Origin: Candidatus Neoruminococcus faecicola
GTDB taxonomy: Bacteria > Bacillota > Clostridia > Oscillospirales > Ruminococcaceae
Assembly: GCA_904398325.1 (NCBI GenBank)
Contig: CAJFPC010000028.1
Span: 1 to 41,830, forward strand
Reading direction: 5' to 3'
DNA length: 41,830 nt
Both the position numbers and the translations under genes were made by a program. Position 1 is the first letter of the stretch. Each line of letters begins with the position of its first letter. The notes beneath the pieces were generated by a model. The model was not told the origin of the DNA, made no database searches, and worked only from the letters and a program-made list of their open reading frames with translations. This document shows positions 1-41,830 of this stretch, in pieces.

Positions 1-71
1 CCGGGCGGCAGGGAGCCTTTTTTCAGGGTAACTATAAAGAGGTAGAATGTAAAAGAGAGATTGTCGTAATG

Positions 72-1004
72 TTATTTGAGGAAGCCGGCCAGGATGGCTT
101 CTTCCGCTTCCTCGCTGGTCAGGCCCAGGCTCATCAGCTTGATGATCTGCTCGCCGGCGATTTTGCCGATGGCGGCCTCATGGATGAGCTGGCAGTCGGG
201 ATGCATGGCGTCGCACTCCGGGATGGCGCGCACACAGCCGTGCTCCATAATGATGGAATCACACTGGATGTGGGCCCAGCAGTCGTTGTGGCCGGCCACC
301 CGCATGTTGAATTCCTGGTGGGAATGATCCCGCGCCACCGAGCGGGAGATGATCCGGCCGGTGGTGCCCTTGCCGTAAAGCTCGATATCCAGCTGGCTGA
401 TGGCGGCCTGCACCCCGTCGGTCAGCAGGCGCTCGGTGACCAGCGCCTGGGAATTGTCGCCGTTGAGGCGGACTTTGGTGTCGCGGTCGGTGGAATCCAC
501 GCCGCTGATCTGCACCGTCTCCACCTCCACATAGGAGTTTTCGCCCACGTCAAAGTGGGTCACGGGGTTTAAGATGCGCCCGCCGGTGCCCTTGCCCTCG
601 CCGTAGTGCTTTTCCACATACTTGATCCGGCAGTTTTTGCCGATCTGGAAGCTGTGAATGCCGTTGTGCTGGGATTTCTCCCCGCCGTCGTTGTGGATGC
701 CGCAGCCGGCCACGATCAGCACATCGCAGTCGTCGCCGATGACAAAGTCGTTATAGACCAGGTCTTCCACCCCGGCCTCGGTGATGATGACGGGGATGTG
801 GATGGATTCATTTTTGGTGCCCGGGGCCACGATGATGTCGATGCCGGGCTTGTCGGTTTTGGGGTTGATCTGGATGTGCTCCGTGCTCTGACGGGCGGCA
901 CCCTCGCCGTTGCGGCGGATATTGTAAGCCCCCGCAGGGATGTCATGCAGATCGGCTACTGCCTCGAGCATGTGTTTTTCCAGTTCACTTAACAAGGTGC
1001 TCAA
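72..1004 (-). CDS. sufB: SufB/SufD-family Fe-S scaffold (SmsB-type)
   Basis: This is the scaffold subunit of a minimal two-gene Suf (SMS-type) machine that assembles Fe-S clusters together with the SufC ATPase in the cytosol. The protein of about 310 aa is shorter than classical SufB (about 470 aa). It shows the SufB/D beta-helix core and the characteristic C-terminal stretch with a conserved His (LIHEAAIGKI) followed by EEAEEAILAGFL. Cysteines occur at CDAMHPDC just before that His. I chose the TTG start at 1004 because it follows a GGAAAGGAAG ribosome site and overlaps the sufC stop as TTGA. An upstream ATG at 1034 would overlap sufC by 34 bases and has no better site. No sufS, sufU or sufE lies next to it, so the cysteine desulfurase must be elsewhere. 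The family is clear. The SMS subtype is inferred from the size and the two-gene layout. Confidence 0.9.
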   Translation of the reverse strand: MSTLLSELEKHMLEAVADLHDIPAGAYNIRRNGEGAARQSTEHIQINPKTDKPGIDIIVAPGTKNESIHIPVIITEAGVEDLVYNDFVIGDDCDVLIVAGCGIHNDGGEKSQHNGIHSFQIGKNCRIKYVEKHYGEGKGTGGRILNPVTHFDVGENSYVEVETVQISGVDSTDRDTKVRLNGDNSQALVTERLLTDGVQAAISQLDIELYGKGTTGRIISRSVARDHSHQEFNMRVAGHNDCWAHIQCDSIIMEHGCVRAIPECDAMHPDCQLIHEAAIGKIAGEQIIKLMSLGLTSEEAEEAILAGFLK

Positions 1005-1753
1005 TCGATCACACTTCCTTTCCGGAATAAGCATTTCAGGTCACAGTCGCCCTTCATGAGAAGGTGCGGCAGCACTTCGTCCCGCTGGCCGATGTGGGTC
1101 ACTTCGCCATCCACCACCAGGACGATCTGGTCGGCCATCTCGAGGATTTTCTCCTGATGGGAGATGACCAGGATGGTGCCCTCCTTGCGGTTGCGGGCCT
1201 CCAGGAAAATGTCGATGAGCTTGCTGAAGCTCCACAAATCGATGCCGGCCTCCGGCTCGTCATAGATGGCCATGCGCATTTTGCGGCAGAGCATGGTGGC
1301 GATTTCGATGCGCTTGCTCTCGCCGCCGGAAAGGCTGGCGTCCACGTCCCGGTCCAGATAATCCTGCGGGCAGAGCCCTACCTCCAGCAGCAGCTGGCCG
1401 AAGTACTCGTCCTCCTTTTTGGGGTCGATTTCAGAACCGGATGCCAGGCGCAGCAGGTCGCGGGCCGTGAGGCCCTTGAAGCGGGGGGGCTGCTGAAAGG
1501 AGTAGCCCACGCCCAGCCTGGCGCGCTCGGTGATGTCTTTTTCGGTGATATCCACCCCATCCAGAAGGATCTGGCCGGTAGTAGGGGTGACGATGCCGGC
1601 GATAATTTTCGCCAGCGTGGATTTACCACCGCCGTTGGGGCCGGTCATGGCATAAAACTGGTTATCCTCCAGTTTCATGGAGATATTTTTCAAAATCTCG
1701 GTCTTCTGGCCGTCCTCCTCGATGGTAAAGCTGATGTTTTTAAGTTCTAACAT
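1001..1753 (-). CDS. sufC: SufC-type Fe-S assembly ATPase (SmsC)
   Basis: This is the ABC-type ATPase that drives Fe-S cluster assembly on SufB; it is cytosolic and not a transporter. The 250-aa protein has Walker A GPNGGGKST near residue 38, a Q-loop (SFQQPPRFKG), the signature LSGGESKR, Walker B MAIYDEPEAGID and a switch His (VISHQE). The start is the ATG at 1753 preceded by AAAGGAGAAG; the frame stays open further upstream but has no ribosome site there. It is the first gene of a sufC-sufB operon with a TTGA stop/start overlap. The two-gene layout without sufD, sufS or sufU is the arrangement known from archaea and many anaerobic Clostridia. Confidence 0.93.
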   Translation of the reverse strand: MLELKNISFTIEEDGQKTEILKNISMKLEDNQFYAMTGPNGGGKSTLAKIIAGIVTPTTGQILLDGVDITEKDITERARLGVGYSFQQPPRFKGLTARDLLRLASGSEIDPKKEDEYFGQLLLEVGLCPQDYLDRDVDASLSGGESKRIEIATMLCRKMRMAIYDEPEAGIDLWSFSKLIDIFLEARNRKEGTILVISHQEKILEMADQIVLVVDGEVTHIGQRDEVLPHLLMKGDCDLKCLFRKGSVID

Positions 1754-1854
1754 ATCATGCTTCTCCTTTGCCACACAGCGGGCCTGCTTTATTCTTGTCC
1801 AAAAAGCCGGCCCCCAATCAGCACTTCCAAAATACACTGATTTGGTGTGTTTTA

Positions 1855-1883
1855 ATTCTATACCATCTTACTAGGAAATTCAA
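1855..1883 (-). promoter_or_regulatory. sigma-A promoter of sufCB, with overlapping dyad
   Basis: Read on the minus strand there is TTGAAT, a 17-bp spacer and TAGAAT, about 100 bases upstream of the sufC start. An imperfect dyad (AATTTCCTA with TATAGAATT as its partner arm) covers the spacer and both hexamers, which is where an Rrf2/IscR-type repressor could bind. The promoter match is direct; the operator is inference. Confidence 0.55.
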
Positions 1884-1922
1884 TAGATTTTTTAAAATTT
1901 GCGGTATTGCATAAAAAAATCG

Positions 1923-2372
1923 TCATTTTTGGAACTTTTTTGACTCTTCCACCGCCAAACGGTCGCAGCGTTCGTTTTCCGGGTGGCCGGCGTGGCCTTC
2001 GATCCAGTGGTAGGTCACGCGGTGGCGGGCCAGCTGCTCCAGCAGCTGCTGCCAGAGGTCGGCGTTGAGGGCGGGCTTTTTATCGGATTTGCGCCAGCCG
2101 TTTCTCTGCCAGGAGTAGACCCACCCCTTCTGGATGGAATCCAGCACGTAGCGGGAATCGCTGTAAAGGGCCACCGCGCAGGATTCGTTCAGGGCGCTCA
2201 GCCCCCGGAGGACGGCGGTCAGCTCCATGCGGTTGTTAGTGGTGTGCGCCTCCCCGCCGGAGAGGACCTTTTCCCGACCGCGGTAGCGCAGGATGGCCGC
2301 CCAGCCGCCCGGGCCGGGATTGCCGGAGCAGGCCCCGTCGGTATAAAGCTCCACCGCTTTTTGCTCTGCCAT
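1923..2372 (-). CDS. rnhA: Ribonuclease HI
   Basis: This enzyme cleaves the RNA strand of RNA-DNA hybrids (R-loops and primers) in the cytosol. The 149-aa length is typical of bacterial RNase HI. All catalytic positions are visible: Asp in [13 protein letters not shown], Glu in NNRMELTAV, Asp in [11 protein letters not shown], and His plus Asp in the C-terminal [15 protein letters not shown]. The ATG at 2372 follows GAGGTG at good spacing. It is transcribed divergently from rnjA from its own promoter. Weakly T-rich sequence follows the stop, but no convincing terminator hairpin is present. Confidence 0.97.
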
Positions 2373-2410
2373 GGTTTCACCTCATCTCTTTTTTGCATGC
2401 ACTGCCTATC

Positions 2411-2439
2411 ATTATAAAGGAGAATGGGGCGTTCGGCAA
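2411..2439 (-). promoter_or_regulatory. sigma-A promoter of rnhA
   Basis: On the minus strand: TTGCCG, a 17-bp spacer, then a perfect TATAAT, about 40 bases upstream of the rnhA ATG. Confidence 0.65.
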
Positions 2440-2530
2440 GGCTGCGGGGGAAAACCTCTGCAAACCGGCTTAAAAAGAGGGTGCAGCGGCTATACTGTTA
2501 CAGCAGGCGCCCGGCGCAGGCTGGCAGTGC

Positions 2531-2559
2531 TTGACAGCGGGGGAAAACGACGGTACAAT
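2531..2559 (+). promoter_or_regulatory. sigma-A promoter of the rnjA operon
   Basis: TTGACA at 2531, a 17-bp spacer and TACAAT at 2554 make one of the best sigma-A promoters of the window. It points into a 5' leader of about 180 nt before the RNase J start. Confidence 0.8.
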
Positions 2560-2663
2560 ATAATGAGGTTTGTTGTACCCGCAAACGCGGACGGGGCCTC
2601 ACAGGCAGGGGACCGGATGGAATGGGATCGATTTGCCTCTGGGAAAGCCGGAGGTTTTTGATA

Positions 2664-2695
2664 GTTTTTTCCTGACCGGATTATGAGGAAAAAAC
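2664..2695 (+). promoter_or_regulatory. Perfect 10-bp inverted repeat in rnjA leader
   Basis: GTTTTTTCCT (2664-2673) and AGGAAAAAAC (2686-2695) are perfect reverse complements with a 12-nt loop, about 40 nt before the ribosome site of rnjA. It is not a classical terminator because the stem itself is A/T rich and no T-run follows. It could be a leader hairpin used in autoregulation of RNase J, which is inference. Confidence 0.4.
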
Positions 2696-2746
2696 AGGTA
2701 CGCACCCACAAAAATGAAACGCAAACAAGATTTGGAGGAGAATAAT

Positions 2747-4738
2747 TTGCCAACTGAAAACAAAATATTGCAGCTGCCGGCCAGCGCCGCGGAGGAAAAG
2801 CAGTCCGCCGACGGGCAGAAGAAGCCGCGCAGGAATTACCGCCGTCCCGCCAAGAAACAGGCCGCCGAACCAAGCGGCAAAGAGCAGCCGGCGGCGCAGG
2901 AGAAGGCCAAATCCGGCAAGGGGCAGGCAAAGCCTGCCAAGCCCGCCAAGGGTAAAAAGCAGGAAAGCCGCAAAAAAGCGGAGCCTTCCGCCCTGGAAGC
3001 GGCTGTGATGGCTGCGGCCCAGAAGGCGAAAAACGCCGTCAAGGGCGCCCGCGGCAAAGCCAAGAAGGAAGCCCGCAAGCCCACCGTGCGCATCATCCCG
3101 CTGGGGGGCCTGAACGAAATCGGCAAGAACATGACCCTGTTTGAGTGCCAGGACGATATGTTCATTGTGGACTGCGGCCTGGCTTTCCCCGATGAAGAGA
3201 TGCTGGGCGTGGATATCGTCATCCCCGATTTCACCTATGTGGAAAAGAACCGCGACAAAATCCGCGGCCTGGTGCTCACCCACGGCCATGAGGACCATAT
3301 CGGCGGCGTAGCTTATCTGCTCAAGACGGTCAACATGCCGGTTTACGGCACGGCGCTGACTATCGGCCTGGTGGAGGGCAAGCTCAAGGAGCATGGCATC
3401 CTCAAGAAGGCGAAGCTCAACGTGGTCAAGGCGGGCGATGTGGTCAAAATGGGCTGCATGTCCGCGGAGTTTATCCATGTCAACCACTCCATCCCCGATG
3501 CCTGCGGCTTTGCCATCAAAACGCCGGCGGGCGTCATCATCCACACCGGCGACTTCAAGATCGACTACACCCCCATCGAGGGCGGCATGATCGACCTGGC
3601 CCGCTTCGGCGAGCTGGGCAGCCAGGGTGTGCTGGCGCTGATGTGCGAATCCACCAACGCCGAGCGCCCCGGCATGGCCAACAGCGAGCGCCGGGTTGGA
3701 AAAACCTTTATGCAGCTGTTCACCGGCAACAACAAGCGCATTATCGTGGCCACCTTTGCATCCAATATCCACCGCATCCAGCAGATCATCGACGCGGCCC
3801 ATTTCTTCGGCCGCAAGGTGGCGGTCTCCGGCCGCAGCATGGTCAACGCGGTGGAAAAATCCATCGAGCTGGGGTATTTGAAGATCCCCAAGGGCGTGCT
3901 GATCGATATTGAGAATATCCGCCAGTATCCCGACAACAAGCTGGTGATCGTCTCCACCGGCAGCCAGGGCGAGCCGATGAGCGCCCTGACCCGGATGTCC
4001 ATGGGGGATCACCGCCGGGTGACCATCACCCCCAACGATTTTATCATCATTTCCGCAACCCCGATCCCCGGCAATGAGAAGCTGGTCGGCCGCGTGGTCA
4101 ACGACCTGCTCAAGCTGGGCGCCGAGGTCTGTTATGAGAGAATGTACGAAGTGCATGTATCCGGTCATGCCTGCCAGGAGGAACTGAAGATGATGATCGG
4201 CCTAACCAAGCCGAAATTCTTCATCCCGGTCCACGGCGAGTACAAACACCTGAAGAAAAACGCCGGGCTGGCCCTTTCCATGGGCATTGACCCGAAAAAC
4301 ATCCTGATCGGCGACATCGGCAAGGTCATCGAAACCGACGGCGTCGATATGAAATTTGCCGGCACCGTGCCCGCCGGGCAGGTGATGGTGGACGGCCTGG
4401 GCGTGGGCGATGTGGGCAGCACGGTGCTGCGGGACCGCAAGCATCTGGCCGAGGACGGCCTGATTATTGTGGTGGCCACCATCGACGCCCTTTCCGGGGC
4501 GGTGGTAGCCGGGCCGGATATCGTCTCCCGCGGGTTTGTGTATGTGCGCGAGGCGGAGGATATGATGCGCCAGGCCCGGGAGCTCTGCGCCGAGGTGCTG
4601 CAGCGCTGCCAGGAGAACCGGGTGCAGGAATGGGGCACCATCAAAAACATGGTCAAAGACGAGCTGAGCCGCTTCCTCTACAACAAGACCAAGCGCAGCC
4701 CGATGATTCTGCCCGTGATTATGGAGGTCACCCTCTAA
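2747..4738 (+). CDS. rnjA: Ribonuclease J with basic N-terminal extension
   Basis: RNase J is a 5'-3' exonuclease and endonuclease of mRNA decay and rRNA maturation. About 110 N-terminal residues are Lys/Ala/Pro-rich and look disordered. The metallo-beta-lactamase fold then starts at VRIIPLGGLNEIGKNM, with the zinc motif HGHEDH near residue 179, followed by the beta-CASP region (GSQGEPMSAL) and a C-terminal domain. I place the start at TTG 2747 because GGAGGAG sits 6 bases upstream; the in-frame ATG at 2714 has no ribosome site. Length is 663 aa against about 555 for typical RNase J, and the excess is the extension. It is the first gene of a run with gdpP, rplI and dnaB. The core family is certain; J1 versus J2 is not decided. 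Confidence 0.95.
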   Translation: MPTENKILQLPASAAEEKQSADGQKKPRRNYRRPAKKQAAEPSGKEQPAAQEKAKSGKGQAKPAKPAKGKKQESRKKAEPSALEAAVMAAAQKAKNAVKGARGKAKKEARKPTVRIIPLGGLNEIGKNMTLFECQDDMFIVDCGLAFPDEEMLGVDIVIPDFTYVEKNRDKIRGLVLTHGHEDHIGGVAYLLKTVNMPVYGTALTIGLVEGKLKEHGILKKAKLNVVKAGDVVKMGCMSAEFIHVNHSIPDACGFAIKTPAGVIIHTGDFKIDYTPIEGGMIDLARFGELGSQGVLALMCESTNAERPGMANSERRVGKTFMQLFTGNNKRIIVATFASNIHRIQQIIDAAHFFGRKVAVSGRSMVNAVEKSIELGYLKIPKGVLIDIENIRQYPDNKLVIVSTGSQGEPMSALTRMSMGDHRRVTITPNDFIIISATPIPGNEKLVGRVVNDLLKLGAEVCYERMYEVHVSGHACQEELKMMIGLTKPKFFIPVHGEYKHLKKNAGLALSMGIDPKNILIGDIGKVIETDGVDMKFAGTVPAGQVMVDGLGVGDVGSTVLRDRKHLAEDGLIIVVATIDALSGAVVAGPDIVSRGFVYVREAEDMMRQARELCAEVLQRCQENRVQEWGTIKNMVKDELSRFLYNKTKRSPMILPVIMEVTL

Positions 4739-4768
4739 TACTTCCCAGGGACGGAGAGGATGCTGGTC

Positions 4769-6751
4769 ATGAAAAGGCATATCCGCTTTTACAGCCCGGT
4801 GATCTATGTGCTGCTGCTGGTCTGCACCGCGCTCACCATGGTCACCCTGTTCTGCGACAGGAGGCTGTTTCTCATTTCCGCCGCGATTTTTTTGGTGGGG
4901 ATTCTGTTTGTGCTGGCCCGCACCCGCAAAATCAACGGGGATATCCACAAATTCCTCAGCGCCATGAGCGAGAGCCTGGCCGCGGCGGACCAGTCGGTGC
5001 TGGCGGCGTTCCCGCTGCCCACCATGGGGGTGCGGGATGACTATGAGATCGTCTGGTACAACGACATGCTTCGCACCGCTGTGCTGGGGGAGGAGGACCG
5101 CTACGGCGACAGCCTGCGGGAGATCTTCCCGCTGATCGATTTTTCCCTGGCGTGCCCGCCCCACGGGGTGGAGTGCGACTGGCAGGGGCGCAAATACACG
5201 GTGTACTACACCGCTTCCCCGCATCTGGGGGAGAAGATGTTCCTTTGCTATTTTCTCGACGACACCGAGCTGAAGGATATTGCAGCCAAATATTACCGCA
5301 CCCGGCCGGGGCTGGCCATCATCCTGGTGGATAACTATGACGAGCTGGTCCAGTCCGCCAAGGAGAACGAGCGCAGCCAGATCCTTTCCGAGCTGGGGCA
5401 GGCCATCGAAAAATACTGCCGCAGCTACAACGGCTTTATCCGCCAGCTGGAAAAGGACCGTTACCTGGCTATTTTTGAAGAAGAAGACCTGTCGGAGATG
5501 ATCGACGACCGCTTTTCCATCCTGGAGGAGGCGCGCCGCATCGCCGCCAGCGACACGATGACGGCCACCCTTTCCATCGGTGTGGCCAGGGGCTGCGACA
5601 GCTTCCCGGAGCTGGACAATATGGCCCAGCAGGCGCTGGATATGTCCTTGGGGCGGGGCGGCGACCAGGCCGCCGTCAAGACGGAAAACGGCTTTGTGTT
5701 TTTCGGCGGCGTCTCCAAGGGGGTGGAAAAGCGCACCAAGGTGAAAACCCGCATTGTGGCGGGGGCGCTTTCCGAGCTGATCCAGTCCAGCAGCAACGTG
5801 ATCCTCATGGGGCACCGCTTTGCGGATCTGGACGCCTTCGGTTCCGCCGTGGGCATGGACCGGGCGGTGCGCCAGATGGGCAAGGAAAGCCTCATCGCCA
5901 TCGACCCGGAGCGCAACACCGTGGGCGAACTGCTCGCCCGCGTCCGGCAGGACGGCAGCCACCGCATCGTGGCGCCGGCCCAGGCCCTGGAGTACATCCA
6001 GGAGGATACGCTGCTCATCGTGGTGGATACCCACAGCCCCAGCTTTATGGAATCCGAGACTATCTACCGCCGCTGCAAGACGGTGGTGGTCATCGACCAT
6101 CACCGCAAGGTGGTGGGCCATGTGGAGAACGCCATTGTCTTTTTCCACGAGCCGTATGCCTCTTCCGCCAGCGAGATGGTCACCGAGCTTATCCAGTATC
6201 TCAGCGGCAATATCCGGCTGAGCAAGCTGGATGCCGAGGCTTTGATGGCCGGCATTATGCTGGATACGAAAAACTTCACCATCAAGACGGGGGTGCGCAC
6301 CTTTGAGGCGGCGGCCTACCTGCGGCGGATGGGAGCCGACACGGTGGAGGTGCGCAAGATGTTTTCTACCTCCATGGATGTCTACCAGCGCAAGAGCCGC
6401 ATTGTGGCCTCGGCGGAGTTTTACCGCAACTGCGCCATCGCCGTGGCCCCGGTGGAATATGAGGACATCCAGATCGAGGCGGCCCAGGCGGCGGATGAGC
6501 TGCTGGGCATCAGCGGGGTGGACGCCTCCTTCGTGCTGTACGACCGGGACGGCACGGTCAATATCTCCGCCCGCAGCATGGGCGCGGTGAACGTGCAGAT
6601 CATCATGGAATATCTGGGCGGCGGCGGCCATTTGAACATGGCGGCCTGCCAGCTGGAGATCCAGTCTTTTGAGAACGCAAAACAGATGCTCTTGGAGGCC
6701 ATCGACCGCTATGAGGAGGGCCTTAGCCGCAAAAACAACGGGAAAGCCTGA
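4769..6751 (+). CDS. gdpP: GdpP-type cyclic-di-AMP phosphodiesterase
   Basis: This membrane protein hydrolyses the second messenger c-di-AMP to pApA, affecting osmolyte and wall homeostasis. The order is two N-terminal membrane helices (about residues 5-50), a PAS-like region, a degenerate GGDEF domain, then DHH and DHHA1 domains. The DHH metal motifs are visible as GHRFADLDAFGSA, VDTHSP and IDHHRK; DHHA1 has the glycine motif GGGGHLNMAA. The ATG at 4769 has GGAGAGG at workable spacing, while the ATG at 4760 abuts that site. It stands between rnjA and rplI-dnaB, the same neighbourhood as in many Firmicutes (gdpP-rplI-dnaB). Confidence 0.93.
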   Translation: MKRHIRFYSPVIYVLLLVCTALTMVTLFCDRRLFLISAAIFLVGILFVLARTRKINGDIHKFLSAMSESLAAADQSVLAAFPLPTMGVRDDYEIVWYNDMLRTAVLGEEDRYGDSLREIFPLIDFSLACPPHGVECDWQGRKYTVYYTASPHLGEKMFLCYFLDDTELKDIAAKYYRTRPGLAIILVDNYDELVQSAKENERSQILSELGQAIEKYCRSYNGFIRQLEKDRYLAIFEEEDLSEMIDDRFSILEEARRIAASDTMTATLSIGVARGCDSFPELDNMAQQALDMSLGRGGDQAAVKTENGFVFFGGVSKGVEKRTKVKTRIVAGALSELIQSSSNVILMGHRFADLDAFGSAVGMDRAVRQMGKESLIAIDPERNTVGELLARVRQDGSHRIVAPAQALEYIQEDTLLIVVDTHSPSFMESETIYRRCKTVVVIDHHRKVVGHVENAIVFFHEPYASSASEMVTELIQYLSGNIRLSKLDAEALMAGIMLDTKNFTIKTGVRTFEAAAYLRRMGADTVEVRKMFSTSMDVYQRKSRIVASAEFYRNCAIAVAPVEYEDIQIEAAQAADELLGISGVDASFVLYDRDGTVNISARSMGAVNVQIIMEYLGGGGHLNMAACQLEIQSFENAKQMLLEAIDRYEEGLSRKNNGKA

Positions 6752-6817
6752 TGGCAGCGGTCTTTCCCTGATATCTTATTATGCCCGGCCTTTGGGCGGG
6801 CCAAGGAGGACAGCAAG

Positions 6818-7261
6818 ATGAAAGTGATTTTGAAGCAGGATGTGCAGGGCTCCGGCAAAAAGGGCCAGGTGGTGGAAGTTTCCGACGGCTACGCCAAAAA
6901 CTTCCTCATCAAACGCGGCCTGGCCGAGGCAGCCGACAACCAGGCTATGAGCGAATGGAAGGCCAAGCAGGAGGCCAACCAGCACCGTCTGGAGATGGAG
7001 CTGGCCGCCGCCCAGGAGAACGCCGCAAAAATCAAGGATAAAACAGTGAAGATCACCGCCAAGGCCGGCAGCGGCGGGCGGCTGTTCGGCGCCGTGACCG
7101 CCAAGGAGATCGCCGCCGAGCTTAAAAAGCAGTACGGCGTGGATGTGGAAAAGCGCAAGATCGTGGTGGAGGATATCAAGGCCTTCGGCACTTTCGGGGC
7201 GGAGGTGAAATTCCCCCAGGGCGTCAGCGCCCAGATCCATGTGATGGTCACCGAGGCTTAA
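6818..7261 (+). CDS. rplI: 50S ribosomal protein L9
   Basis: L9 is a 50S subunit protein at the base of the L1 stalk. At 147 aa it has the usual N-terminal domain ([25 protein letters not shown] opening, given here only as its start MKVILKQDV), a long connecting helix, and a C-terminal RNA-binding domain with [11 protein letters not shown]. The start is unambiguous, with AAGGAGG 10 bases upstream. It sits between gdpP and dnaB, the conserved Firmicutes order. Confidence 0.98.
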
Positions 7262-7297
7262 GGCAGGCTTTTTGCCGCAGGAAGGGAGGGAACCGGG

Positions 7298-8644
7298 ATG
7301 CCGCAGATGGAAACCGAACTGGCAGCGGGGGCGCTGCCCTACAGCCTGGAGGCGGAGCAGTCGGTGCTGGGCGCCATGCTCATCGACGCGGACTGCGTGC
7401 CCAGGGTGATGCAGATCCTCTCGGCGGAGTCGTTTTACCGCCGGCAGCACCGGGAGATCTTTTCCATCATGCTGCGGATGTTCACCTCATCCGAGCCGGT
7501 GGATTTTATCACCGTGCTGGAAAAGGTCCAGGAGGAGGAGGTCTTTGCCAGTGACGACGAGGCCAAGATCTATCTGACCCAGCTGGTGGAGGTGGTGCCC
7601 ACCACCTCCAACGTGGAGTATTATGCCGGCATCATCCGGGATAAGGCCCACCTGCGCAGCCTCATCCAGGTGGCGCAGGAGATCATCGACCAGTCGGCGG
7701 ACGGCCACGGCGACGCCGGGGAGCTGCTGGATGCCGCGGAGCAGAAAATTTTCGATATCCGCCAGGGCCGGGAGGTAAAGGGCCTGGTGCGCATCGACGA
7801 GATCATCCTGGAAACCTACGATCGCCTGCAGAAGCTCAACTCGGAGGAACGGGACAAATTTGCCGGCGTTTCCAGCGGGTTTTCCAGCCTGGATCATATC
7901 ACCACCGGGCTGAACCCCTCCGACCTGATCCTCATTGCGGCCCGCCCCGCCATGGGCAAGACCTCCTTTGCGCTCAACATTGCCGCCAATGTGGCCAAAG
8001 CCGGGCGCACGGTGGCGATTTTTTCGCTGGAGATGAGCAAGGAGCAGCTGGTTTCGCGCATGCTTTCCAGCGAGGCGCTGATCGACAGCAACCTGCTGCG
8101 CACCGGCGCCCTAAAGTCGGAGGACTGGGTCAAGCTGGCCATGAGCGCCCAGGTGCTGGGGCAGACGCCGGTGTATATCGACGACACCCCTGCCATCACC
8201 GTCGGCCAGATGAAGGCCAAGCTGCGCCGGCTCAAGGGGCTTTCCGCTGTGTTTATCGATTATCTGCAGCTGATGAGCTCCGGGCGGCGCATCGATAACC
8301 GGGTGCAGGAGATTTCGGAGATCACCCGTTCCCTCAAGATCATGGCCAAGGAACTGAATGTACCGGTGATTGCGCTTTCCCAGCTTTCGCGCGGGGTGGA
8401 ATCCCGTTCCGACCACCGGCCGGTGCTCTCGGACCTGCGGGATTCCGGCTCCATCGAGCAGGATGCCGACCAGGTGCTGTTTTTATACCGGGATGAGTAT
8501 TATAACCCCGAGGGCGGGGAAGTGAACACCGCGGAATGCATCGTGGCCAAAAACCGCCACGGCGAGACCAATACGGTCAAGCTGGGGTGGGATGGCGCCC
8601 ACACCCGCTTTAAGGGGCTGGAGCTGGTGCGCCGTGAGGGATAA
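7298..8644 (+). CDS. dnaB: Replicative DNA helicase DnaB
   Basis: This is the hexameric 5'-3' replication-fork helicase (named DnaC in Bacillus subtilis). The 448-aa protein has the N-terminal DnaB domain (PYSLEAEQSVLGAMLID) followed by a RecA-like domain with Walker A ARPAMGKTS near residue 218, Walker B VFIDYLQLM, and the DnaB4 motif around LSQLSRGVESR. No intein interrupts the Walker motifs, which are a common site for them. Its last 11 bases overlap the GTG start of tilS. Confidence 0.98.
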   Translation: MPQMETELAAGALPYSLEAEQSVLGAMLIDADCVPRVMQILSAESFYRRQHREIFSIMLRMFTSSEPVDFITVLEKVQEEEVFASDDEAKIYLTQLVEVVPTTSNVEYYAGIIRDKAHLRSLIQVAQEIIDQSADGHGDAGELLDAAEQKIFDIRQGREVKGLVRIDEIILETYDRLQKLNSEERDKFAGVSSGFSSLDHITTGLNPSDLILIAARPAMGKTSFALNIAANVAKAGRTVAIFSLEMSKEQLVSRMLSSEALIDSNLLRTGALKSEDWVKLAMSAQVLGQTPVYIDDTPAITVGQMKAKLRRLKGLSAVFIDYLQLMSSGRRIDNRVQEISEITRSLKIMAKELNVPVIALSQLSRGVESRSDHRPVLSDLRDSGSIEQDADQVLFLYRDEYYNPEGGEVNTAECIVAKNRHGETNTVKLGWDGAHTRFKGLELVRREG

Positions 8645-10025
8645 GATTATCAGCACCATCGAATCCTACGGGATGCTGCTGCCGGGGGACCGGGTGACGG
8701 CGGCGGTCTCCGGCGGGGCGGATTCGGTGGCGCTGCTGCTGTTTTTGGCCGAAATGGCTCCGCAGTACGGCATCCGACTGGCGGCGGTGCATGTCAACCA
8801 CCATCTGCGCGGGGAGGAAAGCGACGGCGACGAGCAGTTTGTGCGGCAGCTGTGCCAGCGCCTGCAGGTGCCGCTGACGGTGGCGCAGGTGGATGTGCGC
8901 GCCCGGTGCCGGGCCACCGGCGAATCGATGGAGCTGGCAGCCCGCCAGCTGCGGTACGACGCCTTTTACCGGGCGGCGAAGGGCGGCAAAATCGCCACCG
9001 CCCACACCCAGGATGACGCGGTGGAGACGCTGCTCTTCCATCTGGCGCGGGGTACAGGGCTGGCTGGTATGGGCATCCCGCCGGTGCGGGACCGGGTGAT
9101 CCGCCCCATGATCGGCTGCACCCGCCGGGAGGTGGAGGCTTTTCTGCGCGGCCGGGGCCAGCCCTGGCGGGAGGACAGCTCCAACGGGGACCTGCAGCCC
9201 AGCCGCAACCGCATCCGCCACCGGGTGCTGCCCGTGCTGGCTGAGGCGGTGCCCGGCGCCGGGGAGAATATCGCCCGTTTTATCCAGCTGGCCAGGGAGG
9301 ATGAGGATTATCTTTCCGCACAGGCGGAGCAGCTGCTCTGCGACAGCGAGACCGAGCCGGAGGCCTGGCAGCGGGGGCCGTTTCTGGCCGCCCACCCGGC
9401 AGTAGCCAAGCGGGCGCTGCTGATGCTGCTGCGGCAGTATGGGGCGCCGGTCAGCCAGAGGCGGGTAGAGGATTTTTTGGCCGCGGTGCGCGCCGGCCGG
9501 GATTGGCAGGCGGCGCCGCAGCTGAGCTTCCGGGCGGCGGGGCAGTGCTTTTGCGCCTGCGCCGGCAGCCGGGAGACGCCTTATTTTGAGGTGATGGTGG
9601 ATCTTTCCGCCCAGCCGGAGGAGGTGCGGGTGGAATATCTGCCCGGCCAGGTGCTGATATTAAAAAAATGGCAAATGGATAATTTTGAATTTTTTGAAAA
9701 AAAACCGCCTGAGGACTTAAAAAATCTTATCGATTATGATAAAATAAACCGTGTTGCCAAAATACGGCAGCGGCAGCCGGCGGACCGCTATGAACCCAGG
9801 GGACGCGGCTGCACCAAGACGCTTAAAAAACTGTTTCAGGAGGCGGGCATCCGCAGCCTGGCCCGCCGGGGGAGCACCCCCGTGCTGGCGGATGAGGAGG
9901 GCATCCTGTGGGTGGAGGGCTTCGGCGCGGCGGCACGCGCCGGCGTTTGCAGCACCACCAGGATCTGTTATGAGATCATATGCCGCCCGGCGGGCGGCAG
10001 CGCACCAGGGGAGTGTGGCAATTGA
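8634..10025 (+). CDS. tilS: tRNA(Ile)-lysidine synthase TilS
   Basis: TilS adds lysine to C34 of the CAU-anticodon tRNA-Ile so that it reads AUA; the reaction uses ATP. The protein of about 463 aa has the PP-loop SGGADS near residue 26, the HVNHHLRGEESDGDE segment, and a C-terminal tRNA-recognition part (RGCTKTLKKLFQEAGI). The GTG at 8634 was chosen because homologous sequence begins there (RDKIISTIESYGML); an in-frame ATG at 8592 lies inside dnaB. It overlaps dnaB by 11 bases, and its TGA overlaps the hpt start as TTGA. The stretch 9655-9755 is visibly AT-rich compared with the rest of the gene. Confidence 0.94.
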   Translation: MRDKIISTIESYGMLLPGDRVTAAVSGGADSVALLLFLAEMAPQYGIRLAAVHVNHHLRGEESDGDEQFVRQLCQRLQVPLTVAQVDVRARCRATGESMELAARQLRYDAFYRAAKGGKIATAHTQDDAVETLLFHLARGTGLAGMGIPPVRDRVIRPMIGCTRREVEAFLRGRGQPWREDSSNGDLQPSRNRIRHRVLPVLAEAVPGAGENIARFIQLAREDEDYLSAQAEQLLCDSETEPEAWQRGPFLAAHPAVAKRALLMLLRQYGAPVSQRRVEDFLAAVRAGRDWQAAPQLSFRAAGQCFCACAGSRETPYFEVMVDLSAQPEEVRVEYLPGQVLILKKWQMDNFEFFEKKPPEDLKNLIDYDKINRVAKIRQRQPADRYEPRGRGCTKTLKKLFQEAGIRSLARRGSTPVLADEEGILWVEGFGAAARAGVCSTTRICYEIICRPAGGSAPGECGN

Positions 10026-10561
10026 GGGAAGACATCCAGGAAATATTATTTGATGAAAAAACGCTGGCGGCCCGAGTGGCGCAGCTGGGCAGCGAGATCA
10101 CCCGGGATTATCAGGGGAAGAACCTGCTGCTGGTCTGCATCCTCAAGGGGTCGCTGGTTTTCATGGCGGATCTGATGCGGCACATCCAGATCCCGGCCAG
10201 CATAGATTTTATGTCGGTTTCCAGCTATGGTTCCGGTGTAAATTCTTCGGGAGAGGTTAAAATAATCAAGGATTTGGACCGGCCGGTGCAGGGGGCCGAT
10301 CTGCTGATTGTGGAGGATATCCTCGACAGCGGGCAGACCCTTTTTCATTTATGCCGGATGCTGCGCCGGCGGGGGCCGGCCAGCCTGCGCATTGCGGTGC
10401 TGCTGGATAAGCCGGAGCGGCGCCAGGTGGAAATCCGGCCGGATTATACCGGCTTTGAGGTGCCGGACCGGTTTCTGGTGGGCTACGGCCTGGATTATGA
10501 TGAAAAATACCGCAATTTGCCTTTTGTGGGAATTCTCAAACCAGAGGTTTATACCAGATAA
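10022..10561 (+). CDS. hpt: Hypoxanthine phosphoribosyltransferase
   Basis: This purine salvage enzyme makes IMP or GMP from hypoxanthine or guanine plus PRPP. The 179-aa protein carries the PRPP-binding motif IVEDILDSGQTL at about residues 96-107, the LKGSLVFMADL loop and the flexible loop VSSYGSGVNSSGEVKI. The start is a TTG at 10022 placed 8 bases after AGGGGAG. It overlaps the tilS stop, giving TTGA and probable translational coupling. The tilS-hpt-ftsH order is a conserved Firmicutes cluster. Confidence 0.95.
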   Translation: MREDIQEILFDEKTLAARVAQLGSEITRDYQGKNLLLVCILKGSLVFMADLMRHIQIPASIDFMSVSSYGSGVNSSGEVKIIKDLDRPVQGADLLIVEDILDSGQTLFHLCRMLRRRGPASLRIAVLLDKPERRQVEIRPDYTGFEVPDRFLVGYGLDYDEKYRNLPFVGILKPEVYTR

Positions 10562-10592
10562 GGCGGGCAGGTTAGTTAGGGAGTGAAGCTGT

Positions 10593-12569
10593 TTGAAGAA
10601 AAAAACAAAAGGCATCGGCATTTATGTGGTGATCTTTGCGCTCCTGCTGTTGATCGCCTCGATGATGTTCAATATGAACGAGCCGGTTTCCACATACCGG
10701 TATTCTGATATTATCTCCTATTTCCAAGAGGGCCAGGTGGAAGAATATGAGCTGGACCTGGGCAGCGGCGTGCTGGAATTTAAGCTGCGCGGCCAGGACC
10801 AGGTGCAGACCTACAAGGTGCCCTATGTGACCAAGTTTATCGACCAGATCGAAGATGACGTGCAGGCTTACAACGCCGAGCATCCCGACGACCCCATCGT
10901 CTACGACTGGGCCCCGGTGCCGGAAACCCCCTGGTGGGTCTCCCTGGTGCCCTCTATCCTGCTGATCGGCGCTATGCTGGCCTTCTGGTATTACATGATG
11001 CGCCAGTCCAAGGGCGGCGGCCAGATGATGGGCTTCGGCAAGGCGAAGGTGCGCACGCAGGATGGCGGCCGCAAGGTGACCTTTGCGGATGTGGCCGGCG
11101 CCGATGAGGAGAAGGAGGAATTGGTGGAGATCGTCCAGTTCCTCAAAAGCCCGGGCAAATTCAACGCCCTGGGCGCCCGTATTCCCAAGGGCGTGCTGCT
11201 GATGGGCCCTCCGGGCACCGGCAAGACGCTTCTGGCCCGCGCGGTGGCGGGGGAGGCCGGCGTGCCCTTCTACTCCATTTCCGGTTCCGATTTTGTGGAG
11301 ATGTTCGTGGGTGTGGGCGCTTCCCGCGTGCGCGACCTGTTTGAGCAGGCCAAAAAGAACGCGCCCAGCATTGTGTTTATCGATGAGATCGACGCGGTCG
11401 GCCGCCAGCGCGGCGCCGGCCTGGGCGGCGGACACGACGAGCGGGAGCAGACCCTCAACCAGATGCTGGTGGAGATGGACGGCTTTTCCACCAACAGCGG
11501 CGTCATCGTCATGGCGGCCACCAACCGCCGGGATATTCTGGATCCGGCGCTTCTGCGCCCCGGCCGGTTTGACCGGCAGATCATGGTGGGCTATCCCGAC
11601 GTGCGCGGCCGGGAGGAGATCCTCAAGGTGCACACCCGCAACAAGCCCATCGGCCCGGATGTGGATTTGAAAATCATCGCCCGCACTACCGCCGGCTTTA
11701 CCGGCGCAGATCTGGAAAACCTGACCAACGAGGCGGCCCTTGCCGCGGCCAAGGCCAACCGCAAGGCCATCACCATGAAGGATATCGAGGAGGCCACCAT
11801 CAAGGTGATGGCCGGCCCTGAGAAGAAGAGCCATGTGGTGACGGATAAGGAGAAAAACCTCACCGCCTATCACGAGGCGGGCCACGCCATCTGCACCTAT
11901 CACTGCTCCACGCAGGAGCCGGTGCACCAGGTCTCCATCATTCCCCGCGGCCAGGCGGGCGGGTATACCATGTCGCTGCCGGGGGAGAATATCAACTACC
12001 GCACCAAGCGGGAGATGGAAGAGAATATCGTGGTGCTGCTGGGCGGCCGCATGGCGGAGCTGCTGATTCTGGGGGATATCTCCACCGGGGCCTCCAACGA
12101 TCTGGAGCGCGCCACCAAGATGGCCCGCGCCATGGTCACCCGCTACGGCTTCAGCGACGCGGTGGGGCCCATTGTATATGGGCAGGACCCCCATGAGGTA
12201 TTTCTGGGGCGCGACTTTTCCAGCGGGACCCAGGTCTCGGAGAAGGTCACCGCCGAAATCGATGAAGAGGTGCGCCGCATCATCGAGACCGCTTATGAGC
12301 GGGCGCGCACCATCCTCAGCGAGCACGCTGACCAGCTGCACCGCGTGGCGGAGTATCTGAAGGTGCATGAAAAGATCAACCGCGACACCTTTGAGCGCCT
12401 GGTGGAAAACCGTCTGGAAGAAGAGGCCGAGGCCCCGCAGAGCCCGGCGCAGCAGGCACAGGCGCAGGCCGCCGGCGATGAGGCGCAGGCCTTTGCCCCG
12501 GCACAGGCTGAGCCTGGGAAGCCGGACTGTCAGCCCGAGCCGCAGATACCGGATCAACCGCAAGAATAA
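10593..12569 (+). CDS. ftsH: ATP-dependent zinc metalloprotease FtsH
   Basis: FtsH is a membrane-anchored AAA+ protease that degrades misfolded and short-lived proteins. The 658-aa protein has a membrane helix near residues 7-25, a small extracytoplasmic domain, and a second helix near 110-128. The AAA module has Walker A GPPGTGKT (about 205-212), Walker B FIDEID and the second region of homology ([19 protein letters not shown]). The protease has HEAGH (about 427-431). The start is TTG 10593 after AGGGAG. The last 55 or so residues are Ala/Gln/Pro-rich and probably disordered. It ends the operon at a strong terminator. Confidence 0.97.
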
Positions 12570-12575
12570 GCCATT

Positions 12576-12610
12576 TTTAGCCGGCATCCTTTCTGCCGGC
12601 TAAATTTTTT
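12576..12610 (+). terminator. Terminator after ftsH
   Basis: TTTAGCCGGCA and TGCCGGCTAAA form an 11-bp perfect stem with a 7-nt loop, followed by a T-run. Confidence 0.9.
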
Positions 12611-12635
12611 GTCCTGAGGGCGGCGGGTCTTTCCC

Positions 12636-12665
12636 TTGACAAGGCAGCGAAAATCGTTTTATCAT
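12636..12665 (+). promoter_or_regulatory. sigma-A promoter of the topoisomerase operon
   Basis: TTGACA at 12636 and TATCAT at 12660 are 18 bp apart (TTATCA at 17 bp is the alternative), about 35 bases before the parE start and just after the ftsH terminator. Confidence 0.7.
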
Positions 12666-12697
12666 ATTTTTTAGTTTACGCAGCAGGGGGCATGCAA

Positions 12698-14671
12698 ATG
12701 GCGGCAAAAAAACAATACGGCAACCAGAGCATCTCGTCGCTCAAGGGCGCCGACCGGGTGCGCAAGCGTCCGGGGGTCATCTTTGGCTCCGACGGCATCG
12801 AGGGCTGTGAGCACTCGGTGTTCGAGATCCTTTCCAACTCCATCGACGAGGCCAGGGAGGGCTTCGGCGACGAGATTCTGGTGACCCGCCACGCGGACGG
12901 CTCCATCGAGGTGGAGGATTTCGGCCGGGGCATCCCGGTGGATTATAACGAGGCGGAAGGCCGCTACAACTGGGAGCTGGTCTTCTGCGAACTGTATGCC
13001 GGCGGCAAATACAACAACGGAGAAGCCGACGGATATGAATATTCCCTGGGCCTCAACGGCCTGGGGCTCTGCGCCACCCAGTATTCCTCCGCCTGGATGG
13101 AGGTGGAAATCTACCGGGACGGCAAGGAATACCGCCTGCACTTTCAAAAGGGCGAGAATGTGGGCGGCCTGGAGCAGAAGGACTGCCGCCGCAAAAAGAC
13201 CGGCACCAAAATCCGCTGGCTGCCGGATCTGGAGGTGTTCACCGACATCGACATCCCGGCGGAGTACTACCGCGACACGCTCAAGCGTCAGGCGGTGGTC
13301 AACAGCGGCCTGCGCTTCTGGCTGGTGGATGAGGCCAGCGGCCAGCGGGAGGAATTTTATTACGAAAACGGCATCACCGACTACCTTAAGGAGCTGGCGG
13401 GGGAAAATACCCTTACCCCGGTGCAGTTCTGGCAGGCCCAGCGGCAGGGCCGCGACCGGGAGGACAAGCCCGAGTATAAGGTGAAGCTGTCGGTGGCGTT
13501 CTGTTTTTCCAACCAGCAGCACCTGCTGGAGTATTATCACAACTCCAGCTTTCTCGAGCACGGCGGCTCGCCGGAAAAGGCGGTCAAATCCGCCTTTGTC
13601 TCCCAGATCGACGGCTATCTCAGACAGAACGGCAAATACCTGAAAAACGAATCCAAAATCACCTTCGCCGATGTGGAGGACTGCCTGATGCTGGTTTCCT
13701 CCAGCTTTTCCACCCAGACCTCCTATGAGAACCAGACCAAAAAATCCATCACCAACAAGTTTATCGCCGAGGCCATGACGGATTTCCTCAAGCATCAGCT
13801 GGAGGTCTATTTCATTGAGAACCCCGACGACGCCCAGCGCATCGGCGAGCAGGTGCTCATCAACAAGCGCAGCCGGGAAAACGCCGAAAAAACCCGCCTC
13901 AACCTGAAAAAGAAGCTGGCGGGCAGCATTGACCTGGCCAACCGGGTGCAGAAATTTGTGGACTGCCGCACCAAGGATACCGCCCGCCGGGAGCTCTATA
14001 TCGTGGAGGGCGACTCCGCCCTGGGCGCCTGCAAGCTGGGCCGGGACGCGGAGTTCCAGGCCATCATCCCGGTGCGGGGCAAGATCCTCAACTGCCTGAA
14101 GGCGGATTTTGACAAGATTTTTAAAAACGACATCATCACCGACATCATCAAGGTGCTGGGCTGCGGGGTGGAGGTCAAATCCAAGGCCAACAAGGAGCTC
14201 TCCTCCTTTGATCTGGAGGGGCTGCGCTGGAACCGGGTGGTCATCTGCACCGATGCGGATGTGGACGGCTTTCAGATCCGCACCCTGATCCTCACCATGC
14301 TCTACACCCTGACCCCCACGCTGATTGAGGAGGGGTATGTGTATATCGCCGAATCCCCCCTGTTTGAGATCACCACCAAAGATATGACCTATTTTGCCTA
14401 CTCCGAGGCGGAAAAGACCAAGATCCTCCAGAAGCTGGAGGGGGAGAAATTCACCCTGCAGCGCTCCAAGGGCCTAGGCGAAAACGAGCCGGACATGATG
14501 TGGATGACCACCATGAACCCCCAGACCAGAAGGCTGATCCAGGTTTCCCCCGACGATGCGGCGGCCACCCTGGAAACCTTTGAGCTGCTGCTCGGCGACA
14601 ATCTGGCCGGGCGCAAGGAGTATATCGCCGCCAACGGCCATCTGTATCTGGATAATGCGGATATCAGCTGA
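12698..14671 (+). CDS. parE: Type II topoisomerase subunit B (ParE/GyrB family)
   Basis: This is the ATPase subunit of a type II topoisomerase, probably topoisomerase IV, which decatenates daughter chromosomes. The 657-aa protein has a GHKL ATPase with ILSNSIDEA, the DFGRGIPVD motif and the lid GLNGLGLCATQYSS. The transducer follows, then a Toprim domain with EGDSA near residue 436 and DADVDG. The start ATG 12698 lies 7 bases after CAGGGGG; the ATG at 12692 is too close. It shares an operon with the A subunit. It lacks the GyrB-specific insertion of Proteobacteria. The sequence is divergent from canonical gyrase, so a second copy (true gyrAB) is expected elsewhere. ParE versus GyrB is inferred. 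Confidence 0.88.
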   Translation: MAAKKQYGNQSISSLKGADRVRKRPGVIFGSDGIEGCEHSVFEILSNSIDEAREGFGDEILVTRHADGSIEVEDFGRGIPVDYNEAEGRYNWELVFCELYAGGKYNNGEADGYEYSLGLNGLGLCATQYSSAWMEVEIYRDGKEYRLHFQKGENVGGLEQKDCRRKKTGTKIRWLPDLEVFTDIDIPAEYYRDTLKRQAVVNSGLRFWLVDEASGQREEFYYENGITDYLKELAGENTLTPVQFWQAQRQGRDREDKPEYKVKLSVAFCFSNQQHLLEYYHNSSFLEHGGSPEKAVKSAFVSQIDGYLRQNGKYLKNESKITFADVEDCLMLVSSSFSTQTSYENQTKKSITNKFIAEAMTDFLKHQLEVYFIENPDDAQRIGEQVLINKRSRENAEKTRLNLKKKLAGSIDLANRVQKFVDCRTKDTARRELYIVEGDSALGACKLGRDAEFQAIIPVRGKILNCLKADFDKIFKNDIITDIIKVLGCGVEVKSKANKELSSFDLEGLRWNRVVICTDADVDGFQIRTLILTMLYTLTPTLIEEGYVYIAESPLFEITTKDMTYFAYSEAEKTKILQKLEGEKFTLQRSKGLGENEPDMMWMTTMNPQTRRLIQVSPDDAAATLETFELLLGDNLAGRKEYIAANGHLYLDNADIS

Positions 14672-14685
14672 AAGGAGGAAGCGCT

Positions 14686-16926
14686 TTGGCACCCAGAAAA
14701 GAGAAAAAAACCCAGCGCCCGCACCCCAAGGTGGGCGAGGCCTATATTGAGAATGCCGGCGAAATTCTGCGCCAGCCCATCACCGCGACGCTGACGGAAA
14801 ATTATATGCCCTACGCCATGAGCGTCATCGTCTCCCGGGCTATCCCCGAGATCGACGGCTTTAAGCCCTCCCACCGCAAGCTGCTTTACACCATGTATAA
14901 AATGGGCCTGCTCACCGGGCATCGGACCAAATCTGCCAACGTGGTGGGGGAGACCATGAAGCTCAACCCCCACGGCGACCAGGCCATCTATGAGACGATG
15001 GTGCGCCTGACCCGGGGCAACGAGGCGCTGCTGCATCCCTTTGTGGATTCCAAGGGCAACTTCGGCAAGGCCTACTCCCGGGATATGGCCTACGCGGCCT
15101 CCCGCTACACCGAGGTGAAGCTGGACGCCATCTGCGCCGAGCTGTTCCGGGATATCGACCAGGACACGGTGGATTTTGCCGACAACTACGACAACACCAT
15201 GAAGGAGCCCACCCTGCTGCCGGTCTCCTTCCCGGCCATTCTGGTCAACGCCAACATGGGCATCGCCGTTGGCATGGCAAGCTCCATCTGCCCGTTCAAC
15301 CTGACCGAGCTGTGCGAGGCCACCATCGGTTTGATCCGAAATGAGGGCTTCGATTTGATGGGGACGCTCACCGGGCCGGATTTCCCCGGCGGCGGGCAGA
15401 TCCTCTACAACCGGGAGGAGCTGGAAAAAATCTACGAAACCGGCCGCGGCTCGGTGAAGGTGCGGGCGATCTACCAGTATGACAAGGCCGCCGGCTGCAT
15501 TGAAATCACCCAGATCCCCCCTACCACCACGGTGGAGGCCATCATGGACAAGGTGGTGGATCTGATCAAAGCCGGCAAGATCCGGGAGATCAGCGACATG
15601 CGCGACGAGACCGATCTGGGCGGGCTGAAAATCGCCATCGATCTCAAACGCGGGGCGGACGCCGACAAGCTGATGCAGAAGCTCTACCGTATGACCCCGC
15701 TGGAGGACAGCTTTTCCTGCAACTTCAACGTGCTGATTTCCGGTATGCCGGTGGTGCTGGGGGTGCGGCAGCTGATTCTGGAGTGGGTGGCCTTCCGTAC
15801 CGAATGCATCCGGCGCCGCACCTACTACCAGCTGGCCCGCAAGCGGGAGAAGCTCCATCTGCTGCGCGGGTTGGAGAAGATCCTGCTGGATATTGACAAG
15901 GCCATCGCCATTGTCCGTGAAACCCAGGAGGAGCGGGAGGTGGTGCCCAATCTGATGATCGGGTTCGGCATCGACAAGACCCAGGCGGAATTTGTGGCGG
16001 AGATCCGGCTGCGGCAGCTCAACCGGGAGTATATTTTAAAGCGCACCGAGGAGACCAGCCAGCTGGAAGAGGAGATCGCCCGCATGGAAGAGGTGCTGGC
16101 CGACCCCAAAAAGCAGAAGGCGATTATCGTCTCGGAACTGCGGGAGGTGGAGAAAAAATACGGCCAGCCCCGCAAAAGCGCCATCCTTTATGACCTGCCG
16201 GAGGAGGAGGCCGGCGCCGAGGAGGAAATCCCCGATTATCCGGTGCATTATTTCTTCACCCGGGAGGGATACTTCAAAAAGATCACCCCTCAGTCGCTGC
16301 GCATGAGCGGCGAGCAGAAGCTCAAGGAAGGGGACGAGGTGACCGAGTCGCTGCTGGCGGCCAACAGCGCGCATCTGTTGTTTTTCACCAATCAGTGCCA
16401 GGTCTATAAGGCCCGCGGCGCCGATTTTGAGGATGGCAAGGCCAGCCAGATGGGGGATTATCTGCCCGCCAAGCTTTCGATGGCCGAGGGGGAAACCCCC
16501 GTCGCCATGGTGGTCACCGCCGATTATCGCGGCTTTGTGCTGTTTTTCTTTGAAAACGGCAAGGCCGCCAAGGTGGACCTGGCCGCCTATGAGACCAAGA
16601 CCAACCGCAAAAAGCTGGTGAACGCCTACAGCGGGCGCTCGCCGCTGGTGGCGCTCTGGAGCGGGGAGCAGGACCGGGAATTTTTGCTGGAGGCCACCGG
16701 CGGCCGCCGGCTGATTGTGAACAGCGCGCTGCTGGCGGGCAAATCCACCAAGGATACCCAGGGCGTGCAGGTGTTTTCCCTGCGCAAAAACGCCCGCTTG
16801 GCCGGGGCGGTCCCCTATGAGGCGGGCGCCCTGCCTCAGGAGCACCGCTACCGGGTCAAAAGCCTGCCTGCAGCGGGGGCGCTGCCCGGCAAGGAGGAGG
16901 CCGCCGGCGACCAGATGACCTTTTAA
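14686..16926 (+). CDS. parC: Type II topoisomerase subunit A (ParC/GyrA family)
   Basis: This is the DNA cleavage-religation subunit that pairs with the upstream ATPase subunit. The 746-aa protein has the winged-helix region with catalytic Tyr141 in ASRYTEVKLD, the tower and coiled-coil region, and a C-terminal beta-pinwheel-like domain with degenerate blades (HLLFFTNQCQVYKA and GFVLFFFENGKAAKV). I see no QRRGGKG-like GyrA box, which favours ParC over GyrA. The start is TTG 14686, 6 bases after AAAGGAGG, and the gene follows parE by 14 bases. A hairpin ending in a short T-run follows. Confidence 0.88.
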   Translation: MAPRKEKKTQRPHPKVGEAYIENAGEILRQPITATLTENYMPYAMSVIVSRAIPEIDGFKPSHRKLLYTMYKMGLLTGHRTKSANVVGETMKLNPHGDQAIYETMVRLTRGNEALLHPFVDSKGNFGKAYSRDMAYAASRYTEVKLDAICAELFRDIDQDTVDFADNYDNTMKEPTLLPVSFPAILVNANMGIAVGMASSICPFNLTELCEATIGLIRNEGFDLMGTLTGPDFPGGGQILYNREELEKIYETGRGSVKVRAIYQYDKAAGCIEITQIPPTTTVEAIMDKVVDLIKAGKIREISDMRDETDLGGLKIAIDLKRGADADKLMQKLYRMTPLEDSFSCNFNVLISGMPVVLGVRQLILEWVAFRTECIRRRTYYQLARKREKLHLLRGLEKILLDIDKAIAIVRETQEEREVVPNLMIGFGIDKTQAEFVAEIRLRQLNREYILKRTEETSQLEEEIARMEEVLADPKKQKAIIVSELREVEKKYGQPRKSAILYDLPEEEAGAEEEIPDYPVHYFFTREGYFKKITPQSLRMSGEQKLKEGDEVTESLLAANSAHLLFFTNQCQVYKARGADFEDGKASQMGDYLPAKLSMAEGETPVAMVVTADYRGFVLFFFENGKAAKVDLAAYETKTNRKKLVNAYSGRSPLVALWSGEQDREFLLEATGGRRLIVNSALLAGKSTKDTQGVQVFSLRKNARLAGAVPYEAGALPQEHRYRVKSLPAAGALPGKEEAAGDQMTF

Positions 16927-16949
16927 GACTGGGGCACGGCAATAAAAAT

Positions 16950-16986
16950 GCTGCCCGGGCCAGAGGACGGCGCGGGCAGCGGTTTT
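16950..16986 (+). terminator. Probable terminator after parC
   Basis: GCTGCCCG (16950-16957) pairs with CGGGCAGC (16973-16980), followed only by GGTTTT, so termination may be partial. Confidence 0.6.
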
Positions 16987-17071
16987 ACATCCCGGAACAC
17001 GCAAACGCAGCAAAAAGGGAGGTAAAACAATACTAGTATGCCGGCCCGGCGGGGAAAATATGCAAAACACC

Positions 17072-17100
17072 TTGCAAAAGCAGCCTTTTTGTGGTATTCT
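17072..17100 (+). promoter_or_regulatory. sigma-A promoter of secG
   Basis: TTGCAA, a 17-bp spacer and TATTCT lie about 55 bases before the secG start. Confidence 0.6.
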
Positions 17101-17153
17101 ATTTTCGTATCAGTATCATAACGAGCAATTCGGGACGGAGGAAACGAAACCTT

Positions 17154-17396
17154 ATGAACGCGTTTGAGATTATTGGCGGGTGCCTGATGATTTTAGTCAG
17201 TGTCATCATTGTGATCGCCGTGCTCTGCCAGGAGCACAAGATGAGCCTGGGCACCATCAGCGGTGCGGAATCCTCTTATATGAGCACCGGCGGCGGCCGC
17301 ACCAAAGACCAGCTGCTGAAAAAAATCACCAAGGGATGCGGCATCTTGTTTTTTATCATCACGTTGGTGGTATACGCCTTGACGGTTTATTTTTGA
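17154..17396 (+). CDS. secG: Preprotein translocase subunit SecG
   Basis: SecG is the small subunit of the SecYEG channel. The 80-aa protein has two membrane helices (about residues 4-24 and 58-78) separated by a polar loop rich in Gly/Ser/Thr (MSTGGGRTKDQ). The ATG at 17154 follows GGACGGAGG; the frame is open further upstream but has no ribosome site there. secG followed by rnr is a conserved Firmicutes order. A terminator lies between the two here. Confidence 0.92.
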   Translation: MNAFEIIGGCLMILVSVIIVIAVLCQEHKMSLGTISGAESSYMSTGGGRTKDQLLKKITKGCGILFFIITLVVYALTVYF

Positions 17397-17405
17397 GAAT
17401 CATCT

Positions 17406-17433
17406 GCCCCGCCTTTGAGCGGGGCGTCTTTTT
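17406..17433 (+). terminator. Terminator between secG and rnr
   Basis: GCCCCGC and GCGGGGC form a 7-bp stem with a 6-nt loop, followed by TCTTTTT. No promoter is evident between it and rnr, so it may act as an attenuator with read-through into rnr. Confidence 0.75.
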
Positions 17434-17478
17434 ATACCGACTTGCAGAATCAGGAGAAATGGAAAGCGGGGGAACGGA

Positions 17479-19584
17479 ATGAAATTATCTGCGGAAACAC
17501 TGCTCAAACAGATTGCCTCTTTTAAGCGCAAGACCTTCACGCCCCAGGTGCTGATGAAGAAGCTGGGCGCTTCACCCAAGGAGAAGAAGGCGCTCACCGA
17601 GCTGCTGCACCAGCTGGAAAGCCAGGGCAAGATCTTTGCGATGAAAAGCGGCGGCTACGGCTACTCCAAGGCCTTCGGCTATCAGCTGGGGGAGATGGTG
17701 CGGGTCAACGCCACCTATGGATTCGCCCGGCCCGAGGAGGCGGAGGAGGATGTTTTCATCCCCGGGCGGCTGATGATGGGCGCCCTGGCGGGGGATACGG
17801 TGCTGCTGAAGGAAAAGCCCGGCCGCGGCAACTTAAAGGAGGCCGAGGTCATCGCGGTGGTCAGCCGCAGCGAGCGCAAGCTCAGCGGCAATGTGATCGA
17901 AGAGAATGGCCGGCTGTTTGTCGAGCCGGATGGGGATATGCACCTGCCCCTCTCGGTGGCGCCCCACAAGGAGGGCGGCGCCCGGCCGGGGGACAAGGTG
18001 CTGTTCCGTATCGCCCATTATGGCAAGAGCCACTTTGCCCACCGGGTGGAGATCCTGCGGGTGTTCGGCCAGGCGGACAGCGCCGCCAACTGCGCCGAGG
18101 CGGTCCTGGCCTCCCATGATGTGAGCCGCACCTTCCCCGAGGAGGTGGCCCGCCAGGCCCGGGAAATCGGCGAGGCCGGCATCCATCCCAAAGAGCTGGA
18201 GCACCGCCGCGATCTGCGGGACATGCCCATTTTCACCATCGACGGGGCGGATACCAAGGATATCGACGACGCCGTCTCGGTGGAAGAGCGCCCGGACGGC
18301 TGGCGGCTGGGGGTGCACATTGCGGATGTTTCCTATTATGTGACCCCGAAGAGCCCGCTGGATGAGGAGGCCTACGAGCGCGGCACCTCCATCTATTTTG
18401 CAGACAGCGTCATCCCCATGCTGCCGCCGGAGCTTTCCAACGGGATCTGTTCCCTCAACCCCGGCGAGGACCGGCTGGCCTTCAGCTGCTTTATCGACAT
18501 CAGCCCCGAAGGGGAGATGACCGGCTATGAGCTGGCCAAAACGGTGATCCGTTCCCGGGTGAAGGGTGTTTATCAGGAGCTCAACGATTACCTGGACGGC
18601 CGCCCCGGCGAGGGCTTTGAGGAAAAATACCGGGAGGTGCTGCCCGAGCTGGGGCCGATGGTGCGGCTGTATCATCTGCTGCGGCAGCGGCATTTCGACC
18701 GGGGCGCCATCAATCTGGAATCCACCGAGAGCAAGATCATTGTGGGCCCCGACGGCCGTGCGGTGGATATTAAAAAGCGGGTGCAGGGCGAAACGGAGCA
18801 GATGATCGAGGAATTTATGCTTATGGCCAACCAGGCGGTGGCCACCTTTGCCATCGAGAAGGAGCTGCCCTTTGTCTTTCGGGTGCATGAGTATCCGCCG
18901 GAGCAGAAGGTCACCGCTTTGAAAGAGACCCTCACCGCACTGAATATCGACAACCGGAACGTCAAGCTGAAAAGCGAGCCGGCGGTGCTGGCCGGGATTC
19001 TGGAATCGGTCAAGGGCACCCAGAAGGAGCAGGTGGTCAACGCCCTGATCCTGCGCTCTATGGCCAAGGCCCGGTATGACAGCCAGAACCTGGGCCACTA
19101 CGGCCTGGTGCTGAAAAATTACTGCCATTTCACTTCGCCCATCCGCCGGTATGCGGATCTGGCCATTCACCGCATCCTCAGCGCTTTTCTGGCGGGCAGC
19201 CCGCTGGAGAAGATCCAGAAGCGCTTCGGCCGCTTTGCCGCTGATGCGGCGGCTCAGGCCAGCCAGCGGGAGCTGGTGGCGGTGGAGATCGAGCGCGACT
19301 GCGAGGATTGCTACAAGGCGGAGTATATGTCCCGCTTTATTGGCTACAGCTACGATGGGGTGATCTCCGGCGCCGCCAACCAGGGCCTTTATGTGGAGCT
19401 GGAAAACAGCGTGGAAGGCCTGGTTGCCGCCAGCCGCCTGCCAGACGGCATGGAGTACGACGGGGCGGTCAGCTTTGCCAACGGCCCCGACCATCTGACG
19501 GTGGGGCAGCCGCTGCGGGTGAAGGTGCTTTCCTGCAATATTCCCATGGGCCATGTGGATTTTGACATCGCTTATTCCGATTAA
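17479..19584 (+). CDS. rnr: Ribonuclease R
   Basis: RNase R is a 3'-5' exonuclease that degrades structured RNA and acts in mRNA and rRNA quality control. The 701-aa protein has an N-terminal helix-turn-helix (LLKQIASFKRKTFTPQVL), cold-shock OB domains (VRVNATYGFARPEE), the RNB catalytic domain with DTKDIDDAV near residue 258, and a C-terminal S1 domain (YDGVISGAANQGLYVELE). It lacks the long Lys-rich tail of E. coli RNase R. In many relatives smpB and tmRNA follow; here a terminator and an acetyltransferase on the other strand follow instead. Confidence 0.96.
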   Translation: MKLSAETLLKQIASFKRKTFTPQVLMKKLGASPKEKKALTELLHQLESQGKIFAMKSGGYGYSKAFGYQLGEMVRVNATYGFARPEEAEEDVFIPGRLMMGALAGDTVLLKEKPGRGNLKEAEVIAVVSRSERKLSGNVIEENGRLFVEPDGDMHLPLSVAPHKEGGARPGDKVLFRIAHYGKSHFAHRVEILRVFGQADSAANCAEAVLASHDVSRTFPEEVARQAREIGEAGIHPKELEHRRDLRDMPIFTIDGADTKDIDDAVSVEERPDGWRLGVHIADVSYYVTPKSPLDEEAYERGTSIYFADSVIPMLPPELSNGICSLNPGEDRLAFSCFIDISPEGEMTGYELAKTVIRSRVKGVYQELNDYLDGRPGEGFEEKYREVLPELGPMVRLYHLLRQRHFDRGAINLESTESKIIVGPDGRAVDIKKRVQGETEQMIEEFMLMANQAVATFAIEKELPFVFRVHEYPPEQKVTALKETLTALNIDNRNVKLKSEPAVLAGILESVKGTQKEQVVNALILRSMAKARYDSQNLGHYGLVLKNYCHFTSPIRRYADLAIHRILSAFLAGSPLEKIQKRFGRFAADAAAQASQRELVAVEIERDCEDCYKAEYMSRFIGYSYDGVISGAANQGLYVELENSVEGLVAASRLPDGMEYDGAVSFANGPDHLTVGQPLRVKVLSCNIPMGHVDFDIAYSD

Positions 19585-19585
19585 A

Positions 19586-19613
19586 AAAAGCCCCCGAATC
19601 GGGGGCTTTTTCC
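19586..19613 (+). terminator. Terminator after rnr
   Basis: AAAAAGCCCCCG and CGGGGGCTTTTT pair around a 3-4 nt loop. A and T runs on both sides make it potentially bidirectional. Confidence 0.9.
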
Positions 19614-19720
19614 GTTTTTACCGCCGAAAAAGCGGATATTTTGTAAATTTTGATAATATTTATACAAATTGGATATTTTCTCCGGCCTGGAAAGGCCCAT
19701 CGGCGGAATCTCCCTGTGCA

Positions 19721-19746
19721 AAAAGCCCCTGCTCCGGGGCTTTTTT
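19721..19746. terminator. Bidirectional terminator after the GNAT gene
   Basis: AAAAGCCCC and GGGGCTTTT pair with a short loop; an A-run and a T-run flank it. It terminates the minus-strand acetyltransferase gene and would also stop plus-strand transcripts. Confidence 0.8.
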
Positions 19747-19757
19747 GCATCAATGGG

Positions 19758-20216
19758 TCAGGCTTTTGAAGCAGCGGGCTGGGACAAGCCGGCCAGATCC
19801 TTTTCCATCAGGATATGGGGGCAGTTTTCTTCCAGATAAGATTCGCCGACGGTGTGGTAGCCGCACTTCTCATAAAAGGGAACCGCTTGCATCTGAGCGC
19901 TGAGACGGGTGGTTTTGGCGCCGCTTTCCACCGCCTTGATCTCCATGACAATGAGGGCCAGCCGTCCCAGCCCCCTGCCGCGGAAGGCTTTTTTTACCGC
20001 CAGGCGCCCCAGGTGCCAGCAGGCGGGGTCCTCCTCGGCAAAGCAGCGGCCGCAGGCGACGGGCAGCGTCTCCTCATACAGCACCAGATGGCTGGCGCGG
20101 TCGTCGATCTCGTCAAATTCGTCCTGAAAATGCTGTTCGTCGCAAAAAACCTCCTGCCGCAGCGCCAGGGCATCGGCAGCATCCTTCTTGTTTTCATACC
20201 AGCGATGGTAGATCAT
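19758..20216 (-). CDS. GNAT-family N-acetyltransferase (ElaA-like)
   Basis: This is an acetyl-CoA-dependent acyltransferase of unknown substrate. The 152-aa protein shows the acetyl-CoA loop FRGRGLGRLAL, the N-terminal signature of the ElaA-like subgroup (EVFCDEQHFQDEFDEIDD) and the C-terminal FYEKCGYHTVG motif. The ATG at 20216 has only a distant AAGGAAAGGA site, so initiation may be weak. It has its own promoter and terminator and stands alone. The exact substrate cannot be read from sequence. Confidence 0.88.
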   Translation of the reverse strand: MIYHRWYENKKDAADALALRQEVFCDEQHFQDEFDEIDDRASHLVLYEETLPVACGRCFAEEDPACWHLGRLAVKKAFRGRGLGRLALIVMEIKAVESGAKTTRLSAQMQAVPFYEKCGYHTVGESYLEENCPHILMEKDLAGLSQPAASKA

Positions 20217-20268
20217 GGTGTTTTTTCATCCTTTCCTTGGGGATCGGCCGGTTCGGCCAAACAAAACC

Positions 20269-20297
20269 AGTATAGCACAAACCGTCCCTGCCGCCAA
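20269..20297 (-). promoter_or_regulatory. sigma-A promoter of the GNAT gene
   Basis: On the minus strand: TTGGCG, a 17-bp spacer and TATACT, about 55 bases upstream of the ATG. Confidence 0.6.
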
Positions 20298-20301
20298 GGT
20301 G

Positions 20302-20562
20302 TCAGACGGCGCAGATCAGGTTCATGAGAAACAGCAGCACCACCCCGGGCAGGCCCAGCACGCCGCTGACCGCCAGAGAGCAGAGGTTGACCGGAAGCCC
20401 CACGCCGGTGACGGCGGCAGCCAGGTTGACCAGCGCCATGCTGCCCCAGCCGGTGGCCAGAGAAAAGCCAATGCTTTTTAAAATCCCCTTTGCAAAGCGC
20501 ATGCAGACCAGCACCGCCAGAATGGCGCCGATGGCCAGCATGCCATAGCCTTCCATGCCCAT
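20302..20562 (-). CDS. bofA: BofA-family sporulation membrane protein
   Basis: BofA is a membrane protein of the forespore outer membrane that, in Bacillus, holds the SpoIVFB protease inactive and so delays pro-sigma-K processing. The 86-aa protein has hydrophobic segments near residues 5-22, 33-52 and 66-84 and the family signature GLPVNLCSLAVSGVLGLPGV. The start at 20562 follows AGGAGG by 7 bases; the frame is open further upstream into the rnpB terminator. Finding it supports a sporulation programme with sigma-K control. It lies between the RNase P RNA and an acetyltransferase. Confidence 0.88.
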   Translation of the reverse strand: MGMEGYGMLAIGAILAVLVCMRFAKGILKSIGFSLATGWGSMALVNLAAAVTGVGLPVNLCSLAVSGVLGLPGVVLLFLMNLICAV

Positions 20563-20584
20563 GGCGTCCCCTCCTGTTCGGTGC

Positions 20585-20592
20585 AGTATATG
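20585..20592 (-). promoter_or_regulatory. Candidate sigma-E-type -10 of bofA
   Basis: CATATACT on the minus strand matches 7 of 8 positions of the Bacillus sigma-E -10 consensus CATACANT and lies 22 bases before the bofA start. The corresponding -35 is poor. bofA is a sigma-E gene in B. subtilis, so the match is plausible but short. Confidence 0.35.
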
Positions 20593-20625
20593 CCGCCGGG
20601 CGGGAAAAAAGACATGCCGCCAAAG

Positions 20626-20655
20626 AAAAAAGGCCCCGGGACTTCCCCGAGGCCG
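20626..20655 (-). terminator. Terminator of RNase P RNA
   Basis: On the minus strand GGCCTCGGG pairs with CCCGGGGCC (one G-T type mismatch region) and is followed by a T6 run, directly after the rnpB 3' end. Confidence 0.8.
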
Positions 20656-20666
20656 GCCTGCCAAAA

Positions 20667-21011
20667 GGCGAGCAAGTCGATAAGCCGAGTTCTGTCGTGG
20701 ACAACGATCTATCTACGCGCACTGTCGCCAGAACGCTTGAGCCGCCTCCGGGACGGGCGGGCCACCCATAAGTCCCATACGGGCGTTGCTTCGGATAGGG
20801 TTTACATGGCAGCGCAGTCTCCTGCGCTCCGGTGAGCTCTTACCTCGCCTTTCCACCCTTGCTCCGCCAAAAGGCGGGGCGGTATCTCTCTGTTGCACTT
20901 TCCCTGAAGTCGCCTTCGGCTGCCGTTAGCAGCTATCCTGCCCTGTGAAGCTCGGACTTTCCTCACGCGCCGCCCATTAGGCGGCGCCCGCCGCTGTCTT
21001 GCTTACTCGCA
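20667..21011 (-). ncRNA. rnpB: RNase P RNA (class A type)
   Basis: This is the catalytic RNA of RNase P, which removes 5' leaders of pre-tRNAs. Read on the minus strand, the conserved 5' block GAGGAAAGTCCGAGC (complement of 20950-20964) is followed by a CACAGGGCAGGATAGC-type segment and GGGAAAGTGCAACAGAGA. The 3' end has the conserved GACAGAACTCGGCTTATC. Helix P1 is formed by GCGAGTAAG at the 5' end and CTTGCTCGC at the 3' end, which sets the ends at about 21010 and 20668. Length is about 345 nt. Its own strong promoter and terminator frame it. Confidence 0.95.
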
Positions 21012-21017
21012 AACAGT

Positions 21018-21046
21018 ATTGTACCCTGCGTCCGCCCAATTGTCAA
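21018..21046 (-). promoter_or_regulatory. Strong sigma-A promoter of rnpB
   Basis: On the minus strand: TTGACA, 17 bp, TACAAT. The expected start point 7 bases downstream coincides with the 5' end of helix P1. Confidence 0.88.
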
Positions 21047-21153
21047 CCGCCGCCGGATTGGGGGAGCATACGGAAGATTCCTGCAAATTTCAGGCGGATT
21101 AGAGTTGATTGGCAGCTTTTTAGAAAAAAACTGAAAAAATCCCCCTGCGCCGA

Positions 21154-21182
21154 TTGCAAATCAGCGGAGAAAACGGTATAAT
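21154..21182 (+). promoter_or_regulatory. sigma-A promoter of ilvE
   Basis: TTGCAA at 21154, 17 bp, perfect TATAAT at 21177. It leaves a transcribed leader of about 210 nt before the ilvE start. Confidence 0.7.
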
Positions 21183-21398
21183 AATGCCAGTTTCACCGAA
21201 AGAATTCTCAGGTGCAGCCCGCGGAGGAGAAGCCCTCTTGGGAAAACTAACCAAAAACCGGCTGCTGGCTGGCTGTGCAGTTGTGAAAAGAGCGGAGATT
21301 TTGAAAGTTTAGCGATTTACTACGCGAAAAAATCTTGCGTGTCCGGTGGATTGGTGCTAAAATAAGCGTCATAAAGGGAAAACGTGAAAGGATGTGCT
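21183..21398 (+). other. ilvE 5' leader, about 210 nt, function unknown
   Basis: This stretch has no convincing gene. It contains short complementary segments (GCAGCC near 21213 with GGCTGC near 21260; ACGC near 21323 with GCGT near 21338). I could not find the T-box signature AGGGTGGNACCGCG or a standard terminator hairpin with T-run. The part CACCGAAAGAATTCTCAGGT resembles the 3' portion of a glycine aptamer but lacks the rest. A regulatory role is suggested only by its length. Confidence 0.3.
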
Positions 21399-22469
21399 GT
21401 GAGAATGACTCCCATCAGAATCGAGCGTGCCACAACGCTGAAGCCGAAGCCCACAGATGAGAACAATCTGGGGTTTGGTTCGATTTTTACCGATCATATG
21501 CTGTTAATCAACTATGACGAAGGCCAGGGCTGGCATGATGCCCGCATCGTGCCCTACGGCCCCATTGCGCTGGACCCCGCCGCCATGTGCCTGCACTATG
21601 GCCAGTCGGTGTTCGAGGGCATGAAGGCCTACCGCCATGGCGACGATATCCTGCTGTTCCGGCCGGATGAAAACTTCAAGCGCCTCAATAACTCCAACGA
21701 CCGTCTGTGCATCCCCAAGATGGATGAGCAGCTGCTGATGGATTCCCTGGTAGAGCTGCTGAAGGTGGAGAAGGACTGGATTCCCCATGCCCAGGGCGCG
21801 TCTTTGTATATCCGCCCCTTCATCCTGGCGACGGAGGCAAAATTGGGCGTCAAGCCTTCCGACAGCTATCTGTACCTGGTGATTCTGTCTCCCTCCGGCA
21901 ATTACTATCCCGAGGGGCTCAACCCGGTCAAGATTTATGTGGAAACCGAGTATGTCCGCGCTGTCAAGGGCGGCACCGGCACCGCCAAGACCCCCGGCAA
22001 CTATGCCGCTTCGCTCAAGGCGCAGGATATTGCCCATAAGCTCAATTACACCCAGGTGCTCTGGCTGGATGGCGTGCACCGCAAGTATATCGAAGAAGTG
22101 GGCACCATGAACGTGTTCTTCATGCTGGGCGACACGGTAGTCACGCCGGTGCTGGATGGCAGCGTGCTGCCCGGCATCACCCGCAAATCCACCATTGAGC
22201 TGCTGCAGGAGTGGGGCATCAAGGTGGAGGAGCGCAAGCTCTCTTTGGAAGAAGTGATGGAAGCCGGCAGAAACGGCCAGCTGGTGGAGGCGTTCGGCAC
22301 CGGCACCGCGGCGGTGATTTCCCCCATTGGGGAGCTGCACTGCGGCAAGGAAGAAGTCGTCATCAACGGCGGCAAAATCGGCCCCATCACCCACAAGCTG
22401 TATGATACCCTCACCGGCATCCAGTGGGGCAATATCGAGGGCCCCAAGGGCTGGAGCGTGCGCATTTAA
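21399..22469 (+). CDS. ilvE: Branched-chain amino acid aminotransferase
   Basis: This PLP enzyme interconverts Leu/Ile/Val and their 2-oxo acids with glutamate. The 356-aa protein is of the larger (BCAT-II, fold type IV) kind. The PLP lysine is K197 in GGTGTAKTPGNYAASL, with the family motifs ALHYGQSVFEGMKAYR-like (here LHYGQSVFEGMKAY) and EEVGTMNVFF, EAFGTGTAAVISPIG. I place the start at GTG 21399, 6 bases after AAAGGA; ATG 21405 and GTG 21384 are alternatives. It is followed by its own terminator and then azlCD, a branched-chain amino acid exporter, so the neighbourhood is thematically linked. Confidence 0.94.
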   Translation: MRMTPIRIERATTLKPKPTDENNLGFGSIFTDHMLLINYDEGQGWHDARIVPYGPIALDPAAMCLHYGQSVFEGMKAYRHGDDILLFRPDENFKRLNNSNDRLCIPKMDEQLLMDSLVELLKVEKDWIPHAQGASLYIRPFILATEAKLGVKPSDSYLYLVILSPSGNYYPEGLNPVKIYVETEYVRAVKGGTGTAKTPGNYAASLKAQDIAHKLNYTQVLWLDGVHRKYIEEVGTMNVFFMLGDTVVTPVLDGSVLPGITRKSTIELLQEWGIKVEERKLSLEEVMEAGRNGQLVEAFGTGTAAVISPIGELHCGKEEVVINGGKIGPITHKLYDTLTGIQWGNIEGPKGWSVRI

Positions 22470-22488
22470 CCCATTTTGCAGACAAACG

Positions 22489-22520
22489 GCGGAGGATAGG
22501 CGACTATCCTCCGCTTTTTT
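22489..22520 (+). terminator. Terminator after ilvE
   Basis: GCGGAGGATAG and CTATCCTCCGC form a perfect 11-bp stem with a GCGA loop followed by T6. Confidence 0.93.
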
Positions 22521-22539
22521 GAGTAAAGGAGGATGGCGG

Positions 22540-23244
22540 TTGAAGAAGGCGTTCCGGGCGGCGTTCCCTCATACGGTGCCGGTGATGATGGGGTACCTGT
22601 TTGCGGGGATGGCTTTTGGCCTTATGTATCAGCAGTGCGGATATTCTGTGTGGTGGGCCGGGCTGATGAGCCTAATGGTCTATGCCGGTTCCATGCAGTA
22701 TGTGGCGGTGAATTTTTTTGTGCAGCCGGTGGGCCTGCTGGAGGTGGCGGTGATGACCCTGGCGGTCAATATCCGGCATATTTTTTACGGCCTGTCCTTT
22801 TTGGAGGAATTCCGGCAGGCGGGGCCCAAAAAGCCCTATCTGATCTTTGCTTTGACCGATGAGACCTACTCGCTGCTCTGCTCCGTCAAGGTGCCGGAGG
22901 GGGTGGACCGGGGCAGGATGTTCTTTGCCATCGCTCTTCTGGATCAGTGCTACTGGATTGCCGGCGGCATGCTGGGGGCGGCTGCCGGGTCGCTGATCCC
23001 CTTTGACACCACCGGCATCGACTTTGCCATGACGGGGATGTTCATCGTGATCTTTGTGGAGCAGTGGCTTTCCTTCCCCACCAAGGCGCCGGCGCTCATC
23101 GGGGTGGGCAGCACCCTGGCGGCCTTGTTCCTCTTTGGGCCGGAGGGGCTGATTTTCCCCGCCATGCTTCTGATGGCGGTGCTGCTGCTGGGGATGCGCC
23201 GCCCGCTGGAGAAAAAACTGGAGCAAAAGGAGGGGCAGCCGTGA
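22540..23244 (+). CDS. azlC: AzlC-family branched-chain amino acid exporter, large subunit
   Basis: This is the large membrane subunit of the AzlCD (LIV-E type) branched-chain amino acid export system. The 234-aa protein opens with KKAFRAAFPHTVPVMMGY and is strongly hydrophobic with about seven membrane segments; the family features AFGLMYQQCGYSVWWAGLMS and LAVNIRHIFYGLSF are present. The start is TTG 22540, 7 bases after AAAGGAGG. Its stop overlaps the azlD start as GTGA. It probably depends on read-through of the ilvE terminator or on an unseen promoter. Confidence 0.9.
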   Translation: MKKAFRAAFPHTVPVMMGYLFAGMAFGLMYQQCGYSVWWAGLMSLMVYAGSMQYVAVNFFVQPVGLLEVAVMTLAVNIRHIFYGLSFLEEFRQAGPKKPYLIFALTDETYSLLCSVKVPEGVDRGRMFFAIALLDQCYWIAGGMLGAAAGSLIPFDTTGIDFAMTGMFIVIFVEQWLSFPTKAPALIGVGSTLAALFLFGPEGLIFPAMLLMAVLLLGMRRPLEKKLEQKEGQP

Positions 23245-23576
23245 TTTATTCTGCGGGATATTCGCTGGCGATCATCCTGGTGATGGCCGCCATGACCTTT
23301 TTGACCCGGGCGTTCCCGTTTCTGTTTTTTTCCAAGGGGCGGCAGGTGCCGCAGGTGATTGCTTATCTGGGCAATGTGCTGCCCCCGGCGGTGATAGGGA
23401 TGCTGATCGTCTACAGCCTGCGGGGCACCGATGTGCTGGCCTATCCCTATGGCCTGCCGGAGCTGATGGCGGTCGCAGCCACGGTGCTGCTGCACCTGTG
23501 GCGGCGCAACAACCTGATCAGCATCCTGGGCGGCACGGCGGTGTATATGACGGCGCTGCAGGTGATTTTTGCCTGA
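23241..23576 (+). CDS. azlD: AzlD-family branched-chain amino acid exporter, small subunit
   Basis: This small membrane partner of AzlC has 111 aa and about four hydrophobic segments. The family motif FLTRAFPFLFF with conserved Arg is at residues 20-30, and LPPAVIGMLIVYSLR and LHLWRRNNLISILGGTAVYM follow. GTG 23241 is preceded by AAAGGAGGGG and overlaps the azlC stop (GTGA), which is typical of the pair. Confidence 0.9.
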   Translation: MIYSAGYSLAIILVMAAMTFLTRAFPFLFFSKGRQVPQVIAYLGNVLPPAVIGMLIVYSLRGTDVLAYPYGLPELMAVAATVLLHLWRRNNLISILGGTAVYMTALQVIFA

Positions 23577-23626
23577 GGGGCACCTTTTTTGCCGGCCGGC
23601 ATAGGATACGGGCAGAGGTGATGGCA

Positions 23627-23956
23627 ATGCTGGAGGCAATGGAGGTGCTGGCCGCCGGGCTGGTGGCGGCGTGTTATGGTTTTTCGCGCGTGGTGCGCCG
23701 GCAGAACTGGCGGGGCGAGCGGCCGGCCCCGGGGATCTATGTGCTGCCGCTGTGGGGGGAGATCCCTCAGGTGGAGGCGTATGTGGATGGGATTTATCAC
23801 GCGCTGCAGCGGGAGGGGAGGATGGTCCAGCGCATGTGCGTGCTGGACTGCGGCATGGACCCCTATACTCGGGCGGCCTGCCGGCTGTGCTGCAAAAGGC
23901 GGGAGATCCCCCTCTGCGACAGCAAAGATTGCAAAGAACTGCTTTATTCGGTATAA
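23627..23956 (+). CDS. Small Cys-rich membrane-anchored protein, unknown
   Basis: I do not recognise this family. The protein of about 109 aa has an N-terminal hydrophobic segment (about residues 4-20, VLAAGLVAACYGFSRVV) followed by a basic stretch. A conserved-looking middle is PGIYVLPLWGEIPQVEAYVDGIYHAL, here noted by its core LPLWGEIPQVEAY, and the tail is rich in cysteine (CVLDCGMDPYTRAACRLCC then CDSKDC), eight Cys in about 45 residues. That pattern could bind metal or form disulfides. Starts at 23621 or 23627 are both possible after GCAGAGG. The recD2 promoter lies in its last codons. Confidence 0.6.
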   Translation: MLEAMEVLAAGLVAACYGFSRVVRRQNWRGERPAPGIYVLPLWGEIPQVEAYVDGIYHALQREGRMVQRMCVLDCGMDPYTRAACRLCCKRREIPLCDSKDCKELLYSV

Positions 23957-23957
23957 T
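23929..23957 (+). promoter_or_regulatory. sigma-A promoter of recD2
   Basis: TTGCAA at 23929, 17 bp, TATAAT at 23952; it overlaps the end of the preceding gene and lies about 55 bases before recD2. Confidence 0.75.
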
Positions 23958-24010
23958 GGGAAGCATGACGGGCCCGATGCCCGGGCAACGCAACAAAGCG
24001 GAGGAAGCAT

Positions 24011-26215
24011 ATGCCGGCGGAGGAAAAACTGACAGAACTGGTGGGCACGGTGGAGGAGATCGTGTTCCGCAATGAGGAGACCGGTTTCACCGTACTGGAA
24101 CTCAGCGACGGGGTGCAGCTGCACACGGTGGTGGGGGAGATCCCTGGCATCGACCTGGGCGAGGAGGTGCGGGTGACCGGTTCCTTTGTCATGCATCCCT
24201 CCTACGGCGCCCAGTTTAAGGGCGTGATGTTCCAGCGGCAGCTGCCCAGCTCCAGCGCCGCCATTTACAAATACCTTTCCTCCGGCGCCATCAAGGGGGT
24301 AGGCAAGGCCATCGCCCGCCGCCTGGTGGACGCCTTCGGGGAGAAGACCCTCCAGATTATGGAGGAGAGCCCCTGGCTGCTCAGCGAGGTGAAGGGCATC
24401 TCCCCCAAAAAAGCGGAGCAGATCGCCAAGGAATTCCAGCGGATGTTCGGCATCCGCACGGTGATGGCGTTTTTATCCTCCTACGGCATCGATACGCCCT
24501 ATGCCATCCGCGTCTGGCGCTTGTGGGAGAACACGGCGGCGGACGTGATCCGGGAAAACCCTTACGCCCTCTGCTGCGAAGAGGTGGGCCTGCCCTTTGA
24601 GGAGGCGGACCGGGTGGCGGAGCAGCTGGGCTTTGAAGCGGACAGCCCCTGCCGCCGCCGGGGGGTGCTGCTGCATGTGCTGCGCCACAACCTGGAAAAC
24701 GGCCACTGCTGCCTGCCCTGGGAAAAGCTGATCCTGGCCGCCGCCCAGATGGTGGGGCTGACCAGTGAGGAGATGGAAGAGACCGCCGAAGAGCTGGCGG
24801 CGGAGGAGAGCGTCATTTCCGACACGGCGGAGGGGGTGCGCTATGCCTATCTGCCCGAGCTCTATGAGGCGGAAACCTATGTGGCGGGGCGCATCCGCAT
24901 GATGACCATGCTGCAGTCCCCCAAGGAAGAGGGCTGCGAAGCCGAGATCGCCCGCATGGAGCGCCAGGAGGGCATCACCTATGCCGCTCTGCAGCGGCAG
25001 GCCATCCGGCAGGCGGCCGGCTGCAACGTGCTGGTGCTTACCGGCGGGCCGGGCACCGGCAAAACCACCACCCTGAAGGCGATCCTGCAGGTGCTGGAGG
25101 ACCGGGGCCTTTCGGTGGCGCTGGCGGCCCCCACCGGCCGCGCAGCCAAGCGCATGAGCCAGCTGACCGGGCGGGAGGCCAAGACCATCCACCGGCTGCT
25201 GGAGGTGGATTACCGCGACCAGGCCGGCCACAGCAGCTTTAAGCGCAATGAAAAGAATCCCCTGCCCCAGGATGCGGTGATTGTGGATGAGATGAGCATG
25301 GTGGATATCCTGCTCATGCACAGCCTGATGAAGGCGCTGCGCATGAGCTGCAAGCTGATCCTGGTGGGCGACCCGGACCAGCTGCCCTCGGTGGGGCCGG
25401 GCAACGTGCTGAAGGACCTGATCGACAGCGAACGGGTGCCGGCGGTACACCTGAGTGAGGTGTTCCGCCAGGCGGCCCAGAGCCTGATCGTCACCAATGC
25501 CCACGCCATCGTTTCCGGCGAGGTGCCGGAGCTGGGCAAGCGGGATAATGATTTCTTCCTGCTGGCCCGCAGCTCCCTGGAGGCGGTGGCAGCCACGGCG
25601 GCGGACCTGTGCCAGATCCGCCTGCCTCGCAGCTATGGCTATTCCCCCATGGAGGATATCCAGGTCATCTGCCCCACCCGGCAGGGGCTGATCGGCACGG
25701 TGCATATGAATGCGGTGCTGCAGCAGCGGCTCAATCCCCCCGCGCCGGAAAAGGACGAGTTTAAAAACGGCGCCTACCTGTTCCGCACCGGCGATAAGGT
25801 GATGCAGATCAAGAACAATTACGACATTCTCTACCAGCGGGACGACGGGGAAGAGGGCATGGGCATTTTCAACGGTGACATCGGCACCATCGAGCTGATC
25901 GATCTGCCCAGCCAGTCGGTGCTGGTGCGCTTTGACGACCGGGTGGCGGAATACAGCTTCGAGATGGCCGGGGAGCTGGAGCTGGCTTATGCCATCACCG
26001 TTCACAAGAGCCAGGGCAACGAGTTTGAGGCGGTGATCCTGCCCCTTTACGGCAGCCACGGGAAGCTTTATTACCGCAATCTGCTGTATACGGCGGTGAC
26101 CCGGGCTAAAAAACTGCTGGTCATTGTGGGCAGCGCCGCCTCGGTGCAGCGCATGGTGCAGAACAACCGCAAAACCCTGCGGTACACAAATTTGAAGGCA
26201 TTTTTGCAGGAATAA
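24011..26215 (+). CDS. recD2: RecD2-type DNA helicase
   Basis: RecD2 is a superfamily 1B 5'-3' DNA helicase that works in repair without RecBC. The 734-aa protein has an N-terminal OB-like domain (GTVEEIVFRNEETGFTVLEL, 20 residues), tandem helix-hairpin-helix segments (GAIKGVGKAIARRLVDAFG and VKGISPKKAEQIAKEF), Walker A GGPGTGKTT near residue 345, motif II VDEMSMVD, GDPDQLPSVGPG, and the C-terminal UvrD-like motif AITVHKSQGNEFEAV. ATG 24011 follows GCGGAGGAAG. comFC starts 6 bases after its stop, so the two are probably co-transcribed. Confidence 0.95.
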   Translation: MPAEEKLTELVGTVEEIVFRNEETGFTVLELSDGVQLHTVVGEIPGIDLGEEVRVTGSFVMHPSYGAQFKGVMFQRQLPSSSAAIYKYLSSGAIKGVGKAIARRLVDAFGEKTLQIMEESPWLLSEVKGISPKKAEQIAKEFQRMFGIRTVMAFLSSYGIDTPYAIRVWRLWENTAADVIRENPYALCCEEVGLPFEEADRVAEQLGFEADSPCRRRGVLLHVLRHNLENGHCCLPWEKLILAAAQMVGLTSEEMEETAEELAAEESVISDTAEGVRYAYLPELYEAETYVAGRIRMMTMLQSPKEEGCEAEIARMERQEGITYAALQRQAIRQAAGCNVLVLTGGPGTGKTTTLKAILQVLEDRGLSVALAAPTGRAAKRMSQLTGREAKTIHRLLEVDYRDQAGHSSFKRNEKNPLPQDAVIVDEMSMVDILLMHSLMKALRMSCKLILVGDPDQLPSVGPGNVLKDLIDSERVPAVHLSEVFRQAAQSLIVTNAHAIVSGEVPELGKRDNDFFLLARSSLEAVAATAADLCQIRLPRSYGYSPMEDIQVICPTRQGLIGTVHMNAVLQQRLNPPAPEKDEFKNGAYLFRTGDKVMQIKNNYDILYQRDDGEEGMGIFNGDIGTIELIDLPSQSVLVRFDDRVAEYSFEMAGELELAYAITVHKSQGNEFEAVILPLYGSHGKLYYRNLLYTAVTRAKKLLVIVGSAASVQRMVQNNRKTLRYTNLKAFLQE

Positions 26216-26221
26216 GAAGCT

Positions 26222-26977
26222 ATGATTCGATTGTTTCACGCGCTGGGGGACCTGGTGTTCCCGCCCAGATGTATTTTTTGCGGGGAGGTGACAGCCCATC
26301 GGGGCTGCCGCTGTGACAAATGCGGCCGCACGCCTCCGCAGGCAGATCCCCGCCCCCGCTGCCCCGGCTGCGGCAAGCTGCAGGAGGGCTGCGTCTGCGC
26401 AGAGCATGACTTCCGCTTTGACGGGGCGGCGGCGCCTTTTCCCTATGAGGGGGAGATGGTCTCTGCCGTGCTGCAGGCCAAGGAAAACTGCAACCGCGAC
26501 GCGCTGGATTTTTTTGCCGGGCATATGGCCGGGGCGGCCCGGGCCGCCGGATGGAAGGCGACACTGGTCACCTGGGTGCCCATGCATCCGGAAAAGGAAC
26601 GGGAGCGCGGCTATAATCCCGCCCGGGAGCTGGCGGAGCTGACCGCCGCCCGGCTGCGGCTGCCCGCCCGGGAGCTGCTGCGCAAACGCCGGCAGAACCC
26701 GCCGCAGCACACCCTTTCCGCCGGGGAGCGGTGGGAGAATATCCGCGATGTGTTCGGCCGGGCGGTGCTGACGCCGCTGAAAAACCACCGGGTGATCCTG
26801 GTGGATGATATTTTGACCACCGGGGCCACGGCTGACGCCTGTGCCGCCGCGCTGAAAAAGATGGGCGCGAAAAAGGTGTGGGTGCTCTCGGCGGCCTCGA
26901 CGGAAAAACACTGCTTGCATGAGCCGCCAAAGGAAATTATAATAGAAGAGCGACATTTCACAGATAGGGGAGATTAA
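26222..26977 (+). CDS. comFC: ComFC-family phosphoribosyltransferase-like protein
   Basis: ComFC-type proteins act with ComFA in natural DNA uptake, though they occur widely without competence. The 251-aa protein has an N-terminal zinc ribbon with two Cys clusters (CIFCGEV plus CDKCG, and CPGCGKLQEGCVC) and a type I phosphoribosyltransferase domain with VILVDDILTTGAT near residue 190 and the RGYNPARELAE motif. It follows recD2 by 6 bases; no comFA helicase is adjacent. Its last codons contain the mreB promoter. Confidence 0.9.
   Translation: MIRLFHALGDLVFPPRCIFCGEVTAHRGCRCDKCGRTPPQADPRPRCPGCGKLQEGCVCAEHDFRFDGAAAPFPYEGEMVSAVLQAKENCNRDALDFFAGHMAGAARAAGWKATLVTWVPMHPEKERERGYNPARELAELTAARLRLPARELLRKRRQNPPQHTLSAGERWENIRDVFGRAVLTPLKNHRVILVDDILTTGATADACAAALKKMGAKKVWVLSAASTEKHCLHEPPKEIIIEERHFTDRGD
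26915..26943 (+). promoter_or_regulatory. sigma-A promoter of mreB
   Basis: TTGCAT at 26915, 17 bp, TATAAT at 26938, inside the comFC 3' end and 38 bases before the mreB ATG. Confidence 0.72.
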
Positions 26978-26980
26978 AGC

Positions 26981-27991
26981 ATGGCGCATGATATCGGCAT
27001 TGACCTTGGCACCACCAAGGTGATGGTATATGACAGCGAAGAAGGCATTGTGCTGCGGGAGCCGTCGGTGGTGGCGGTCAACAACAAGACCGGCCAGGTG
27101 CTGGCCGTGGGGGAGGACGCCTATATCATGGTGGGCAAAACCCCCTCGCATATCAGCGCCATCTGGCCGCTGATCGACGGGGTCATCTCCGATTATGACA
27201 TGACCAAGGAGATGATCCGTCACTTTGTCACCAAGGCCAGCGGCCGCAAGCTGATCAAGCCCCGGGTGGCCATCTGCATCCCTTCCGGCATTACGGATGT
27301 GGAATCCCGTGCGGTGATCGACACCGCCGTCACCGCCGGCGCCCGCAAGGTCTATTTGATCGAGGAGCCGGTGGCGGCGGCCATCGGCGCCGGCATCGAC
27401 ATCATGAAGCCGGACGGCAACGCGGTCATTGATATCGGCGGCGGTACCTGCGATATTGCCGTTATTTCCATGGGCGGCATTGTGCAGAAGGATTCCATCA
27501 AGCTGGCGGGCAATAAATTCGACCAGGCCATCATCAAGGCCACCCGCAATAAATACGGCGTGCTCATCGGTGAAAAAACCGCCGAGCAGGTCAAAAAGGA
27601 TGTGGGCAGCGTCTTCCCGCTGGAAAATAAATCCACCGAGCTCAAGGGCCGCAACCTGGTCACCGGCCTGCCTCAGCGGCTGACGGTGCATACGGAGGAT
27701 TATTACGACGATCTGATGGAGCTGGCCGAGCAGGTGGTGGCCTCCATGCTGTCGGTGTTTGAAAAGACCCCGCCGGAATTGGTGGGCGACATCCACACCA
27801 ACGGCATCTGCATGACCGGCGGCGGCTCCCTGCTGGACGGTCTGGACCGGCTGATGGCCCAGCGCACCGGCGTAGCAGTGCACATCGCCGAGCACCCGGT
27901 GGACTGTGTGGCTATCGGCACCGGAAAGTCTTTCCAATACCTGGAAGACCTGCTGGACGGGATCACTTCTCCCAACACCCATTCCCATTAA
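26981..27991 (+). CDS. mreB: MreB/Mbl-family actin-like cell shape protein
   Basis: This actin-like ATPase forms membrane-associated filaments that guide lateral wall synthesis. The 336-aa protein shows phosphate loop 1 (GIDLGTTKVMVY), phosphate loop 2 (VIDIGGGTCDIAVIS), the adenosine motif (TGGGSLLDGLDRL) and IEEPVAAAIGAG. There is no mreC or mreD nearby, so it may be the Mbl- or MreBH-like paralogue rather than the mreBCD copy; I cannot settle that. The start follows AGGGGAG, and a terminator follows the gene. Confidence 0.93.
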   Translation: MAHDIGIDLGTTKVMVYDSEEGIVLREPSVVAVNNKTGQVLAVGEDAYIMVGKTPSHISAIWPLIDGVISDYDMTKEMIRHFVTKASGRKLIKPRVAICIPSGITDVESRAVIDTAVTAGARKVYLIEEPVAAAIGAGIDIMKPDGNAVIDIGGGTCDIAVISMGGIVQKDSIKLAGNKFDQAIIKATRNKYGVLIGEKTAEQVKKDVGSVFPLENKSTELKGRNLVTGLPQRLTVHTEDYYDDLMELAEQVVASMLSVFEKTPPELVGDIHTNGICMTGGGSLLDGLDRLMAQRTGVAVHIAEHPVDCVAIGTGKSFQYLEDLLDGITSPNTHSH

Positions 27992-28005
27992 CTAGGCCAA
28001 AACAG

Positions 28006-28031
28006 AGCGTCCGCACTGCGGGCGCTTTTTC
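28006..28031 (+). terminator. Terminator after mreB
   Basis: AGCGTCCGC and GCGGGCGCT pair (one G-T) around a short loop, followed by TTTTTC. Confidence 0.85.
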
Positions 28032-28052
28032 TTTTCGGAAGGATGGCCGGCG

Positions 28053-28083
28053 CGGATAGAAAGGCTGCCGCTGCGCCATACTA
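28053..28083 (+). promoter_or_regulatory. Candidate sporulation (sigma-G/F-like) promoter of the coat pair
   Basis: CATACTA at 28077 fits the sigma-G -10 consensus CATAMTA; CGGATA at 28053 is 18 bp upstream and matches TGAATA at four of six positions. No good sigma-A promoter is present between the mreB terminator and the gene at 28104. Confidence 0.35.
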
Positions 28084-28103
28084 GAAGAAAAGGAAAGGGA
28101 CGG

Positions 28104-28301
28104 ATGCACATGGAACCGCTGACCGAAGGGGAAATCGCCGCGCTGGGCCGCCAGCTGGAGCTGGAGGAGTTCCTGGCAAAAAAATATGCCGCCTATGCCC
28201 TCATGGTGGAGGATCCGCAGCTGAAAACCAAGTTTGAGCAGTATGCGGCAGTCCACCGCAACCATACCGCCTCGCTGCGGGCGATGGCGGGCGCCAGCTG
28301 A
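28104..28301 (+). CDS. Small ferritin-like/coat-associated helical protein
   Basis: The 65-aa protein is predicted helical (LTEGEIAALGRQLELEEFL, then YAAYALMVEDPQLKTKFEQY and HRNHTASLRAM, each helix listed apart). This two-helix, His-containing pattern is typical of the small genes that accompany cotF in Clostridia, often annotated as spore coat proteins. The start ATG 28104 or 28110 follows AGGAAAGGGA. It sits 12 bases upstream of the cotF gene and shares its operon. The function as a spore coat component is inferred from context. Confidence 0.7.
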   Translation: MHMEPLTEGEIAALGRQLELEEFLAKKYAAYALMVEDPQLKTKFEQYAAVHRNHTASLRAMAGAS

Positions 28302-28313
28302 GGAGGGAAAGCG

Positions 28314-28601
28314 ATGTGGGGCAGAAAAAAGGGCGCCTGGACCGACCGGGACATGCTCACCGACCTGATGCATGCGCAGGATCTGGCCATCAGCTGCCGC
28401 AGCGCCGATCTGACCGAATTTACCGACCCGCAGCGGATGCGGCAGATGACCGACCTGTTTGCGGAGGAGTATCAGATCCGGCAGGAGCTGTACGCAGAGA
28501 TGAAAAAACGCGGCTGGGCCAAAAGCTGCCAGGCTCCCGCCCAGGCGGTGCAGCAGTTCCGGCGCAGCCTGGCCGCCGGGCAGCCGGGCCGGGAAAACTG
28601 A
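28314..28601 (+). CDS. cotF: CotF-family spore coat protein
   Basis: The 95-aa protein matches the CotF domain: WTDRDMLTDLMHAQDLAISC at its start, a central TDPQRMRQMTDLFAEEYQIR segment, and the C-terminal MKKRGW motif before a Gln/Ala-rich tail. CotF-type proteins are spore coat components in Bacillus and Clostridia. It starts at ATG 28314 after GAGGGAAAG and forms a pair with the gene at 28104. A strong terminator follows. It supports a functional sporulation programme. Confidence 0.85.
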   Translation: MWGRKKGAWTDRDMLTDLMHAQDLAISCRSADLTEFTDPQRMRQMTDLFAEEYQIRQELYAEMKKRGWAKSCQAPAQAVQQFRRSLAAGQPGREN

Positions 28602-28603
28602 AG

Positions 28604-28636
28604 AAAAAACAGGGCCCTCCGGCGCCCTGTTTTTTT
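28604..28636 (+). terminator. Terminator after cotF
   Basis: AAAAAACAGGGC and GCCCTGTTTTTT pair around an 8-nt loop; the T-run completes it. Confidence 0.9.
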
Positions 28637-28664
28637 GCCTGCCGGGGATTTTTGCGGCGGGCGG

Positions 28665-28693
28665 TTGCCATCCCGGCGGAAAAAAGGTATAAT
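28665..28693 (+). promoter_or_regulatory. sigma-A promoter of pcrA
   Basis: TTGCCA at 28665, 17 bp, TATAAT at 28688, about 85 bases before the gene start. Confidence 0.72.
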
Positions 28694-28777
28694 TTGAAAT
28701 AGTTTTCAGCCGCGGGCGGACAGCGGAAAATCCCCGCGGCTGCTCCTTTTATTTTGCGAGAGATAGGCGGTTTTGGC

Positions 28778-31126
28778 ATGTTAAATGAATATCTGGCGGC
28801 GCGCAGAAGCGCCATCGAGCGGTATTTTTCCCATATGAACTCCATGCAGCGCAAGGCTGTGTGCAAGACGGAGGGCCCGGTGCTGATCCTGGCGGGGGCG
28901 GGCAGCGGAAAAACCACGGTGCTGATCAACCGGGTAGCCAACCTGCTGCTGTTCGGCCGCGCCTATGAATCGGAGGAGACGGCCGGCCCGGTGACAGAGG
29001 AGGAGCTGGCGTATCTGCGTGCCTACGCCCGGGGGGAGCATGACGACATCGAAGGGGTGCGCCCCCTTGTTGCCTGCCGCCCGGTGGAGCCCTGGCGGGT
29101 GCTGGCTATCACCTTCACCAACAAAGCCGCCGGGGAATTAAAAAGCCGCCTGGCTGCCCAGCTGGGCCCGGCGGGGGAGGAGGTTTCGGCCTCGACCTTC
29201 CATTCGGCGTGCGTGCGCATCCTGCGCCGGGAGATCGGCGCGCTGGGGTATGCTTCCTCTTTTACTATTTATGATACGGATGATTCCCTGCGGGTCATCA
29301 AGGAAATCCTCAAGGCGGGCAACATCGACGAAAAGCGCTTTGCCCCCCGGTCCGTGCTCTCCTTCATCAGCCAGTACAAGGACAGCTTCCGCTCGCTGGA
29401 GGAATTTGGCGTCACGGCGGATCATTTTTATCTGAACACCTGCGCCAAAATCTATACCGAGTACCAGCGCCGCTTAAAGGCTGCCAACGCCCTGGATTTT
29501 GACGATATCATCGTGCAGACGGTGCGCCTGTTTCAGGAGCATCCGGACGTGCTGGAAAAATATCAGAATTATTACCGCTATATTATGGTGGATGAATACC
29601 AGGACACCAACAACGCCCAGTATCTGCTGGTGAGCCTGCTGGCCCGCAAGTACCAGAACCTGTGCGTGGTGGGCGACGACGACCAGAGCATCTATAAATT
29701 CCGCGGGGCCACCATCGAGAACATCCTCTCCTTCGAGCGGCAGTTCCCCGGCGCCACCGTCATCCGCCTGGAGCAGAACTACCGCTGCACCCAGAAGATC
29801 CTGGACGCCGCCAACGCGGTTATCGCCAACAACACCCAGCGCAAGGGCAAAAACCTCTGGACTGAAAACGAGACGGGGGAGCTCATCCAGGCCTATACCG
29901 CCCAGGACGAAATGGGCGAGGCCCGTTTTATCGCCGACACCGTGCTGGAGGCGGTCAAGGACGGGGCGAAATTTTCCGACCATGCGGTGCTCTACCGCAT
30001 GAACGCCCAGGCCAATACCATCGAGCGCGCCCTGGTTAAATCGGGGGTGCCCTACCGCATCATCGGGGGGCTGCGCTTTTATGAGCGCAAGGAGATCCGG
30101 GATATCCTGGCCTATCTGCAGGTCATTAACAACCCGGCGGATAACCTGCGGCTGCGGCGCATCATCAACGAGCCCCGCCGCGGCATTGGGGACAGCACCC
30201 TGGCCGCCGCCGGCGAAATCGCCGACGCGCTGGGGCTGAGCCTGTATGAGGTGCTCAGCCATGCGGAGGAATATGCGCCCATCGCCGCCCGGCGGCAGCC
30301 GCTGCAGCGCTTCTGCCAGATGATGGATCACTTTATCGCCGCCCGGGATTCCGGCGCTGCCCTGGAGGACCTTTTGGATCTGGTGCTCACCGAAAGCGGC
30401 TACCAGGAGGCGCTGCTCAAGGAGGGGCCGGAGGGCCAGGGCAGGCTGGAAAATATTGAGGAGCTCAAATCCAATATGGTGAAGTTTGAGGAGGAAAACG
30501 AGGACGGAGGGCTCGCGGAGTTTTTGGAGGAAATCTCCCTCTACACCGACCTGGATAACTACGACCCCGACACTGACGCGGTGACGCTGATGACGCTGCA
30601 TTCCGCCAAGGGGCTGGAGTTCCCCACCGTGTTTATCGCCGGCATGGAGGAGGGGGTCTTCCCCGGCATGCAGGCGATCCTCAACCCCGAAGAGGTGGAG
30701 GAGGAGCGCCGCCTGGCCTATGTGGGCATCACCCGGGCCAAAAAACACCTCTATCTGACGATGGCGCAGCAGCGCCTCATTTACGGCAAGACCAACCGCA
30801 ACCGTTCCAGCCGCTTTGTGCGGGAAATCCCCAAGGCGCTGCTCCACGAGACCGGAGAAAACCTCACCACCCGCCGCCTGGATGCCGCCCCGGCCCAGCG
30901 GGAGCGCAAAGTGTTCGGCCGGGAGCTGGGGGTGGGTGCCGGGGCGCCGCAGGCCGGCAGCGCCGGCAGCTTTGCCCCCGGGGACCGGGTGCGCCACAGG
31001 ACCTTCGGGGAAGGGATGGTGCTTTCCGCCACCCCCATGGGCGGCGACCACCTGCTGGAAATCGCCTTTGACAGCGTGGGAACCAAAAAGATCATGGCCA
31101 ATTTCGCCCGCCTCACCAAAGCGTGA
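28778..31126 (+). CDS. pcrA: PcrA/UvrD-type ATP-dependent DNA helicase
   Basis: This superfamily 1A 3'-5' helicase acts in nucleotide excision repair, removal of recombinase filaments and transcription-replication conflicts. The 782-aa protein has Walker A AGAGSGKTT near residue 38, motif Ia AITFTNKAA, motif II VDEYQDTN, motif III VGDDDQSIYKFRGA, motif IV LEQNYR, motif V LMTLHSAKGLEFP and motif VI YVGITRAKK. The C-terminus has the Tudor-like RNA-polymerase-binding domain (GDRVRHRTFGEGMV). About 45 extra residues lie between motif I and Ia. ATG 28778 is chosen over an upstream TTG at 28754. It stands alone with promoter and terminator. Confidence 0.95.
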   Translation: MLNEYLAARRSAIERYFSHMNSMQRKAVCKTEGPVLILAGAGSGKTTVLINRVANLLLFGRAYESEETAGPVTEEELAYLRAYARGEHDDIEGVRPLVACRPVEPWRVLAITFTNKAAGELKSRLAAQLGPAGEEVSASTFHSACVRILRREIGALGYASSFTIYDTDDSLRVIKEILKAGNIDEKRFAPRSVLSFISQYKDSFRSLEEFGVTADHFYLNTCAKIYTEYQRRLKAANALDFDDIIVQTVRLFQEHPDVLEKYQNYYRYIMVDEYQDTNNAQYLLVSLLARKYQNLCVVGDDDQSIYKFRGATIENILSFERQFPGATVIRLEQNYRCTQKILDAANAVIANNTQRKGKNLWTENETGELIQAYTAQDEMGEARFIADTVLEAVKDGAKFSDHAVLYRMNAQANTIERALVKSGVPYRIIGGLRFYERKEIRDILAYLQVINNPADNLRLRRIINEPRRGIGDSTLAAAGEIADALGLSLYEVLSHAEEYAPIAARRQPLQRFCQMMDHFIAARDSGAALEDLLDLVLTESGYQEALLKEGPEGQGRLENIEELKSNMVKFEEENEDGGLAEFLEEISLYTDLDNYDPDTDAVTLMTLHSAKGLEFPTVFIAGMEEGVFPGMQAILNPEEVEEERRLAYVGITRAKKHLYLTMAQQRLIYGKTNRNRSSRFVREIPKALLHETGENLTTRRLDAAPAQRERKVFGRELGVGAGAPQAGSAGSFAPGDRVRHRTFGEGMVLSATPMGGDHLLEIAFDSVGTKKIMANFARLTKA

Positions 31127-31147
31127 CCGGCCGCATAGAATGACAGC

Positions 31148-31186
31148 AAAGAGGACGTATCCAAAGGGATGGCGTCCTCTTTTTTT
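31148..31186 (+). terminator. Terminator after pcrA
   Basis: AAAGAGGACG (31148-31157) pairs with CGTCCTCTTT (31173-31182), followed by further T residues. Confidence 0.88.
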
Positions 31187-31234
31187 GCCGGCAGCAGAAA
31201 AGGGGAAAGATTTTCTCCCCGAAAGAAAAAAGGA

Positions 31235-31261
31235 ACAATCAAGGCGGCCTTTCATAGTATG
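31235..31261 (+). promoter_or_regulatory. Candidate sigma-K-type promoter of the interrupted gene
   Basis: AC at 31235, a 16-bp spacer and CATAGTATG at 31253 fit the B. subtilis sigma-K pattern (AC, 16-17 bp, CATANNNTA) except for the last base. It lies 45 bases before the ATG at 31306. No sigma-A promoter competes after the pcrA terminator. Short consensus, so moderate weight only. Confidence 0.4.
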
Positions 31262-31305
31262 TAATAAATGTTTTCCCAGCATTTTGTGAGAATGGAGGAC
31301 TTGAT

Positions 31306-31410
31306 ATGTCAGAAGCAAAATACTGTGGTCAGAAGCCTGGCAACCTCAACCTGTTCAAAGAGGCCATGACCATCGAAGCCAAGCGGATCTATGATTCCTG
31401 TTCCGAATAA
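31306..31410 (+). pseudogene. 5' fragment of a Cys-rich gene split by the 9.6-kb element
   Basis: ATG 31306 has a good GGAGGAC ribosome site and encodes 34 residues beginning MSEAKYCGQKPG and ending RIYDSCSE. The frame closes at a TAA that belongs to the inserted DNA. If the DNA is joined at the shared TTCCGA (31401-31406 with 41000-41005), codon TCC is followed by GAC and the frame runs on through DRDCLEDLQVYF to the stop at 41696, giving a 263-aa protein with 23 cysteines. The segment RIYDSCSDRDCLEDL has the look of a conserved motif, and I believe similar uninterrupted proteins occur in other Clostridia, which I cannot verify here. It is therefore the start of an interrupted gene, not a peptide gene. 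Confidence 0.85.
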
Positions 31411-32807
31411 GATTGCCCGTCTTGGAGGATCACCTCCAGCGTGATTTCCCCCGGGGCGGCGCCGGGATTTTTTTGATAGAGGATTTTTTTCACAACCTCC
31501 CGCAGCAGGCGGTTCTGCCCGGCGCGGTCCTCGCCCAGCAGCTGCTGCCAACGGTTTTGCGGCGCGGGGGGACGGCTGGCCAGGGCGGCCTCCAGGCGCC
31601 TGTGCTGCTCCAAGAGGGCCGTCTGGTGACGGGTGAGCTCCTCCAGGCGGCTGCAAAACAGCTGCGGGGAATAAGCCCCCTCCTCCGCCAGGCGGCAGAG
31701 GCGCTCTTTTTTGCCCGGCAGGCGCCCCAGCTCCTCCCGGCAGAGGGCCAGCTGCCGGCGCAGGGAATCCAGCTCCTCCCGGGGTGCCGTCGGGGGCAGG
31801 GCCTCCAATACCGGGCGCAATAACCTCATGGCGCGCCGCCAGACAATCTCCAGCCGGCAGCCGGGCTGGCAGGCGCGGGTGGGGCAATAAAGATAAGGCA
31901 CGCCCTTATTCTGCCCCATGCGCTGCATCAGGCGGCCGCACCGGCGGCAGACCACCAGCCCGGCCAGCGGGTTTTTCAAAGCCCCGCGGCTGCGGGGCGC
32001 CGGGATGCCCTGCAGCCTTTTCTGGGCGGCGTAGAACCACTCCTGCGGGATGATGGCGGGGTGGACGCCGGCCCTGAGGGGGCCATCCGGCGGGCGCTGC
32101 GGCAGAAAACCGGCGTAGACCGGATTCTTCAGAATGTGCAGCACGCTGCTGCGGCCAAAGCTGGCAGCCCGGCGGGGCACTGCCCCCAGGCGGTTTAAGG
32201 TGTCGGCGATTTTTTGGCAGCCGAGGCCCTCCTCCAGGTACAGCCGGTAAACCAGGCGGACAAACTCCGCCTCCCGGGGCTCCTCCTCCAGCGAGGGCAG
32301 CCTGCCCTGCCAGCAGCGCCGGTAGCCGTAGGGTGGCAGCGAAACATGCCCGCCCCGCTGGATGGTGGACGAAATGCCCCGCTGCAGGCGTTTGGTGATG
32401 ATTTTCAGCTCCCGACGGGAGAAGAAGCTCTTCATTTCGGTGAGCTCCTCGTCCTCCTCCTTGGAAAGATCGTAGATTTTATCCGGCGTGATGATCTTGG
32501 TGCCGGAATTTTTAAAGGTCTCCAGAATAATGCCCTGGTCTTTCATGCCGCCGCGGCCCAGCCGGTCGATATCCATGCAGAGCACGGCGTCGTATCTGCC
32601 CGCTTCCACATCCTGCAGCAGGCGCAGCATTTCCGGCCGGCCGAGCAGGCTCTCGCCGCTGAGCACCTCCTCATAGCATCCGCCGATGGTAAGCTTCATC
32701 CGGCGGGCCAGAGCGGTCAGGGCCTCCCGGTGTTTGGAGAGGGTCTCCTCCCAGCTGCCCGCCCCTTCTTCCGCGCGGGATTTGCGCAGGTACATGGCTG
32801 TATACAA
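31389..32807 (-). CDS. Large serine recombinase (resolvase/integrase family)
   Basis: This site-specific recombinase would integrate or excise the surrounding element through a phosphoserine intermediate. The 472-aa protein has the catalytic resolvase domain with Ser10 in MYLRKSRAEE, the arginine region GRPEMLRLL and CMDIDRLGRG, then a recombinase domain (PPYGYRR to NPVYAGFLPQ), a zinc-ribbon (CRRCGRLMQR then CPTRACQPGC) and a coiled-coil-rich C-terminus. It is of the SpoIVCA/TnpX kind in size and layout. The start is TTG 32807 after AGGAGGTGG. The final codons cross the attachment site: the TAG stop is supplied by host-gene sequence, and in the excised circle the frame would continue about 23 codons further. 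No clear promoter was found. Confidence 0.93.
   Translation of the reverse strand: MYTAMYLRKSRAEEGAGSWEETLSKHREALTALARRMKLTIGGCYEEVLSGESLLGRPEMLRLLQDVEAGRYDAVLCMDIDRLGRGGMKDQGIILETFKNSGTKIITPDKIYDLSKEEDEELTEMKSFFSRRELKIITKRLQRGISSTIQRGGHVSLPPYGYRRCWQGRLPSLEEEPREAEFVRLVYRLYLEEGLGCQKIADTLNRLGAVPRRAASFGRSSVLHILKNPVYAGFLPQRPPDGPLRAGVHPAIIPQEWFYAAQKRLQGIPAPRSRGALKNPLAGLVVCRRCGRLMQRMGQNKGVPYLYCPTRACQPGCRLEIVWRRAMRLLRPVLEALPPTAPREELDSLRRQLALCREELGRLPGKKERLCRLAEEGAYSPQLFCSRLEELTRHQTALLEQHRRLEAALASRPPAPQNRWQQLLGEDRAGQNRLLREVVKKILYQKNPGAAPGEITLEVILQDGQSYSEQES
31390..31423 (+). other. attL: left junction of the element
   Basis: Host-gene sequence up to TTCCGA (31401-31406) is followed by the element arm AAGATTGCCCGTCTT (31409-31423). 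That arm is the partner, as reverse complement, of the arm at 40987-41001 (12 of 15 positions). The recombinase gene ends inside this junction. Confidence 0.8.
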
Positions 32808-32919
32808 GATGCTTCCACCTCCTGGCCTATGTTTATTCCCGCAGGATGCGCTCTAGGACTGGGGGACTTGGCTGCCGCCGGGGAGAAGGGCTGCCCCAAT
32901 AGCAAGCCGTCAAACAAAA

Positions 32920-32948
32920 TTGTTAAAAATTTACCCAAAGTTCATATT
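32920..32948 (+). promoter_or_regulatory. Candidate upstream promoter and Rex-like operator
   Basis: TTGTTA at 32920, 17 bp, CATATT at 32943 could be an upstream promoter of the butyrate operon. The 18-mer at 32920-32937 fits the Rex operator TTGTTAA-N4-TTAACAA at 12 of 14 positions (right arm TTACCCA) and covers the -35. The rest of 32808-33187 holds the recombinase leader, this site, an inverted repeat and the main promoter. Confidence 0.4.
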
Positions 32949-33040
32949 CTCGGCCTTGTATTCCCACAGGGGCTGTGTTAAAGTAAACAGGAAGAGAAGC
33001 AATTTCTGGCAGAAAAAGGTTTATCAGACTGCACAAAAGC

Positions 33041-33067
33041 TTAGGAAGATTTTCGTCAACTTCCTAA
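33041..33067 (+). repeat. Inverted repeat upstream of thlA promoter
   Basis: TTAGGAAG (33041-33048) and CTTCCTAA (33060-33067) are perfect 8-bp reverse complements, 17 bases before the -35 at 33084. It may be an operator or a leader hairpin of transcripts from the upstream promoter. Confidence 0.4.
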
Positions 33068-33083
33068 AAATGCTCCGACCGTA

Positions 33084-33118
33084 TTGCAATCCCGAAAAGA
33101 TTGTGATATATTTAACAC
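33084..33118 (+). promoter_or_regulatory. Main thlA promoter with overlapping Rex-like operator
   Basis: TTGCAA at 33084, 17 bp, TATATT at 33107. The 18-mer 33101-33118 (TTGTGAT, ATAT, TTAACAC) fits the Rex consensus at 11 of 14 positions and lies across the -10, a good place for repression. Rex control of thl-crt-hbd genes is known in clostridia; the site here is inference. Confidence 0.55.
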
Positions 33119-33187
33119 ATTGTAAAACCACCCTTCGCGGCGTATCAATCCGCCCGGCGGGAACGAAAAGAACGGAGGAAAATTATC

Positions 33188-34375
33188 ATGTCCAAGACCA
33201 TTGTTTTAGCAGGTGCTGTTCGTACGGCCATCGGCAAATTTGGCGGCGCTCTCGCCAACACCCCGGCGGTCACCCTGGGCTCCATCGTCATCAAGGAAGC
33301 GCTGGCGCGTGCCGGTGTCAAGCCCGAGCAGGTGGATGAGGTCTACATGGGCTGCGTGATCCAGGCGGGCCTGGGCCAGAACGTCGCCCGTCAGGCTTCC
33401 ATCAAGGCCGGTATCCCCATCGAGACCCCTGCCCTGACCGTCAACAATGTCTGTGGTTCCGGTCTGAAGTGCATCAACATGGCCGCTGCCATGATCGAGG
33501 CCGGCGAGGCCGACATCATTGTGGCCGGCGGTATGGAGAACATGTCTGCCGCCCCTTATCTGCTGGATAAGGCCCGTTTCGGCTACAGAATGAACAACGG
33601 CACCATTGTGGACTCCATGATCAAGGACGGCCTGTGGGAGTCCTTCAACAACTACCACATGGGCATCACCGCTGAGAACCTGGCTGAGAAATACAACATC
33701 ACCCGCCAGGAGCAGGATGAGTTTGCCGCCTGCAGCCAGCAGAAGGCGGAGAAGGCCATCGCCGAGGGCCGCTTTGAGGCTGAGATTGTCCCCGTTCCCG
33801 TGAAGGTCAAGAAAGAGACTGTGATGTTCGCTGCCGACGAGGGTCCCCGCAAGGGCGTTACCGCCGAGGGCCTGGCCGGCATGAAGCCCGCCTTCAAGCC
33901 CGACGGCGGCACGGTCACCGCTGCCAACGCCTCCGGCATCAACGACGGCGCCGCTGCCATTGTTGTCATGAGCGAGGAGAAGGCCAAGGAGCTGGGCGTC
34001 AAGCCGATGGCGAAATTCGTCGTGGGCGCTTCCGCCGGCTGCGAGCCTTCCATCATGGGCATCGGCCCGGTCTATTCCACCAGAAAGGCGCTGGAGAAAG
34101 CCGGCATGACCCTGGATCAGATCGACGTGATCGAGGCCAACGAGGCCTTTGCCGCCCAGTCCCTGGCTGTGACCAGAGAGCTCAAGTGGGATCTGGCCAA
34201 GGTCAACCCCAACGGCGGCGCTATCGCCCTGGGCCATCCGGTTGGTGCTTCCGGCTGCCGCATCCTGGTCACCCTGCTGCATGAGATGCAGAGAAACGGC
34301 CAGAAATACGGCCTGGCCACCCTGTGCGTCGGCGGCGGCATGGGCGTCACCACCATCGTGGAAAACTGCAAATAA
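33188..34375 (+). CDS. thlA: Acetyl-CoA C-acetyltransferase (thiolase)
   Basis: Thiolase condenses two acetyl-CoA to acetoacetyl-CoA, the first step of butyrate synthesis. The 395-aa protein has the acyl-carrying Cys89 in [11 protein letters not shown], the His of [10 protein letters not shown] and the second active Cys in LCVGGGMG near the C-terminus. It starts at ATG 33188 after CGGAGGAAAA and opens the operon. Arg is often written AGA here and in the next genes, unlike in most of the window; ilvE shows the same habit, so strong expression is a simpler explanation than transfer. Confidence 0.97.
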
Positions 34376-34413
34376 GGCCCTCTTTTAAGAGCCATAGATA
34401 GGAGCTGCGAGAA

Positions 34414-35190
34414 ATGGGCTATATTAAATACGAACAGAAAGAATTCATCGGCGTGCTGACCATCGACCGCGAAAAGGCGCTCAACGCCCTCAACAGCGAG
34501 GTGCTTACCGAGCTGAATGCAGCCATCGACGCCATCGACCTTGACGCCACCCGCTGCCTGATCATCACCGGCGCGGGGGAGAAATCCTTCGTGGCGGGCG
34601 CCGACATCGGCGAGATGAGCGGCCTGACCAAGGCAGAGGGCGAGGCCTTCGGCAAGAAGGGCAACGATGTGTTCCGCAAGATTGAGACCCTGCCGATCCC
34701 TGTGATCGCCGCGGTCAACGGGTTCGCCCTGGGCGGCGGCTGCGAGCTGAGCCTCGCCTGCGATATCCGCATCGCTTCTGAGAACGCTGTGTTCGCCCAG
34801 CCGGAAGCCGGCCTGGGCATCACCCCCGGCTTCGGCGGTACTCAGCGTCTGGCCCGTACCATTGGCATCGGCAAGGCCAAAGAGATGCTGTATACCTGCG
34901 GCCGCGTCAAGGCCCCCGAGGCGCTGCAGCTGGGCCTGGTCAATGCGGTTTATCCCGCCGAGCAGCTGATGGAAGAAGCCATGAAGCTGGCCGGCAAGAT
35001 CGCCGCCAACGCCCCCATTGCGGTGCGCGCCTGCAAAAAGGCGGTGGGCGACGGCATCCATCTGGATATGGACTCCGCCCTGGTGGTGGAGGAGAAGCTG
35101 TTCGGCAGCTGCTTTGAGACGGAGGATCAGCGCAACGCCATGACCGCTTTTGTGGAAAAGCGCAAGCCTGAGCCCTTTGTGAACAAGTAA
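34414..35190 (+). CDS. crt: 3-hydroxybutyryl-CoA dehydratase (crotonase)
   Basis: Crotonase dehydrates 3-hydroxybutyryl-CoA to crotonyl-CoA. The 258-aa protein has the enoyl-CoA hydratase oxyanion-hole segments FVAGADIGEM and NGFALGGGCELSLACD and the catalytic glutamates in GGGCELSLACD and QPEAGLGITPGFGGTQRL. Length and motifs are those of clostridial Crt. It starts at ATG 34414 after TAGGAG and is followed by a large intercistronic hairpin before hbd. Confidence 0.96.
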   Translation: MGYIKYEQKEFIGVLTIDREKALNALNSEVLTELNAAIDAIDLDATRCLIITGAGEKSFVAGADIGEMSGLTKAEGEAFGKKGNDVFRKIETLPIPVIAAVNGFALGGGCELSLACDIRIASENAVFAQPEAGLGITPGFGGTQRLARTIGIGKAKEMLYTCGRVKAPEALQLGLVNAVYPAEQLMEEAMKLAGKIAANAPIAVRACKKAVGDGIHLDMDSALVVEEKLFGSCFETEDQRNAMTAFVEKRKPEPFVNK

Positions 35191-35207
35191 AATTTACGCT
35201 CTTTTAT

Positions 35208-35251
35208 CGTTAGGGATGCACCTGTGTCAACCCTCCAGGTGCATCCTAACG
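35208..35251 (+). repeat. Long intercistronic hairpin between crt and hbd
   Basis: CGTTAGGGATGCACCTG (35208-35224) pairs with CAGGTGCATCCTAACG (35236-35251) as 16 bp with one bulged G and an 11-nt loop. No T-run follows, so it is not a classical terminator. A role in mRNA processing or stability is inferred. Confidence 0.7.
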
Positions 35252-35293
35252 ATTCATTATCAGAAAAATTCAATTGTGTAGGAGGAAATTACT

Positions 35294-36130
35294 ATGAAAA
35301 TCGGAGTTATCGGCGCCGGCACCATGGGTTCCGGCATTGCGCAGGTTTTTGCCGCTGCTGGCCACACCGTTCTGCTGTGCGACATCAGCGAGGATCTGGC
35401 CGCCAAGGGCAAGGATAAGATCGCCAAGGGCCTGGCCAAGCAGGTTGCCAAGGGCAAGATGGAGCAGGCTGCTGCTGACGCTGTCACCGCCAACATCACC
35501 ACCGGCACCAAGGAAATCGTCTCTGACTGCGACCTGGTGGTGGAAGCCGCTCTGGAAAACATGGAGCTGAAAAAACAGTGCTTCAAGGAGCTGGAAGGCA
35601 TCTGCAAGAAGGACTGCATCTTCGCCACCAATACTTCTTCTCTCTCCATCACCGAGCTGTCCAGAGGGCTGGATCGCGCCGTCGTGGGCATGCACTTCTT
35701 CAACCCCGTGCCTGCCATGAAGCTGGTGGAGGTTATCGCCGGCATCACCACCCCCAAGGAGACCGTTGAGAAGATCATCGCCCTGGCCACCGAGATCGGC
35801 AAGACCCCTGTGGAAGTCAAAGAGGCTGCCGGCTTTGTGGTCAACCGCATCCTGATCCCCATGATCAACGAGGCTGTGGGCATCCTGGCCGACGGCGTTG
35901 CCTCTGCTGAGGATATCGACACCGCGATGAAGCTGGGCGCCAACCATCCTATGGGCCCCCTGGCTCTGGGCGACCTGATCGGTCTGGATGTGTGCCTGGC
36001 CATTATGGAAGTTCTCCAGGCTGAGACCGGCGACGACAAGTATCGTCCTCATCCCCTGCTCAGAAAGATGGTTCGCGGCAACATGCTGGGCAGAAAAACC
36101 GGCAAGGGCTTCTTCGATTACACCAAATAA
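35294..36130 (+). CDS. hbd: 3-hydroxybutyryl-CoA dehydrogenase
   Basis: This enzyme reduces acetoacetyl-CoA to 3-hydroxybutyryl-CoA with NAD(P)H. The 278-aa protein has the Rossmann motif [14 protein letters not shown] at residues 7-20, the catalytic His segment [16 protein letters not shown], and the C-terminal helical domain ([15 protein letters not shown], then [16 protein letters not shown]). ATG 35294 follows TAGGAGGAAA. It is third in the operon. Confidence 0.97.
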
Positions 36131-36174
36131 GCTGGCGCGAAAAAGTCTTGTAAATTGAGTTTGGAGGAAGAAGA

Positions 36175-37311
<1,137 letters not shown>

Positions 37312-37344
37312 TGGAAGCTGAAAAGCGTAAAGGAGTGACTATTG

Positions 37345-38127
37345 TTGAATATCATCGTTTGCATTAAGCAAGTTCCCAATACCAACGAAGTGAAGCTGGA
37401 CCCCGTCACCGGCACCCTGATCCGTGACGGCGTGCCCTCCATCATCAATCCGGATGACAAGGCCGGCCTGGAGGCTGCCCTGCGCCTGAAAGACGAGCTG
37501 GGCGCCCACGTCACCGTGATCTCCATGGGCCCTGCCCAGGCGGATGCTGCCCTGCGCGAGGCGATGGCTATGGGCGCGGATGAGGCGATCCTGGTGACCG
37601 ACCGCGCTTTTGGCGGCGCCGACACCTGGGCCACTTCCTCCACCATTGCGGCGGCGATTTCCAAGCTGCCCTATGACCTGGTGATCACCGGCCGTCAGGC
37701 TATCGATGGCGATACCGCCCAGGTTGGCCCCCAGATCGCCGAGCATCTGCAGATCCCCAACATCAGCTATGCGGAGGAGATCAAGGTGGAAGGCGACAGC
37801 GTGATCGTCAAGCGCCAGTATGAGGACCGCTATCACATCGTCAAGGCCAAAATGCCTTGCCTGCTGACCGCCCTCAGCGAGCTTAACGAGCCCCGCTACA
37901 TGACCCCCGGCGGCATCTTTGACGCTTACCGCAGCAGAGAGATCACCGAGTGGCATCGGGACGACGTGCCGGTGGCCGAAGAGAACATCGGCCTGAAGGG
38001 CTCTCCCACCCGGGTGTTCCAGACCTTCACCAAGAGCCTGAAAGCAGCCGGTCAGATGGTTCAGCTGGATCCGGAAGAATCCGCTGAGTACATGCTTGAA
38101 AAACTGAAAGAGAAATTCATCATCTGA
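37345..38127 (+). CDS. etfB: Electron transfer flavoprotein beta subunit
   Basis: EtfB of the Bcd-EtfAB complex carries the FAD thought to bifurcate electrons from NADH. The 260-aa protein opens NIIVCIKQVPNTNEVKLDP and contains LAMG-type adenosine-binding sequence (AMGADEAILVTD), TGRQAIDGDTAQVGPQIAEH and the recognition-loop region PRYMTPGGIFDAYR. The start is a TTG; two lie in tandem (37342, 37345) and the second is better spaced from AAAGGAGTG. Confidence 0.95.
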   Translation: MNIIVCIKQVPNTNEVKLDPVTGTLIRDGVPSIINPDDKAGLEAALRLKDELGAHVTVISMGPAQADAALREAMAMGADEAILVTDRAFGGADTWATSSTIAAAISKLPYDLVITGRQAIDGDTAQVGPQIAEHLQIPNISYAEEIKVEGDSVIVKRQYEDRYHIVKAKMPCLLTALSELNEPRYMTPGGIFDAYRSREITEWHRDDVPVAEENIGLKGSPTRVFQTFTKSLKAAGQMVQLDPEESAEYMLEKLKEKFII

Positions 38128-38186
38128 CCGCTACGGATTAGCTTGGATGAAATTCATTTGATTGAGATAGGAAGTGTGCGAGCAAA

Positions 38187-39203
38187 ATGAATATTCAAGA
38201 TTATAAAGGCGTTTTTGTCTTTGTTCAGCAGGTGGATGGCGCCATCACCGGCGTTTCCTACGAGCTGATCGGCAAGGGCAAAGAACTGGCCAAGGCTCTG
38301 GATACGGAAGTCACCGCTGTGCTGCTGGGCTACCAGGTGGAAAACCTGTGCGATTCCCTGGCGGAGCATGGCGCCGACAAGATCATCCTGGTGGATGACA
38401 AGGCCCTGGAGGTCTATAAGACCGAGCCCTATGCCCATGCCATGTATGAGGTCATCGAACAGCACAAGCCTGAGATCGTGCTGTATGGCGCCACCGCCAT
38501 CGGCCGCGACCTGGCGCCCCGCGTCTCTGCCCGCGTGCACACCGGCCTGACCGCCGACTGCACCAAGCTGGAGATCGCCGAGGATACCAAGGAATTCCGC
38601 ATGACCCGCCCTGCCTTCGGCGGCAACATCATGGCTACCATCGTCTGCCCGGATTTCCGTCCCGCCATGGCGACGGTTCGTCCCGGCGTGATGCAGAAGC
38701 TCAAGCCCGTTGCCGGCGCCAAGGCCCCGGTGGAGAAGATGAACGTCACCTTCACCCCCAACAATATGGATGTGGAGATTCTTGACATCATCAAGAAGGT
38801 CAGCAATAAGATGGATATCCAGGATGCCAAGATCCTGGTTTCCGGCGGCCGCGGCATGGGCTGCCCGGAGAACTTCCAGCTGCTGCGCGACCTGGCCGAC
38901 GCCCTGGGCGGCGAGGTCAGCTCCTCCCGTGCCTGCGTGGACGCCGGCTGGGTGGAAAAGGATATCCAGGTGGGCCAGACCGGCAAGACCGTCCGCCCCA
39001 ACCTGTACATTGCGTGCGGTATTTCCGGCGCCATCCAGCATCTGGCCGGCATGGAGGAATCCGACGTGATCATCGCCATCAACAAGGATGAGACCGCCCC
39101 CATTTTTGAGGTCGCCGATTACGGCGTCGTGGGCGACGTGACCAAGATCCTGCCGATCTTCACCGAGAAGGTCAAGGAAGCGATGGCTGCCCGCAACAAG
39201 TAA
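38187..39203 (+). CDS. etfA: Electron transfer flavoprotein alpha subunit
   Basis: EtfA is the partner of EtfB in the bifurcating Bcd complex. The 338-aa protein has an N-terminal domain starting MNIQDYKGVFVFVQQVDGAI (20 residues) and the conserved C-terminal FAD domain with SGGRGMG, SRACVDAGW, GQTGKTVRPNLYIACGISGA and INKDETAPIFEVADYG. It is the last gene of the operon, before a strong terminator. No extra N-terminal ferredoxin domain is present. Confidence 0.96.
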   Translation: MNIQDYKGVFVFVQQVDGAITGVSYELIGKGKELAKALDTEVTAVLLGYQVENLCDSLAEHGADKIILVDDKALEVYKTEPYAHAMYEVIEQHKPEIVLYGATAIGRDLAPRVSARVHTGLTADCTKLEIAEDTKEFRMTRPAFGGNIMATIVCPDFRPAMATVRPGVMQKLKPVAGAKAPVEKMNVTFTPNNMDVEILDIIKKVSNKMDIQDAKILVSGGRGMGCPENFQLLRDLADALGGEVSSSRACVDAGWVEKDIQVGQTGKTVRPNLYIACGISGAIQHLAGMEESDVIIAINKDETAPIFEVADYGVVGDVTKILPIFTEKVKEAMAARNK

Positions 39204-39225
39204 AATCCAATCCATCACAGGATGA

Positions 39226-39261
39226 AAAAAGGCACGGCCCTCCCGGGGCTGTGCCTTTTTT
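39226..39261 (+). terminator. Terminator after etfA
   Basis: AAAAAGGCACGGCCC and GGGGCTGTGCCTTTTT pair with a TCCC loop; one G-T pair. Confidence 0.92.
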
Positions 39262-39274
39262 GCGGGGAAGAATC

Positions 39275-39306
39275 AAAAGAGGAGGGAAGTCCCTCCTCTT
39301 TTTTTA
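39275..39306. terminator. Terminator of the CoA-transferase gene (bidirectional)
   Basis: AAAGAGGAGGGA and TCCCTCCTCTTT pair perfectly around a short loop, with A and T runs on both sides. It terminates the minus-strand gene and can back up the etfA terminator. Confidence 0.88.
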
Positions 39307-39331
39307 GCTTGATGCGTTTTGTCTGCTGCGG

Positions 39332-40891
39332 TTATTTGCCCAGGCCCATGGGCTCGTCGCGGAAAATGCGCTCATCCATGGTCTTGAGATTTTCCGGAAT
39401 AATAGGCCGCGTGGGCATTTTGGCGAGGATATCCTTTTCCAGATCGACGCCCGGGGCGATCTCCGAAAGCACCAGCCCCTCTTTAGAGAGGGTGAACACT
39501 GCGCGCTCGGTGATGTAGGTGACCGGCAGGCTGTTTTTGATGGCGGTCTTGGCGGAGAAGGTGATGTGCTCGATGGACTGCTGGAACTTGCTGATGCTGC
39601 CGTCCTGCAGGATGTGCAGCTGGCCGTCCTTGACCTCCACCTTCAGGCCCTTGGCGGTAAAGGTGCCGCAGAAGAAGACCTGCTTGGCGTTTTGAGAAAT
39701 GTCGATAAAGCCGCCGCAGCCGGGCAGCTTGGGCCCGAATTTGGAGACGTTGACGTTGCCCTCCGGGTCGGATTCTGCAAAGCCCAGGAAGGCCTGATCC
39801 AGGCCGCCGCCCTGGTAGAAGTCAAACATCGAGGGCTGGCTGATGATGGATTCCGGGTTGAGGCTCACGCCGAAATCCAGGCCGCTTTGCGGGCTGCCGC
39901 CGGTGATGCCGGATTCCACCGTCAGGGTGAAGTGATCCAGGATCCCCTCTTCGGTGGCCACGTTGGAGATATACTCCGGGATGCCGATGCCCAGGTTGAC
40001 CACCGAGCCTTTTTTCAGCTCCATGGCGGCGCGGCGGGCGATGATCTTCTTGGGGCCCATTTCCGCCGGGGTGAAGGCGGAGGCGCCCAGGCGGTGCTCG
40101 CCGGAAAAGCCGGGGTTATACTGGGTGTTGAAGGTCTGCATGTGGTTTTTCATGTCGGAAACCACCACCACGGCATCCACCAGGATGCTGGGGATCTCCA
40201 CCTTCATGGGATCCAGAGAGCCGGTGGCCACCACGTTTTCCACCTGCACGATGACGGTGCCGCCGGAGTTTTTGCAGGCCTGGGCCACCGCCAGCGTTTC
40301 GCCGCGGATGGCCTCGCGCTCAATGGAGATGTTGCCGCTCTCGTCGGCATAGGTGCCGGCCAGCACGGCGAAGGTGATGGGGTGGCAGTCGTAGAACAGG
40401 TATTCCTTGCCGCCCAGCTCCATCAGATGGACCAGGTCCTCGGCGGCGCGGGTCTTCTCGTTGAGTTTGCCGCCCAACAGACGCGGGTCCACAAAGGTGC
40501 CCAAACCCACATGGGTCATGACGCCCGGCTTGTGGGCGGCGATGTCGCGGAACATATGGCACATGACGCCCTGCGGGAAATCGTAAGCCAGGATTTTGTT
40601 GTCGTCCACCATCTGGCCGATTTTGGGGGCCATGCCCCAGTGACCGCCGATGCAGCGGCGGATCATGCCGTCGTGGGCCAGGTGGTTGAGCCCGCGGGTA
40701 GCGCGGTCGCCCTGCGCCGCGGCGAACATCACGGTCAAATCACGCGGAGCGCCGGTCTCCACAAAGCGCTCTTCCAGCGCCATCAGCAGCTCCTCCGGGG
40801 TGGAGGCGCCGATAAAGCCGTTGGCGGCCAGGGTCGCGCCGTCCGGCACCAGATCGGCAGCCTGCCGGGCAGTGAGAATTTTTACAGACAT
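39332..40891 (-). CDS. Family I acyl-CoA:acetate CoA-transferase (propionate CoA-transferase/YdiF-like)
   Basis: The 519-aa protein fuses alpha and beta halves of a family I CoA-transferase: the alpha part with DGATLAANGFIGASTPEELL, glycine-rich TNP-like loops, and the beta part with catalytic Glu326 in LTVESGITGG. Related enzymes (propionate CoA-transferase, E. coli YdiF) move CoA between short acyl-CoAs and acetate. Facing the butyrate operon, it may turn butyryl-CoA plus acetate into butyrate plus acetyl-CoA; that substrate is inferred. It is not the But/Cat-type enzyme typical of Roseburia. ATG 40891 follows GGGGAGG. Its own promoter is at 40924-40951. Confidence 0.9.
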   Translation of the reverse strand: MSVKILTARQAADLVPDGATLAANGFIGASTPEELLMALEERFVETGAPRDLTVMFAAAQGDRATRGLNHLAHDGMIRRCIGGHWGMAPKIGQMVDDNKILAYDFPQGVMCHMFRDIAAHKPGVMTHVGLGTFVDPRLLGGKLNEKTRAAEDLVHLMELGGKEYLFYDCHPITFAVLAGTYADESGNISIEREAIRGETLAVAQACKNSGGTVIVQVENVVATGSLDPMKVEIPSILVDAVVVVSDMKNHMQTFNTQYNPGFSGEHRLGASAFTPAEMGPKKIIARRAAMELKKGSVVNLGIGIPEYISNVATEEGILDHFTLTVESGITGGSPQSGLDFGVSLNPESIISQPSMFDFYQGGGLDQAFLGFAESDPEGNVNVSKFGPKLPGCGGFIDISQNAKQVFFCGTFTAKGLKVEVKDGQLHILQDGSISKFQQSIEHITFSAKTAIKNSLPVTYITERAVFTLSKEGLVLSEIAPGVDLEKDILAKMPTRPIIPENLKTMDERIFRDEPMGLGK

Positions 40892-40915
40892 TGCATTTGT
40901 CCTCCCCTTATGCAT

Positions 40916-40951
40916 TTGTTAATATTATATCATTTTAAGGGAGAAATTCAA
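40916..40951 (-). promoter_or_regulatory. CoA-transferase promoter with Rex-like operator
   Basis: On the minus strand TTGAAT (40946-40951), 16 bp, TATAAT (40924-40929). The 18-mer 40916-40933 carries a perfect Rex half-site TTGTTAA and four of seven bases of the other arm (11 of 14), lying over the -10. Confidence 0.55.
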
Positions 40952-40955
40952 GAAG

Positions 40956-40969
40956 TGCAAGCGCTTTTC
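40956..40969 (-). promoter_or_regulatory. cre-like (CcpA) site upstream of the CoA-transferase promoter
   Basis: GAAAAGCGCTTGCA on the minus strand matches the cre consensus TGWAAGCGYTWNCA at 12 of 14 positions and lies directly upstream of the -35, where CcpA usually activates. Confidence 0.4.
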
Positions 40970-40986
40970 TGTGAAAAGTCTTTTAA

Positions 40987-41021
40987 AAGATGCGCATTCT
41001 TCCGACCGTGATTGTCTGGAG
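40987..41021 (+). other. attR: right junction of the element
   Basis: Element arm AAGATGCGCATTCTT (40987-41001) runs into the shared core TTCCGA (41000-41005) and then into the resumed gene at GACCGTGATTGT. With the left arm it makes an imperfect inverted repeat in the circular form. Confidence 0.8.
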
Positions 41022-41565
41022 GATCTGCAGGTCTATTTCACCGACTGCGCCCAGCCTGTCATCGACCGGACCCACCACATCAAGTGCAGAGAAGTCGAGC
41101 TTACTTATGTCCACATCGAAGTGGAATCGGTCCCGTTTAACAAGGGATTCTACACAGTTGACCTGACCTTTTTCTTTACGGTGAAGATTGCGGCCTACAC
41201 CTGCAACGCGCCTTCCAACCCGGTGGAGCTGGCGGGCATCGCCGTCTTCAACAAAAAGATCGTGCTCTACGGCAGCGAAGGCAACGTGAAGGTGTTTTCC
41301 ACCAACCAGTGCTCCAGCGAGTGCCATGGCCAGGAGCCCAACGCCACCGTGCAGGTGGCCGAACCGGTCTGCCTGGAATGCCGCCTGATGGATTGCTGCA
41401 ACTGCTTCTGCGAGCCGCTGTGCGGCATGCCGGAATGTATCTGCAACTGCATCGAGGGCAACTTCTGCGGCGTGGTGCCCAACCGGGCGGTATTTGTTAC
41501 CCTGGGGATTTTCTACATCGTCAGCCTGGAGCGCAGCACCCACATTATGATCCCTTCCTATGATT

Positions 41566-41653
41566 ATAAGATCCCGGAAAACTGCTGCCCTGACGGCAAT
41601 TGCCTGACCGATAACCCCTGCATGCTTTTCAACAAGATGAAATTCCCCTATGA
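41566..41653 (+). repeat. First copy of an 88-bp direct repeat (end of split gene)
   Basis: This segment of the gene, from ATAAGATCCCGG to CCCCTATGA, recurs at 41743-41830 with a single difference (T to C in CTATGA/CTACGA). Confidence 0.95.
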
Positions 41654-41707
41654 AGAATTCAATCCCCCGAAGCTGGATGATCTTTCTAACGACTGACGCA
41701 GGCAGCG

Positions 41708-41734
41708 AAAAAGGGCCGGAACACCGGCCCTTTT
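41708..41734 (+). terminator. Terminator after the split gene
   Basis: GGGCCGG (41713-41719) and CCGGCCC (41724-41730) pair, flanked by an A-run and TTTT. Confidence 0.85.
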
Positions 41735-41742
41735 GTTTTATG

Positions 41743-41830
41743 ATAAGATCCCGGAAAACTGCTGCCCTGACGGCAATTGCCTGACCGATAACCCCTGCAT
41801 GCTTTTCAACAAGATGAAATTCCCCTACGA
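41743..41830 (+). repeat. Second copy of the 88-bp repeat, cut by window end
   Basis: A nearly identical copy of 41566-41653 starts just after the terminator and runs off the window. It has no start codon or 5' part, so it is a partial duplicate of the same gene or the remnant of a tandem paralogue. The one base difference argues against a simple copying artefact of assembly, but does not exclude it. Confidence 0.9.

Follow-up and report, generated by a model that had tools for sequence, protein, structure and literature searches.

Organization of the locus

The window (the whole stretch of 41,830 nucleotides that was analysed, a single contig) carries a gene for a Cys-rich protein in two parts, and between the parts lie a large serine recombinase gene, six butyrate genes and a CoA-transferase gene. 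The features, with positions in the window, are as follows.

28754 to 31126, plus strand: pcrA/uvrD-type helicase gene (ORF; relatives in 26 of 30 genomes, the host included), the upstream neighbour marking the ancestral locus
31235 to 31261, plus strand: sigma-K-type promoter motif (AC at 31235-31236, 16 bp, CATAGTATG at 31253-31261)
31306 to 31406, plus strand: 5' part of the Cys-rich gene, residues 1-33 followed by GA from codon 34
31389 to 32807, minus strand: large serine recombinase, 472 aa, TTG start (Pfam PF00239, PF07508 and PF13408 over cut-off; YLRKSR)
31405 to 31406, unstranded: left crossover dinucleotide GA, within the common TTCCGA at 31401-31406
31407 to 31436, unstranded: left inner arm, an imperfect inverted repeat of 40974-41003 (15/30 positions)
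33188 to 34375, plus strand: thl, acetyl-CoA acetyltransferase (this gene and the next five by Pfam/NCBIfam scans)
34414 to 35190, plus strand: crt, short-chain enoyl-CoA hydratase
35294 to 36130, plus strand: hbd, 3-hydroxybutyryl-CoA dehydrogenase
36175 to 37311, plus strand: bcd, acyl-CoA (butyryl-CoA) dehydrogenase
37342 to 38127, plus strand: etfB, electron transfer flavoprotein beta subunit
38187 to 39203, plus strand: etfA, electron transfer flavoprotein alpha subunit
39332 to 40915, minus strand: CoA-transferase (PF01144, two stretches)
40974 to 41003, unstranded: right inner arm of the element
41004 to 41005, unstranded: right crossover dinucleotide GA, within the common TTCCGA at 41000-41005
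41004 to 41696, plus strand: 3' part of the Cys-rich gene, DRDCLEDL to stop (join and homology)

In the ORF analysis of the window, a frame of 34 codons begins with the ATG at 31306 and ends in RIYDSCSE and a stop, and the two copies of TTCCGA are spaced by 9,599 bp. An earlier reading of the sequence alone (the sequence-only reading) had proposed that removing these 9,599 bp restores a gene, and we reproduced this: 31306-31404 and 41004-41696 join, through RIYDSCS/DRDCLEDL, into a single 263-codon reading frame. The same reading took the gene to resume in a frame at 40971; this frame does resume the gene after TTCCGA, but its GTG start is itself internal to the element, and gene-derived DNA is found again only from about 41000. 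Its description of the insert (recombinase, thl-crt-hbd-bcd-etfB-etfA and CoA-transferase) agrees with our domain scans, with the recombinase and the CoA-transferase on the minus strand.

Taken alone, a 6-bp match is weak evidence, and it is homology that is decisive. The Cys-rich gene was matched in 225 of 396 genomes of the family. The best 15 matches outside the host genome all cover at least query residues 14-258, free of stops and through the join, and an alignment of 56 proteins gives the consensus DSCSDKDCLEDL at this point, in which DSCS runs on into DKDCLEDL. The split-gene interpretation depended on intact homologues continuing across the join, and since they do, it stands. The locus is also syntenic in relatives: pcrA adjoins the Cys-rich gene, and relatives of genes from contig C72 lie on the opposite side. 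Contigs C28 and C72 of the host overlap by exactly 41 bp. The right-hand frame (241 aa, with its start inside the element) has 100% identical counterparts in a protein cluster of four member sequences on seven contigs, the longest of 54,775 bp versus 41,830 bp for the contig studied here; the right junction therefore exists beyond this assembly. An initial contig scan with the joined protein as query gave zero relatives; among the 120 homologues listed, none was a full-length copy near this species, and we saw neither an excised joint nor a circle.

The element and its recombinase

By its anatomy the insert is a skin-type intervening element: it interrupts one gene, and its precise removal restores a frame like that of intact homologues; a short common core (TTCCGA/GA) lies at both ends with inverted arms around it; and a site-specific recombinase gene sits at one end. 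The match of 15/30 between the inner arms was equalled by 0.28% of 5,000 shuffles of the right arm. The recombinase has the Resolvase, Recombinase and zinc-ribbon domains of large serine recombinases together with the catalytic serine (Ser10 in the YLRKSR motif, invariant across nine sequences), and the final codons of its gene cross the junction into host DNA. We recognised no directionality factor and no sigma-K or sigma-E motif within the element. Pfam and NCBIfam scans of the recombinase and the seven cargo ORFs identified no phage structural family, and by this measure the element is not a prophage. Its GC content covers the same range as the flank, with no shift, and among 50,697 phage records there was no close DNA match (one record covered 1% of the query).

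The six genes from thl to etfA all run in the same direction and constitute a clostridial BCD butyrate operon, in an order also found at other loci (L262, L263, L266, L267 and L275). Unlike the operons at those loci, this one lies inside a recombinase element and is accompanied by a divergent CoA-transferase not found beside them; more members of the CoA-transferase family are encoded on contig C45. A search of the draft genome with Bcd and Hbd revealed no second copy of either, so that the operon in the element is the sole butyrate operon detected in this draft; since the draft is 92% complete, in 94 contigs, a second operon could be absent from it.

Link to sporulation

The motif upstream of the Cys-rich gene is one that we take to be the sigma-K consensus. 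It is present in 60 of 67 upstream regions of the gene, as compared with 40 of 1,772 control regions, and the Cys-rich gene is likely to be a late-sporulation gene. The uncultured host bacterium is likely a spore-former; its genome encodes SpoIVA, which was found in 338 of the 396 family genomes versus 225 for the Cys-rich gene. Upstream regions of the recombinases gave no sigma-K motif (0/69), and a loose sigma-E pattern in 4/69 (shuffles, mean 1.5; reverse strand, 7).

The sigK gene of the host is likewise split, between contigs C76 and C13, with an 11-bp core and perfect inverted arms of 13 bp. The truncated SigK passes the SigK subfamily model NF004471 (271.4 versus 252 bits). The match to the sigK model TIGR02846 was under the cut-off; this model matched 11 of 14 control genomes, none over the cut-off. 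The pattern of the sigK tail also matched once in a backwards control and therefore carries no weight alone; the split reading of sigK rests on the common core, the arms and the contig-end position. The comparison with skin made in the sequence-only reading gains weight from the sigma-K-type promoter motif on the Cys-rich gene and from the split sigK.

A recurrent target in relatives

Breaks were mapped in 33 of the 225 genomes bearing the gene, picked because their matches were truncated or multiple. In several of these, G061, G154 and G222 among them, a double match proved to be an alignment gap inside one frame and was not counted as an insertion. A search for pairs of halves entered 16 loci and yielded a pair in 15; L152 gave none, and its bounds come from separate mapping. 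Both halves were recovered for 25 distinct copies split at this position (site A), and 24 of these break at one and the same GA, in the same codon. Approached from the recombinase, 70 of its best 80 relatives from named genomes adjoin a piece of the Cys-rich gene. A recombinase 38-46% identical to that of the host lies at an element end in 10 of 12 site-A cases; the elements in the other two, G391 and G359, had no recognisable recombinase.

The other elements at site A are prophages, elements consisting of little beyond a recombinase, or elements with different host-type cargo (genes for a ClpB-type protein, a DEAD-box helicase and a nucleobase permease). None of them showed a butyrate gene across 160 loci, with flanks of up to 10 kb, and 24 mapped pieces. 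The unnamed Cys-rich gene as a recurrent target of such elements is new here, and none of the open-access papers surveyed describes this target gene or an intervening element with a butyrate operon.

Predicted excision and alternative explanations

The sole butyrate operon detected lies in an element that splits a likely spore gene at a recurrent spot, and from this we predict excision of the pathway in the mother cell. The large serine recombinase at the left end likely put in the 9,599 bp between the GA at 31405 and the GA at 41004. In sporulating cells this DNA probably leaves the mother cell: the same recombinase, together with a directionality factor, would cut out the element, in the mother cell only, rebuilding the 263-codon Cys-rich gene and removing the only detected butyrate operon from the mother-cell chromosome. 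The forespore would retain the element, and so butyrate synthesis would be back after germination. Loss of the butyrate pathway from the mother cell, also raised in the sequence-only reading, is therefore a fair prediction. As to origin, the most likely source of the operon is host DNA that ended up within an element of prophage ancestry.

An alternative, which we regard as rather unlikely, is a dying or domesticated insertion: the recombinase inserted the element, the exit was lost, the spore gene is decaying and the operon is a stable part of the chromosome. The Cys-rich protein of the host departs from the consensus at 11 of 79 conserved columns, above the maximum of 9 (mean 2.1) among 119 reference proteins, and the split copies of G103 and G127 are also high (10 and 13 changes); the host recombinase is short by about 20 residues found in eight relatives; and decay would suit an element with neither a directionality factor nor a sporulation motif found in it. 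However, both parts of the gene are open and in phase over 263 codons, five other split copies have only 0-5 changes (the comparison took 8 of the 12 copies split at site A), and the host forms a long branch for PcrA as well. Moreover, the promoter motif and the recombinase frame are retained, and the 472-aa recombinase recurs as a protein cluster of 12 member sequences.

Much less probable is the mobile butyrate island of the sequence-only reading, in which the element is a vehicle for butyrate genes between species. In its favour, the recombinase belongs to a phage-type family that integrates widely. Bcd has a patchy distribution, reaching E <= 1e-100 in 43 of the 396 family genomes, and five genomes from two other genera have a Bcd 83-86% identical to that of the host; the host Bcd groups with the g75 pair with weak support (0.57). 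Relatives of these butyrate genes sit on a 504-kb plasmid of Pusillibacter faecalis (73% identity, with 24% of the query covered), making a general mobility of such genes possible. Against transfer by this element, the other elements examined have no butyrate genes, GC is unremarkable, and in the relatives examined the same operon lies away from any recombinase of the site-A type. Distances of Bcd and PcrA were compared in the 26 genomes, of 30 searched, with a PcrA match at E <= 1e-100, and the host residuals stay below 2 s.d. in size (z -1.3 to -1.95); the phage records gave no close match, and viral contigs held no relative of Bcd.

An assembly error that wrongly placed the operon inside an otherwise continuous gene is barely credible: the genome is a draft and the window end repeats the tail of the Cys-rich gene in part, but a single contig holds both junctions, the right-junction frame recurs on other contigs, and the break falls on the dinucleotide of the other GA-type split copies, with inverted arms around it.

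Comparison with known systems

In the nif and fdxN elements of heterocyst-forming cyanobacteria, programmed excision in the differentiated cell restores a gene; the present element differs from them in host, development and cargo.

A comparable element is skin in sigK (Bacillus subtilis, Clostridioides difficile), a large serine recombinase element in a mother-cell sporulation gene that is removed by precise recombination (PMC5025042); unlike in skin, the target is an unnamed sigma-K-type gene and not sigK, the cargo is a central metabolic operon, and excision is predicted. SPbeta splits the sigma-K-dependent gene spsM in B. subtilis, much as a sigma-K-type gene is split here, and spsM expression requires two rearrangements, of SPbeta and skin (PMC4191935), which the split sigK and split Cys-rich gene would parallel. 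SPbeta is an active phage, in contrast to our element, which has no recognised phage structural gene. The excision of both skin and SPbeta is restricted to the mother cell (PMC5025042, PMC4191935), a precedent for the excision predicted here. In SPbeta and C. difficile skin the recombinase is expressed constitutively (PMC5595907).

The gin element in gerE of Bacillus cereus ATCC10987 is, like ours, a non-prophage intervening element with serine recombinase(s) and non-phage cargo, and gerE is rebuilt in sporulation (PMC5595907). It has 31 genes, three recombinases, GC below that of its host, a restriction-modification system and recJ (PMC5595907), whereas the present element has one recombinase, unshifted GC and an energy pathway. 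In yin, located in yabG of Clostridium botulinum V73, a recombinase with the same three Pfam domains lies by the 5' part of a sporulation gene; yin is a prophage reported in one strain only (PMC10747680), whereas the Cys-rich target is hit in many genera.

The intervening elements in sporulation genes described in these papers are prophages, prophage relics or islands that should be cheap for the mother cell to lose. In the present case a central energy pathway lies on the DNA whose loss is predicted, and development and core metabolism would thus be coupled by DNA loss. A wider reading, which we advance tentatively and hold somewhat short of an even chance, is that spore-forming Oscillospiraceae have a programmed germline/soma genome split at one sigma-K gene, operated by a dedicated recombinase family; in this host the sole butyrate pathway would be cut from the mother cell and kept by the spore, and the site would be a safe haven trapping single-copy host genes. 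The analysis also brings to light an uncharacterised sigma-K-type Cys-rich gene, split at one dinucleotide in many genera. Elements at site A also occur in the cultured relatives Caproiciproducens galactitolivorans BS-1, Massiliimalia timonensis and Clostridium sporosphaeroides DSM 1294, which makes excision, how it is controlled and how host genes are captured open to direct study.

A split gene with a butyrate operon in its insert

When 9,599 bp are deleted at the common TTCCGA, a 34-codon frame at 31306 fuses in phase with a frame ending at 41696, giving a gene of 263 codons with 23 Cys. We recomputed this join, proposed in the sequence-only reading, with the same result, and found the insert to contain the genes ascribed to it. 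Of the second frame, placed at 40971, the right-hand part of the gene is present, but the start itself is a GTG within the element. The features are as follows.

AC at 31235, CATA at 31253: sigma-K-type motif upstream of the gene
31389-32807, - strand: large serine recombinase, in the insert
+ strand: thl-crt-hbd-bcd-etfB-etfA, in the insert
minus strand: CoA-transferase, in the insert

The final codons and stop of the recombinase (31389-31406) belong to the host gene, and excision would thus alter the C-terminus of the protein. It lacks ~20 recombinase-domain residues that eight aligned relatives have. Past its stop, the gene is followed by a tandem, slightly diverged second copy of its final ~45 codons and terminator (window 41739-41830 and positions 1-120 of L037, from contig C72 of the same draft genome, G000). 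This copy starts close to where the family's third insertion site lies and may be left over from an earlier element or reflect variation between strains.

The joined protein has matches in 225 of 396 genomes of the same family. As the split-gene reading implied, uninterrupted homologues exist: the 15 best outside G000, at 46-53% identity, align over residues 14-258 or more with no stop. A search of 5.8 billion proteins gave 1,038 matches; among the 120 listed, identity was at most 52%, the window's own right-hand piece aside (4 member sequences, 7 contigs, the longest 54,775 bp), and no reconstituted copy from this species, whose genus comprises one genome, G000 itself, was found. A pcrA relative and the gene, whole or in part, are both present in 34 fetched loci, near each other in all but a few, with a strand order that varies between groups of loci. 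The other flank holds relatives of C72 genes (one thymidylate-kinase-like by eye). The end of the window overlaps the start of C72 by exactly 41 bp, so that G000 has pcrA first, then the 5' part, the element, the 3' part and the C72 genes.

Recurrent splitting at one dinucleotide

A second look at 33 genomes chosen from the gene-bearing set revealed the gene split at the same residue (site A) in other genera. Including G000, at least 12 of the 225 gene-bearing genomes have this split. Where a single contig carries both parts, they are 36.8-38.9 kb apart (G077, G160, G337), 3.7 kb (G060), 1.7 kb (G391) or 1.5 kb (G359). In G096, G103, G127 and G295 they are on two separate contigs, and in G319 the 3' part alone was seen. 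GA at the same codon is common to all 11 of 11 split pairs and to 14 of 15 complete elements in named contigs, the exception (L077) having another core. With L120, which is G060 again, counted once, 24 of 25 distinct pairs have GA, some of them from close relatives. The inner arms match each other at 12-22 of 30 positions (15 in G000); the 11 pairs average 18.7, shuffled arms 8.5, and arms compared between elements 12.2.

Two further insertion sites (B and C) lie near residue 154 (G004, G082, G036, G391, G359; loci L050, L051, L063, L064, L069, L070) and near residue 228 (G295, G130; loci L047, L049, L071). The gene is split twice in G391 and G359, and its halves are 371 kb apart in G130.

Recombinases and cargo of the elements

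Ten of the 12 site-A cases carry the window's own recombinase or one 38-46% identical to it; G391 and G359 have none at this site. At sites B and C, three recombinases match it at 20-29%, and the long frames of G391, G359 and G295 at these sites did not match it. Relatives were sought with an alignment of nine site-A recombinases. By a distance rule, part of the gene adjoins the recombinase in 70 of the best 80 of 252 relatives in named genomes and in 12 of the best 80 of 216 viral contigs. The ten exceptions among the former (L106, L111, L126, L136, L141, L143, L144, L146, L150, L151) include some short contigs. Phage records yielded 358 with distant relatives, all below 60% identity (best ~35%).

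The elements of G160, G337 and G077 are prophages, given their terminase, portal, head or tape-measure proteins; 9 of 10 proteins tested belong to head, packaging or tail families. Five elements (L081, L093, L108, L113, L135) measure 1.8-1.9 kb, barely more than the recombinase. Others carry host-type genes. L074 has a xanthine/uracil permease, L077 a DEAD-box helicase plus an alcohol dehydrogenase, and L095 (Clostridium sporosphaeroides DSM 1294) a cupin as well as an undecaprenyl-diphosphate-synthase-like protein; in L152 (4620-11480, Candidatus Pseudobutyricicoccus lothianensis), ClpB-type, aldo/keto reductase and FMN reductase genes lie between the two gene parts. No butyrate genes were seen in other elements when seven proteins were compared with 160 loci (flanks up to 10 kb) and 24 mapped pieces, a set covering large or contig-cut elements in part. 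Two partial matches, hbd in L158 (40%) and etfA in L138 (59%), lie past the gene part, outside the element.

Sporulation context and control of recombination

The motif AC-N15..18-CATAnnnT, which we take to be the sigma-K consensus, occurs in 60 of 67 distinct 220-bp regions upstream of gene homologues, which stem from related species and are only partly independent; shuffles gave a mean of 3.5 (maximum 7) and the reverse strand 1. In 58 of these regions 16 bp separate the two halves of the motif, and in 2 regions 17 bp. Upstream of other ORFs in the fetched loci the motif occurs in 40 of 1,772 (21 of 482 in the low GC subset).

G000 encodes SpoIVA. Its sigK-type gene is also split, another element interrupting it near the 3' end: contig C76 (L278) encodes a SigK-type protein (NF004471 over cut-off) that ends after ...GISRSYV, with 75 bp of contig past the stop, and contig C13 (L038) starts with the missing tail, SYVSRIEKKAIEILAKYLR. 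The core CGGAGCTATGT is common to both sides, which carry perfect inverted arms of 13 bp; the assembly lacks the element between the two contigs. In B. subtilis, spsM needs excision of both SPbeta and skin (PMC4191935). Likewise, with sigK split too, the gene here would be predicted to need two rearrangements.

Upstream of the recombinases, the sigma-K motif was found in 0 of 69 and a loose sigma-E motif in 4 of 69, versus 7 on the reverse strand. No sporulation motif was found within the element, and no directionality factor was recognised. For SPbeta and the C. difficile skin element, PMC5595907 describes a constitutive recombinase and a factor under sporulation control; the absent motif by the recombinase would therefore be compatible with a sporulation-controlled factor and a skin-type reading here.

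Judged by anatomy, the element is a putative skin-type intervening element. Its target gene is new as such a target and heavily used, and its metabolic cargo is unusual. A decaying insertion is possible. Of 79 conserved columns, 11 are altered in the G000 protein, whereas 119 references average 2.1 and none exceeds 9. Among seven other split copies, G127 deviates at 13 columns, G103 at 10 and the remaining five at 0-5.

Origin of the operon

Bcd and Hbd each have a single match in the 92%-complete G000 draft, the element copy; CoA-transferase family members are also found on contig C45. Bcd is patchy in the family (43 of 396 genomes at E <= 1e-100), and the same six-gene order occurs in 5 of 16 fetched Bcd loci; none of the 16 has a close relative of the window recombinase (L265 has two weak matches, 25%). 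We favour host DNA within a shrunken prophage-type element as the source of the operon. Its transfer from another genus is possible; in Bcd versus PcrA distances G000 is not singled out (z -1.3 to -1.95 for the five closest), and the GC of the element falls in the range of the flank. The operon is unlikely to be ancestral at the split-gene site, since in G277, which has the closest Bcd (86%), the operon lies near 2.0 Mb of a contig that carries pcrA and the uninterrupted gene near 0.73 Mb.

G359 has a second bcd-etfB-etfA copy (L265 9867-12912 versus L266, 97% identity across 3,048 bp). The 28-kb contig that carries it also has two recombinase-like frames, and this copy may represent another mobile butyrate segment.
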